Below, piece after piece: positions 1-64,000 of a stretch of 64,000 nucleotides of DNA. A program made the position numbers and the translations under genes. The first letter of the stretch is position 1. Every line of letters begins with the position of its first letter. The notes beneath the pieces were generated by a model that worked only from the letters and a program-made list of their open reading frames with translations, did not search any database and was not told the origin of the DNA. This DNA is from Rhizophagus irregularis (lineage: Eukaryota; Glomeromycota; Glomeromycetes; Glomerales; Glomeraceae), in NCBI RefSeq assembly GCF_026210795.1, contig NC_089444.1:3400501-3464500 (forward strand), read 5' to 3'.

Positions 1-590
1 TAATAAAATGGTGCGAAACTCTCCATTTATTTGTCAAAATGGTGCGTTTCGCACTTTTTTATAATAAAATATTAATAAAATGGTGCGAAACTCTCCATTT
101 ATTTGTCAAAATGGTGCGTTTCGCACTTTTTTATATTAAAATATTAATAAAATGGTGCGAAACTCTCCATTTTTTTGTTAAAATGGTGCGTTTCGCACTT
201 TTTTATATTAAAATATTAATAAAATGGTGCGAAACTCTCCATTTTTTTGTTAAAATGGTGCGTTTCGCACTTTTTTATATTAAAATATTAATAAAATGTG
301 CGAAACTCCCGATTTTTTTGTTAAAATGGTGTGTTTCGCACTTTTCTATTAAATTATTAATAAAATGGTGCGTTTCGCACTTTTTCCATTAAAATATTAA
401 TAAAATGGTACGTTTCGCACTTTTTTATATTAAAATATTAATTAAATGGTGCGAAACTCACCAATTATTTATTAAAATTGTGCGTTTTGCACTTTTTTCT
501 ATTAAAATGTTAATAAAATGGTGCGAAATTCACCATTTTTTGTTAAAGTAGTGCATTTCGCACTTTTTTTTTATTAAAAAATATTAAAAT
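1..590. repeat. 72-bp tandem repeat array
   Basis: About eight head-to-tail copies of a unit of roughly 72 bp. The first copies are nearly exact and the array decays rightward. Each unit contains GGTGCGAAACTC and a short self-complementary core, GTGCGTTTCGCAC. The array reads through as an open frame only because the unit length is a multiple of three, so it is not a gene. It continues off the left edge of the window and may be the subterminal part of an element that truncated the adjacent retrotransposon. Confidence 0.9.
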
Positions 591-902
591 AATGCGAAAT
601 GCATTACTTTTTGTTACTATATACAATTAATTACCAAAATCCGTAATATTGCAAATTTCATAAATATATTACGGACCCATCCTTAATGGTTTTGCGCAAC
701 TTAATTTTTATCAATATTATACAATTGATCAACATATAATGCAATATATTTATAAACTCTACGCAAACGTGATATGTGAGTTATCCCAAAATTGACCGAT
801 CTACGCAAACTCAATTTATGGGTTTAAAAAGTAATTTCATATAAACTCTACGCAAACCCGTTTGTGAGTTATATCAGTATTATTCGGGGTCCTAGCCTAC
901 CT
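591..902. other. Non-coding segment next to the truncated pol
   Basis: No gene seen. The motif CTCTACGCAAAC recurs with variants, and so does a GTGAGTTAT motif. The segment ends at AGCCTACCTCTA, exactly where homology of the retrotransposon pol stops. It is probably the end of another inserted element whose other end lies outside the window. Confidence 0.5.
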
Positions 903-1187
903 CTATGCCCATGGACTCCATGATTTTCTAATTTTTCCCATTTTTAATAACTGTTCAATTTCTTTCTTTATAAACTTTCCTTTTTCTTCAGTCTCCTTAT
1001 ATCTTTTCTGTGCTATTGGTTCCTGACCTTTCCTAATTTCAATTTTATGTTTGACGGTATTTACTTTTCCCAACTTTTCTTCATCATATTCAAATATTTC
1101 TTTGTAACTTTTAATTATCTTTATTATATCATCTTTTCTTTTACCTGTTACTTCTCCCAAATTTATCTTTTTATCAAACTTTTCCAT
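903..1187 (-). pseudogene. Reverse transcriptase N-terminal fragment (Ty3/Gypsy pol)
   Basis: This 94-residue fragment aligns without gaps to the start of the RT ORF of the intact copy at 26044-28377. Shared blocks include FEYDEEKLG, NTVKH, PIAQKRYKET and KKEIEQLLKMGKIR. It ends at SPWA, just before the position where the intact copy continues into its first RT motifs, so no catalytic YxDD is present. The break at 903 coincides with the end of the unrelated repeat-rich segment to the left. It cannot be functional. Confidence 0.85.
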
Positions 1188-1304
1188 TTAATTTCATTTT
1201 CACCATTTTCATTTATCATTTTAAAATTTATTTATTGTTTTATTTCTTATTATTATCTTAACAATTTTACATTTTTGGAACAATTTTAACCCTTTTTATA
1301 TAAT

Positions 1305-1931
1305 TTAATCTTCATTTTCACTAGATATTTCACTATCATCAGATGAACTTTCTTCACTTGAACTCTCATTATCCTTCTGAAACTCATTTTCTCCTACTAC
1401 TTCCTTATTTTCTCTCATTACTTCTTTTATTGTATATAGTCCCTTTCCCTCTTCTTGTTCATAATCAGATTCTTCTGATTCACTTTCATAGTCGGATTCT
1501 TCTGACTCTTCTATTTGTTTAATATACCACACAGGTATATCTATTATTTCTTCATCATTTTCTAATTCTAATATCCTTTCTTTATAGTTAATATTTGCGT
1601 TCCATTTATCTAATAAGTCATTTCCTATAATCATTTCTTTTTGCTTTGAATCTATTACATCTAATGTTACTGGTAATACTAATTCTTTATAAACTTTTAT
1701 TTCTGTATTCACTTTTCCTAATGAAGCAATCTTTCCTCCATCTGCTAATGTACACGTAATATTACTTTTTCCTTTTATTGGTATATCTAACTCTTTTCTT
1801 AATTTCTCTGTTATTACACTTATTGCTGCTCCTGAATCTATTACAACTTCGATTTCCTTATCATTTATTATAAACTGCGTTTTCATTGCCGTCATAACTT
1901 CTTTTTCTCCAATTATTTCGGTCTTTTTCAC
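1305..1931 (-). pseudogene. Retrotransposon aspartic protease (copy 1)
   Basis: A 208-aa frame with the retropepsin active-site motif DSGAA (Asp32) in the context VVIDSGAAISVI, and a downstream IIGNDLL block that matches the second conserved motif of Gypsy proteases. The C-terminal third is a Glu/Ser-rich tail. Its frame extends upstream to an in-frame TGA-CTA at 1946-1941, the same stop context that separates Gag from protease in the intact copy. Gag here runs in a different frame, so an indel in gag has probably broken the gag-pro relationship. The ORF itself has no internal stop, but the element is dead because pol is truncated. Confidence 0.8.
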
Positions 1932-3436
1932 CTCCGAGTGTAGTCACTCTGTTTTATCTCCTTTCTTATCATTTTCTTTATCATTCTTCCTTGTTGTTCC
2001 ACAATATTAAGTAGGTTTCCATAATCTACTGGATCTCTTGAGTTAACTCCTATGATTTTATCTTCCCTTGGTCTACGTTTTCCTCCTACTTTTTTCCATC
2101 TATTTATTCCTTCCATTGTGTCGTAATATTCTCCTCTCTTTTTACTCCATTTATATCTTTTTGGGATATTCGTATTATCTGGTCCTATTGGTCTATTATA
2201 CATTGGTTGTTCATCTCCCACATATTCTTCCATTGGAACTCCTTTTCTATTTCTATATTTATATTCTTCCTTTCCTCTTTCCGCAATTTCTTTATCTAAG
2301 TCTGGTTTTCCAAAGACTTTCCATCCTTGCATAGGGTTTAATCTATTACTCCTTCTTCTTTCTTGTACTGGGTTGTCTTTTTCGTACAAATCACGATTGT
2401 AATTATACAATTGTGGATCATCATATTCATTATTTTTATGGTCATAATCATCATCTGATTCTTCATTTTCGTGGACATAACCTTCTTTATGGTCTTCCAT
2501 ATTTATTAAATTAACTCTTCTCTCATTTCTTCTAATATTATTTCCTAATGGACATCTAGTCGCAAAATGACCTCTTCTATTACACCTAAAACAAATTATT
2601 TCATCGTAGTTGATCGGTGCTCTATTATTTCTTCTGTGATTCAATTGGACTTTATTCCCATTATTATTCAACTCTCTTTCCATATTTCGTACTTGTTTTT
2701 CTAATTTAGCAATTCTCATTTTCTCTAATTTTTCCACTAATTCGTCTTCATAATTCTCATTTAATGGTTTATTATGTCTGACATCTGTTCCAACATTTTG
2801 TTCTTCAACATATCCTTTTTCAATCTCTGGATAAACTCTATCTGGTATATTCCCTGCTTTTCTAAATAATTCATTTCTTGCTTCTTCTTCTCTTCTTGCT
2901 AAATTTATTGCATCATTTAAATTTCCTGGGTTCTGTTTTCTGACTTGGTACCCTACTGTTGCTTCTAGTCCTTCAATATAAAAATCTACTTGATATTCGT
3001 CAGCTAATGCATGACTTCTTGTCGCTATTCTTAATACTTGTCTAAATCTTCTCGTATAATCTTCAACACTTTCATTTATTCCTTGTTTAGTTTTTCTCAA
3101 TTCTAACATTTTTCTTCTTCTAACATCTTCTCTGGTAAATCTTCTTTTAATTCTATGTTTCAAATCATTATCATTATCTGCATCGGCCCAATTAATTAAA
3201 TGACCTGCATCCGCCTCTTTCATTTCATTATACCATTGTGCTGCTGCTCCTCTTAAATGTGCTGCTGCATATGCCGCTTGTCTATGGCTATCAGTTCCTG
3301 CTGCTTTCCCAATTGCCGTAAATGCTACTTTGAATTGTCTAATCCAATCACTAACATCTTCTTCTTCTCTTCCATAAAATAATGGTATATTAATTATTCC
3401 TCCAGCTTCATTTCCTGCATTTTCAATCCTATCTAT
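1928..3436 (-). pseudogene. Gag C-terminal part with CCHC zinc knuckle (copy 1)
   Basis: About 500 residues aligned to residues 640 onward of the intact Gag at 28980-32570. The start matches the DRIxxAG block, followed by DVSDWIRQF, the retrotransposon gag core (AAQWYNE, RRKMLELRKTKQG, VEDYTRRFRQVLR) and a zinc knuckle CFRCNRRGHFATRC at about residues 283-296. The apparent ATG start is an artefact: the frame was continuous with the N-terminal part at 6774-8563 before the TIR element at 3437-6773 inserted. The end overlaps the protease frame by 4 nt. Confidence 0.85.
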
Positions 3437-3499
3437 CATCAGGAAATTTTATAGCGTGAAAAATTGCGTAAGTTTACGATTTTGTAAGTTTACGAAAGT

Positions 3500-3965
3500 T
3501 TATGGTATAATATTTCGAAAAATTTCAAAATATTACGTAAGTTTACAATTTCGTAAGATTTATGTGATATTACGGTTAAAATATTACGTAAGTTTTCAAT
3601 ATCGTAAGATTTACGCAATATTACGGTCAAAATATTCTGCAAATTTACGAAACTGTAAACCTGCGTAATATTACGGTTGAAATATTTCGAAAATTTACGA
3701 AACTGTAAACCTGCGTAATATTACGGTTGAAATATTTCGAAAATTTACAAAACTGTAAACCTGCGTAATATTACGGTTAAAATATTTCGAAAATTTACAA
3801 AACTGTAAACCTGCGTAATATTACGGTTGAAATATTTTGAAAATTTACAAAACTGTAAACCTGCATAATATTACGGTTAAAATATTTCAAAAATTTACGA
3901 AACTGTAAACCTGCGTAATATTACAGTTGAAATATTTCGAAAATTTACGAGATTGTAAACTGCAT
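3500..3965. repeat. 50-bp subterminal tandem repeats
   Basis: Exact 50-bp periodicity from about 3640 (for example CTGCGTAATATTACGGTT at 3661, 3711 and 3761), with looser copies up to the TIR. Probably transposase-binding subterminal repeats of the element at 3437-6773 (inference). Confidence 0.85.
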
Positions 3966-4191
3966 ATGCAGTAGAACGTATACAAGGGGCATGTGATACT
4001 ATTGAATAATCAAAAATAATATAAACACCTTTTCTTTTATATAAACACCTTTTTTTTTAAGTTTGGGAAAGCAAATTTATTTTTATTTACGAATTTTTTA
4101 TTATTTACAATTTTTATGTTAAAAATTAAAGTAAATTCTAATTTTTATTATAACTTAATAAAAAAAATACACATTTGATACTTGTTCGCTA

Positions 4192-4959
4192 CTATTTTAT
4201 AAAATAGTACCTAGGCTGTACGGCGTGGACGTCAGTATCAGTCACAGCCCAAAAAAAACGTGAGTCTCCAGCCGATATTTGGTACGGACTGGGCCTAGCT
4301 ACTCACTTAATAAATAATAAAAAAATAAAAATAATTATCTTCTTCTACGATACGTAGGTAAGTTTCTCCTTGCCCTACGATCATCACGCGTGACTAAAAT
4401 TGATCAAATTTATCAAATTTAAAACATGAACGTAAATATTAATTATAAATTTTATTATAGTATTATTACCCGGCCTCTCCCAAAATCTCGTTCTAAATTC
4501 GTGATAATATCTTGTGCCGGTACGCATCCACAGCCGCCGCCCAGGGTTACCATTACGATAAAGGACATAGTTCTAAATATCAAAATCAGTTTGAATATTC
4601 GGTAAATACATTTAATTTATATGAATGTAATGTTATTTATTTACTTACATGGTAATCCCTGACGAGGTTCCTCCACTTTTGGCTGCACTGTTGCCCGGAA
4701 ACCCTCGTTCGAAATATTCTATTTATTCTGATTCAATTAAATGGATTGGTTAATTTGAATTTAAATTCTTTCTTAAAGAAATTATAGATATTAGTCATAT
4801 GAACCTATTGGCAACAGAGTCCCAAAAATCTTGGCGGCTTCTACCATTAATATTGTGGTAGGCGCGGTTTCTGTCTTAGCGTATGTCAACAAGTTCGTCC
4901 ATCATAGCCCAGTTCCAATGGACGTTATAGTGGGAACGACGACGTGTGTGGCGAGGCAT
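4192..4959 (-). pseudogene. Myb/SANT (trihelix-like) DNA-binding protein, five exons, one premature stop
   Basis: Exons 4959-4805, 4718-4649, 4572-4470, 4393-4354 and 4288-4192 all join in frame at GT..AG introns and give 154 codons. The N-terminal half has the spaced Trp pattern of Myb/SANT-like domains: MMDELVDIR (residues 19-27), FWDSVANR (45-52), then SGQQCSQKWRNLVRDY (59-74), the typical third helix. The C-terminal half is basic (RRARRNLP). Codon 28 is TAA (4878-4876), so this copy is broken. It lies in the centre of the TIR element and was probably carried by it; PIF/Harbinger elements carry a comparable Myb-like second gene, but the AT duplication does not fit that superfamily. The splice model is mine and untested. 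Confidence 0.7.
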
Positions 4960-6280
4960 TATTAGTAATTTGATTTTGGGATGAGTAAAAATTTGAAAGA
5001 AAGTCGTAAAATGTCACTTTAAATAAAATTTGAACAATACCTCTTTGGTTTGATTTTATTTCTCGTTTCAATTAAAATTTAATTTATTAGACTTTTCATC
5101 ATTAAACATATTAATTAAATCTCATGCGGATATGGATTATCTAAATATAAATATCATGATTCTAAATATAAATATAAATCACTTAATTTATTTTAATTTT
5201 TTTTAAAAAAAAATCTTAGTTTGATTTCAATTAAAAATAATTAAAAATCATGTACATGTTTTGGTTATTTAAATATAAATATCAATATATTATATTTAAA
5301 AATAAACCAATTTATTATTAGCACATTCTATTGAATTTTTAAAAAAAAATCATCAATATATTATATTTAAAAATAAAACAATTATATTCTGATTAAATAT
5401 TTTGCGTACATTTCTTAAAAAAATCATAAAAAAAAATCTTGTACGTCGTACATGCAATTACTAAATATCATCCTCTTGTGATAAATAAAAAATTACGCAA
5501 CACAAATTCAACACAAGCTCAACACAAATTTAACAAATTTAACGAAATTTGGCCAAAATTAATAATTTTTTACCAGAATTATCAACACAAATTGAACACA
5601 AATTGAACACAAATTGAACACAAATTTCAGTCACGATTTATTTATGTCACACCCGCTATACGATGTACATTATTTCTGGCCAATCAAAATTAGGCTGATC
5701 CTTGCATGTGATTTAATCATTTAATCATTTAATCATGCACGCGTTTTTGTCTTATTTATTTTTGTTTCTTATTTCTTTATTCTTTTGTTCAATATTTTTA
5801 ATTTTTTTGTCTCTTCTTTCTATTATTTCTTTAATTATATACAATATATTTACATATATTTCATAATTTATTGCTTTGCAGGTATAGAAATATTTGTTTA
5901 TTAATACTAATTATTTTAATATTAACGCTTTTTTTTTACCTCTTTGTTACTTTATGTCGTAATACTAACAATACTATCTACGTTTCCTTTATTTCTTTTT
6001 ACTTGTACTTTAATACTAACGATAATATCCATGTTTCTTTTACTCCTTTTACTGTTTCTTTAACTCTTTTTACCTTAATACTAACAATAATAACAATATT
6101 TCTTTTATCTTTATATCTAATACTAACGTTACTATAGCTGTTTCTCTTCTTTTTACGTCTAATAATATTGTTACTCTACTCTTTCTTTTTTTTACTTTTA
6201 TGTATTCTGTATATATTAATAAATACTTGTAATTTTTTATGATTATATCTAATAAAACATACATTATATAAACTTATAGT
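4960..6280. other. Non-coding interior of the TIR element
   Basis: No convincing gene. It holds AT-rich sequence, a run of short AACACAAATT(T/G)AACACAAAT repeats at about 5500-5625, and a pyrimidine-rich block at 5880-6180 in which TAATACTAAC recurs every 60-70 bp. Short open frames in that block are low-complexity artefacts. Confidence 0.6.
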
Positions 6281-6299
6281 ACAGAAAATGAAGTATTAT

Positions 6300-6760
6300 T
6301 TATCGAAATATTTTGAAATATTACGAAATATTAAGTTGTGTAAAATCACAGAATATTACGAATCGTCAAATTATGGAACATTACGCATCATAGAATTTCG
6401 AAATATTTTAAAAAGTTGCGAAGTATTACGCAGTAAAATTACGGAATATTACGAATCGTAAAATTACGAAGCCTTGCATACAGTAATATTTCAAAATATT
6501 TTAAAAAGTTACAAAATATTACGCTTACGCAAACTTGCGGCGGGTCTGAAAACTTACAAAATATTATGTAAAATTACGAAATATTGCGAACCGCAAAATT
6601 ACGGAATATTACAAATCGTAAAATTACGAAGCTTTGCATATCGTAATATTTCGAAATATTTTAAAAAGTTACAAAATATTACGCTTACGCAAACTTGCGG
6701 CGGGTCTGGAAGCTTACGAAATATTATGATGTGTAAACTTGCGCAACTTTTCGCACTATA
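6300..6760. repeat. 160-bp subterminal repeats, right end of TIR element
   Basis: Two copies of a unit of about 160 bp. The block TTACGCAAACTTGCGGCGGG occurs near 6520 and again near 6680, among many shorter ATATTACGAA/ATCGTAAAATTACG motifs. They resemble the left subterminal repeats in inverted orientation. Confidence 0.8.
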
Positions 6761-6773
6761 TAATTTCCTGATG

Positions 6774-8563
6774 ATTAAGTGTGCTCCTGCCCCTATTGCT
6801 CCATCCAAAGTATTAGGTGGATATCCTAAAGCATTCTTGACTATTCTTTTCATTTGATCTGCAGTCGCCATGTTCAACAATATATTCTCTTGAAATAAAT
6901 CCTGTAAGTTATAATCGGATAGTTCACTTTCTGTATCAGAATTTTCAATATCAGAATCCCTAATATTCAACGAATTATTCGAATCTGAATTTTGACTTAA
7001 GCCAAAACCTTCTGTATTTATAATATTTTCATCATTATTTCCGACTCCATTTTCATCGAAGTCTTCAGAATTTTCTTCCCAAATCTCATATTCTTCTGGA
7101 TCTAATATTTCTCCAATCTTTTCTGAATCATTTGTATCCTCTTCTTCGTTGTTTTCCTCTGTCTCTATTTGTTCTTCTAAATATTTATCTAATATTTCTT
7201 TTATGACTCCCTCCAATTCATTCTTATTTTCTTGGAATAACTTTATAAACTTCCAATTTAAGATTTCTCCATCTGTCATATTTATCATTCGTAATATTTC
7301 TCCTTCTGTTACTTCAACTTCTGCTCCTTCACATATTTTCTGTATTCTTTTTACTCTTAGTTCTTCTTCACTAACATCATTCTCCTCTCTCTCAGAACAA
7401 CTTTTACATATTTCTCCTGTAAATTCTTTATTGTATTTTACTGCTTCCTTCTTCAGTATCATTTTGTTACATAACGGACATTCTATTGTATACATATAAT
7501 GCCATATTCTTAATTCTTCTTCTATTCCTTTGTCATTTAATTCTTCAATAGTTTTGTAAAAACTCATAAATTCTTTAGTTTTTATTATTTCATATTCTAC
7601 TCTAAAATTTATTATTTGTCTTATTTCTTCAATATCAATTTCATAACCATTCTCTAACCAATAATTTCTGTATATTCTTTCTATATGTTCATCTCCTTCA
7701 TTTGAACTTGATTCTCCTAAATCATCTGAACTTTCTAGTTCTCCTACATCACTTTGTTCTTCAACAAAACCTTTTGTTTCTACAATTTTCTCTATTATCT
7801 TATCTGTTAACTCATCGTTCATCCATGGTTTTGGGTATTTATTTCCATGCCACCATTGATATGTTATACTTTTCTGAAACTTCTTGATTTTCTCTCTATT
7901 CTCTTCTTCTACTATATTTTCTTCTAAATGCAATATTTCTTTGAAATATCTCATAGTACCATATCCTTTGTTTTTAATGGTTATCAATTTTATTTCGTCT
8001 AACCATTCTTCAAATTTTGCAAATCTTACATCTAATTCATCATCTTCTATAATATATTTATACATTAACAATTCCCTATTTCCCAATAGATTCTCTTCTG
8101 CTTGATCGTCTAATATATACTCATTATCTTCACTCAATATGTAATGTTCACAGATCACTTTTATCACTGATATAATTCCTATTTTTCTGTAATCTGATTT
8201 ATTTCTATACCTAATTGACCTTACAACTATATCTAACAGTTTTTCTCCTTCTTTCCTTATCCTCTCAAATTCTTTATCTCTTTTCTTCTTACTAGATGGA
8301 TACCTTTCTTCCCCATCCTTTCTTGTTAGTATTATGTATTCCATTAGTTTTACATATGTATTTCTGTTATAACTCATTGCTTCTAATATTACTTTTTGAA
8401 AAATCTTCCAAAATCTTTTAAACCAATCTCCTATCTCCATTTCATCAGTACTATAACATTTTAGGCATGAAGGATCTACTTGATACTCTTCTCTTGATTC
8501 ATTATGTTTCTCTATTTCATGTCTATTCTTAATCTCTTCTAATTCATCATATATATCAGACAT
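6774..8563 (-). pseudogene. Gag N-terminal extension (copy 1)
   Basis: About 597 residues from ATG 8563 are homologous to the first 640 residues of the intact Gag at 28980-32570. Matching landmarks are CLKC near the N-terminus, a CPLC..CKSC zinc-ribbon-like pair, the LSxNSDSNxSLN acidic segment, DYNLQxLFQENI, and NMATADQMKRI aligning with NMANEAQIRRI. The open frame runs on past 6774 into the inserted TIR element, and those extra residues are foreign. The real continuation is at 3436-1928. Confidence 0.85.
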
Positions 8564-8732
8564 TTTAACTTATTTTATTTATTTATTCACTTGTAAAATG
8601 ATTTCATTTTGTATTTTCAATTTATTTATATTTTATTCATATAATTATTCATTTATTATTTCAATCTCTATTTCTTTTATATTTTCATGTTTACAACTTT
8701 CTACTACATTTCTTTATTATATCTTTTATCAC
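8564..8732 (-). other. Leader of copy 1, part nearest gag
   Basis: Pyrimidine-rich sequence (on +) directly upstream of the gag start. It ends in CAC (8730-8732), the target duplication of the CACTA-like element. Confidence 0.6.
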
Positions 8733-8924
8733 CACAGGTCGAACAGATGTCATTGTCGCAAAATTTGCCTGGAATTTTTCTGGCAAATTGAGAATTATCC
8801 CGGTAAATTGAGGTAAATTGTGTTACAATTTTGGGATAATGGAGGTCTTACAATTTGGCAAATTTTGTCAAAATGGCGACAATCCTACACAATTCCTAAT
8901 TCAAATGTTGAGAAATTTTTCAGA

Positions 8925-9735
8925 AATTTTAGTCAAATTTTTAGTAATTTTATGCAAACGTAATGCAAATTGTAGTGAATTTAGTTAAATTTTTAGTAAT
9001 GTTATGTAAACGTAATGTAAATTGTGATGAATTTAGTCAAATTTTTAGTAATGTTATGTAAACGTAATGAAAATTGTAGTGAATTTAGTCAAATTTTTAG
9101 TAATTTTATGTAAACGAAGTGCAAATTGTGGTGAATTTAGTCAAATTTTTAGTAATGTTATGTAAACGAAGTGCAAATTGTAATGAATTTAGGTAAATCT
9201 TTAGTAATTTTATGTAAACGAAGTGCAAATTGTGGTAAATTTAGTTAAATTTTTAGTAATATTATGTAAACGTAATGAAAATTGTGGTGAATTTAGTCAA
9301 ATTTTTAGTAATGTTATGTAAACGTAATGAAAATTGTGGTGAATTTAGTCAAATTTTTAGTAATTTTATGTAAACGAAGTGCAAATTGTGGTGAATTTAG
9401 TCAAATTTTTAGTAATTTTATGTAAATGAAGTGCAAATTGTGGTAAATTTAGTTAAATTTTTAGTAATGTTATGTAAACGTAATGAAAATTGTGGTGAAT
9501 TTAGTCAAATTTTTAGTAATTTTATGTAAATGAAGTGCAAATTGTGGTGAATTTAGTCAAATTTTTAGTAATTTTATGTAAACGAAGTGCAAATTGTGGT
9601 GAATTTAGTCAAATTTTTAGTAATGTTATGTAAACGTAATGAAAATTGTGGTAAATTTAGTCAAATTTTTAGTAATGTTATGTAAACGTAATGCAAATTG
9701 TGGTGAATTTAGGTAAATTTTTAGTAATGACGCCA
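8925..9735. repeat. 52-bp subterminal tandem array
   Basis: About 15 copies of a 52-bp unit containing GTGAATTTAGTCAAATTTTT and GTAATGTTATGTAAACG; GCAAATTG recurs at 9121, 9173 and 9225. Two sub-types alternate (AACGTAATG against AACGAAGTG). This is typical of CACTA subterminal regions, where transposase-binding motifs are reiterated. Confidence 0.9.
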
Positions 9736-9833
9736 AATTTACCAAATTTGAAATAAAATTGTCAAAAATATTACATATATTTTGATATTTATTATATAAT
9801 CCATTAATATCCCTACATATTCTTCCTACACCC

Positions 9834-11982
9834 TTACTGTTCTTTTTCTTTTTCTTTTGAGGTTCTCTTAGAAACATTATCATGAATATGTTCCTGTTCT
9901 TGGGACGATGGTTTGGATGATGATTTTTTATTTGTTTTTTTCGATTGATCACGTATGTTGTCAATAACTTCCTGCAATTCATCAAGTGCTTCGTTGTTTT
10001 TGTTTGTGGATTTTTTATTTTTTGAAATTCTTTTTGATGATTGTGTTTGTTGAGGTGTTTTCCTTTTTAGTAGCGATGATGGGGTTTTTGCGGTGTTAAT
10101 GGTGGGGTTTTGGAGGATTGTTTAGATCGTTTGTTTGATCGTCGTCCCGATGTCTGTGATAATGATGTTTCCTCTTACTCTGGCTCGTTTACCTCATCCT
10201 CACCCTCTTCTTCTTCATCAGATTCAGCATTTATATCTAATTTATCGACATTGATACCTTAAAAGAAAAATTTAAAAAATTTTCTAAAAATTCCGTTCCA
10301 TAAAAAAAAAAAAGAGAACGGTAATACCCAATTACCATAACTTTGTTGACTTTGTTGACTTTGTTCCTCCTCTTCGCTATCCGATTCCAACTCATCATCT
10401 GACTCTTCGTCAATAGATTTATGGACTGAGGGAGATTCTCACTTTCTGTCTTTAAGTGTCCACCAAATTAAATTTGGTGGTGCTTTCTTATTTTTCCAAA
10501 ATTCATCTTTAAGGATACGAGGACGTACTCTCTTATTTTCTGGAAAATATTTTTTCACGTACTCGTCAATTGAATGTAGAAGTTTCATTAACTAAAAATA
10601 AACGTGTATTAGAAATAAATAAACTTCTATTGTTTTTGGGGTTTGGCATTTTTCCAAAATTCGAAAGCATGCAAGGAAATTGATATGTCGAGATTTGGCA
10701 AAACCAGAAGCACCAATCACGTATCGATAAAGACATTTTAGTGTCACTGCGCATAAACATAATGAATTGTCTGACTTACTTCATCAGATCTCCATGATAA
10801 TTTGTAAACAAAAAGGTTTTTGTGGTCTGTGGATGCGTTTGGATCATTCTCCGGATCACTCTCTTCAGGAGAGTGGTATTCGTTCTTGTTTAATATTTCA
10901 TTAATATCCTTGATCCCGCGTTTTTTAAAAGATTTTCGATAATCAGGGTGATTCTTCATGGCTAATGCGCCCTTCATCCTTCGATCCCGTTTCTGAAATT
11001 AAAATAACTATTAGTAATTTTCAATATTACCTAAAAATTTGGAATTTGATTAACTTACTTCTGATAAACGGTTGATTATATGGCTCATTATTTTCTTTTG
11101 TTTTATTTCTGCCTCGTTAAGCTGGCTTTCTTTCCATTTACGTTGGCCATTTTTATGCAAATCCAAGAATACATCCCGAACTATACTTAATGTTGCATGA
11201 ATACCACGTTGTTCAAGAAGTGATTGGATACGGGGGATCAGATCCTTTTCCAATTGTAATGCAATCTCGCCGAACTTCTTCGTATAATCAATGGGAATTG
11301 AATCGATTTTTGCGCTACGAATTAGAATTTTAATTTCGTTCTATAAAATGAAAATTGATAAAATTAATGAGTTTAAACGTCACATAAATAATAAAAATAT
11401 ACCAAAACAAACTTTTATTTCTTTTTGATGCTTCTTATTATATTGTTTTTGTGCTGTCTCTTGCAACGAATGTAGATCTTTTTCAGGGGTATATTCCTCA
11501 TTGTCTTGTTTATCAAGTTCATCTTCGTTATCGTCATCATCATCATCAACCTGAATATATTCTATTTGTCGATTTTGTCGTGAACGTTCTTGTGAGTTCA
11601 GAGAACGCTCCAGCATTTTCGTTATTTGCCCGAACCCAGTGGACATTTGTTCTTGAATTGATGACATTCCCCGTTCAAGTCGTGAAATACGTTCTTAATG
11701 TACAAAAAAAATAGTAATTTTTAAATTAAGTTTGCTATTTAATCAAAATTTCGAATGATCTGCCAAATTATCCGCCAAAATGTAAATTATACCTTCAGTA
11801 TCCAGACTTGATGACCTATTTAATTGATTACGATTGTGTATTTGGTCGATGGATTCGGCTGAATTTAAGTGTGATAAAGAGCGAACTGTCCAAATGCCCT
11901 GTCCATCACGAGAAGCGTCGATAGATAAAGGAGAATGTAGTGTACGAGTACGACGCATTAACAAACTTCTTTTTTTGGTCAT
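9834..11982 (-). pseudogene. CACTA accessory gene, multi-exon, coiled-coil/acidic protein
   Basis: Exons I can join in frame are 11982-11793, 11693-11413, 11340-11059 and 10992-10780 (introns GT..AG, one with GTTTGT). They give an N-terminal basic/Ser-rich stretch, a putative coiled coil (ISRLERGMSSIQEQM), an Asp-rich run and a Lys-rich helical part. Further coding-like exons follow at about 10746-10640, 10590-10335 and 10260-9834, ending in a Lys/Gln-rich tail with a TAA at 9836-9834. These later junctions do not resolve cleanly, and there is an in-frame TGA (10441-10439) and a TAA near 10170, so I call it broken. It diverges from the transposase across a shared intergenic region, a position comparable to the second gene of CACTA elements. 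No family recognised. Confidence 0.6.
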
Positions 11983-12854
11983 TATCAGAAAAGAAATGAA
12001 GTAAAAGCTAGAAATGTGGAAGGAACGAACGTAAAATTGAAGAAACGTAAAGTAAAAAAGAGTTGAGTAAAAAAAAAATTAGAAAGGAACAAAAATAAAA
12101 TAATTTGAAAATTGTAAAGACGATTTTAATGTAAAGGAACAAAAATTGCAAAATCGACGATTGTATTGTAAAAAAAAAATCACTCTTTATATATTTATTT
12201 CAATTAAATGTTTTCTTCGCGTAATTGTTTGAAATAATTAAATAATTTTTGAATTGTTCTATTTTGGTAATCGCTGATTTTGGGAAATAGTTAAATAGTT
12301 AAATAATTTGAATTGTTCTATTTTGGTCATCGCTAATTTTGGAATTAATTAGCCAATCGCTAAGTATATTAAGAATATAATTAAGAATAATTTGGAATTT
12401 AATATATAAATTTAGTCAAACAAGGTTACGAGGAGTATACTGAAAGTTAAATTTATTGTTATCGCTGATATATTTAAGTATATAATTAAGAATAATTTGG
12501 AATTTAATATATAAATTTATACTATAAAAAGTTAAACAAGGAGTATACTGAAAGTTAAATTTTATTGTAGATCTGTCAAAATGTAACATATTCACTTTCG
12601 ATTATGTATTGATCTACAATTGATGTATTGATGTTCGAAAAAAATATACAATTGATGTATTGATGTTTGAAAAAAAATAAAAATGTATATATAATTGATG
12701 TATTGATGTTTGAAAAAAAATAAAAATGTATATACAATTGATGTATTGATGTTCGAAAAAAAATAAAAATGTATCATCTGATTATTTATTACAGTGAAAT
12801 GCTGGTATTTTGGTTAAATTCACATTTTGTAAAATTAAATCAAAATTTGAATAA
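11983..12854. promoter_or_regulatory. Divergent intergenic region between the two CACTA genes
   Basis: Non-coding. It contains a repeated pair of segments with AGGAGTATACTGAAAGTTAA (about 12430 and 12540) and a 45-bp tandem array at about 12600-12775 built on ATTGATGTATTGATGTT plus an A-run. It probably holds both promoters, by position only. Confidence 0.55.
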
Positions 12855-15800
12855 ATGATAAATGTTAATAAAAGACGCGATAGAACAAGAACTAAAGAAG
12901 TTGATCCAAGAACCAAACAAAAACATTCAATAAGTCTAAGTCTTGATGATGCAACTACTTCAAATGACCCAATGAGTATTGAATCATCATTCGTTAATGA
13001 AGAAATCTCTATCGACCCTCAAGAAAGCACATCATCATCAGAAAATTTGTCAACATTTTCTTCGAAAAGGAGAAAACGAAGCAGGTATAATACTTATTTG
13101 GAGCGTGACACTCAAATGCAAAATATAAATGACAGTGATGATAACAATGACAGTAACGAAGAAACTGATAATTATGGCGATAGTGATGATGGGGATGATA
13201 ACGATGATAACGATGATGGGGATGATGGGGATGATAACGATGATAATGATGATGGGGATGATAGCGATGATAACGATGATGGGGATGATAGCGATAATGG
13301 GATGATGGGGATGATGATGGCGAAGAAACCAACATTTTTGAAGATTACTCTCCACCGAATTATGATTTTCCAAACAATATTAATGAAAATCAGCAAAATA
13401 TTGAAGATTGGATAATTGTGTTTGTTTTGAAGTATCAAACTAGGTTTCGACTAGCAGATACCGCAATCGATACATTAATTAAATTCATCAAACATATTTT
13501 AACAAATTTTAATTACGATCGTTTTAAAGATTTTCCTACTTCGTTGTATACTGCAAGAAAGAAATTAGGATTGAAGCATCAATTTGTCAAATTTTCCGTA
13601 TGTCCTTCATATCACAAATTACATAATATAGATGAGGTTAAACAACACACAATCCAACAACACAAAACAATAAAAAAATGTGATCATGTACAATTTCCAA
13701 ATCATCGTTCACTTCGACAATGCAATGCTCCATTATCAGAACAAAAAGAACTAGACGATGGTAAAGTCGTTAATACGCCATTATTAATTTATCCGATGTC
13801 CAGTATAAAAGAGCAACTTTTACAAATGTATCAAAGGCCAAACTTTGAAAAAAATCTTAAATTATGGGCCGATAGAAGCGTCAACGACCGAGTCTTATGT
13901 GATGTATATGATGGTGAAATTTGGAAGAATTTCTCAAATAGTGGAATAATAGTGGATGATGAATCGGACGAACAAAGATTTTTTAATAAAGAACATGCAG
14001 ATGATCATTTGGGTATTATGATTAACGTCGATTGGTTTCAGCCATTTGAAAGGACAATTCATAGTTCTGGTGCTATATATGGAGCTATTTGCAATCTATT
14101 GCGCTTTAAACCCGAAAATATGCTCATTTTAGGATTAATGCCAGGCCCTAATGAACCAAGCTTACATCAGATAAATCATTACTTGGCGCCAATTGTTGAT
14201 CAATTTCAAACTTTTTGGGAAGGAGTGGGATTAGACTGAACTTCTGAACATTTATCCAGAAGATTGATAAAATGTGCAGTAATTGCTTGTTGCTGCGATA
14301 TACCAGCTGCTAGAAAATTATGTGGCCATTATTCAGCCAATGTAAGCTGTCACAGATGCTTAAAGGTTGCAAAAAATAGAAATTTTAGTGGCATAGATGA
14401 TATTGACGAATGGTTTGTTGCTAAAAACGTGAATAGTCATCGAGAAATGGCTTTGAAATGGAGAAAATGTAAAAGCAACGAAGCTAGAAAAAGACATGCA
14501 AAGCAATATCACGTGAGATGGTCAGAAATGCTCCGTTTGTCTTATTTCGACCCGATACGATTTTTACCTGTGGACCTGATGCATAATTTATTTATAGGAA
14601 TTGCATCATTTATCGTAAAATGGCTTTGGTTAGGACATGGTAAAATAAATATGGAGGATCTGACGAAAATTCAAAAAAACATGAACAATATTCATCCACC
14701 ATCAGAAATCGGTCGAATTCCTCATAAAATAGATATTGGGGAAGGATTTTCCAATTTAACGGCTAACGAATGGAAAAATTTTTTCCTGATTTATGCCAGA
14801 GTCGTTCTTAGGGATTTTTTGGACCAAGAAGATCAGAAAATCTTAGTACATTTCAGCCAAGCTTGTTCTATATTAGTCTGAAGGATTGTTACAATCAAAA
14901 ATTTAGATGACGCACATGAACATTTAATTGAAATTTTGAAACTTATCGAAATGAATTATGGAGAAGTTTTAATAACACCAAATTTACATCTTTCATTACA
15001 CTTGAACAAATGTTGTAAACATTACGGTCCTCTTTACTCATTTTGGTGTTTCTCCTTTGAAAGGATGAATGGAATTCTTGGTTGGTATTTACAATAATAT
15101 TATTCAAATTATTCATAATTATTACTTACGATTTACAATTATACAGGGAGTTTACCTAATAGTAGACGAAAAATTGAACCAGAAATTATGCGATTTATGA
15201 TGCAGAGTTCTCAAATTGAACGAAGATTCAACACATTGGCTCTAAATCATCAGACCATTTTTCAAATACTTGATTTAAATGATGATACAACTGACAATAA
15301 CGAAAATGAATCTCTCGAAAGTGAGGAATTACAGGCATTTTTAGACATATCCGAAAAGCTGGTTTCTGGCGGGGCAACAGGAATGGAGGATTATCCTGGA
15401 GAACTTTCAAGTCCGATAAAATTAAATGTCATATTACTGGATGATATTTTGGATTTACTAGTTGATTACTACAATCGCGCTTATGAAGAATATAATTTTA
15501 GCTGACCACGGTTAGATCCTTTTTCATCAACCGAAAATTACATTGCTGTAACTGGAAATATCACACAATGTGGCAGATTGCGCATCGGTGCGGTCAATAT
15601 TATCCAAAAGGTATATTAGAAGCTCTTATATTTTAGCACGTTTTATAGAACAACGTGGAAATGATATAGACACATATCCCGGCCAGGTACAATTCTATTT
15701 CAAACATACAGTTCATCTTCTGAATGGTCCGACAGAACATTATTTGGCTTTTGTGAATTGGTATAAACCCGCTGCGACTGCAAACATCAGATTTCTTTTT

Positions 15801-15986
15801 TCCAGCGAAGATTCTGATGATTTTACGAATGATCCGGAACTTTGGAAAAAGGAGTTTTATAATTCTTCGGTTGATAGTATAATTCCAGTTCATCACATAT
15901 TAGGTAGATTTGTTCCAGCAAAATTTAAATACAAACGAACTGAATACTTGGCCATTTTACCGTTAAATAGAAGATTTCACATTTAA
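12855..15986 (+). pseudogene. Tnp2-type (Transposase_21) CACTA transposase, frameshifted and with three UGA stops
   Basis: The start at 12855 leads into a Ser/Asp-rich N-terminus with a long (GAT GGG GAT)n-encoded acidic run. The frame then shifts near 13300, apparently by loss of one G in GGGGATGAT, and continues from 13340. Core motifs follow in the expected order: IMINVDWFQPFE, LMPGPNEPSLHQINHYL, CHRCLK, LPVDLMHNLFIGI, PNLHLSLH and FSFERMNG. An intron at 15081-15146 (GTTGGT..CAG) joins in frame. In-frame TGA codons lie at 14237, 14879 and 15503, and a second frameshift lies near 15580. All three nonsense codons are TGA, as expected from CGA-to-TGA or TGG-to-TGA transitions. Without these lesions the protein would be about 1,000 residues. 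Confidence 0.8.
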
Positions 15987-16239
15987 ATTTACCATAATAA
16001 ATATTTTTTTTTTTTGCAAATTATCCGATTATTATAACAAATTATTCAATATTCAGTAAATAATGTCGCATTTTTTTAGTAAATGATCTAATTTTTCGAT
16101 AAAATGTTACATCTTTCTAGAAAATGTCAACAAATGTACATTTTGCAAAAAAAAGTGTCGAAAAAAAATAACATTCTAACGAAAAATGTAACATTTGACC
16201 AAAAAAACATGAAATTTACATGAAATTTGCTAAAAAATG

Positions 16240-16990
16240 CGGAATTTTCATAAAAAATGCACCATTTGGCAGAAAATCAGAATATTTGACAAAATAAAGC
16301 AAAATTTGATTTTAATCGACAATGTTATAACAATGTTACGAAATGTTGTTACATGATATTACATTGGTGGCAAATGTGGAATTTTCATAAAAATGCTCCG
16401 TTTGTGAATATTTGACAAAAAAAAAGTAAAATTTGATTTTAATCGACAATGTTATAACAATGTTACGAAATGTTGTTACAATGATATTACATTGGTGGCA
16501 AATGTGGAATTTTCATAAAAAATGCACCATTTGGGAATATTTGACAAAAAAAAAGTAAAATTTGATTTTTAATTGACAATGTTATAACAATGTTACGAAA
16601 TGTTGTTACAATGATATTACATTGGTGGCAAATGTGGAATTTTCATAAAAAATGCACCATTTAGGAATATTTGACAAAAAAAAGTAAAATTTGATTTTTA
16701 ATTGACAATGTTATAACAATGTTACGAAATGTTGTTACAATGATATTACATTGGTGGCAAATGTGGAATTTTCATAAAAAATGCACCATTTGGGAATATT
16801 TGACAAAAAAAAAGCAAAATTTGATTTTAATTGACAATGTTATAACAATGTTATGAAATGTTGTTACAATGATATTACATTGGTGGCAAAATGCGGAATT
16901 TTCATAAAAATGCACCATTTGACAAAAAAAAAGCAAAATTTGATTTTAATTGACAATGTCGTGAAATGTTACGAAATGTTACATTTGAGG
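16240..16990. repeat. 129-bp subterminal tandem array
   Basis: Five to six copies of a unit of about 129 bp carrying GACAATGTTATAACAATGTT and GATATTACATTGGTGGCAAA. ATTTTCATAAAAA recurs at 16381, 16510, 16639 and 16768. This is the right-hand counterpart of the 52-bp array but with unrelated unit sequence. Confidence 0.9.
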
Positions 16991-17313
16991 TGTAATGTAG
17001 CATTTTCCCAAAATTTCATAAAATTTGCTAAATCGGACAATGTTGTAACAATGCTATTCCAAAAAATTGCTCAGCGTAATGCAGCATTTTCCACAATTTC
17101 CCACCATTTTCCAGGAAAATGGGGAATTTGCATTTTTTGAATTTTGGACAATGGTGCCCCTTCGACCTGTGCACATAATATTCTATTACTCACAACTTGA
17201 TATTCTTCTAACTTCATTAATTCCTAATTAGTTTAATGTCTTTCCAGACAATTATTTGTCCCTAAATTCTTATTATTTACATATTTCCTTTTACTTTTAT
17301 AATAATCGATTAC

Positions 17314-17574
17314 TCAGCTTCTATTGTCACTCGAATATTTATCAATTATTCTAAATTTTAAGTTCAACCATTTGATCTCATTTTTATCCCAATCTGCAAT
17401 ACACATTCCTTCGCTTTCAAACCATTGTAGCGCATTTCCTAACAAATGTGTCTTCGCAATCTTAAATATTCTTTTATCGTCTTTAATTCCTATCTTTGAC
17501 AGATATTTTTCTACTTGATTTGTCCATTCTTTTGGATTTTCTCCTATTACACCATAAAATATTGGTATCTCCAT
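17314..17574 (-). pseudogene. Small Gag-core-like ORF in the copy 1 leader
   Basis: 86 residues starting MEIPIFYG, which resembles the gag-core entry IPLFYGREEEDVSDWIRQF, and containing EWTNQVEKYL and GNALQWFESEG (compare AAQWYNE). It looks like the first part of a retrotransposon gag domain, cut short. It lies in the leader of copy 1, where the intact copy has no such ORF. It may be a remnant of a different family or a leader-encoded peptide. Confidence 0.5.
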
Positions 17575-18997
17575 TTCAATACCTTATTTTATTTCAAAAT
17601 ATAATTACACTTTTATCCTTTTTACAATACAAATCCGTACTTTTATAATTTATTTTAAATATTTTATTTCTTTATTTATCGATATTTTCTTATTTTTTAC
17701 ATGTACTTCTCATACTTCTAATTTCATTTCATCTACTGCGCCCTATCATGTGACTTATATTTTCTTCTATTTTCTTTCATTTTCTTTCTCTTAACACGTG
17801 ATCTGTGTTACTCCAAAAATTATAAATACACCTCCTTTTCCTTTTAAATTTCAATTTTTCGCATTTTATTCTTATTCCACCACATCAAAGTATGTATTAT
17901 TTATTGTTTTCATCACTTTACTGCACTTTGTGTAACCTAATTTTTATAATTCGTATGATTTATACTACTCATGTGATTTGTACCACTCACGTGACTTCTT
18001 ACATAATTTTCTTATGTAATCTCCTCAGCTCTGGGGAGGTCTATATATGTATTTCACTGTGCTTTGAAATTTATTCAAGTGCCAGATACATCTGGTACCT
18101 ACAGTGCATTTACACAATTTACTTTACAACATTTATTTTATTAACAACATCATTTTCTTTATTTCATTTTATAATTTCTTACATCGCTATTATCATTCTC
18201 CCACTTGACCAGCAAGTTCCTTCAAAAATAAATTAATATGAGGGTTTAACACCGCTTTACCCACAACGTACAATAATAATAATGGAAGTTTCTTACAGTT
18301 TAACCTGCAACTTACAATCTAGAGGGTTTATTACAGCTTAACCCACAACTTACAATCTTATAGTGTTTTAAAGGTTCCCACATAACCACTAGTGTTTTTC
18401 TTGTAAGGTTCCCACGCAACCTCTTGGGTTTATAGTTCACCCGCAACTTTTGCATTATTTCTTTTATTAGATTTACTTTCTTGCCGTGAAATCTCAATAC
18501 GGTCTTATTTTCTTCTATAGTCAATTATTATGACTAACTTAACTCCAATGATTCTTATAGAATTATCTCTTTTTATTTTCAATAACCTATACTAGGCTTA
18601 CCTCTACCTTCACATCGAAGTATGGTAGTTTCTAGGTTTGTCATTAACAACTTTTATTTCTTATTTATCAGGTTTATACATCGTTTAATGTATTTTTCTT
18701 TCATTTCATATTAGTCCTTTTTCATACTAACATATACTTCTTTACTTTTTATAATAAACTTCATAATTTCCTGATAAATCTCTTAATCACAAGCAACACA
18801 TACTTTGATTATCCTTCATTACTTGTACTTCTTTTATTTCTCATTGTACACTTAATAACTTTTTTCCTTTTTATATTCAAGTCCAGATTCTCTAGGAATA
18901 CCATGCAGGTACCTAACTATATGAAGATAGTCAGAATGATCATATTTCATTTCTTTTAATCATTGATCATTTCCTTTCTCGGAAGCATGCACCAAGT
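17575..18997 (-). other. 5' leader of copy 1, LTR-proximal part
   Basis: No gene. It shares blocks in the same order with the leader of the intact copy (32571-34298): a CTCCTCAG..GGGAGG hairpin (about 18022-18040), a GGTTCCCACGCAACC motif (about 18408), the block AATAACCTATACT..GAAGTATGGTAG (about 18582-18640), and AGGAATACCATG (about 18894). Confidence 0.6.
18985..18994 (-). other. Primer binding site, copy 1
   Basis: On the minus strand TGGTGCATGC lies 3 nt inside the 5' LTR, so it is complementary to a tRNA 3' end finishing GCATGCACCA. Sequence and spacing are identical in the intact copy. I could not name the tRNA. Confidence 0.65.
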
Positions 18998-20056
18998 TGT
19001 CACCCACGTCTGCCACCCGTGGATAAACACATCTTTCACATTACAACTTTATTTCTCGTTATTTCGCTTGGTTTAGATTTTACTTTTCTCTTAACTTCTC
19101 GCTTTCTTTCTTATTCGTAGTATTTATTCTTTCAAATACTACCACTTATTCATAATATTCCCAAAATATTATTCTTTATGTAATATTTATTCTTTCAAAT
19201 ATCACCTCTTTATTTCTTATAAACTGCGAGAGTTCTCCTAACTTCTTATTATATTTTATACAATAAAACGAGAATAACTTCGTTTACTTTACTTTTCTGG
19301 ACTTAATAATATAATATTAATTAATTCTCAAGCGTACAATGAGCATATTCAATATAACTTTTAATAATTAATATTTATTTTATTAAATTTGAGTCAAAAC
19401 TGACTGCGGAATTCCTAACGAATCCCACCTATATTTATACATTTTTAAGAAAATTATTTCTACTATTTCTAACTTTTCTACTAATAAAAATTTAAGAACA
19501 ATAAGAAAATAAAGATGTATTATCATATGACTATCTCGTGACTAAACTAAACTAAGGCCACTCCAATTTAATAGTTTGTTTAACGTACCCCACCCCCTCA
19601 TTTTTGAAAATTTTTTAAAAATAAACAAACATATGTTATATCACGTGACTTATAATAACATCACCGATCTGTATAATATTTAAAAGAATTTCTTTCCAGT
19701 GTATTTGAATCTACCAAAGAAAATGGTATAATTAATAAAAGTAATATATGTAAACTTATTAATTGCATTATCTGTAATAAATTAAGATGTATTTTTAGTA
19801 AAAATGCATTGAGTAATAAAGAAAAAACTATGTTTATTTTTAAATGTTTACTTAATTTGACCCCTCCCCCCCCTCAATTTTTATATAAAGTTAGGACGTT
19901 AAACAAACTATTAAATTGGAGCAGCCTAAACTATAAATATTATTTTATCGGTTAATTATTTATCCTTCGGTTTATCCATCGGTTAATTATTTATCCTTAT
20001 TCCATTCGGTCTTTTATTCATCCGCTCACGTGATTATCCTGATTTCTCGGGTTACA
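18998..20056 (-). repeat. 5' LTR of copy 1
   Basis: It begins (on +) TGTCACCCACGTCTGCCACC, nearly identical to the start of the LTRs at 23023 and 34299, and ends ..GGGTTACA before ACGG. The middle is diverged, and a 373-bp MITE (19555-19927) lies inside, so the native LTR was about 680 bp. The right boundary is inferred from the TACA|ACGG end, as in copy 2. Confidence 0.65.
19555..19927. mobile_element. MITE with about 30-bp inverted repeats, inside the copy 1 LTR
   Basis: The left end AGGCCACTCCAATTTAATAG continues GTTTGTTTAACGT, and the right end reverse complements to AGGCTGCTCCAATTTAATAG continuing GTTTGTTTAACGT. A C-rich tract lies just inside each end. Flanks share AAACTA, so the target duplication is about 6 bp but ambiguous because the site is a TAAAC repeat. 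No coding capacity. Confidence 0.8.
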
Positions 20057-20086
20057 ACGGTATTTGGCGAAAATGCCAATCAGGCA

Positions 20087-20128
20087 CCAATCGGTCACCA
20101 ATCAGGTACCTGATTGGTGACCGATTGG
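20087..20128. repeat. Perfect 42-bp palindrome
   Basis: Two 21-nt arms with no spacer centred on AGGTACCT; the left arm starts CCAATCGGTCACC. Outer arms AATCAGGCA and TGCCTGATT extend it imperfectly to about 70 bp. The sequence can form a long hairpin. Confidence 0.95.
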
Positions 20129-20641
20129 TGACTGATTGATGCCTGATTTTTCACTTTTCGACCTGTGATATATACCAAAATGAAAATGATATCTTTTGTA
20201 AGAGAAATTAAAGAAAGTTTTTATGGTGTGATTACGATCTCGATCTTGAAACGCACGTGATTTGATAAATATGATACGTTCTAATAATTTTTTCCTAATT
20301 AAAGGGAAGAACTTTTTTTGTATCCGTGTCAGGATAACTGATTGGTGTGAAAAAAAATGTCTGAGCATGATACTAATTTGATATTTTCGATTAGGTAATA
20401 TACTCGTGGAGCTATAACTAATAGGTGTTGTATTCGTATGATAATCATTTGTATGTATGATGAGCTGATTCTGATTGGTGTTTGAAAAAGGATCAGCCAG
20501 CTCGAAAAGGAAACTTTTGGATCGTCTGATCTCATAGATTTTGTTGTAACCGGTCCTGTTTGAGCGGGTCACGTGAAATTTGGAAAAAGAAACTTCTAAA
20601 GGATATTCTATTTTATTTTGTGAAGAAGTTGAGGACGACAT
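20102..20641 (-). CDS. Hypothetical protein, 3' end replaced by transposon sequence
   Basis: A 179-residue frame starting MSSSTSSQNK, with a varied, protein-like composition over the first 155 residues (for example FHVTRSNRTGYNKIYEI and RHFFSHQSVILT). A TATA-like stretch lies about 25-40 bp upstream (20665-20680). From 20167 leftward the frame reads into the CACTA terminus and the palindrome, so the last 20 or so residues are foreign and the true 3' part is lost. I do not recognise the family. It could be a chance ORF, but length and composition argue for a truncated host gene. Confidence 0.4.
   Translation of the reverse strand: MSSSTSSQNKIEYPLEVSFSKFHVTRSNRTGYNKIYEIRRSKSFLFELADPFSNTNQNQLIIHTNDYHTNTTPISYSSTSILPNRKYQISIMLRHFFSHQSVILTRIQKKFFPLIRKKLLERIIFIKSRAFQDRDRNHTIKTFFNFSYKRYHFHFGIYHRSKSEKSGINQSPIGHQSGT
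20157..20167. mobile_element. Isolated CACTA-type terminus
   Basis: TTCGACCTGTG is identical to the 11-bp right end of the complete CACTA-like element at 17161-17171. No matching left end is seen nearby, so this is probably the surviving right end of a second element whose other part was displaced by retrotransposon copy 1. Confidence 0.55.
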
Positions 20642-20679
20642 GGTGAAAAAAAAGTCGTAAGGAAAAAATATAAAAACTC

Positions 20680-20810
20680 TACTCTGAGGGCAAAGGTGAG
20701 TAAAGAAGAGGACTTTCTGTCTAAGGCCGGTACAGGGCCTCTCTCTTCTACCGCTTATAGCGGTGGTTATGAGTGTGAACTATAAAAAATTTTTTTTTTA
20801 TTGCGAATTA
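20680..20810. other. Short GC-richer segment with two hairpins
   Basis: It contains GGCCGGTACAGGGCC and ACCGCTTATAGCGGT, both self-complementary. No gene. It could be a 5' UTR or a small RNA; nothing decides between them. Confidence 0.3.
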
Positions 20811-20959
20811 CAGTCAACTCTCTTTATAGTCACACATTTGGGACAGTCCATATTTGGTGATTATAAAGAGATGTGACTATATAAAAAATTTCTTATATTT
20901 GTATATCATAATTCCGGCCAAAAATTAATATAATTTTAGTCAGAATTATACTTAAAACT

Positions 20960-21570
20960 TTATTTTATCGTAACTTTGCCAATATTAATCGTAGAGAGAT
21001 GATCTCACCGCCATTCGATTCGTCTTAATGAGACGGTTCTAATGGTATAAAATATGTCGAAATCCAATCACTAGATTAATTTCCAAATTAAAAAAATATT
21101 AATGGTTTTTGTGTAATAACTCTGCCAATATTGATCCTAGAAAGACGCTCTTACTACCATTCGATTCGTCTTGATGAGACGGTTCTAATGGTATAAGATA
21201 CATCAAAATCCAATCACTAGATCAATTTCTGAAATTAAAAAATATTAAATGGTTTTTAAGTAATAACTCCGTCAATATTGATCACAGAGAGATGTGCTTA
21301 CCACCATTCGATTCGTCTCGATGAGGCGATTCCAACGAGCTATAAATCATCATTTTACAATCACTAGGTACTGAGATATCTAGCAAAATGTTAAATGGTG
21401 CAGTAAACGTAAATCAAGAAATATTATAATGCCAATGTTTAACATTTTGTTGAATAACTCGTCAGCCAGTGATCAGAAAAGGATAAAACTACCACCATTC
21501 AATTCGTCTCAGTGAGACGATTCTAACAAGCTATGATACATCTTTGTACGATTATTAGATGCCAAGTTAT
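20960..21570. repeat. 147-bp internal repeats of the Tigger-like element
   Basis: Four diverged copies, with GCCAATATTGATC-like starts at about 20978, 21124, 21271 and 21460. Each carries CCATTCGATTCGTCT..ATGAGACG..TTCTAA. A related single copy occurs outside the element at 37630-37730. Confidence 0.8.
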
Positions 21571-21717
21571 TTAATATATTCTTTATATAACTGTGATTAT
21601 AAACGGTTCTTTTTAATATAAGATTTTTGAGGATAGGTGTGATAGTGACTATAGATAGATTGTGACTATATAGGATAGATTTTAATAATAAAGTGTTTTG
21701 AACATTCAACTGGTGTG

Positions 21718-22977
21718 GGGATCATCGTGCTTTCTTCCCCGTTGGGCTCTACCCATTTTTTCCCATGAAGTTATGGATGAAAAATATGAGGATTTTTTGC
21801 CTTGAGTGATAGTAAAAGGACTTTTCGACGTTATATGAAGTTATTACCGAGGTCTTTAGTTTCGCCCGAACTCCTTACGGCTTATATTGAGTTAGGACCG
21901 TTATCATGAGTCTTGGAGTTACCAATAATACTGTAAGATGGCAGTTCCATACGAACGTTCCCCTGGGCTTTCTGAAAGGTTGCAAAGTAGTGCGTTTTGG
22001 TTCCTACGCCTTTAAAGTCTAACTGGCCAAGTGGTTCACAGGCCAGACCGGTATTTCTTGGAAGGAGCTCTTGACCAACGTATTTCTTGCTAGTTGATGT
22101 TGTTAACTGGGAAGTTAGTTTTCTAAAATAAGGAGACGGCGTTGAGGTGTATGTTTGGTGTTTTTTACTCAGGTTTTTCTCATTGCACTTCAAGTTTTCC
22201 TGAGGTTTATGTTTTTATTTTTTTGTTTTTTGTTTTTCTTGGTCGCTTTTTTCGGTGTAACCTTATTTTCTTTGGGGGGTGGGGGAATACTGGAAAATTT
22301 GATCGTCATGGTGGTTTGGTGTTACAAATTTTTAAAATCAATGATCATCCGGGTGATAAGGGGGGTGACAGGTTAGGTACCGCAGTTTTTGTAGTATGCT
22401 GATCAAGGTGGTCACATGATGGACTATCATTGGATTGACTTATCTAGGTAGATCTTGGGCCGATGGATCGTTCGCAATGAGGTGGGTGTCCTCCGTTTGG
22501 GATCATTCGAAATGAGGTGGGTGTCACCTCGGGGATTGCACGACACTAAAAAGTTCCCCATCGATTGGACTGCACGACACTAAAAAGTTCCCAGAGGTCT
22601 TTGTGAAATAGGTTTGTTATCCATAGTATGTAGTCAAATAGGGGAAATTGAATTTTATGCGTTTCTGATAGTGCTAATGGTAGCTCGGAGGTTCTTTGCC
22701 GATTCTAGGAGTGGGTACGGGGCTGGATGGGTTACGTATAGCATAGTCGACTTTACCCATTTTGAGATAGATTTGGGGGGAGTAGCCGTAGTTATTTATA
22801 TAGAGAGGGTGGGGTTTTATAATCTTAGCTTTTCTTTTATTTGTAATTTCAGAAGATTATTTGTTCTTTGTTTTCTATTAGTTCTGCACTTGTTGTGGTG
22901 CTTTTTAGATCACTCTGTGTTTCTCTAAAGTCACTTTGGCATTAATTAATAAAATTCAAGCTCAAGCTATGTTTGCC
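21718..22977. mobile_element. 1.26-kb insertion with 17-bp target-site duplication
   Basis: The insert is bracketed by an exact direct repeat AACATTCAACTGGTGTG (21701-21717 and 22978-22994). A duplication this long is typical of target-primed (non-LTR) retrotransposition rather than DNA transposition. The insert is GC-richer than its surroundings and has two duplicated motifs, GCACGACACTAAAAAGTTCC (about 22538 and 22572) and GAGGTGGGTGTC. No RT is recognisable, so it may be a 5'-truncated or SINE-like copy. Confidence 0.65.
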
Positions 22978-23022
22978 AACATTCAACTGGTGTGACTATA
23001 TAGTAGAATGTGACTATAACGG

Positions 23023-24328
23023 TGTCACCCCCGTCTGCCACCCGGCGGTAAACAAAGTTCCCAGCTTCTGTTATATGTGCTCCACGAAACATTAACATTC
23101 TTGCTTGGTTTAGTTTTATTACTACTTAACTTTCAAATTGCGATAGCTCTCGCCACAATATTTCATCCATTATCTTCTTTCAAAATACGATAGTTCTCTT
23201 TACAAAAGTTTATATTTTATTTATTTCATAATTCTTATTATGACATTAAATTCACCATGAATTTGTCCAATTAAAATTAATTAAGCGAACATTACAGTAA
23301 AGTTTAGGGCGAACCTATTACCTTTAAAATAACATTACGCTTTACTAACAATTAATTAAACAAAATTACTTTTTCATCATAAGAAAATAGTAACAAAAAC
23401 AATCGAAACAATTAATTTTCATATAAAGGGTATTTTATTTATTCTTCATAAAATTCACAATTAACTAATTTACTTAAAGTTTTACATCGTATCTGACGAC
23501 TGTCGAATTCACCTCCCATTCCGCTCCTATTTAAACCAACTTTCTTATTCTTTCTTTTCTTACTTCTTATTTCTTTCTAATATTTTATATGTTATCTTTT
23601 ATGCGCTATCTTATATGCTATTTTATATGTTATCTTTTCTAATATGTTATACTATTTTAGTATGCTATCTTTTCTTTAAAATAATCTTTCGCATATTATG
23701 TTGTAAAGATATAATCCATCTTTTGTGGCTGTGCTATCTTTTCTTTAAAATAAAATAATCTTTCAAATATTATATCGTAAAGATCCATCTTTTGTGGCTG
23801 TGCATTCTTTTCTTTAAAATAAAATAATCTTTCAAATATTGTATCGCAAAGATCCATCTTTTGTGGCTGTGCTATCTTTTCTTTAAAATAAAATAATCTT
23901 TCAAATATTGTATCGCAAAGATCCATCTTTTGTGGCTGTGCTATCTTTTCTACTGCGTCTCGTCAGCTATTCTTCTACTGCGGCTGCAGTTCATCAATAT
24001 TTTACATGTTCCTATTTTTTTGTTCCTTTAATTCGCTATCCTTCCTTTTTATATGATTTATCATTTGTGGCTTATGATTACTCCTCCTAATTGTTCCTAT
24101 TGTTTAACTTGATAAACTGGTTGCTAAGCCACATCGATCAACTCCCCACTTGATCTATTGGTTCTCCGTTAATCATTTAATAAACATTACATCATGTAGA
24201 TCATTCCTTCTCCTAAAAGTTTATCCTTTCCGGTTAATTTTATCCCATCATGTGACTTTCTATCGTTTGATCTTTTATTCCATATTATTCCTCCATATTA
24301 TGCGATTACTCCAGTATCTATGGCTACA
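23023..24328 (-). repeat. 3' LTR of copy 2
   Basis: 1,306 bp, TG..CA. Line-by-line comparison with 34299-35604 showed no difference over the stretches checked. It contains a 69-bp tandem array (about 23700-23945) that gives a spurious open frame. Confidence 0.93.
23700..23945. repeat. 69-bp tandem repeat in the LTR
   Basis: About 3.5 copies of a unit with GATCCATCTTTTGTGGCTGT and TTCTTTAAAATAAAATAATC, repeated identically in the other LTR at about 34976-35221. The unit length being a multiple of three explains the open frames here. Confidence 0.9.
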
Positions 24329-24345
24329 GTTTGCCCCCCACCTAA
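24329..24345 (-). other. Polypurine tract of copy 2
   Basis: On the minus strand AGGTGGGGGGCAAAC lies directly before the 3' LTR and 15-30 nt after the integrase stop, the expected place for plus-strand priming. Confidence 0.75.
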
Positions 24346-24358
24346 AATTTGAGTCCCA

Positions 24359-25546
24359 TCAAATTCGAACTATTACTTCAAAATTTGTCCTATCAATATA
24401 TTCTTTCAGTAATTCACCATTTACTGGTGTTTTCAATATCTTCCCTTCCATAGTTTTAATTCTGTATGATCCTTTAGAAATTATCTCATGTACATAATAA
24501 GGTCCTTTCCATTTTTCTTCTAACTTTCCAGACCATTGTTTTTCTTTTGCTGCGTCATAATATAGTACTTTATCTCCGATTTGTAATTTCTGCTTTATTC
24601 TATTCTTTTTATCATGGTACGATTTTTGTTTTTCCTGAGATTTCCTGACATTTTCTTTAGCTTGATTCCTAATGTTTGGTAATCCTTCGATCAACCCATT
24701 AACTCTCTCTGCCATGGTAATTTCCTTATCTTCTAAATCTAATAATGTCTTCATTTGTCTCCCATATATTAAATATCCTGGTTCCATTTTCGTTGAATCA
24801 TTCCTTTTAGTTCGATACGCGAACAATACTCCTGGTACTTTCAAATCCCAATCTTCGATATTACTTAGCTTTGCTAATGATTCACATAATGTCTTATTAA
24901 ATCTTTCAATTAACCCATTAGTTTTTGGATGATAAGGCGTTGAAAAGTTATGTTTTATCTGAAATTCCTCCATTAATGATTTCACTAATTTATTATTGAA
25001 ATGACTCCCTCTATCACTCAATATCTTCTTTGGACATCCATGCCTACATATTATATCTTCATAAATAAATCTTGCAATTTCCTTAGCATCTGCTGTTTCC
25101 AATGCCTTTGCTTCAGGCCATTTTGTAAAATAATCCATCGCTGTAACTATATATCTATTATTTCTCTTTGTTACTGGTAATGGTCCCACTACATCAATCC
25201 CAATTTGATAAAATGGTTCTATAACTTTGATTACATTCAGTTCATGTTTTCCTATTGGTTTTCCTCTTCTCTGACAATTATTACATGATTTGACATAAGC
25301 TTCTACATCTTTTCTCATCCCTTTCCAATAATACCCATCCTTGATCCTATTATACGTTGCATTTATTCCAAAGTGTCCTGATAATTCATGATCATGAGCT
25401 ATGTACATTAACCCTTCAAATTCGTATTTTCTTATCACTCTTAGTCTTTTCTCATCTTTTATTTTGTAAATTAATCCTCCTATAATTTCATATCCCCGTT
25501 CGTCATTGATATTCCTCGCTATCCTATTATATTCTTCCTCTTCCAT
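24359..25546 (-). CDS. Integrase (copy 2)
   Basis: 395 residues. The N-terminal zinc site is H53-x4-H58 with C88-x2-C91. The catalytic core has D118 (GIDVVGPLP), D178 (LSDRGSHF) and E214 (NGLIERFN), with exactly 35 residues between the second Asp and the Glu (DD35E). A C-terminal WKGPYYV motif is the GPY/F module of Ty3/Gypsy integrases; I see no chromodomain. It inserts the cDNA copy into chromosomal DNA. It lies in a different frame from the RT ORF, 140 bp away, beyond a small repeat array and ORF, so it needs recoding, splicing or separate initiation. Intact. Confidence 0.92.
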   Translation of the reverse strand: MEEEEYNRIARNINDERGYEIIGGLIYKIKDEKRLRVIRKYEFEGLMYIAHDHELSGHFGINATYNRIKDGYYWKGMRKDVEAYVKSCNNCQRRGKPIGKHELNVIKVIEPFYQIGIDVVGPLPVTKRNNRYIVTAMDYFTKWPEAKALETADAKEIARFIYEDIICRHGCPKKILSDRGSHFNNKLVKSLMEEFQIKHNFSTPYHPKTNGLIERFNKTLCESLAKLSNIEDWDLKVPGVLFAYRTKRNDSTKMEPGYLIYGRQMKTLLDLEDKEITMAERVNGLIEGLPNIRNQAKENVRKSQEKQKSYHDKKNRIKQKLQIGDKVLYYDAAKEKQWSGKLEEKWKGPYYVHEIISKGSYRIKTMEGKILKTPVNGELLKEYIDRTNFEVIVRI

Positions 25547-25559
25547 GTCTATGTTGTAA

Positions 25560-25670
25560 TTCTAAAAGCTAAAGTGTTGTAAAAGGTTGAAATGTTATAA
25601 AGGGTTGAAGTGTTGTAAAAATTAAGGTGTTGTAAAAATTAAGGTGTTGTAAAAATAAAGCGTCGTGATA
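25560..25670. repeat. Short GTTGTAAAA-type tandem repeat between integrase and small ORF
   Basis: Five to six degenerate copies of AAG(T/G)GTTGTAAAAATT-like units of 18-20 bp on the + strand. Non-coding spacer. Confidence 0.7.
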
Positions 25671-25686
25671 ACTGTTCCATATATTT

Positions 25687-26028
25687 TTAATTTTTATCTC
25701 TCGATTTATTTTTGATCCTTGGTATTTCTATCCTTCTTATATATTTTTCATTCCCTATAATCAATTTAGATCGTACCCATCCTAATCCTTTTTCTATTGG
25801 TCTTTCTTCTATTATCATATTGTTTCCATCTTCCATAATTAATTTTACCTTTTTCTCTTTTAGTCTTATTATAATGTGTACATCTACTAGTATGAAGTCT
25901 TCTTCTTCTTCAATCCTTAAATGGATAATTGTTTTGTTCTCTTCTTCTTTTATAGTCACTTTCCATATCTTATCGACCTTTACTCGATAGGTAAGAAACC
26001 AATTCATATAACAATCTCCTAATACCAT
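25687..26028 (-). CDS. Small ORF between RT-kinase and integrase, unknown function
   Basis: 113 residues, rich in Ile, Glu and Lys, with alternating hydrophobic residues suggesting beta strands (IHLRIEEEEDFILVDVHIII). It is in the same frame as the RT-RNase H-kinase ORF and follows its TAA after only a few codons, so readthrough or a recent point mutation could make it the C-terminal extension of that protein. No family recognised. Confidence 0.6.
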   Translation of the reverse strand: MVLGDCYMNWFLTYRVKVDKIWKVTIKEEENKTIIHLRIEEEEDFILVDVHIIIRLKEKKVKLIMEDGNNMIIEERPIEKGLGWVRSKLIIGNEKYIRRIEIPRIKNKSRDKN

Positions 26029-26043
26029 TTTGGAAATATAATT

Positions 26044-28377
26044 TTAAGCTCTTTGGTGTTTTTCTATCTCCTTATATACTTTTCTCCAACTACTATCGTC
26101 ATTCCTAACTTCAATTTGACTGTATCTTTTGGTATCTTTGTATACATCCTGGTTTTCTTTAAACATTTTAACCATGTCCAAATATTCATTTTTCTTTAAT
26201 GTTGGGTATGACGATTTCTCCATTTTCTTCGTTTCTCTTCCAATATAATTTTCCCAACATACATCGCCATCTTTTTCCAAAAATATCACTATTGATTCAT
26301 CTATTGTTCCTTTTAATCTGAATATTTCTTTTTCCATCTCATGGTTCCCATGTGGAGTAATTAATCCTCTGTTGAAACTTTTCGTCTTCTGATAATAATA
26401 TTCGCAATATGGCGATTTGTCCAGAATTATTATATCCGTATTTTCATCATATTCTAACATTCTTCTGTTTATTTGTTCTACTACTTCCTTTCTAAATTTC
26501 CATTCTGTTTCTAATTTTGATTCGTGAAATTCACCTTTGTCTTTTCTTCTCCTTTTGAATGTATTAAATCTTACTTTTAATCCTTGCTTTTCCCACTCTT
26601 TAATCAAATTTTGTACTATACTTGTTTTTCCTAATCCATCCACTCCGTCGATTATAATAACTTGTGGCTTATTTTCTCTTCCCAATTTCTTTAATAATTC
26701 TTTTTCTGTCCTTTCCTCCAAATTCAAAAGTATGGCTTCTTTATCGGTAAAATATTTTTCATCATCCCATCTCCCTTTAAATCTTTTAGCATTATACCAT
26801 TTATTCCTAAATTTGATATATCTCAATTTCCCCTTATTACTTTCTATTTTTGTTATTTCTTGATTCTCGTTCCTTTCTGTTTCTTTTTCTTTAAATCTCA
26901 GTCTTGATAATCCATCTGCATTTTTAATTTTCTTTCCACTTCTATGTACTATTTTAAAATCAAATTGTTGTAATTTCATTACCCATCTTGCTCTCCTTCC
27001 CGTTTGTTCCTTTCCATCTGTTAATCCTTTTAATGCTGCGTGATCTGTTATCACTATAAATTTCCTTCCTACTAAATATTTCTGAAAATGTTGTATTCCC
27101 CAAAATACCGCTAAGCATTCCAATTCTGTTGGTGGATAATTCTTCTCTGCTCCAACTGTACTCCTACTTGCGTAAGCTATTACAACCTCTTTATTTTCTT
27201 CATTCATTTGAGCTAACACTGCTCCTAATCCTATCTTAGATCCATCAGTTATCAATATAAATTCTCTGCTGAAATCCGGATATACTAAAATTGGATTTTC
27301 TGTCAATTTTGTCCTTAATACGTCAAATGCTTCTTGTTGTCCTTCTTTCCATTCAAACTTTTCATTCTTTCTTGTTAAGTTAAGCAAAGGTTTTGCTATC
27401 TTCGAAAAACCTTTTATAAATCTCCTATAATATGAACATAATCCTAAAAATGATCTTACTTCCGTGACAGTTTTCGGCCTCCTCATATTTTCTATTTTCT
27501 CAACTTTCTCTTTATCTGGTCGCAATCCATCTCTTCCTACTATATGCCCTAAGAAATTTATATTTCTCAATCCAAACTGACATTTCTTCAATTTCACAAT
27601 CATATTATTCTCTCTCAATTTACTCAATACTTTATCTACATGCTCTATATGTTTCTCAAAATCTTCTGAATAAATCATTATATCATCTAAATACACTGTA
27701 ACAAATTCTCCTATATATTCTTTTAATATTTTATCCATTAATCTCTGAAATGTTCCTGGTGCATTCTTCAATCCAAATGGCATAACATTGTATTCATATA
27801 ATCCTTGTGAACAAATGAACGCTGTTTTCTCTTTATCTTCTTCTGCCATTTCTACTTGATGATATCCTGCTGCTAAGTCCAAACTTGTGAACCAACTTCC
27901 CTTTCTAAATTTTTCTAACAATTCGTCTATCCGGGGTAAAGGATATTCATCTGACTTTGTCACATTATTCAGCTTTCTATAATCTATACAAAATCTATAA
28001 TTTCCAGTTTTCTTTCCTGCTAACGTTACTGGAGATGCCCAATTACTCCATGATTCTCTTATCTTCCCCATCTTTAACAATTGTTCAATTTCTTTCTTTA
28101 TAAACTTTCCTTTTTCATCAGTTTCTTTATATCTCTTTTGTGCTATTGGTCCTTGATTTTCTTCAATTATTATTTCATGTTTAACTGTATTTATCCTTCC
28201 CAGTTTCTCTTCGTCATATTCGAATATATCTTCATATTCCCTTATCAATTTTTTAAATGCTATTCTCTCCTCATCGCTCATTTCTCCCAGATGTGTTTTC
28301 TTTTCAAATTTTTCTTCTTTGCTCTCATTTAGCATCTTTACCGTCTCTCCTTCATTCAGAAAGCCAAGACCATTCAT
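26044..28377 (-). CDS. Reverse transcriptase-RNase H with fused deoxynucleoside/thymidylate-kinase-like domain
   Basis: 777 residues. RT occupies about residues 90-300 (FTSLDLAAGYHQV, MPFGLKNAP and the active-site YLDD at 229-232). A connection region follows, then RNase H at about 370-500 (ITDGSKIGLGAVLA; TELECLAV; ITDHAALKGL). Unusually, residues 570-770 form a P-loop kinase-like domain. Its Walker A is GVDGLGKTS (578-586) after four hydrophobic residues, then come DKSPYCEYYY (from 653; compare the DR-type motif of thymidylate and deoxynucleoside kinases) and a basic LID-like segment YIGRETKKMEKS (about 725-737). The start overlaps the protease stop (ATGA). The kinase position, between RNase H and integrase, is where some lentiviruses carry dUTPase. 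All key residues I checked are intact. Confidence 0.9.
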   Translation of the reverse strand: MNGLGFLNEGETVKMLNESKEEKFEKKTHLGEMSDEERIAFKKLIREYEDIFEYDEEKLGRINTVKHEIIIEENQGPIAQKRYKETDEKGKFIKKEIEQLLKMGKIRESWSNWASPVTLAGKKTGNYRFCIDYRKLNNVTKSDEYPLPRIDELLEKFRKGSWFTSLDLAAGYHQVEMAEEDKEKTAFICSQGLYEYNVMPFGLKNAPGTFQRLMDKILKEYIGEFVTVYLDDIMIYSEDFEKHIEHVDKVLSKLRENNMIVKLKKCQFGLRNINFLGHIVGRDGLRPDKEKVEKIENMRRPKTVTEVRSFLGLCSYYRRFIKGFSKIAKPLLNLTRKNEKFEWKEGQQEAFDVLRTKLTENPILVYPDFSREFILITDGSKIGLGAVLAQMNEENKEVVIAYASRSTVGAEKNYPPTELECLAVFWGIQHFQKYLVGRKFIVITDHAALKGLTDGKEQTGRRARWVMKLQQFDFKIVHRSGKKIKNADGLSRLRFKEKETERNENQEITKIESNKGKLRYIKFRNKWYNAKRFKGRWDDEKYFTDKEAILLNLEERTEKELLKKLGRENKPQVIIIDGVDGLGKTSIVQNLIKEWEKQGLKVRFNTFKRRRKDKGEFHESKLETEWKFRKEVVEQINRRMLEYDENTDIIILDKSPYCEYYYQKTKSFNRGLITPHGNHEMEKEIFRLKGTIDESIVIFLEKDGDVCWENYIGRETKKMEKSSYPTLKKNEYLDMVKMFKENQDVYKDTKRYSQIEVRNDDSSWRKVYKEIEKHQRA

Positions 28378-28895
28378 TTTTCCTCATCCCTCTTTTCTCT
28401 ATCAGTTTTTACAATCGATAACAACTCTTCTTTTTCCATCTCCTCATATTCATCTTCACTCTCTGACTCTTCACTAGAATTGCCATCTATATCATCTATA
28501 TTCTTTGGATCTCCATTAAATTCACCCCTATTCCCTGACTCCTCGAATTCAACATTTTTCTTTCCTCTAAAATCAATTGGTATTTCATATATTCCATTAT
28601 CCCATTCTATTGTTAACAGACCTTCTTTCATATTTATTATCCCATATCTTAATAAATCAGTTCCTAATATTAAATCTTTTCTTCTCGAGTCGATTACTTC
28701 GAACTCCAAAGGTATTTCTAAATTTTCGTCAATTTCTATTCTAATTTCCACTCTTCCTAATGAAGCTATGTTATTTCCATCTGCTATTGTTAATACGACA
28801 TTACTTTCCTTCGTTATTGGTATATTTAATTCTTTTCTCAGTTCATTCGTTATTACTGAAGGTCCTGCTCCTGTATCAACTAATGCTCTAATCAT
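28374..28895 (-). CDS. Aspartic protease (copy 2)
   Basis: The active site LVDTGAGPSVI has Asp at residue 7 of this ATG, and the second motif is LILGTDLL. It would cleave the Gag-Pol precursor. The ATG is probably not the real start: the frame is open upstream to the Gag stop at 28980 and is the same frame as Gag, with CTA CAC TCG GGG GAA immediately after the TGA. The protein is therefore most likely made by stop-codon readthrough. It has a C-terminal Asp/Glu-rich tail and ends in ATGA, overlapping the RT start by 4 nt. Confidence 0.88.
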   Translation of the reverse strand: MIRALVDTGAGPSVITNELRKELNIPITKESNVVLTIADGNNIASLGRVEIRIEIDENLEIPLEFEVIDSRRKDLILGTDLLRYGIINMKEGLLTIEWDNGIYEIPIDFRGKKNVEFEESGNRGEFNGDPKNIDDIDGNSSEESESEDEYEEMEKEELLSIVKTDREKRDEEK

Positions 28896-28976
28896 TTTTC
28901 CTTCAATTATTATATTACATCTTGTTGCTTGTGATTTTTCTTCTTTCTGATTAATATTCTTTAATTCCCCCGAGTG

Positions 28977-28982
28977 TAGTCA
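28977..28982 (-). promoter_or_regulatory. Putative UGA-CUA readthrough site between gag and pro
   Basis: On the minus strand Gag ends ..TAT TGA CTA CAC TCG GG and the protease frame continues with no frame change. UGA followed by CUA is a well-known leaky context in several RNA viruses and cellular genes. The 13-nt block TGACTACACTCGG is conserved in copy 1 (1946-1934), although coding around it has diverged. Confidence 0.65.
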
Positions 28983-31900
28983 ATATCTCAAACCATTTAA
29001 TAATTTCTTCCTTACTTCTGGTCTTTCATTCATCATTTGTCCCCAATTAATTGGTACGCTTGAATTTACAAATTGCTCAAATGGATCAAAATCTCCAACA
29101 TTTGGTATATTTCGATTTAACTTCACTTTCTCGTTTGTACATTCTCTAGCAAAATGTCCTTGTTGTCCACAATTGTGACACCTATTATTATTCTTTCTAG
29201 TTTCATATCCTTTCTGTAATTGTTCTTTTGTAAAACCCCTCTTATTATTCTCCTGTGCTTTTTGCTGTTGTCCTTGCCATTGTGCATTTCTTCTTCTATC
29301 TCTTTCATCGTTCATAACCTTGTCTTTATTTCTTTCACTCTTTCTAGGTGGTACTGGGAACATATCATATCTCTCCTCATCTTCATAGTTATTCACTTCG
29401 TATCCATCGAATCCATTATTATAGTTATCATATCCACCACCCTCATTATATCCATCATATTCATCATTATATTCCATATTATACACATTATATCCTTCAC
29501 CATAATATTCTTCATCAAGGTAATTAACTTGATTATTTTGGCTATATGACCCTTTATTATTTCCTCCATATGATCTTCTTTGACCTTCCCTACAAACTCT
29601 AGAAGTATGTCCTTTTCTTCCACATGTATAGCAAGTCATTCTATCCCAGTTCATATTATTTCTTTGGACATTATTATTTCCGATCGGTCTCCTATCATTC
29701 CTATTCCTTTGCATTACATACGCTTCATTTCTTTGCATTACATGTGCTTCCAACCTTTTTATTCCATTAATTAACTCATCCCATTCATCACTTTTAACTT
29801 CTTTATTTTGTAATTCTTTCGCAATTGGATTCATTCCTTTATACTTATTTGTCTCTTCTTTCAAAATTTCTTCCATGTTTTTCTCTTGTCCTACTCGTTT
29901 CATATCCAACCCTGTTGTTTTCATTAACAATTCATCTTTCGCTTCCTCTTCTCTTTTTGCTTCGTTAACTGCATCATTCAGATTCGTCGGATTACTTCTC
30001 CTAACATGATAACCTAGCATAGCATCTAACCCTTGAATAAAATAATTCACTTGATATAAATCATCTAACGCATGACCTCTAGTTGCAACTCTTAATATTG
30101 ACCTAAATCTTCTAATATATTCCTCAACACTTTCATTTGTTCCCTGTCTAATTCTTGTTAATTCTAACATCTTTCTTCTTTGAATATCATTCCTAGTAAA
30201 TCTGTCGATTAATCTTCTTTTTAAATTCCTGTCCTCATTATGGTCACACCAATTCACTAAATTAGCTGCTACCCTTTCTTTTTCCTCATTATACCATTGT
30301 AATGCAATTCCTCTTAAACAAGTTATAGCTATGTTTGCCTTATTTTGTCTACATACACCTCCTCCAACATTTCCTTCTGGTCGTCCACTTACTGTAAATG
30401 CTATCTCAAATTGTCTAATCCAATCATTAATATCTTCATCCTCTTTTCCACTAAAAGTTGGCATACCTACTATTCCCCCCATTCCTGCAGTCTGAATCCT
30501 ATCCGCCAAAGTCTGTCCTGCTCCTAACGCATTATCTAATGCATTTGGTGCCAATCCCATAGCATTCTCCATTATTCTTCTTATTTGTGCTTCATTTGCC
30601 ATATTTACTATATTCTCTTGAAATAATTCTTGTAAATTGTAATCAGATATTTCACTTTCTGTGTCAGAATTTTTAAAATTTAATGAACTATTCGAATCTG
30701 AATTTTGATTCAGACCAAAACCTCCTGTATTTATAACATTTTCGATTTCATTTTCAGATTCTTCTTCTTCAAAATCTTCATCACTTCCGTCCCATATTTC
30801 ATCCGGACTTAATATTTCTCCAATCTTTTCTGAATTATCCGTATTGTCTTCTTCTGATTCTTCATTATCACTCTTTTCACCACTTTCTTCACTATCCATT
30901 ACTCCTGCTTGTTCTTTCAACAACTTATCTAACTTTTTCTTCAATTCTTTTTCCGACTCATTCTTATTTTCTTGAAAGATTTCAATGAATTCTTTATCTA
31001 AAATTTCTCCATCTGTATATCCCATACTAGTTAATCTTAACAATTCTTCTTCAGTTATCATTGTTCCAATATCTTCAAAAATCTTTTGCAATCTTTTTAC
31101 CCGATCATCAATTTCATCGATATTTTCTTCTTCACAATCTTTGCATACCATTCCTCTTACTCTAGACATATCATCCATCCATCCTAATCTAAACATATCA
31201 TTCATCCATCTTATTTCGCATCTTTCGCACCAAGTTGTATTCTGGTTTAACCACTTATGAATTTCTTTTCTTAATTCTTTATCTTCCAAATCTATCATTT
31301 CCATATATTCTTCCACAAATTCTTTAGTTACTATTATTCGATTATTTACCCCAAAACTCTTCATTCTTTGAATTTCTGACACATCTATTTCATATCCCAA
31401 TTTTTCTAAGTTATTTCTTAATTCTATTAGCTCATCTTGTTCATTCTTCTGCGCTTCTTTAACACATTCCCCGCATTCGCTATCCGCTTCGTCCATTTCG
31501 AACCTTCTATTACCACATTTTTCACATCTTATTGTTTCTTTTTCTAACCATTCTTTTATCCTCAATTCTTTTTCCCTTTCATCCAATTCCTCTATCTCTT
31601 GAATTTTATCCATAAATATTCTCGTTACCAATATATCCATTTCTATCATCAACTTTATTCCTATTTTCCAAATGTACCTCAGTTGATCTTCATCCATAAC
31701 ATTTGACCTTCTTCTTAATTCACTAAATTTCCATGATTTATCTCCTATTATTATCTCTAATTCTTCCTCGGAATCATTTTCCAATTCGTAACTTGCTGGA
31801 CTATCCTCACTTTCTGAATCTTCTGGTTCTTTTGTAAATCCCCTAGTATCTATAAATATTCTTATTATCTTTCGCATCATATTCTTGTGATATTCGTGAA

Positions 31901-32570
31901 CATTTTCTATATGTATGTTCTCATATTCTATTTTGGACATTAGTTCCTTTACTTTCTCCTCATTCATAGCTATTCCTTCTTCTTCATATAGTAACTCCCT
32001 AAACGTCTCTATTGCTCCTGTCTTTACTCGTAATGGTCCAATTTCTTTTGATGTGATTCTATACCATTGCCAAAATTTCTCAAACCTTCTTTCAACATCC
32101 CAATCTTCCAAAATATATTTGTGTTCTATTAATTCAGGATTTCCAATTAATCTATCAAATACTTCATTCCCCAGATTTCTTTCAATACAGTCCCTTACAA
32201 TTACTAATATAATTGTTCGTAATCCCCTTTCTTTCATTTTTGGTTGTATTCTATATCTTATTGATTCCGTTATTCTATCCATTATGTCTCTACATTTCCC
32301 TTTATGTATTGTATCTTCTCTTTCTGAATTATTCATACTTAACAAATCCAATACTCCTCTAATTGTTACATCGTTATATATTATTATTGTATCTTCGAAC
32401 TTAAATAATGCATCCCAAAATTTCTTGAATACCATTGGTTCATTTCCTATCGGATGACATAATTCACAATTTAAACATTCATCTAATTCTCCCGTTCTTA
32501 ACTCATGTTCTTCTTTATGTGTCCTATATTCACTTTCCCATTGATGGTACCATTCCATCGTATACTCCAA
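28980..32570 (-). CDS. Large Gag protein with N-terminal zinc-ribbon extension and two CCHC knuckles (copy 2)
   Basis: 1,196 residues, much longer than usual Ty3/Gypsy Gag proteins. The first 640 residues are an extension with repeated CxxC pairs (CLNCELC; CEKC..CGEC; CERC..CKDC) and acidic linkers. The conventional gag core follows (DINDWIRQFEIAF; ALQWYNEEKE; RRKMLELTRIRQG; VEEYIRRFRSILR). Two zinc knuckles lie near the C-terminus, CYTCGRKGHTSRVC (from about 980) and CHNCGQQGHFAREC (from about 1131), separated by a Tyr/Asn/Gly-rich segment. It should form the virus-like particle and bind the RNA. The copy 1 homologue has the same extension, so it is a family trait, not a chance fusion. Confidence 0.9.
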   Translation of the reverse strand: MEYTMEWYHQWESEYRTHKEEHELRTGELDECLNCELCHPIGNEPMVFKKFWDALFKFEDTIIIYNDVTIRGVLDLLSMNNSEREDTIHKGKCRDIMDRITESIRYRIQPKMKERGLRTIILVIVRDCIERNLGNEVFDRLIGNPELIEHKYILEDWDVERRFEKFWQWYRITSKEIGPLRVKTGAIETFRELLYEEEGIAMNEEKVKELMSKIEYENIHIENVHEYHKNMMRKIIRIFIDTRGFTKEPEDSESEDSPASYELENDSEEELEIIIGDKSWKFSELRRRSNVMDEDQLRYIWKIGIKLMIEMDILVTRIFMDKIQEIEELDEREKELRIKEWLEKETIRCEKCGNRRFEMDEADSECGECVKEAQKNEQDELIELRNNLEKLGYEIDVSEIQRMKSFGVNNRIIVTKEFVEEYMEMIDLEDKELRKEIHKWLNQNTTWCERCEIRWMNDMFRLGWMDDMSRVRGMVCKDCEEENIDEIDDRVKRLQKIFEDIGTMITEEELLRLTSMGYTDGEILDKEFIEIFQENKNESEKELKKKLDKLLKEQAGVMDSEESGEKSDNEESEEDNTDNSEKIGEILSPDEIWDGSDEDFEEEESENEIENVINTGGFGLNQNSDSNSSLNFKNSDTESEISDYNLQELFQENIVNMANEAQIRRIMENAMGLAPNALDNALGAGQTLADRIQTAGMGGIVGMPTFSGKEDEDINDWIRQFEIAFTVSGRPEGNVGGGVCRQNKANIAITCLRGIALQWYNEEKERVAANLVNWCDHNEDRNLKRRLIDRFTRNDIQRRKMLELTRIRQGTNESVEEYIRRFRSILRVATRGHALDDLYQVNYFIQGLDAMLGYHVRRSNPTNLNDAVNEAKREEEAKDELLMKTTGLDMKRVGQEKNMEEILKEETNKYKGMNPIAKELQNKEVKSDEWDELINGIKRLEAHVMQRNEAYVMQRNRNDRRPIGNNNVQRNNMNWDRMTCYTCGRKGHTSRVCREGQRRSYGGNNKGSYSQNNQVNYLDEEYYGEGYNVYNMEYNDEYDGYNEGGGYDNYNNGFDGYEVNNYEDEERYDMFPVPPRKSERNKDKVMNDERDRRRNAQWQGQQQKAQENNKRGFTKEQLQKGYETRKNNNRCHNCGQQGHFARECTNEKVKLNRNIPNVGDFDPFEQFVNSSVPINWGQMMNERPEVRKKLLNGLRY

Positions 32571-34298
32571 TTAAATTATTATAAATATTCATCCAGAATT
32601 CAAATTGAAATTCCGCTCTCTTATATATCATTTTTATCGCTTCTATTTTAATCTTCTAACCATCCTCTACTATATTGTCCTTTCCTATTACCTATATTGA
32701 ATGTATAATCTTTCTTCCATTATGAATATTCATTTAACAACTTATTTTTTTTTAAAATCTTTTACTTATTCATAATATTCTTATATTAATCTTTCAATCT
32801 TTAAATCCTCTTTTTTTGATTCTCACAAGTTTCTTCTGCTATTCTTATCTTTCATAATTTCATGTATATATTTTACTGCGCCATTAATTCAAAAATTATT
32901 CTAAGTCCACAATCTCCTCAGACTGCGGAGGTTTTTATTGCGCATTCTAAAAATTCCAAAAATTTTCTAAGTTTTTACTGCGCCTCAAAATTTTCTTTTA
33001 TCATCAAAATTTGTAATTTTCGCATTTCACGAACTTCAAAATTCTCATAACTTCTAAAGTTTGTGAATTTTTAGTTCTTTTTCATTATATATGTAATCTT
33101 TACATCTATATATTCAATATTACGCAAAATATCTTCTTTGTTTAATCTTGTACTAATTCTTATTATCACCATTATGTCGACACACAACATATTATACTTT
33201 ATGCGATACACGCATTTACACTTATGCGACACACGCATTTACACTTATGCGACACACGCATTTATACTTATTTAACGATGTTTCTTCTTATTTATTATCT
33301 TTTACAATTTAATAACCTATACTCGGCTTGCCTTTACCTTCACAATGAAGTATAGTAGTTTCGAGGTTTGTTATTCACATTTTATCATTTGACCAGCAAA
33401 TATTCTTAAATTTCGCATTATTCCATAACGTTCATCTTCTTTTCGTGAGTTCAATTGCGCATTTCCCTAAATGCTTTCAGTTTTATCTGAAGAAGTTATA
33501 CTCACGATGGTTTCTCTTTTTGCCTTGTGAATTCAATTACGCATTTTCAAAATGCTTTCAGTAGGGAGATGTTCCACTCACGTCTGAGTCCAATTATTCC
33601 AATTCCCATCTGAAGAAGTTATATTCACAGCCGGTGTTTTTGTAATAGGTTCTCACGTAACCCTTGTGTTTTAAATAGGTTCCCACGCAACCCTTGTGTT
33701 TTGGTAATAGGTTCCCACGTAACCCTTGAGTTTATAGCTTACTCGTCAACTTTTCGTTATAACATTGTATCCCCAGGAACTTCTGGCATCTGCAAAATAC
33801 AATGGTGCCCCTCCCAGAATACCACATCTTACGAGGGCTTCCTTAATTTCTTGGTTTTACAATTATTAGCGCGAAAACTTTAAAGACGACAACTTTTGTG
33901 ACTTACTACAATACTTCTCCGGATATTCTTGTAACAAATCTATTATTTTGAAACGAGTTCATTATATTCCATCATATCACCGCATCCTTCTTTTTATAAT
34001 TCCTAAGGTAGGTGTACAATATCGCTATTTTGCCCGTTCCCATTTTAAAGTTTTTCAGGTACTTACAACCTTTTTCCCCAATATTATATTTTAATTCTAA
34101 CACCTCTTTTTCTGAGTTCAGATTCTTCGGAATACCATGTCGGTACCATGATCGGAATGATCCTTCCCTTCGCGAGTGATCAATTCACTTAGTTGTTGAC
34201 CGTTTCCTTCTTAATACTGCATAGGTACTTGACTATATGAAGATAGTCAAAATGTCGACGCAAAGTCGACATTTCCTTTCTCGGAGCATGCACCAAAT
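32571..34298 (-). other. 5' leader of copy 2
   Basis: 1.7 kb without a gene. It contains a CCTCAGACTGCGGAGG hairpin (about 32920), 23-bp repeats of CGACACACGCATTTACACTT (33190-33265), the AATAACCTATACT..GAAGTATAGTAG block shared with copy 1 (about 33307-33365), and three copies of AATAGGTTCCCACG(C/T)AACCC (33650-33730). Dimerisation or packaging signals are likely in such a region but cannot be pinned down. Confidence 0.6.
34286..34295 (-). other. Primer binding site, copy 2
   Basis: Minus-strand TGGTGCATGC lies 3 nt inside the 5' LTR, identical in sequence and spacing to copy 1. It is complementary to a tRNA 3' end GCATGCACCA. Confidence 0.7.
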
Positions 34299-35604
34299 TG
34301 TCACCCCCGTCTGCCACCCGGCGGTAAACAAAGTTCCCAGCTTCTGTTATATGTGCTCCACGAAACATTAACATTCTTGCTTGGTTTAGTTTTATTACTA
34401 CTTAACTTTCAAATTGCGATAGCTCTCGCCACAATATTTCATCCATTATCTTCTTTCAAAATACGATAGTTCTCTTTACAAAAGTTTATATTTTATTTAT
34501 TTCATAATTCTTATTATGACATTAAATTCACCATGAATTTGTCCAATTAAAATTAATTAAGCGAACATTACAGTAAAGTTTAGGGCGAACCTATTACCTT
34601 TAAAATAACATTACGCTTTACTAACAATTAATTAAACAAAATTACTTTTTCATCATAAGAAAATAGTAACAAAAACAATCGAAACAATTAATTTTCATAT
34701 AAAGGGTATTTTATTTATTCTTCATAAAATTCACAATTAACTAATTTACTTAAAGTTTTACATCGTATCTGACGACTGTCGAATTCACCTCCCATTCCGC
34801 TCCTATTTAAACCAACTTTCTTATTCTTTCTTTTCTTACTTCTTATTTCTTTCTAATATTTTATATGTTATCTTTTATGCGCTATCTTATATGCTATTTT
34901 ATATGTTATCTTTTCTAATATGTTATACTATTTTAGTATGCTATCTTTTCTTTAAAATAATCTTTCGCATATTATGTTGTAAAGATATAATCCATCTTTT
35001 GTGGCTGTGCTATCTTTTCTTTAAAATAAAATAATCTTTCAAATATTATATCGTAAAGATCCATCTTTTGTGGCTGTGCATTCTTTTCTTTAAAATAAAA
35101 TAATCTTTCAAATATTGTATCGCAAAGATCCATCTTTTGTGGCTGTGCTATCTTTTCTTTAAAATAAAATAATCTTTCAAATATTGTATCGCAAAGATCC
35201 ATCTTTTGTGGCTGTGCTATCTTTTCTACTGCGTCTCGTCAGCTATTCTTCTACTGCGGCTGCAGTTCATCAATATTTTACATGTTCCTATTTTTTTGTT
35301 CCTTTAATTCGCTATCCTTCCTTTTTATATGATTTATCATTTGTGGCTTATGATTACTCCTCCTAATTGTTCCTATTGTTTAACTTGATAAACTGGTTGC
35401 TAAGCCACATCGATCAACTCCCCACTTGATCTATTGGTTCTCCGTTAATCATTTAATAAACATTACATCATGTAGATCATTCCTTCTCCTAAAAGTTTAT
35501 CCTTTCCGGTTAATTTTATCCCATCATGTGACTTTCTATCGTTTGATCTTTTATTCCATATTATTCCTCCATATTATGCGATTACTCCAGTATCTATGGC
35601 TACA
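34299..35604 (-). repeat. 5' LTR of copy 2
   Basis: 1,306 bp, the same length as and apparently identical to 23023-24328 (offset 11,276). It should contain the element promoter and includes the 69-bp array. Confidence 0.93.
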
Positions 35605-35635
35605 ACGGGAGTGACTATAGAGGGAGTTGACTGTA

Positions 35636-35979
35636 CTATGAAAACGGACAGAAAGGGGAAAGAGTTCTTTCACCGATCATTTAATTTCAGCCGGAATTTA
35701 TGATTAAGTATTTAATTGTTGTCACATGACACACGGGCATGTCGATTGTTTCCATTTATGGCGATATCCATTCCACAAAAAACCAGTTTTTCTAAATTTA
35801 GTTTCTGGTCATGTAACATAAAATTTCCTAAAAAGGAAATTTTTTGTCAATCCCGTGTAGGATTGATCAGATATCTGGTCATCCATCCGGTCTATTTGAC
35901 AGATTCATCTGATCAATCTGAATCTGCCTATTAGACGGATTGATTTTAAAATGACCAGATTGACCAGATTCGGAGCCTA
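35636..35979. other. Unannotated flank
   Basis: No gene seen. Repeated GACCAGAT/CTGATCAATC motifs at 35870-35970 suggest the end of another degenerate repeat. Confidence 0.4.
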
Positions 35980-35987
35980 CCTCTAGT

Positions 35988-36589
35988 AAACAGGGCGGAC
36001 ATCCTTATATCACCTTGCTGATCATTTGCCGATCTTATAGTAAATTGGGTGATATCAGACTTTAAAGCTTCAGCCGAAGTCACAGAAGTTTGGCTGAAGC
36101 TTGAAACTAACTGATTTAAAATCAATGGCCGAAGTAATCATTCCTAATTTTAGGTAATCAAGAAGTTATGGCTAAATTTATACTTGCAATTATATTTGTT
36201 ATAATCTATATAATAAATAGAAATTTTCAAAATGCAATTTCTCAATCAATTTGGCGTAAAAATTTTATGAAATTACTATCAAAATGTTTGTCTTGATAAG
36301 ATGAATCTAAAAAGCTATAAAACATTAAATTTTAATCACTGGTTGACACAATATCATTAAAATAATTTTAATTTTCTAATTATTATTAAAATTCAGCCAA
36401 TTTTTGGTTTTTAGTTAATTTTTGGATTTGAAAACATTAATTTTCAGACTTTGGATGAATTTTGATAACAAATAAAATTTATATAGTTAAATTTGCAAAA
36501 AAATGGTATTTTTTATGTGATAATATTAAAATAAATGATTGGCAAAATGATCGGTAATAATGTGATAATATGAGGATGTCCACCCTGTT
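35988..36589. mobile_element. hAT-like MITE with 8-bp target duplication
   Basis: Flanked by exact CCTCTAGT (35980-35987 and 36590-36597). The ends are AAACAGGGCGGACATCCT and, reverse complemented, AACAGGGTGGACATCCTCAT. An 8-bp duplication with CAGGG-type ends indicates hAT. 602 bp, no coding capacity. Confidence 0.88.
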
Positions 36590-36597
36590 CCTCTAGT

Positions 36598-37740
36598 GTG
36601 TACAGTTAGGCCACACATTTCAACTAAAGGTCATAATGTCCTTTTAACGTTCCCTATGAGGCCATTGGCATGTGCGTAGTCCTGTCCTTGAGGTTACTAC
36701 TATACCTTAGGGGACTTCCTGTTTGAGTGGTCACTTCACGATAAGGTTGCTTGCCAAAACCTTTCCAAAATCCTGCGATAAATTTCAGCAAGATTTTACT
36801 ATATGTTTACTATAGTTTCGGCAGGGTTTCGGCAGTTTTGGCAAATGGGGGTTTTGGCATTTCGGCAAAGTTTCAGCAGGATTTTTAATATGATTTGATA
36901 TAGTTTCGGCATTTTCCGTATAGGTTTCAGCAGTTATTAAGAAGGTTTCGGCAAGCAACCTTACTTCACGATACCGCTTGGGGTCAGTAATGGCTAGATG
37001 GTCATTCTAGATGGTAAAGTTGAGGGTGCAATATCTTAGTGGTAGTTAGACCTTCTGTTAGGTCTTAGGCCAACCAAGGTATTCGTGCACAGATAGCATA
37101 GTTATGGAGTTTGATTCCCTACTCTTTGGGTCCTAGTTGGTGATCCCTTGTGGTTGATACCCATCATAAGGGGTAATCCTAGACAGATGCCTGCTACTTC
37201 CTGTCCGAGTGGTCACTACAAAGTATACCACTTGGAGTAAACAACTGTACTATTGGTACTGCGTAATCGCGGGCTGTAGTGGCCTTTGAGTGAGACCTCG
37301 TACCTAAAATGGTGGTATGAAAAGGTACTAGATGGTTGATGCTACCTGTTGAAAGTCCTCCATGAAAGTAGGTGCTCTCTAAAGGTCGTAAAATAAATTG
37401 AGTACCAGTATCATGCAATGGGTATAGGATGAGTAGACAGTGTATTCCTAGCTTCAGATCAGCCTTAAATGTGGCCTGATGGTGATGTCCTCATATATGG
37501 TGCTGTCTGCTTGAGGAAAAAATAAGTACTCAGTGGTATGGTTACCCTTTAGGGATGATAGGATACTGGCATGATGATGCCTCAAAAGAGGTAGAGGGAT
37601 GCCTAGCCGTATAAATACTAGCAAAGTAAAAAAGATGATTTAACCACCATTCAACTCATCATTATGAGATGATTCCAACGAGCTATGGTGCATCTTTCTA
37701 CGATCATTGAATGCCGAGTTATTAATATTTTTAGGTTTTG
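36598..37740. other. Repeat-derived non-coding region
   Basis: No gene. GC-richer than its surroundings, with an internal duplication about 480 bp apart (ACTTCCTGTTTGAGTGGTCA at 36714 and ACTTCCTGTCCGAGTGGTCA at 37196). At 37630-37730 there is one unit of the repeat found in the Tigger-like element. Confidence 0.5.
36743..36962. mobile_element. Mutator-like MITE with 10-bp target duplication
   Basis: Flanked by exact ACTTCACGAT (36733-36742 and 36963-36972). The termini AAGGTTGCTTGCC and GGCAAGCAACCTT are a perfect 13-bp inverted repeat, extending to AAACCTT with one mismatch. 220 bp, filled with TTTCGGCA(G/A) repeats. The 9-11 bp duplication points to the Mutator superfamily. Confidence 0.87.
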
Positions 37741-38128
37741 ACAATTTTGACATGTCGAAACTATTTCAGCATTTCAGCATTTTGACAGGTTTTAGTTTTG
37801 ACATTTTGACAATGGCCTGTAGAGTTTTGGCAGGTAACTTTAATGGTAATGGTCAGTCATAGTCAGTCATCGCTCAGTTATAACCAGTCAAGAACCTTTG
37901 ACCGACCAACTGACCATTTGACTGACTGTTTAACTGATCTAACCACTTACCACTTTCGCAATATTTTTGGTTAAAAAAAAGTTTGCGAAAACTTTTTATT
38001 AAATTTAAATTTTTATTTCTATTTAAAAAAGTTGCAAAATGTTTTTTTATTAGATTACGTATTCGCAACATTTTTTTGTTAAATCAATTAAAATTGTTTG
38101 CGAAACCTTTTTTTTTATGAAATACTTA

Positions 38129-39050
38129 CAGCAAAATTCAAAATATACGGGACACTTGAGAAATTTGATTGTCGGTTGTCGAGTAGCCAGGTGACTTGGC
38201 AGTAGGTTATTTATTAGAAAAGTATAAATAACATGTAACATGAGTATAATAGTAAGTAGTATATCAAATTATGTAATAACCTACTGCAGCTACCTAGGGT
38301 TGGATCGGTCCGGTCCGGTCCGGTCCCAAAAAGACTGGTCTTTTAACCTGGACTGGACCGGACCGGGACCGGACCGATTTAAATTCAAGAAATTTTGTCC
38401 CCATGATTTTAAGACCTCTAAAACATTAAAGAACGTTGCGAAACGTTTTTTAACATGTAATTTAACAAATAAACAACATTTCGCAACGTTTTTTAATTAT
38501 TTTAATAGAAAATGTTGCAAAAACGTTTTTTATTAATAAGTTCATAAAAAAAAACGTTTTTCACAAACGTTTTTAATTATTTTAACAAACAACGTTGCAA
38601 AAATGTTTTTATTAAGTAATTTACATTTTGCAGCATTTTTTATTAAGTAATTTAATAAAAAAATGTTTTCGCACATTTTTTAATTATTTTATTAATAGGA
38701 AACATTACAAAAACGTTTTTTATTAATAATTTCACGAAAAAAAGGTTTTCGCACATTTTTTTAATAAAAAACGTTGCGAAAATGTTAAAAACTGAACTGA
38801 TAATCGGTTTTGGCAAAAATCGTGCCCTAGAAGTATATGAGCACAAAATTTGGCTCATTTTTATTGGATATTAATAATATAAGATCGGTTCCAGTCCGGA
38901 CCGGTCCTCAGATCTCGGACCAAAGACCGTGAAGACCAGTCCCAAGACCGACGCAGGACCGGTCTTTGCTAGGACCGATCTAACCCTACAGCTACCCGAC
39001 AACCTGACAATTAAATTTCTCAAGTGTCCCATATATTTTGAATTTTGCTG
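38129..39050. mobile_element. TA-flanked MITE (middle level of the nest)
   Basis: Left CAGCAAAATTCAAAATATAC and right, reverse complemented, CAGCAAAATTCAAAATATAT, continuing GGGACACTTGAGAAATTT. TA on both sides (38127-38128 and 39051-39052). Without the inner element it is about 220 bp and almost entirely inverted repeat. Tc1/mariner-type by its TA duplication. Confidence 0.85.
38295..38988. mobile_element. hAT-like MITE (inner level of the nest)
   Basis: Flanked by exact CAGCTACC (38287-38294 and 38989-38996). The ends TAGGGTTGGATCGGTCC and, reverse complemented, TAGGGTTAGATCGGTCC are followed by GGTCCGG reiterations. The interior is built of AACGTTTTTTATTAATAA-like palindromic units. The 8-bp duplication places it in hAT. 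Confidence 0.9.
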
Positions 39051-39256
39051 TAATAAAAAACATTTTCACAATGTTTTCTATTAAAATAATTAAAAAAATG
39101 TTTGCAAAACATTTTTTTATTAAATTTTATATTAAAAGACATTTCACGTTTGCAGGATCAGTTAAATGGTCGGTCAAATGGTCAGTCAGAAGTCTTTGAC
39201 TGACTGATATCAGTCACGGTCATAATCGGTTAATGACCGTGACCATTGTCATCCCT

Positions 39257-40228
39257 ACCTGTGATACCTTAGATTTATAAATTAATAAGTTTTTCTATAA
39301 AATTACTGTATGCCTCAAGCTTTATTTGTTAAGTGATAGTAGAGTTATATAAATTATTAGAACTATTGCATAAGACCAAATTCTTTTTGAGTATAATGAT
39401 AATTTCATACATACCACAAGAATGTGGTTTAAAATAATATTTTACTTTCAAATAAGCCAAAACACTATTTTAAATTTTAACATATCATAATCAAGGTAAT
39501 TAAAAAATTTTGTTTATACATTTCTTGAAATGGTAAAAAGCACATTTGACATAAAATGTACGTAAAGGAGAATATTTTCATTTTAAAAGTGCTTACTTCT
39601 TTATATTATTGAAAACACAATAAAAAAAGACGAGAAATACAAAATTTTTTTCATTGATCATAAAAAAAATTATCTTCTTTAAAATTTTATTTTCATTACA
39701 TCATTTTCGTCATAGTATCAATCATCAAAATTTTCCTTATATAAATTTCATTTCGTTTTCCAAGTTGAAATATTCTATCATTAAATATATTTTTTCCCGT
39801 TATATAAAAATTTATTTCAGAAAAAAAATGTATACAAAAAATAATTTTCGTTTCAAAAAAAAAAAAATTCATTAATTCTCCGCCCTAAAGTAAATAATAA
39901 TCACGGAAGCAAGCTTTTAAGCTTTAACATCTTTACCATATGTCAGATTAATATTTCTTTTATATTATCCGATCATATTATCTAGAAAAAATTTCATTTC
40001 AAAAAGGACATTTAGGAATAAAAATAATAATACAGTATCTGGTGCACTTCATATAAAATTTCACACATGGTTGCTGCTAAAAATATCACATTAAATTTCA
40101 GTATGAAAGAAATTTTTGGGTGTGCCGATTTAAAAAAAATTTGTGCAGAAAAAATTATTATAAATAAATCAATATTGATATTGTGGAAATTTTGAATTTT
40201 CAGTTTAGTAACAGATTTAGATTTATTT
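39257..40228. other. AT-rich sequence, no gene seen
   Basis: Very AT-rich; open frames here are low complexity (Lys/Phe/Ile). Confidence 0.6.
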
Positions 40229-40683
40229 TTGAATTTGAAATTTCTGAAGATGCTATTGGAAATTAAATCAATTTACGAACAATTTGGAAAAGTGCAATTC
40301 ACTTTAAAAGTGACAATTAATCGTAAACCAAAAAAGAAAATTCAATTGAAATTTTGGTTATATTATCGAGATGGGCTATTCCAATTTCCAAATGATCAAG
40401 AAATAAGACCTTTATCAAAGGCCAAAGCTTCACTATCCGCATTAAAATTGATTGAGGTAAACCGCTTGTCAAGATATAGGGATTTACGGTGTCTAGCATG
40501 AGAATTTATGTATTACTAAAGTTACGTACATATTTAAAACCCTTATTCAATATTTCATGGAAGAATGTCAAAGATCTCACTCAAAACATTATAACTGATA
40601 ATGATGTTTTTATGACACTGACACTTCCTCCTCCCGGTAAAAACAAAGTATATATAATTCAATTAGAAATCAATTCAAATTAA
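40229..40683 (+). pseudogene. Hypothetical gene remnant, frameshifted
   Basis: Two overlapping frames (40229-40501 and 40489-40683) give protein-like sequence with no repeats. The first has VQFTLKVTINRKPKKKIQLKF and FQFPNDQEIRPLSKAKASL; the second has FNISWKNVKDLTQNII and LTLPPPGKNKVYIIQLEI before a stop. The simplest reading is one gene of about 150 codons with a single frameshift near 40495. Family not recognised. Confidence 0.35.
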
Positions 40684-42321
40684 AGTCGCTTTGAACGGTC
40701 ATGTCATAGTGTGATAATCATGAAAGATGAAGAAATTTCTTGGATGATAAATCGGTATGAGAAATTCTATGGATTACTTTTCTGATTCTGAAGTTAAATA
40801 TTAGAATCTCCTTATTAATAACTAATAGAGAAAATGAAAAATACAAGAAAATATTAGCATATTGGAGAGAAAAAATATATTCATTTTTTGCCTTCCCAGA
40901 ATTTTTCCCGGGGTTTCCCTAGATTTCCCTAGATTTCCTCAGCTTTTCCCTAATTCTAATTTTTTCCTTGTCTTTTCCTTTATATAATATTCTTAATTAT
41001 CTTTCAAGTTTTTCCCTTCCTTTTTATTTTGGAAAGGAAAAACTAAATTATGGCTTAAATACATAATTCTAATATAAATTATTATTTATTTTTTTATATC
41101 ATACTTTTTATTTTTATTTTATATTCTATTTCATGTATTTTATCCCATATATTTTATCAATATTAAAAAAATTAATTAGAAAATTTTCGTGTTCTCTTCT
41201 GTTAACATTTCTACCGTCAATTTCTATATAATTTTCATTTTTTATTAATTAGTTTTCTCAAATAATCATCTCAAAAGCCATATATTAAATATCATCACGA
41301 TTTACTACAAAAAAATTCAATCATCAAAAAAAAAATCTTGTTAAAATAAAATAATAAAAGAAAAAAGGAAATAATTAGTAGTGGGAAGAAACTGCCAAAT
41401 CATGGATGGTCTAAGGGGTCGGAATTTCTCTTAATACTTTATTTCTCTCTTTAAACATCCACTACTCGTTTTCATTATTTTGTATTATTAGTTTTAGTTA
41501 TTATGCTATTAATTGCCAATAAATAATCGTTTTTATGTGATCAACTTTAAAATTTGTGCATTATTAGTACATATATCGATGGTGTATCTTGTTAATTTCT
41601 ATTAACAAATAAGTTATACAGTTTATAGTTGCAATATTATTTTGAGTTTCACTGATAAATTTGGTATGTACGAAGTAATTAATTGGTCTGAAATCCATGA
41701 ATTCTGTGAATTCTATCATTCTGTATTCACATAATTTGTTCGCTAATGTGATATAATTCACCAAACATGATAAACTGTATATTTTTTAAAGTACGCCTAT
41801 ACAGTCAGAATTCTTCGATTCTAAGAATAAATAGTATTCTATAAATTTGAAGATTTTTTCTTACGTAAATATCTACTGAGTACTTCTCAGATAGATGAGT
41901 ACTCGTTATTACCATCTTTTCACCCATACCTGAGCGAATCTAATCGTGATCACTTTCTAAATATTCTTTCTAGTGCATAGAGAACTAAAACAATATTAGT
42001 TATTATATTATCCAACATCCTGCACTCGCACAATATGGTTTAAACATTCGAAGCTCAAATGTATGCGAATTTTATTAATTTATTAAATTTATTAAATAAA
42101 TAAACAGCTGGAATAAAAATGCTCGAGTAAACTACTATCATTTTTTAGGTTTGTCTTTCTTTGGTGTCATTTCAGTGTATGGGAAAATTTTGGTTTGGTG
42201 GTTAGTATGACACCTTTTTTGAGTGAGGAAGCATTCTTCAGAACACTAACAACATCATCTTTTCAGTGTGGTGTAATAATCTCATAGTTCGAGTAACTCG
42301 CATCTGTAAGATAATATTGAT
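40684..42321. other. AT-rich sequence, no gene seen
   Basis: No supported gene or repeat; a short TTTCCCTAGATTTCC duplication at about 40915-40935. Confidence 0.55.
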
Positions 42322-43912
42322 TCAGTAACCTTGAGTTAAAATAAAACAAATAAATAACAATATTACCTTGCTCCTCCAAACCGCTGTAATTAATTTTATT
42401 GCTTCACTGAAAGACCCAATATCTTCTGGTATGTGATAGAGTTCGTTCTTAGTGATACGAGCTATATAACCAGCTGGAAGATCTAATGTCATAATCATTA
42501 AAACCATTAAAACTGATCCTGAAAAGTACATGAAATTTAGGAAAAAATATCCAAATAGCGAGAAGAAAAAGTTATAATAACATACCGCCATGGATGTATC
42601 CAATTGTTTCTATCTTGTTCATTTTGCCCATATCCCAATTTGTATGATTGCACAAGCCAACAAACATATCACGCATCATCTTTGGAAGCTTAAGTCCTAA
42701 CTCTTTGAGCCATTTTGTGGCATTTTGTCTTTCATAATATCTACCTGATGAACATTTTCGGATTATTGCATCCCCTCTTCTGCCCATTTCTTTTCAAGTA
42801 TTCAAAGTACGATTGTTATTTCTTTATTCTGAACTTGCAAAACTTGATGATTCCATCTAGTAGAGATTATGGTTAGTTGACAAATATTAATGCAAAAATG
42901 CAATTTCAGTATTTGTATCCTTCATTCTCTTTCACTACTACTACATACCAAATAACATCAATATTTGCATATCATCATAAGTCCTGTTGATTATGGGTCC
43001 CACACATTAACACCACATACATAATGACCTAAGGAGAATGCATTTGGGTTACGTTCGTATTGCCATATTCTGTAAATAAAGTACATGATAAATTCGCAAA
43101 CTATTCATGCTGTTTATGCTGTTTGAAATCAGTATTCAGAATTATACATACAAACTGTAAATCAAATATGTAAGTGTTTCAATTTCAAAACTGGATCTGC
43201 CAAAGTCAGTATCTTTTATGAGGTCCCTGATTTCTCCAACACTAGTCTGTACAAAATATGTTAATCATGGCATACAGTGCATTCATAACATATTTTCAAC
43301 CAACCTTATTATAATATTTTTGCAAGATGGCTGTAAAGGTCCGCGCTTAATTCAGGATCTTATTTGGTATTTGTTATGTCCATCTCTTCTAATTCAGCAG
43401 GAAAATAAACTTCTTTTAACATTGAATCATTAATATCAATCGTAAATGAATGCACCAAACTATTGTCATCAAGCATGTTAGATCATTAGGCATGCTAAGA
43501 AACAATTCTAGAAATTAAATTATTAAACTTACTGCTCAGAAGTGAAGTTTGAAATAGAGTTGAATAAAACATCCTCTACTACACGTCCTGTGCATTGAAG
43601 CTTCCATTTTAAATCATCATTCATCTTGTTGTATTTTTTCTTAAAGGATTTTTCGTAACTGCTTGTGTCTACATCCTCAAAAACGTCAGCTTCCATCCCT
43701 ATAAAAAAATTTTCAGAAAATTGATCACGTGTCTGAGTTCGGAATATAAAACTAGAAAAATGATCATTTACTGGTATTTTTTCCAGAATTTTTTTTATTG
43801 GGCATTTTATCTTTGGACGAACAGCTCCCTTTCGATTTTCGTCCTTCATTATAGTCCACGATTTGCCTTTCTCTTAAGGAATATTAACTTGTGGTTGGCT
43901 CGTCCTAAATGA
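42322..43912 (-). pseudogene. Decayed multi-exon gene, unknown family
   Basis: Five coding-like exons in transcription order. 43855-43529 has GAVRPKIKCPIKKILEKIPV and WKLQCTGRVVEDVLFNS. About 43475-43345 has MLDDNSLVHSFTIDINDSML and then a TAA. About 43240-43180 has VGEIRDLIKDTDFGRSSFE. 42787-42590 has MGRRGDAIIRKCSS and ATKWLKELGLKLPKMMRDMF. About 42520-42380 has LDLPAGYIARITKNELYHIP. They are separated by intron-sized AT-rich gaps with plausible GT/AG ends, but the internal TAA and an upstream stop suggest decay. It looks like a host gene family rather than a transposon. A possible further exon lies at 44234-44043. Confidence 0.45.
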
Positions 43913-46900
43913 TTAATAAAATTTGAAGTTGAGTTTTGCACAGACTTGAAAGCATGAACCAAAAATGTTGATCTTTACCTTTTCTTGCAAATCCATCTTA
44001 TCCTTCTTTCAGTCATAGCATGCAAAGAGAGGTGCAAACAAGCTAGTAAGAACCTTTATCATAAGGAAGGTACATAACCAATTCCTCCTCTAGAATCAGC
44101 AGACTTTCCCTATAAAAAAAGAAATTGTTATCTAAATGTCCAGAAATGTCCAGAATATTTTGAGACTTAATCAAAGAACCCATAACAATATATACCTGCC
44201 ACGGCACTAATGTGACTGGGCGTAGCATACTCACTATTCACTTGAGAACGTAACCTTTAATAATTTTGTTGCTTTTCGACCCTCTCTAGACTTTGGATTT
44301 AAACACTCAAGTAAAGTTTTCAACTCTATTGCCAAAGCACTATGTATCTTTTGCTTTGACGCGTTGGGTATTTTTCCTTGAAATATTGACTTCAAGTATC
44401 CACTTCCTAATACATATGTGAGTTTTTCCAGTATTCAGGGTATCTGACCTTGCTTAAAATTTCATTTTCATGACCTTAAATAAAAAGTAAATACAACAGT
44501 GGATATAGGAGGTATGAAGAATGAAGAATACGTGTTGGTAAACTCATTTGTCATGAATGTTTATCACACTGTATACACGTCTGAGTTCAAAAGTCCGATA
44601 CATATACGCGATTACTACTAAAATACCACATTAAATTTCATTAGGAAGGAAATTATTGAGTTGGTAAGTGGGTTGATCTAAAAAAATTTATACAGAAAAA
44701 TTGTTGTAAAATAAAATACGTAATATTTACTGGTTTTTTTCCTGAGATGTTCAGATGTTTATCAGTGTTTCACGTAATTAGGAGCTGTGGCGCAGCGCAC
44801 GCACCATCAAACCAGGCGTGCTGTGTAAAATATCTAACATTTTGATCATAAAATTTTCGTAGAATGGTTTGTTTTGAAAATTCAACCGACCGAAATGAAC
44901 GGGGAGGGAAAAAGAAAAATATTTATTTAGTTTATTATTATATGAATTATGAAGTAATTGAACAAAATTATGAAAATAAATTTTAGCTAAGAAAAATATA
45001 ATTTAATTCGGAAATATATATTAATTGAACATTATATAATTCACCAAAAGTTTGTTTTATTGAACAAAAACTTGATATTATGGTACAGAGTTCTGTAAAG
45101 TTCAATAAAATTGTCAGCTCAGTATATTTAATATTTTCCAAGACTGTTAGAGAATGAACAATTGTAAGTCCATAATCAGCAGTAATTATATATTATTGTA
45201 TAGGGGAGGAGCAATATCACTTATTTTAGTATAGATCAATGTATGATTGGTCCTAATTTTTCCACGTCAATGGCAAAATTAGTAACCTATCATACATTGA
45301 CAGATTGATTATTATCATTTGGAACCGATCATAAGAGACGTCATTAAAAAAATTAATGTTTTTTTAGAATTGTAATATTTAATATATTTTAATGTGAATA
45401 AATGATTTTTATACCAATTTTATTATATATACACTTATAAATAGCTTATTTTGATAATATAAAGTATAAATAGCTTATTGTGATATTATAAAGTATAAAT
45501 AAAATATCTAAAAATATATGTTATGATCATATATACCCGAACGATAATTTTTAATACAAATAATAATATACAAATGATAATTTTATTTAAAGAGTATAAA
45601 ATTTTTCATTTTAAAAGAGGAATAAATATGTATTTTATGCGTAAATGAATTGCGCTAAAATATACGAAAAATGACGATACATTGGAAAATATTTATTAGC
45701 TTTGAACATTAAAATAATATTCATAGTACTGTACAACATTATTTTTATCAGAATAGAGATTGTAAAAAATATTTTAAAATTCCTTTTGGCTGTAAATTGT
45801 AGTTATAGGGGTCCAATTTCATTAATTTCGTTACAAAATCATAATCATGTGATATGTGATAATCACATGATTTTACGCAGCGGTTATCAATTGTAATTAT
45901 ATGTCCAAATAACGAGTATTCATCGAAATATTTATCAGCAAAAAAAAAGAGAAAAAAATAATACAAGAATTATTGCTTCGATTCATATTTGATTTTTGAA
46001 TTTTAACCGGATAACACTATTGTTATCGGCTCAAATTTTAAATAAGTTAAACGCCACTAACTAAGCTTGATTGTTTATTTTTTTTATCGATAAAATGAAA
46101 TTTAAAATATAAAGATGAAACAAATTACATTTTCTTTACCTTATTATGTATAATAACCGAACCTAACCTTTATTTCGCATATATAATAAAAAATATATAT
46201 TTGGAATTATTAATATTGCGATATATCATGTCGTATGATAAAAAATCATTTTTCATTTTGTCGTTTGTTTGATATTTTTGGTTTCATTATAATTTGTTTC
46301 ATTATAAACACAACGCAGTCGACGCATTATCTGTTATCATATTGTCGAATGATTTCTATTGTTTTATTTTTTAATAATAAAATATTTGGCGTTATTTTTA
46401 TGCAGTCCTACTATTAATAATGTAAAACAAAACTATATTTAATATATTACATACTGAAAAATAGTGATCATCAGTATATCGAATATCAGTATATCAAATC
46501 CAAATAAATTCGATTGTTTTATTTCTTAAAAATTCGATAAATATCAGGTGAAGATTATTCAATAAAATCATTTTTTATTCAGTGTAACCGACCATAAATA
46601 ACTACGGAAATTTCAGTCCGTCATTGCATCATTAGATTTACTATAACATTACTTTCTTATTTTTCTTAAAAAGTATATATGTATATATATATAAATTAAT
46701 AAATATGTAAAATTGTACAAAACTCTTTCTTTTTATGGGAAATCATTCAATTTCTATAATTAGTTAATTTGCTTTGTGGCATATGTATGAAATGTATGGA
46801 CCAAATTTCGAATCATTGTAATGCAAACACAAAATTTTGTGCTATCCGACCGACATATTCCGCCTATTTTTTGGTGACTTTGTTCATTTTAGAGTTCGAC

Positions 46901-48422
46901 TTTATACAGTATTTTATTTTATTGTTACTGTTTCGAGTGTTTCGCTGTTTTCGATTTAGTGTGACCCCTAAAAATCCCACATTTCCTTTATTTTTTTTTC
47001 AAATCGCTTCTAATAAAATTTTCTTGTTAAGTTTAATAATTTCTCACAAATTTTTTCATGATTTATAAACATTTTACAACAACATACACTTGCGTATGAT
47101 GTTTTATTGATATTTACCAGGTAAGAGTAAGTTTCAAGTTATGAAGTTTCACGGATTTCCTTTAATTTCTCTTTTTATGCAAAAAGTTGACGTAAGGTTA
47201 CATTTTCAAAAAAAAAGGAAAAAGTTTACTTTTATTTATAGCTAGACGAGTATATTTAATAGGGTTTAGTTTTATTGAATAAACTAAAATTTCACATAAT
47301 TTAATTGTATTATGTATATTTAAATAGTTATAACTATGTATATACATGTTAGATTAAAGATAATTTTAAAGCATTAGGACGAGCTTTATTTGTTCTTTTA
47401 GAAAATTAGAAATTATTTAAATTGAATCACAAGAAACATAAATATTAAAATTTTTTTTTTTCGTTCGAAATTAATCACATGATACAAAAATTTCTATTGG
47501 TTCGCTTTAATGATGTTCATCACGTGAGAAATTTAAATACGATTTTCCTACGATGACGTGACTGACGTGTTGGTAACAGTAATGTCGATCACATTAAATT
47601 TCGCAATTTTACTACTCATTGAAGTACTACTAGTACTACTCCTTTATTGAAGTACTACTAATATGATCGATCTTTTATTTATTTTTGATCGGCCTGGAAA
47701 ATGATAAACATTCCTTAACATTGTACTTAAGATGATATCATTTTAAACTTGAAAATTTACAGTATTTGTTGAATATCTTTTTAATAAACAAATGTATATG
47801 AATTTTAAGGAGCATGTATAATAAAATATATTTTAAATTGTTTTTTTGAAACGAAAAAAAAATATAATTTTTGTTTTTTAACAAATATAAAAAAAAAAAT
47901 CAAAGAAAACGTAAAATAGAAATAATATTATTCAATTTATCATTATTACTCGACAAAACTTTAATGGAGAGAATAATGATAATAACCAGCCCAGCGAGAA
48001 AAATCTCGTAAATTAGTTATATATAGTAAAAGGAGTACTGATTGTATTTACATATAATGGAGTAAAGTACATACCCAAGTCGGAAATTCAAAAAATATCA
48101 TTTATTTTGGTTCTGAACTTCTGATAATAAAAAAAGGAGAATGTTAAGTATCAACTTTACTAAGTAAACTGGATGTACAATAAATAGATCGATATTTTGT
48201 CATTTATTTTCAATTAAACAATATTTATAATATTTTACTTAAAAAAAATAACGAGAAAATTTTTTTTAAAATTATCTCTATTTTATTTGAGACAAGTTTT
48301 ACAATTTACTATAATTACTAATCTTTTAACATCTAAAAACAGAATTATTCAAAAAAGAAAAAAAAAACGTAAATAATAAAAATAATAAAAATAATTAAAA
48401 AATTGAAATTAAATTTCTAATA
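43913..48422. other. Long AT-rich region without a convincing gene
   Basis: A spliceable fragment on - at 44234-44043 (exon ending LVPWQ before GTATAT, then ESLLILEEELVMYLPYDKGS in another frame) may belong to the decayed gene at 42322-43912. The rest shows only low-complexity frames, plus the hairpin at 45237-45299. Confidence 0.5.
45237..45299. repeat. 63-nt imperfect hairpin
   Basis: CAATGTATGAT..CTAATTTT..CC, an 8-nt loop, GG..AAAATTAG..ATCATACATTG: about 23 paired bases with three small bulges. It could be a tiny MITE or a small-RNA precursor. No protein-coding context. Confidence 0.75.
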
Positions 48423-48923
48423 TTATTTAGATAATCCAGCGTAACCAGAACCTTCACCGTTTTGTGTGGTCATTGCACCATTAGGAAGACGTTTTCTAAG
48501 TTTATCACTACAATGACGTTTACTATTATGAAGTTTCTTGGTGAGAATTCCGTTATCATTACAATCTATACTCATATCTGTGAACTTATGTCTAAAAGAT
48601 TTAGTACCACCACTACCATCCGGTTTTATATTCAATCCATCTGTGAGATCGAATAATGTATTTTTGCACTCATCAATAATTTTAAATCCATAAGTCGCGT
48701 TTGTATCTTCGAAACCTTTTTTAAAGATACCGGATACCTCGGTATGTCCATTTTCGTCCTGATTAAAAACTACAAGGCCTCCAACCGGGCCAGAATCGAA
48801 ATCCGCAAGTGCGAAAGAGCATTGGCATTGGTTTCTTTTGTTTAATAGTTCGTTGGGGAACGCCGATGAGATAGTAATGAGCAAAAAAGGAATAAGATAG
48901 CTTAAAACCGCAAAGGTCTTCAT
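48423..48923 (-). CDS. Small predicted secreted protein
   Basis: 166 residues, single exon. An N-terminal signal peptide (hydrophobic core LSYLIPFLLITISSA, cleavage likely near residue 21) is followed by a KR dibasic site, CQC, and a beta-rich domain with GGLVVFNQ, VSGIFKKGFE and TYGFKIIDEC. That spacing is reminiscent of a Cu/Zn-superoxide-dismutase-like sandwich, but no metal-binding His cluster is present. Cysteines at CQC, DEC, DCN and HCS could form disulphides. The C-terminus is basic, then Gly/Ser-rich. A good TATA box lies 118-137 bp upstream. Secretion by an AM-type fungus would make it an effector candidate (inference). Confidence 0.7.
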   Translation of the reverse strand: MKTFAVLSYLIPFLLITISSAFPNELLNKRNQCQCSFALADFDSGPVGGLVVFNQDENGHTEVSGIFKKGFEDTNATYGFKIIDECKNTLFDLTDGLNIKPDGSGGTKSFRHKFTDMSIDCNDNGILTKKLHNSKRHCSDKLRKRLPNGAMTTQNGEGSGYAGLSK

Positions 48924-49040
48924 TTTTATTTTTTTTGAAAATCAATTGTTCGTAATGTTTATTTTTTTTTTGATAATAATATTTTTTTTATTATTACTTA
49001 TTCGTTTCGAATAATGAATTTGGTGAGGAGAAAAAACGAC

Positions 49041-49060
49041 CCTTTTTATATATATTTTTA
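49041..49060 (-). promoter_or_regulatory. TATA box of the secreted-protein gene
   Basis: Minus strand TAAAAATATATATAAAAAGG, 118-137 bp upstream of the ATG at 48923. Confidence 0.55.
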
Positions 49061-50654
49061 CAGAAAGAACGAATAGTAATTTTGTTCTGACATGTAAAAA
49101 TATAAAAATATAAAAATATTACATAAATAATACTAAATTTGTATATAAATTAATGAAACTTTCTCTAATTTTTTTTTAATATTTTAAACAATTTTATTAA
49201 AAATTTATTTCTTTGTTCGGATTATAAGAACCGTAAATTTAACATTTTAGTCTTTTTGTAATAAATAAATTTTTATTATTAAATTTCTAAATATAAATTT
49301 TTTTACGTTAAATCAAATAAGTCAAATAATTACTTTAAAAAGAAAATAAGAGAAAAATATAAAGATATTGAATTCATTGAATTTAAAATTAAGAAATTTA
49401 AAATTAAGAATTTTTTTTTTTAAAACCTTTCTAATATTACCAAAAAAAAAATCATTATTGAATATATAAAAAGTTTTTTACTTGCGGACTTTTTGAATAT
49501 GCATTTGTTATATGTGATTGTTGTTTGTATTATTGCATTACAATGAAAAAAGATCAAAAATGTGTTTATTCATACATATTTTAATTTTTTGCATGTATGA
49601 AAGAATAAAAAATAAACAATTAAGGAAATTAAACATCATCGAATAAGAATGTATATATTTTATATTTTTTATATAGAGGAAAAAATAAAAAGAGTTTTTC
49701 ATTATTTGGTTAAGGACCCTAAAAAAAGTTAGATCATATACATATAAGGAAAAAATCGAAAGTTGTTGTTAACCGAAATAGTCCAAGGTAACACAATAAT
49801 AAAAATGATTATCTTAAAATATTTATTCATTTATAATTTTTATCATATACATGCACAATTTCATTTGATTACGGGCATAACCTGATAACCATTTCGGATT
49901 TGAGAAATTTTGAGCCGTTGAAATTAAACATTTTTATCCACGTATGCATTATGATATACCATTATTCATATTATGTAAAATAAAAATATCAAATATATTA
50001 TATTAATTAATTTTCATTATATCATTGGTCCATTATCTAGAATGAACTAGAATTTTTTTTTAATTGCATAAATCCATTCACAATGTGAAAGTAAAACAAT
50101 AGAATTTATGATTACAATGATCAGCGAAGTTAGAAATGCACATTGCTAACAACAATTGTATACCTTAATTACCTTATCCATTCACAAGAAAGAAAAATTG
50201 ACAAAAAAGGTTTCTTTTTTTTAAAAGAATTTTCAAGAATAACTCCGAAGAATAAAAGCATTAAACCGAATCTAACCCTTTTAAATCACTTTGTATTACT
50301 CTTTTACTTCCATAATAATGAATAAAAGTTTTTGAATGAATGAACTTCAATTAATGAATGATAAAATAAAGAAAATTGATTAAAAGATCTTAAAAAGGAA
50401 GGTTAAATTCTTTACGAATAATTTCGGAAAAAATAAACTCCAAAAATATTAACTATATTAAAATAACAAGTTTAGTTGTGTAATAAACGAACGAAAAATA
50501 AAATAAAATAAAAGTAAATCAAAGATAATCATACTGTATACACCTAAAAAAAATCCATTTTTAAGATGGTTCTTTTCCTTTAATTTTTTTTTAAAAAAAA
50601 AAATAAAAATTCTTCGCTAAAAAAAAAATTCTTCACCAACGTTTTTTTTCAAAT
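49061..50654. other. Intergenic, AT-rich, no gene seen
   Basis: Only low-complexity frames. It presumably contains the promoter of the + strand gene at 50655. Confidence 0.55.
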
Positions 50655-53600
50655 ATGAGATTATTTTTTATTTTTCTTTTATCAATTTTATCAATTATTT
50701 TACTGGTGATATTACCAGTTAAATCATCCATTACATTTGAAGAACCACAACCTAAAATCCTTTCAAGACCTCGCGTTTTAAATACAAATTATTATGATGA
50801 TGGTACAATAGTCGTTCGAATAGTTCGTGTAAATTATACAACTCCTTCCCAAATTTGTGTGGAGGAAAACTTTACAATTCGTATTATCGATCCGAACGGA
50901 ACTATTAAAGGTTTTAACCTTTCAGCAGATGAATTAAATATACAACCTTTCAATTTTTGTCTTTTCGCTAAATTTAACCCAATCAGATTCTACCCTGTGA
51001 AAAAAAACTTTTTATTTTTAACTTACGCGGTGGCTAAAGATGTAAATGATTCTTTCACTTATGATGATTGGGGAATGGTCATCGACCTAAATGGAGAAAT
51101 TAAAAGGTATATACAGTATATAAATGTAATTATCCCCTGATCGGCACCATTTACACGATTATGCAAATGTAGTTATACCTACTGGATAGCAAATTTTATA
51201 TGTATTTATTTATCCGTTTCTAGGAAATTTTGCGGTAAAAATTAACTATTGATTATACTATAATGGACTGATTTGAAAATTTGAGTAATTTGGAAAGATT
51301 TGCATTTTCCAAATGAGAAAAACTTTCTTTTAATTTATTTGTAATCTCAATATTATTTTTCAAGTGTATTAGTAATAGTTCCGAAGCTTTTTAAAATTCA
51401 ATTATTTTTTAAAATCTTTTAAAATGAAAAAAAAAACCAAGCGAAAGAAAAATAAGATACAACAATAAAATAAACTATATTAAATTCATGATATACTATA
51501 AAACACTTACTATTGTGTAAATGGCAGGGGATAAATCAATTATCTCCTGGCTAATTGGAATAGTAAAATTTTACTTAGAATCGGAACATGATCAGCCTTC
51601 GGCCGATCATTTATCCAATCCTAGTAAAATTTTACTTATTCCTAATTAGCCAGGAGATAAGTAATACATATATATTTATAAATAATAAAATTTATTATTC
51701 TTCCCGATTCTTTTATAGTAAAATTAGGTTAGGTACATCCTATGTTAATACTACTACTAATCAATGGTTGCCAGCTCAAGATTCAGTTACATTAAACGTT
51801 CATCGTGATAATGGATTTCTTCGTATTGCGCCCATAACTGGTACTAATTCTATGATCTTGCAACAATTCAAAGTGTAAGTATTACCGTATATTTTAATTT
51901 TACGAAAATTAATAATTTTAATATATATACATATATATATTTCTTCTTTTATAAGAAATGAAAATGGGGAAATTCAATCTCTTGCAGAAACGTACATAAA
52001 TTATACGGCTCTACCAATCGATACAGTTGCAACAATGGACGGAGGTTACGCGGTTATTTATCCTGATCATACGCCACCGTCAACATCAATCCCCTTTGCT
52101 TCATATATGTCGATCCGTGGCTTTTTTTTACAAAATGGAGAGTCAGAAAAGCAAGGTCCATTTGTTCTTTATCAAACTCAAAATCAAATATCAAATATTA
52201 TTTTACTTGATTGTGATTTTACTAAAGTGGGATTTGGTCAAACTTGTATACTGGTTTTAAACATTGCCCCAGCAATAGATCAAAATACTTTTATTAAAAT
52301 CGATTTTCTTTCAACTGGAACTGTATATAATATTACTATTTTTCAAAACCCTGCTGATCTTGCAGATTTTTCTATTCAATCATTACCGTATGGAGGTTAT
52401 CTATTATATAGTACTGTAAATAATCAAAATGATCCAACTACACTTAATCTTTATGGTTATATTTTGGATGACCGTAGTAATCGTTATGATTGGAATATAT
52501 CTTACCCTACTTTAACAAATTTTAATGGTGATATTTTAATTTTACCAAATAATACTCTCGCAATACCTCAACCGGAAATTGATCAAATTTGGGGTTTGTT
52601 CACTACTGATTTGTACAAGATCGAGGGTGCACATGGTAAGTTTGATACGAACAATATTATTATATCGTATAAAAAAATTTTTTTTTTTAACTTTTATAAA
52701 CTTTTAAAAATGTTTATTAGATCATGGTTATGGAAATTTACATATCTTAAATACAATTCCGAAAATTGGTGAAAATATAGATCCATCTAAAATTACATCC
52801 CTTATAATTCAATTTTATAGTAAAGTTGATTTATCATCTAATCGTAAAATTACTATTTTACAAGATGGTGGTATTATACGTCAAACTACTTCTATTAGTA
52901 ATAATAATGGAGATTTTGTAAAATTTATTGATGATTATACCATTGAAATCAAAGTGATAAATAGTACTTTTAATCAACCTAATACAAAGTACTATGTTTT
53001 AATTGATGATGGTTTTGTAAAGAGTAAAGATCTTCAAGAACCTATCCCTGGTATACAAGATAATGCTTGGAATTTTATGACAAGTAAGTAATTTAAATTC
53101 TTATTAAAAATGAAAATGAAAATATTACATATTTATAAAATGAAATCTTTTTATATATAATAGTTCAACAAGAAGCTAATAATGGTATATTAGATATATA
53201 TAAAAATCAAGTAAACGCATCTAACATTAAGGGAAAAATTAGATTAACTGCGGAAGGAACAACTTACTTCAAAAGTTTTAGATATGATAAAACTAAAGTT
53301 AAAGAATTTTTTGATAATTTAAAACAAGAATTAGCTAAAGCAATTCCTGTTAGTAAGGAACGAATTGATACAAATGAAAAATATGAAATTGATAATTCAG
53401 TTTCACCAGAACAATATATTTTATCAATTAATATTAAAAAAGCTAAAAATGAAAGATCCGTTAATTTGTTAGCAAGTGATTTAAATACTTTAATAAGAAA
53501 TAAACTTATTACTGTTATTGGTACTGGAGAGTATACAAATTATTTAGATGAAGAATATGGATACGAAACCATACGTAAGAATCCAATTTTTTTTTTATAT

Positions 53601-55863
53601 ATTCGTTTTGAAGGATTTTATGATTTTATCACAAATAACTAAATAATAATTTTTTTTTTGTAAAAATAGCCAGGTGGATAGAAGAAAATTTGATTAATCT
53701 TGTTCTAACTATTTTATTAAATATCGTATTATTAATTATTGCTTGTTGGGTGAATATAAATTTTTATATTAATATATTATTAAGAGTTTTTTTTTACTGA
53801 CAAAAATGAAAAATTTATATATATATATTTTTTTTCTAACTTTTTTCTTTTTCTTTTCTTTTTCTTTTTTTTTAGAAAAAAACATTTGCAATTTTTATAT
53901 GTGGTAACGCGATCGAGAAATTTGTGACGACAATCCTTTTTACTAGTAAAGATGCGAATAGCGTGGAAAATATTTTTACTGCAAGGTAAAAAAAAAAAAC
54001 CTCCATAAAAGTAAAAAAAATGTATAATATATATATATTTTTTTTTTTCAAGCACTGATTTATTCTCTTCTCTTTTCTTCACTTTCTTTTTTTTCTTCTA
54101 GTCTTTTCTTTGTGACATTTCCGTTTATCGTAAATTTAGGATTTGCATTTAAAGTTGTGATTGATGAACTTATGAGACATGACTTACGAAAGTTATTAGA
54201 AAAAGTTAGAAAACTTAAAGATGACTTAAAAGAAGACAACAATTCTACAGTAAAAGAAGGCAACAATTCTACCGTAGAAGAAGGCAACAATTTCACAGTA
54301 AAAGAAGACAACATTTCTACAATTAAAGAAGACAACATTTCTATAATAGAAGAAGACAATGGTTCTACAATAGAAGAAAGCAATAGTTCTACAGCAAAAG
54401 AAGATAACAATTCTACAGTAGAAGATAAATCAAAGAAAGACAATACAAACGAAGTTGTCGATCGCGAAGAAAAAGTTAAGGAACTTAAGAAAGTGTTAAG
54501 AGATACTAGAAAAGAATTAAGAAAAATTAAAGGAGAATTAACAGAAGTTAGCAATCTCATGAAAGAATTAAAAGTTGTTAATGAACTTATAGAAAAATTA
54601 GAGAATCCAACTTCAACAAATAATGTAAATCTAACTCCAACAAATAATGTAAATCCAACTCCAACAAATAATGTAAATCCAACTCCAACAAATAATGTAA
54701 ATCCAATTCCAACAAATAATGTAAATCTAACTCCAACAAATAATGTAAAAGACATCTTAAAAAAATTGAGAGGAATTAACGATCTTATAGAAAAATTAAT
54801 GCAAGTTGAAGATTTTACAGAAGATTTGATAGAAGTTTGTATAAATTTAAATGAACTTGATAAATTATTAAATGGAATTAATGAATTGAAAGAAGTCGTT
54901 GTCCATGAAGAATCGAGAGGAGTTAACATGGAAGAATCGAATGAAATTAATAGAGAAGAACCGAAGGAAGTTACCAAATTTACGGATGAATTAAATAAAA
55001 TTCGTAAGCTTATGGAAGGATTAAATGAAATTGAAAAACTTAAGGGTCAATTAAATAAAGCTGTAGACCTTATGAATAGATTAAAAAAAAAAGAACCTAT
55101 GAGCCAAAATGAACATACGACAAGCGAAAATGAACTTACGACGAGCGAAAATAAACTTATTATAAACGAATTAGAAAAACTTGAACGTTTTAAAAAAGAA
55201 TTGGAAATACTTGAAAGCTTTAAAAGGGATAGCGTTGAAAAATTGGAAGATCAAAACAATATGACAAATGTGAATAGGAATAGTGTGTGGGAAGAAGTTA
55301 AAAGATGGAGTAATATATTTAGTAATAAATTTATAAGTTTTCAAAAGAAATACGAAAAGAAGGCTATGAAAGTGATAGAAGGAGATCAGCCGGCGGAAAA
55401 GAAATATCGAAAAATTTCGAAATGGTTAAGAGATTATAAAGATAATCAAATAATTGTAATAATATTTACGATATTAGCAGGAGTTGATATTTCACATTTA
55501 GAACTGCTTGGATCAAATTTACGAATTAAAATTCCAAGTTTTAGTTTTCGTGGTCTAGAAATTCGAAATATTGATGTTAATTTTAATGCTGAATTATCCC
55601 ATGCAGCAAAACATAGTTTATTTTGGGGAGATGTCACCAATATTTTTATTGAGGATATTTCTGCAATAATTATTCAGGTATGTAAATTATTTTTGCATTA
55701 ATTTTTTATTCAATCATTAAAATTTATTTTATTTTATAATTAGTGCTTTTATTTAACGAAAGTTGTATCATTCGGTTATACGCCCATATATACTATTTCA
55801 AAGTCTCTTATACATCTTATCAATAATATATATCTCATATATAAATACAGATGTAATCCTTAA
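50655..55863 (+). CDS. Nine-exon gene for a 1,315-aa membrane glycoprotein with a cytosolic coiled coil
   Basis: Exons 50655-51106, 51719-51874, 51956-52635, 52721-53083, 53164-53574, 53670-53749, 53876-53985, 54102-55677 and 55744-55863. All join in frame at GT..AG introns and total 1,316 codons with one terminal TAA. A signal peptide (LLSILSIILLVILPVKSS) leads to an ectodomain of about 680 residues with many N-x-S/T sites (NYTT, NFTI, NGTI, NDSF, NISY). A transmembrane helix follows (LVLTILLNIVLLIIACW, exon 6), then a second hydrophobic segment (exon 8 start). Next is a long Glu/Lys coiled coil with two low-complexity arrays: NNSTV(K/E)E repeats and a seven-residue NVNPTPT-type repeat. The C-terminal part is membrane-associated in character. 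It may be a cell-surface receptor or adhesin; function unknown. No premature stop. Confidence 0.8.
51128..51535. mobile_element. Putative MITE in intron 1
   Basis: Inverted ends TTATCCCCTG..CCATTTACAC (51129-51155) and GTGTAAATGGCAGGGGATAA (about 51515-51534). With the palindromic unit beside it, it accounts for intron 1 being 612 bp when the others are about 80-125 bp. Confidence 0.6.
51540..51660. repeat. 121-bp near-perfect palindromic MITE in intron 1
   Basis: It starts TTATCTCCTGGCTAATT and ends AATTAGCCAGGAGATAA, with inner arms AGTAAAATTTTACT on both sides and a central GATCAGCCTTCGGCCGATC hairpin. The whole element can fold back on itself. Confidence 0.88.
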
Positions 55864-57711
55864 ATACCAACTCGAGTAAGCCTTGAATGGAAAGGCTCAA
55901 ATTTGATTAATAATTTTGTTCAAAATTCTTATTGTTCGATAAATACAACTTATTATTATTTAAATAAATATTTTATATACATTATTTTGGTTACTCTATA
56001 TTTTATATTTTTTTCAAAATTTTGTGTAAAGTTTATATAAAAAAAATTTTTAAGACCTAAGACGGCCGCAATTTTATTACTTTGTGTCGCCTAACTTTGT
56101 TACAAATTAATATATTGATTTTTTTTTTTGAATATTAGATTAACACGGTGATATTTGCTGGTACGCTGGTACCTATTGGTACAGTAAAAGTCTTGAAAAA
56201 TATAACCATAATTTATTGTTTTATAATTTCGGTACAATTCATATGATTAAATCGGAAGCCATTATTCTTATCCCGAAAATTCATTATCCTGACGCTCAAT
56301 ATCTCGACACCTATTGTCCTCCTGTCTCCTGACAATTTACATTATAATGATATTTTTGTATTTCAAAGTGGATTTGTTTCGCAAAATGTTATTAAAAATT
56401 ATTTAGAATTATTAAAACTTTATCGCTGCTTTCGATTTAGCTGAAACTGATCAAATCACTTACATCACATGTTGATCAACAATGATCAGCCAATGAAATT
56501 TAAACACATAATAATTTACTAAGTAAAAAAATTATCAAAACTTCAAACGTTCAAAAGTTCAAAAGAAACATTTATTATTATGCCTTTTACAACTTTACAA
56601 TGATTAGAAAATTTCACCAACCATTTAAAAATAATAATTACTATTTTAAATAAAAAATTATTCACAGATAATTGAAATATTATAAAGTTTATATACTGTA
56701 ATTATGATTTTATATGTTCATATGTGAAACGTGAATACGTGATGCTTTATTAGTACAGTTTCACAAAATTACGAGTTTTCGGTCTTTTTATTTATATAAT
56801 TGGTCGACAAGTCGCAGTTTCAACCAAATTGAAAACGGCGATAATAAGAAATTTTAATTCTTAAAATAAAATATTAATATCATTACCATATTAATAAAAA
56901 AATATTAGTTGTTTAATATATAAAAATTTAATTTTTACTATATAAATATGGTTTACTATGTATTTTATAACTTTATAAATAAATAAAATGTTTAAAATAA
57001 TAGATAAAAATTTAATAAAAAAATGTACATAGTTTTCATAAACAAGAGACGGAGTGGCGAATATTTTATTGTAAAGCAATTATTTTTTTTAAAAAATTAT
57101 ATCTAAATTAATTATTTCAACGACAAATAAACGAATATTACATAACTAAGTTTAATTTTGAACCCCTTTTTCTTCTAAATGTAAATAAATATATGAGTTA
57201 GTGAGAGCGCTATATTACCGAAGATGCGGTCGTAAAGTATATCATGTGATTTGGATTCAGAATTATGATAATTCTGGTAATTTCGGCAAGTTTTGCAACA
57301 ATTCATATTGACGATCACCGTGACTTTAAGAATTTATTTTTTTTATATTTATATATTTCCTTGTATGAATCATATTATCACGCATGAGATATTATAAAAT
57401 TTAAATACAAAATATACTTTAAAATTTATTAATAAACGCGTTCAGTTTACGCTACTAATATAATAATATAATGAGAAAGAAAAAGATAAAAATAAAAGAA
57501 TAAATTATTCAAATTACAAACTAAAAATTTTGAAGAAAATCTCATAAGTCATAGTGTTTAAATAATTTTGATAAGAAAAAAAAATCAGGTATAATACAGT
57601 AATAATGTTATCTAATTTATATAATTCATCCGTATCTAAATATCTAAAAGAAAAAAAAAATATTACTTTAAATTTGGTAGTTTATGGTAAATTTTAAACA
57701 GTTTAAAAATA
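55864..57711. other. Intergenic, no gene seen
   Basis: AT-rich, with no supported gene or repeat. Short frames on - near 56900-57080 are low complexity. Confidence 0.55.
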
Positions 57712-57900
57712 ATTCTTAATATCAGGAATTTCCAATTCATCTTGTTCTTCTGAATGAAAGTTAGGACTGTTATGTACTTCATATTCGTCTATCAAATATA
57801 AAATTAAAAATCATAAAATACTGTAGAATAATTATTATAAGAATTCATTGATATGAAGTTTCTTTACTTGTTGTTGCATTGTTTCAATCTTATAATCATT
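57712..57900 (-). pseudogene. Terminal exons of a lost gene
   Basis: On the minus strand [15 protein letters not shown] is followed by GTAAAG, an AT-rich gap ending in AG at 57789, then an exon to a TAA at 57712. In one frame that exon reads the acidic DEYEVHNSPNFHSEEQDELE, a typical acidic protein tail. The phase across the intron is not consistent, so I treat it as a remnant. The 5' part is missing and abuts the Sel1 fragment. Confidence 0.35.
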
Positions 57901-57904
57901 TTGA

Positions 57905-58075
57905 ATATCTAAAAAATCAGCTGAAAAAGGATATTTAAATAAAATATATATACTTGGATGCTGTTATGAGAATGGGATTGGAACCGAAATTGATAAAGAA
58001 AAGGCAGTTGAATTGTATAAAGATGCTATTAACAGTGGAAATAAAGATGCACAAAAAAGACTAGAAATAGTCTAA
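57905..58075 (+). pseudogene. Sel1-repeat fragment
   Basis: 56 residues ending in TAA with the Sel1-like pattern: [20 protein letters not shown], then [18 protein letters not shown] and [12 protein letters not shown]. The canonical spacing is A..G...A...LG..Y..G.G...D..KA...Y..AA..G...AQ. It begins after a TGA with no start codon, so only the last one and a half repeats of a longer protein survive. Sel1 repeats are very abundant in AM-fungal genomes, often fused to kinases. Confidence 0.65.
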
Positions 58076-60052
58076 TCATATTTTTATAATAGTTCAAAAT
58101 CGTTTCTATCATTCTACTATTTTGATTATTTTTTTTATTTTCTAAAATTATAATTATTATATATTTTGTATAATCTATTATTTATTCTATATTTTATCAT
58201 ATTAATGTTATTATATTCATTATTAAAATGAATGACTTAATATTATAAATTTAATTATTATTAAATAAATATAACTTAAAGAAGCAAGTATTTTAAATTG
58301 AATTGTATCATGTTATATATTTTCGGTGTATGGCGGAGTCTTTGCACAATATTTATCACGTGAAAATAAGGATAAATTTAAAAAGAAATTAAAAAAATAA
58401 AATTGGCACCGAATAAATTATAATTCAATTCCTTGATTAATTTCATCAATAACTTGGAATTATTTCTATTTTGATAAATGTCAAAGACCTGCTATGGATA
58501 ATTGCAGTTCTCTTAACCAATAAATTAAAGAGGATATTATTTTTGTATAACTTCTACTACTTTAAATAAAGATTATAGTAAATAACTTTCTATTTAATTA
58601 TTACTGAAAATGAGATTATCTGTATCACGTGAAAATACTGTAATTTTATTGGTTTAAAATTGTGAATCTTCACGTGTTCCGGTATATCGATTTCGTATTT
58701 TAATCATTTCAATAACAAAACAGTTTCTAAAAATAAAAAAAAAATACATTTTGCTTTCATATCCCACCTGAGTAAAATCGAAAAAAACTTTATATTGTTA
58801 CACTATGCCTCATATCTCTTCATATCATCTAATAACAAAATATCAAAGTAATTTCATATCTTATATACAATAAAAATTGATTTTAGATAAAATATTGATA
58901 ATACTTAACATGTTAATTGTGAGATTAGAGATTAGATATGTAATATCGTTGACTTTATATGAGTAATAATGCAAACTAACATATTTTATCGATACGCAGT
59001 ATATTATAATCAGTATATAAATTTGTTATACTTACACCTGCAAATTTTCCATATAACTTAGATAGACTTTCAGTATACTTTTTTTATAGTCCGAAACATA
59101 AGCATAGTACAACACTTCAACTCCAAATTAGGGAATATTAAATCCTAAGATCTTATGTAACTATCAAATTTTAAACGCCAAAATGAAGTTTTCGTGTTTA
59201 TAATAATTAGTTATTAAATAATACTATAATATAAGTATTTACAGTCCAAATAAACTCAGATAGTCAATAGTCTCCCTAGTTCCCACGGGTTTACATATGA
59301 AAACGCCGAAATGAAACTTTAATCAGTTTTTGCCTATAATAATTAGTTATTAAATAATAAGTATTTAATTAATCTTAACTCAGTCCCACAGTCCAAATAA
59401 ACTCAGATAGTTGATAGTCTCCCTAGTTCCCATGGGTTTACATATGAAAACGCCGAATCAGTTTTTGCGTCTATAATAATTAGTTATTAAATAATACTAT
59501 AGTATACAGTATTTAATTAATCTTGTTATATATATCATGTGTGTTAAGTACACTAGTACACTCAAGAGATACTAATACCATTTCTAAACTATATATCAAA
59601 AATAAATTTAGCTTGAATAAAAATTTTTTAATAAATTTATTTAATAAAAGCTTTAATAATATGGGAATATTGATGGGAATATTGCACAATATCATATAAT
59701 CTTTAATAATTACATGGTTTATAGGGAGTAAATCATATTAACTATGTACTATAAGCCACAATTATACATATTAGTCATCATTAAATCAATTAATATTACT
59801 AGTTTAGGTTAAATAACTTATAAATTAATTGTGACTCATAGATAATCTTGATTGTTTTTATCTATTTTATTATTATTCACTATGTATCTATGTATTTAAA
59901 GGGTTTTAAAAAATATATAAATACCCTTAATTTCCTCAAGGAAAAAATCAAAAACCAAATTTCAATATTATTATTTTTCAAATCTTACAAATCTTACAAA
60001 ACTTTTACAATCACCTAAATTTCAATTCAAATTTATAACTTACAATTACAAA
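58076..60052. other. Intergenic with a direct duplication of about 148 bp
   Basis: CAGTCCAAATAAACTCAGAT occurs at about 59243 and again at 59391, each followed by GTCTCCCTAGTTCCCA(C/T)GGG, GAAAACGCCGAA and TAATAATTAGTTATTAAATA. A weaker third copy starts near 59170. Otherwise no gene is seen. Confidence 0.7.
59914..59923 (+). promoter_or_regulatory. TATA box upstream of the hydrophobic ORF
   Basis: TATATAAATA followed by CCC, 139 bp before the ATG at 60053, with an A/C-rich putative leader containing CTTACAAATCTTACAAAAC. Confidence 0.5.
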
Positions 60053-60520
60053 ATGTATTATCATTTGTGTCCAAATACTATCAATACTATCTTAAATGAA
60101 TTTCCTATCAACAAATGTTACAATAATCCTTTACCTATCATTGAAACATCTCAACCTTATTTACCATTACTTACCGGATTTTTTTACATTCTTTTTATAA
60201 TTCTCCTCATATATACCAACATTCTCTCTAATACAATTGTCCTAATTCTTCACTTATTGAAATTCATGTGCACTATAATCATTTCTCTCAACCAACTCCC
60301 TTCTCTTCCTTCATATCTATTTAATATATTTTATTCTTTTAAACATTTATTATTATCAATTCTTTTTCATATTTTATTTACATTATTATCTATTCTTCTT
60401 CATTTTCTTTATTTACTCAATTGCATAATTCAGATTCTTATCTTTTCTTATTCTCTACTTTATAAAATAACCTATTTAGTGAATATTATTCTCCTTTTAA
60501 TCTCCCACTATCTTAATTAA
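60053..60520 (+). CDS. Hydrophobic multi-pass membrane protein, hypothetical
   Basis: 155 residues. A polar N-terminus of about 35 residues is followed by four or five Leu/Ile-rich hydrophobic stretches (for example GFFYILFIILLIYT and ILFHILFTLLSILLHFLYLL) and a stop. The TATA box and leader favour a real transcript, but Leu/Ile/Phe-rich frames arise easily in AT-rich DNA, so coding status is uncertain. No family recognised. Confidence 0.4.
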   Translation: MYYHLCPNTINTILNEFPINKCYNNPLPIIETSQPYLPLLTGFFYILFIILLIYTNILSNTIVLILHLLKFMCTIIISLNQLPSLPSYLFNIFYSFKHLLLSILFHILFTLLSILLHFLYLLNCIIQILIFSYSLLYKITYLVNIILLLISHYLN

Positions 60521-61463
60521 ATAAAATTATATTACGTAGCTTGGCCCATTGCTTACCAAATATAGCATGGAGACATAATCTTTCCCCTTTGGTCAACTTG
60601 GGATTACTTGACCATTCTTAGATAGAAAATTTTTACAAGGGGATCGTTTGCATTGCCCATGAAGCATAGCGATTGGTGTCAGAGAGATCCTTTGTCTTGT
60701 AAAATTTACCTTTCTTGTGATCATTTGATCTATCTCATGTGATTTCCTTCTTCACATGTGATACCCTTTATTTCATTCCTTTGTTGAGTTCTTTCCTTAA
60801 TAACTTATCAACTCAACAAAATCCATCACCGTTGGTTCCACAATTTTTGTGTCCAAGTTCAATTCTTGGAGGTGATTTTCTTATTAATTAGATTATCTTC
60901 TTTTTTTCTTCTTTTATAGGGAGTTCCAGACGAAATTACAAACTAGATTTTAGGTAAAAAATATTTTTTTTGTTTTTTTTTAATGATGTTTTAACACTAC
61001 TTATTTTCTTTTTCCTTCAGTTAAAAAATACTATTATAGTTGGGGACTAGTCCAACCAAAAAATAAAATTACCTAAGGGCGAATATCTTCATATCTTTAT
61101 AGTTCCTGCCACGTAAATGTCTCCCAATACTTTACCTCTCAAACAAGAATTATTTTTTTCGTGTTAAAGCAGGTGTTTCATAAGGCATTATGCAAGGTAC
61201 TGTATTTTTAAATAATTTTGAGTATCTATTGATTTGGAATGATGTCAAAAAACTTCCTAACAAAGCTTAATTCATCAAAAGTATTTGAAAGCATAGAGGA
61301 AGTATTGAGGAAGGCGAAGTCTCGCTGGACAAAATTGAAAGACAAACTGGTCAAAAAAAATTGAACTGGAAGACCTTTTAATCCTATACTGAACATCTTG
61401 ATATTATTCTATATTCTAATAATGGAAAATTCATAGCACTAGGGTCCCGAGATATGTTCACCT
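60521..61463. other. Non-coding, with hairpin and tRNA-like fold
   Basis: A perfect 10-bp hairpin, TTGTTGAGTT (60781) with AACTCAACAA (60810-60819). Immediately after it, 60825-60876 folds like a reduced tRNA: acceptor ATCACC/GGTGAT and a canonical T arm CCAAG-TTCAATT-CTTGG, but no D arm. A 42-codon frame at about 61242 (MSKNFLTKLN) is too short to judge. Confidence 0.4.
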
Positions 61464-62196
61464 TTATGAATCTATATGAGAAAAAACTTTGCTGAGATTC
61501 AATAATTGTTGTTGAGTAAAATCTTTGGTTCTAGTTTCACGTTTTATTAGCTTTGTCATATTTTCATGAAAATCTTTGTTAATTGTAATTAAATCATGCT
61601 TTTGATAGTGACAATGGTGGAATCTTTTCACGCTCGTTCTATGGAGATTTGCGTTGGCATTCGCCACTTTCTCACGGATGTTTCATTCATTGGTAGCATC
61701 TTGCCAACACCTGCCTTGATCTCAAGAACCATTATACATTTTTTATCAATAATTCTGCAACGTCTGATGATACAAAAGAACTCAAATCGAGATCCAACAA
61801 GTGAGATATCGCTAAAAATTCCAACTTGAATTTTCTAATAGTACCCAACAATCTAAACGTACAGTTCTTCTCCAGACTATACCGATGACTCCCTGGAAGC
61901 AGGACCGTCAGATTTAATCTTTTTTTTTATTTTTTTTATTGTTAATTTGTTATTAATCATAGCCCATAACTAGTAGTGTAGGTTTCACAGTATTGAGTTA
62001 TGGACATTTCATCAACCAGTGGATCAATTGAAGAGTTAGCTGTGATCTCAGCAGTAAGGATAATATCGGCATGAACGGGAGTAATATCAATATGATTAGA
62101 TTGAGGGGGACCAAAATATTTGTAATCATATACTTCTGGTTCCGTAAGAGCTTTGGTGTAAATAAGCTTTTTTTTACTTTTTGATAATCTATTCAT
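61464..62196 (-). pseudogene. Remnant of an unidentified gene
   Basis: Two protein-like frames in transcription order. 62196-61957 has LIYTKALTEPEVYDYKYFGP and ADIILTAEITANSSIDPLVD. 61667-61464 has NLHRTSVKRFHHCHYQKHDL and RETRTKDFTQQQLLNLSKVF. The stretch between them has coding-like pieces in shifting frames, so this is probably one degraded gene. No family recognised. Confidence 0.3.
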
Positions 62197-64000
62197 TTAT
62201 ATTGAATTTCATGTTCATAAATGTTATTTTCCTTAAATCATTTATGTTATTAGTTGTTTTTTTCTTTAAAACTTCTTAATTTGTTAAAATAAATTTATTA
62301 TTAGCATATTTATCTATCTAGATGAACGATATCCAGGATTTTCTCCTATACTATAATAATATGATGAAAATGATAGTGAATCCAGTGATATTGACAATAA
62401 ACCTGAAATGAAAGTGTTTAGGAAGAAGCTTAGAATACAAGAAGAAAAGGGATAAGAAACAATATTCTATTTGTAAATCATGGTATCATCACGAAATTGT
62501 CCCGAAAGAATGTAAAGTATGATAAAGAAAATGCTTATCTTATCATTAATATGAGGTACATGATAATGGGCGCCTTAACGTGTATATACATCTTACCAGA
62601 ATTTAGGAGTTATACACTTGCACGTGATAGCGTTAACGTTAATAGCCAGTTCGTACGTTAATATCGTACACCCCACTATACATTAAGGAAACCCCATGAT
62701 AATATGCAATAAGGTTAGGATCAGGGTGTTATTATTGCGTTAGGATTAAGGTATTGCAATTAGGATATTTAGTTCATGGATTAGGTAAAAGTATATAAAT
62801 GAGAAAATTAGGGCAATGGCAAATTACTGTATATTTATGTATTAAAAATTGGTAAAATTAATAAAATCTACAAAAATTTTGCGTTTACATAATTTACATA
62901 ATCGCGAAATCAGCGCATGACAGGTAGGATATTGCATATCCCCTCGTATCAAGATATTTTTTCTTTAATTATTTATTTTTGATCTTAGCTCAAAATTGAA
63001 GAATAAATTTCAGTACGATAAATTTCAACATATTGAGTAATTATACATTAGTTATTGATTTGTTATAAAAAAAAAGAATGATTTTTTCTTTTTAGACTAT
63101 CCATCCTTTAGGGCTTTATCAATATAGATAAAATAACTTTTCAATAAAAATCCATTTCCTTTAAATTAATTTTCGCTGTTCTTTTTATGATTTAAATGTA
63201 ATCAATCGAGAAAATATTAGGTATGAAATACCTTAGGTAAATAATTATTTAAATTTGAATCTTTTTTTTTAATAAAATTTACGAAAAAATTATAATACAA
63301 CAAGAGTTTAAAGGAGGGTTAGGACTATAAAATGTAAAATATATGAAATGTGATTTATTTTGAACTTGTTCAATTTCTAATAAATGTTTTTTAACTTATA
63401 TTAATTTAATAATATTAGGCCGGTGACATTTTAATAGCGATGTATTATTAAAATTATTAATTTTTAAAATCAAAACATTAATTTTTTGTGAAATATTTTT
63501 TTTAAAAAAAAACTTTTGCATATTAATATAAAAAAATATTTAAATTGTCACTTTGATTATCGCAATGTATTATTGTAAATATTTAAAATAAAAAAAAAAA
63601 TTTAATTTTTAATTAAAACATTTATTTTTGTGATTTTTTTTGCGAAAATTATTAATGTTTAAAAAAATATAATAATTTTTACAATAAAAAAACTTTTTAA
63701 TTTTTGCGACATACTTTTTAAAAATTATTACATATTACTAATAAAAAGATTAATTATTACTACGCCTAACAAATAACAATATAAAATAAAAAAAAAGTGT
63801 TATGAATGTCGGGAATGATGTAGTTTTGGGATTTTGAATTTTTGGAATTATGATATGTCAAGATATCTGTTAACGAACATCGGCATTGACTAACTGGTAT
63901 CGAAAATCATAATTTAATAGTCAATGTCATCATCATCATTCTTTACGGCATATCATTACAAAAATTCACGTTTCGATAATTATTTAATTAACAAAAAGAA
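62197..64000. other. AT-rich sequence to the window end, no gene seen
   Basis: No supported gene. From about 63240 on it is almost pure A/T with homopolymer runs. Confidence 0.55.

What the first reader, a model, noticed from the sequence alone, without database searches (positions are those of the whole stretch)
26044..26680. Nucleotide-kinase-like domain fused to the RT-RNase H of a Ty3/Gypsy retrotransposon
After RNase H, the same ORF continues for about 200 residues with a Walker A P-loop (GVDGLGKTS after VIII D), a DKSPYCEYYY motif and a basic LID-like segment. This is the order seen in thymidylate and deoxynucleoside kinases. It lies between RNase H and integrase, where some retroviruses carry dUTPase, an enzyme that also acts on the nucleotide pool. 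A kinase there would suggest an element that helps supply its own dNTPs. I know of no described LTR retrotransposon with this architecture. All motif residues are intact and the copy is recent, which argues for selection rather than a chance fusion.
Basis: partly seen in the sequence, partly recalled or inferred. Interest (0 to 1): 0.88.

Follow-up and report, generated by a model that had tools for sequence, protein, structure and literature searches.

The report
Retrotransposon carrying a nucleotide-kinase-like domain
A family of jumping genes in a root-symbiont fungus carries, inside its copying machinery, a conserved domain that looks like an enzyme for making DNA building blocks, which suggests that these elements may help to feed their own replication.

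Summary

It is not a private readthrough. One search lists 150 kinase matches in this genome. A kinase lies downstream of 120 of 121 listed RT matches at 63% identity or more, and of 0 of 29 at 60-62%. Named relatives: Rhizophagus irregularis, R. clarus, R. diaphanus, Glomus cerebriforme. The domain is fused to RNase H, to integrase, or to both. It is under purifying selection, and this element's kinase appears swapped in from a sister family.

I infer a dTMP/dNMP kinase carried with Pol to raise dNTP supply, a counterpart to retroviral dUTPase. Substrate and activity are untested: the 'REP' motif is absent and the DR-x arginine is lysine. Nine PMC searches showed no paper on a kinase-bearing LTR element.

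The parts
34299..35604 (-). 5' LTR of the element (element orientation)
   Evidence: 1306 bp, 100% identical to the other LTR; TG...CA ends
23023..24328 (-). 3' LTR of the element
   Evidence: contains 69-bp tandem repeats 23645-24020
23019..23022 (.). target-site duplication ACGG, left copy (right copy 35605-35608)
   Evidence: read by eye from the flanks; 4 bp only
34280..34295 (-). putative primer-binding site TGGTGCATGCTCCGAG
   Evidence: matching tRNA not identified
24329..24343 (-). putative polypurine tract
   Evidence: by eye
28980..32570 (-). gag (Retrotrans_gag, two CCHC zinc knuckles)
   Evidence: start codon not established
28374..28895 (-). aspartic protease (in frame with gag after a TGA-CTA stop)
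   Evidence: Asp_protease_2 E 4e-10; frames and junction
26044..28377 (-). RT-RNase H-kinase ORF, 777 aa
27538..28014 (-). reverse transcriptase domain (residues 122-280)
   Evidence: RVT_1 E 2.5e-41
26962..27351 (-). RNase H domain (residues 343-472)
   Evidence: RT_RNaseH_2 E 6.2e-34 and RT_RNaseH E 3e-36
26047..26709 (-). thymidylate/deoxynucleoside-kinase-like domain (residues 557-777)
   Evidence: AlphaFold2 model and fold searches; PHROG thymidylate kinase E 1.7e-15; Pfam Thymidylate_kin E 1.1e-4, below its cut-off
26623..26646 (-). Walker A P-loop GVDGLGKT
   Evidence: alignment; in 29 of the 30 best loci
26389..26421 (-). DKSPYCEYYYQ motif, at the place of the TMPK DR(Y/H)..S..AYQ motif
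   Evidence: hhalign against E. coli Tmk and a phage TMPK
26206..26238 (-). basic lid-like segment (RETKK...SY)
   Evidence: assignment as lid is inference
25687..26028 (-). small ORF of 113 aa, unknown; found at all 21 family-A loci examined
24359..25546 (-). integrase (H2C2 zinc binding, rve core)

Best explanation
A clade of LTR retrotransposons of Ty3/Gypsy layout in Glomeraceae fungi has captured a P-loop kinase of the thymidylate/deoxynucleoside kinase superfamily and keeps it as a standard part of Pol, between RNase H and integrase. Shown: the domain, its predicted fold, its near-constant presence in the clade, its purifying selection, its varied fusion partners and its exchange between families. 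Inferred: it is an active kinase, most likely acting on dTMP (or several dNMPs). Its fusion to Pol products would carry it into the virus-like particle or keep it beside RT, where it raises dTDP and hence dTTP for reverse transcription of AT-rich DNA (the window is 71% A+T). In the dTTP pathway this is a step downstream of the one that retroviral and fungal-retrotransposon dUTPases serve (recalled).
Against: No activity is shown. The window copy scores below Pfam's cut-off for Thymidylate_kin (22.4 against 27 bits), and other P-loop families match nearly as many of the 32 relatives at E <= 0.01 (AAA_14 26, NB-ARC 25, NPHP3_N 24, KTI12 23). PDB sequence searches rank FtsY first, over the N-terminal part that holds the P-loop. 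The TMPK REP motif is absent and DR-x reads DK-S. By fold, TMPK and dNK tie. The host has two candidate thymidylate kinase loci of its own, so a need for another is not obvious. Within family A the kinase is less constrained than RT-RNase H (dN/dS 0.205 against 0.085). Most between-family dS values exceed 1 and are near saturation.
Confidence: 0.58

Rival explanations
1. The domain is a deoxynucleoside kinase: it phosphorylates salvaged deoxynucleosides to dNMPs instead of dNMPs to dNDPs.
Against: 27 of 32 members match Thymidylate_kin with a better best E-value (7.4e-8 against 1.6e-4); IDGVDGxGKT is TMPK-like (recalled); no acidic residue in the FKRRR stretch where dNKs place a catalytic Glu (residue role recalled).
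Confidence: 0.2
2. The domain is a P-loop kinase or NTPase acting on nucleic-acid ends (polynucleotide or tRNA kinase-like) that helps integration or primer handling.
For: Weak matches to KTI12 (23 of 32 members, best 8.3e-7) and to a phage polynucleotide kinase family for the relative P0119 (E 0.0016); conserved basic FKRRR and RETKK stretches; fusion to integrase in family D.
Against: All 50 rows shown in the VIA comparison are TMPK, dCK, dGK, dAK or AbmG nucleoside/nucleotide kinases. In the window copy's own Pfam table only Thymidylate_kin spans most of the domain (20-187); the other seven families end by residue 104. The coverage of the KTI12 matches was not shown.
Confidence: 0.13
3. The domain has lost catalysis and serves as a structural spacer or binding module in Pol.
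For: REP absent, DR-x arginine changed to lysine; kinase dN/dS in family A is higher than RT-RNase H.
Against: P-loop and DKSPY patterns are found in 74 and 76 of 80 full-length relatives (lax patterns); the domain was replaced by another kinase rather than lost; it is kept in different fusion contexts.
Confidence: 0.08
4. A private readthrough of flanking or host DNA in one recent copy.
For: None beyond the recency of this copy.
Against: 150 listed matches (some are two pieces of one copy) in several families of this genome, and relatives in four named species.
Confidence: 0.005

Closest known systems
Lentiviral dUTPase (non-primate lentiviruses; PMC4531489, passages read)
   Same: A nucleotide-pool enzyme encoded in pol between RNase H and integrase; protects dTTP use
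   Different: dUTPase is a pyrophosphatase with an unrelated fold (recalled); here it is a P-loop kinase-like domain in a fungal LTR retrotransposon, activity untested
dUTPase-bearing Gypsy elements of fungi (Postia, Phanerochaete, Tuber; PMC2864245, passages read), bdelloid Juno/Vesta/TelKA (PMC5408684, passages read) and giant planarian elements (PMC6431247, passages read)
   Same: LTR retrotransposons with a captured nucleotide-metabolism domain whose position varies (N- or C-terminus of Pol, or PR-RT)
   Different: Different enzyme family; in the passages read, dUTPase in these elements is not placed between RNase H and integrase
Thymidylate kinase (E. coli Tmk, fungal Cdc8, phage TMPK)
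   Same: Fold, P-loop, and the D......YQ motif in register
   Different: 12-15% identity in the structural alignments to TMPKs shown; REP motif absent; DR-x is DK-S; part of a retroelement Pol
Deoxynucleoside kinases (dCK, dGK, Giardia dAK)
   Same: Fold as close as TMPK
   Different: Weaker profile match; no evident catalytic Glu in the acceptor-side stretch
NUDIX-kinase fusion proteins from metagenomes (P0119, P0136)
   Same: Kinase halves 44% and 37% identical to the window's, and a similar stretch before the P-loop
   Different: Carry an N-terminal NUDIX domain; organism and context unknown

Membership tests
Ty3/Gypsy LTR retrotransposon | LTR pair, TG..CA ends, short target-site duplication | tested here: met
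   1306 bp, identical; ACGG 4-bp duplication
Ty3/Gypsy LTR retrotransposon | gag, PR, RT-RNase H, then integrase, in that order | tested here: met
Ty3/Gypsy LTR retrotransposon | RT groups with Gypsy RTs on a tree with named reference elements | not tested
Thymidylate kinase (PF02223) | Fold of the TMPK/dNK superfamily | tested here: met
   (predicted model)
Thymidylate kinase (PF02223) | Score over Pfam's gathering cut-off | tested here: not met
   window copy 22.4 bits against 27; the homologue tables list PF02223 as a precomputed domain for several relatives, such as P0027 and P0052
Thymidylate kinase (PF02223) | P-loop GxDGxGK[ST] | tested here: met
Thymidylate kinase (PF02223) | DR(Y/F/H) motif | tested here: not met
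   D kept, R is K and the third residue is S; in register by hhalign
Thymidylate kinase (PF02223) | REP motif after strand 2 (E. coli type) | tested here: not met
   FKRRR opposite FTREPGG of E. coli Tmk
Thymidylate kinase (PF02223) | dTMP phosphorylation | not testable with these tools
   needs enzyme assay
Deoxynucleoside kinase (PF01712) | Fold | tested here: met
Deoxynucleoside kinase (PF01712) | Profile match | tested here: inconclusive
   7 of 32 members at E <= 0.01, best 1.6e-4; window copy not among them at that limit

The most novel reading that the evidence does not exclude
An LTR retrotransposon lineage that encodes its own dTMP/dNMP kinase inside Pol: a second class of nucleotide-supply enzyme in retroelements besides dUTPase. 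It would have been captured once in the ancestry of Glomeraceae elements, perhaps from a NUDIX-kinase fusion protein, then traded between families as a module and re-fused to RNase H or to integrase.
Probability: 0.5. Interest if true: 0.85.

Novelty: new variant of a known kind. Interest (0 to 1): 0.76.

Why it matters
If the domain is active, it shows that reverse-transcribing elements can be limited by a late step of dNTP synthesis and can solve this by carrying the enzyme with Pol, extending the dUTPase precedent. It gives a testable case in obligate symbionts whose spores and hyphae may hold small dNTP pools (conjecture, not checked). It also documents domain exchange between retroelement families close to one junction. 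NCBI names seen for these ORFs ('enzymatic polyprotein', 'phosphodiesterase-like', 'retroviral-like aspartic protease 1') hide the domain.

Tried and rejected
Readthrough of flanking DNA: rejected, since the domain recurs in 150 listed matches and in several families.

Origin from phages or large viruses: no relative in IMG/VR by pattern search with the kinase alignment or with P0119 or P0136. Phage tblastn gave three weak hits for the window domain (E 0.3 to 1) and none for P0136 at E <= 0.1. The PHROG family that matches best also matches E. coli Tmk (E 7.3e-38), so it is generic and shows no phage origin. BFVD fold matches to phage and large-virus TMPK/dNK proteins show fold only.

Origin from bacteria: one pattern search of GTDB contigs with P0136 found none. 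These pattern searches see close relatives only.

Origin from the host gene: host exons at one locus read FEGCDKAGKST and DRYAYSG, unlike the element's motifs. No tree was made.

A NUDIX-kinase gene in this genome as donor: the NUDIX half of P0136 gave no match (that query has no positive control here). The NUDIX link rests on 11 of 12 shuffle tests at p < 0.05 for a 25-residue stretch, six targets chosen by me against two references, and on a root that I chose on two long branches, which the program flags as a possibly false join. It is a lead only.

Whether families E and F lost the kinase or never had it: with the outgroup I chose, F falls outside and E is unresolved on a long branch.

YN00 dN/dS failed for most pairs, so NG86 values are used. 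A first within-family run used minus-strand loci in the wrong orientation and was redone.

Literature: nine searches. Searches returned zero papers. The others returned listings read by title and abstract start: 20 of 132, 10 of 1,590, 15 of 35, 4 of 4 and 2 of 2. None of the listed ones is about a kinase domain in an LTR element. In PMC11075540 and PMC8647823 I read matching passages only; the term thymidylate occurs in neither main text. Only open-licence PMC papers are held.

Full report
What is there. The window is part of a 146.7-Mb genome in 32 contigs with 28.7% G+C in the window. Proteins from Rhizophagus irregularis DAOM 197198 match its kinase region at up to 100% identity (P0002), so the host is most likely that species; this is inference. 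On the minus strand lies an LTR element, 23023-35604: two LTRs of 1306 bp that are identical, TG...CA ends, an ACGG duplication on both sides, and a putative primer-binding site and polypurine tract. In element order it encodes gag (Retrotrans_gag and two zinc knuckles), an aspartic protease, an RT-RNase H ORF of 777 codons, a 113-codon ORF, and an integrase with zinc-binding and rve domains.

The kinase domain. The RNase H match ends at residue 472. Residues 557-777 form a separate domain with GVDGLGKT, FRKEVVEQINRR, DKSPYCEYYYQ and a basic RETKK...SY stretch. On sequence the window copy is a sub-threshold hit to Thymidylate_kin (E 1.1e-4, 22.4 bits, cut-off 27) and a clear hit to a PHROG thymidylate kinase family (E 1.7e-15). 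I aligned it with 31 relatives chosen from the 105 found by then (A1). Of these 32, 27 match Thymidylate_kin and 7 match dNK at E <= 0.01, but other P-loop families match nearly as many (AAA_14 26, NB-ARC 25, NPHP3_N 24, KTI12 23); 31 match the PHROG family. That PHROG family also takes in E. coli Tmk, so it marks the fold family and not an origin. By sequence alone, PDB chains of FtsY rank first, over the N-terminal part with the P-loop. I take this as a P-loop effect, because FtsY is not among the top 50 rows of the fold searches.

Active-site reading. hhalign puts the P-loop of E. coli Tmk and its DRHDLSTQAYQ on GVDGLGKT and DKSPYCEYYYQ, and FTREPGG opposite FKRRR (probability 62%, 88 columns). 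A phage TMPK gave the same register for P-loop and DRS...YQ (92%, 95 columns). So the aspartate and the spacing are kept, the arginine is lysine, and REP is lost. From recalled knowledge, nucleoside kinases need an acidic residue near the FKRRR place while nucleotide kinases hold a phosphate there with basic residues. That favours a monophosphate acceptor, but it is a reading of a motif and not a test.

Is it a private readthrough? No. A search of the window's own genome listed 150 of 151 kinase matches, from 175 candidates of which 150 were scored (lower bounds; a few matches are two pieces of one copy). An RT search listed 150 of 151, from 302 candidates of which 150 were scored. I paired the two lists by contig, strand and order within 8 kb, without checking that each pair lies in one element. 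RT identity >= 95%: 22 of 22 have a kinase downstream; 80-94%: 12 of 12; 69-79%: 80 of 81; 63-68%: 6 of 6; 60-62%: 0 of 29. The one miss (C13:673869) has a kinase 16 kb downstream on the same strand, perhaps a nested insertion (not checked). A second kinase search with a divergent relative, P0080, listed 145 matches; by eye none lies near the 29 kinase-less RTs. Two of these 29 were read (L047, L048): RNase H and integrase are present, with no kinase profile match between. In the other direction, 26 kinase matches have no listed RT upstream; these include fragments and copies that lost RT. Of the 30 best kinase loci, 28 have no stop in the match, 29 keep the P-loop and 30 keep DKSPY.

Families and arrangements (12 loci besides the window). 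A is the window family. B (L031, L032) has RT-RNase H-kinase in one frame. C (L033, L034, L035, L042) has the same. D (L036, L037, L038) has RT-RNase H in one ORF and kinase-integrase in another of 600 codons. L041 is an interrupted copy with an A-like RT-RNase H (85 and 89%) and a kinase 63% identical to A. L039 and L040 lack PR and RT but keep gag-derived sequence joined in frame to the RNase H tail and kinase, followed by an integrase ORF; L040's LTRs are 99.92% and L039's 98.6% identical. An R. clarus protein joins RNase H, kinase and integrase (P0028). On the kinase tree of 46 rows that I chose, kinase-integrase proteins fall in four places, so fusion partners probably changed more than once.

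Domain exchange. Against C (L033), A is 83% identical in RT and 82% in integrase but 62% in the kinase; against B (L031) it is 71% in RT, 59% in integrase and 88% in the kinase. In sliding windows of 40 columns, A is closer to C up to the linker before the kinase (82% in the window at residue 537, where B has only 9 alignable residues), then closer to B (82-97% in windows starting at 557-716, against 58-77% to C). B and C are closer to each other (85-92%) than either is to A at the end of RNase H (windows at 441-481), so there was more than one exchange. The trees of 20 and 46 rows support the mosaic: on RT-RNase H, A groups with L041, P0015 and P0016 (100/100); on the kinase, A groups with B (100/98) while P0015 and P0016 fall elsewhere. 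The relation of A to C is not resolved on the RT tree. The kinase of A was therefore most likely replaced by another kinase, not lost.

Selection. Between families NG86 dN/dS for the kinase is 0.088 (A-B, dS 0.69) and 0.14-0.19 for the other five pairs (dS 1.3-2.4, near saturation). RT is 0.09-0.11 for the five pairs with a value (A-D failed), RNase H 0.11-0.30 and integrase 0.08-0.32 for six pairs each. For close pairs the kinase gives 0.092 (two C copies), 0.055 (two B copies) and 0.418 (two D copies, with dS only 0.019). Within family A, 19 of the 21 loci (those of one length) give 171 pairs and 0.205 for the kinase, against 0.085 for RT-RNase H (17 copies, 136 pairs, pairs under 90% identity left out). 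The kinase is constrained, though less than RT-RNase H within A.

Distribution. Three searches of 5.8 billion proteins found relatives that, where named, come from R. irregularis, R. clarus, R. diaphanus and Glomus cerebriforme; the rest are unnamed, many from metagenomes (one search listed 120 of 128). Of 158 proteins collected, 80 cover the domain by my length limits, and 76 of these keep DKSPY. Two, P0119 and P0136, carry NUDIX domains over Pfam's cut-off in front of the kinase and share a stretch before the P-loop with the element kinases. That hints at a NUDIX-kinase relationship; direction and organism are unknown.

Mechanism. Shown: a conserved, selected kinase-fold module in Pol. Inferred: it is active, acts on dTMP or dNMPs, and travels with Pol. 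The closest analogue is retroviral dUTPase, which dUTPase-bearing lentiviruses encode at the same place, between RNase H and integrase, and which matters in non-dividing cells (PMC4531489, passages). Fungal, rotifer and planarian elements carry dUTPase at other places (PMC2864245, PMC5408684, PMC6431247, passages). dUTPase makes dUMP, thymidylate synthase makes dTMP, and TMPK makes dTDP (recalled), so this would be a further point in the same supply line.

Verdict. It is filed as a new variant of a known kind: an LTR retrotransposon with a captured nucleotide-metabolism-like domain, of a class that my nine paper searches did not show described. It fails three membership tests for thymidylate kinase proper (cut-off, DR-x, REP), so it is called TMPK/dNK-like.

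Noticed in passing
window 28961-29000 (element strand), and L031, L033-L038, L042: gag ends at a TGA followed by CTAC with the protease open in the same frame. The same TGA-CTAC stands at the gag end in 8 of the 9 other loci checked; L032's gag frame stops earlier at a TAG. UGA-CUA is a known leaky stop context (recalled), so gag-protease may be made by readthrough.
   Followed up: partly
window 28374-28377: The protease stop and the RT start overlap as ATGA, which could allow stop-restart translation.
   Followed up: no
window 25687-26028: A 113-aa ORF of unknown kind between kinase and integrase. It is found at all 21 family-A loci examined: 17 in one uninterrupted piece, three with a stop (L007, L008, L011) and one split by a frame change (L019). 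In the B and C loci L031-L035 the gap there is too short for it.
   Followed up: partly
L039, L040: Elements that lost protease and RT but keep gag-derived sequence joined in frame to the RNase H tail and kinase, plus integrase; the two junctions differ. They look non-autonomous and recent (LTRs 98.6% and 99.92% identical). L027-L029 have kinase matches of the same score in 590- or 526-codon frames but were not read for this.
   Followed up: partly
P0119, P0136 (metagenome proteins): NUDIX-kinase fusion proteins related to the element kinase; organism unknown.
   Followed up: partly
window 16389-16957 and 20960-21398: Tandem repeats of about 129 bp and 146 bp outside the element.
   Followed up: no
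G000, 91 places: The 13-base complement of the primer-binding site occurs 91 times, 0 for the reversed control; several places lie near elements of families A, B and D, which suggests a shared primer tRNA, not identified.
   Followed up: no
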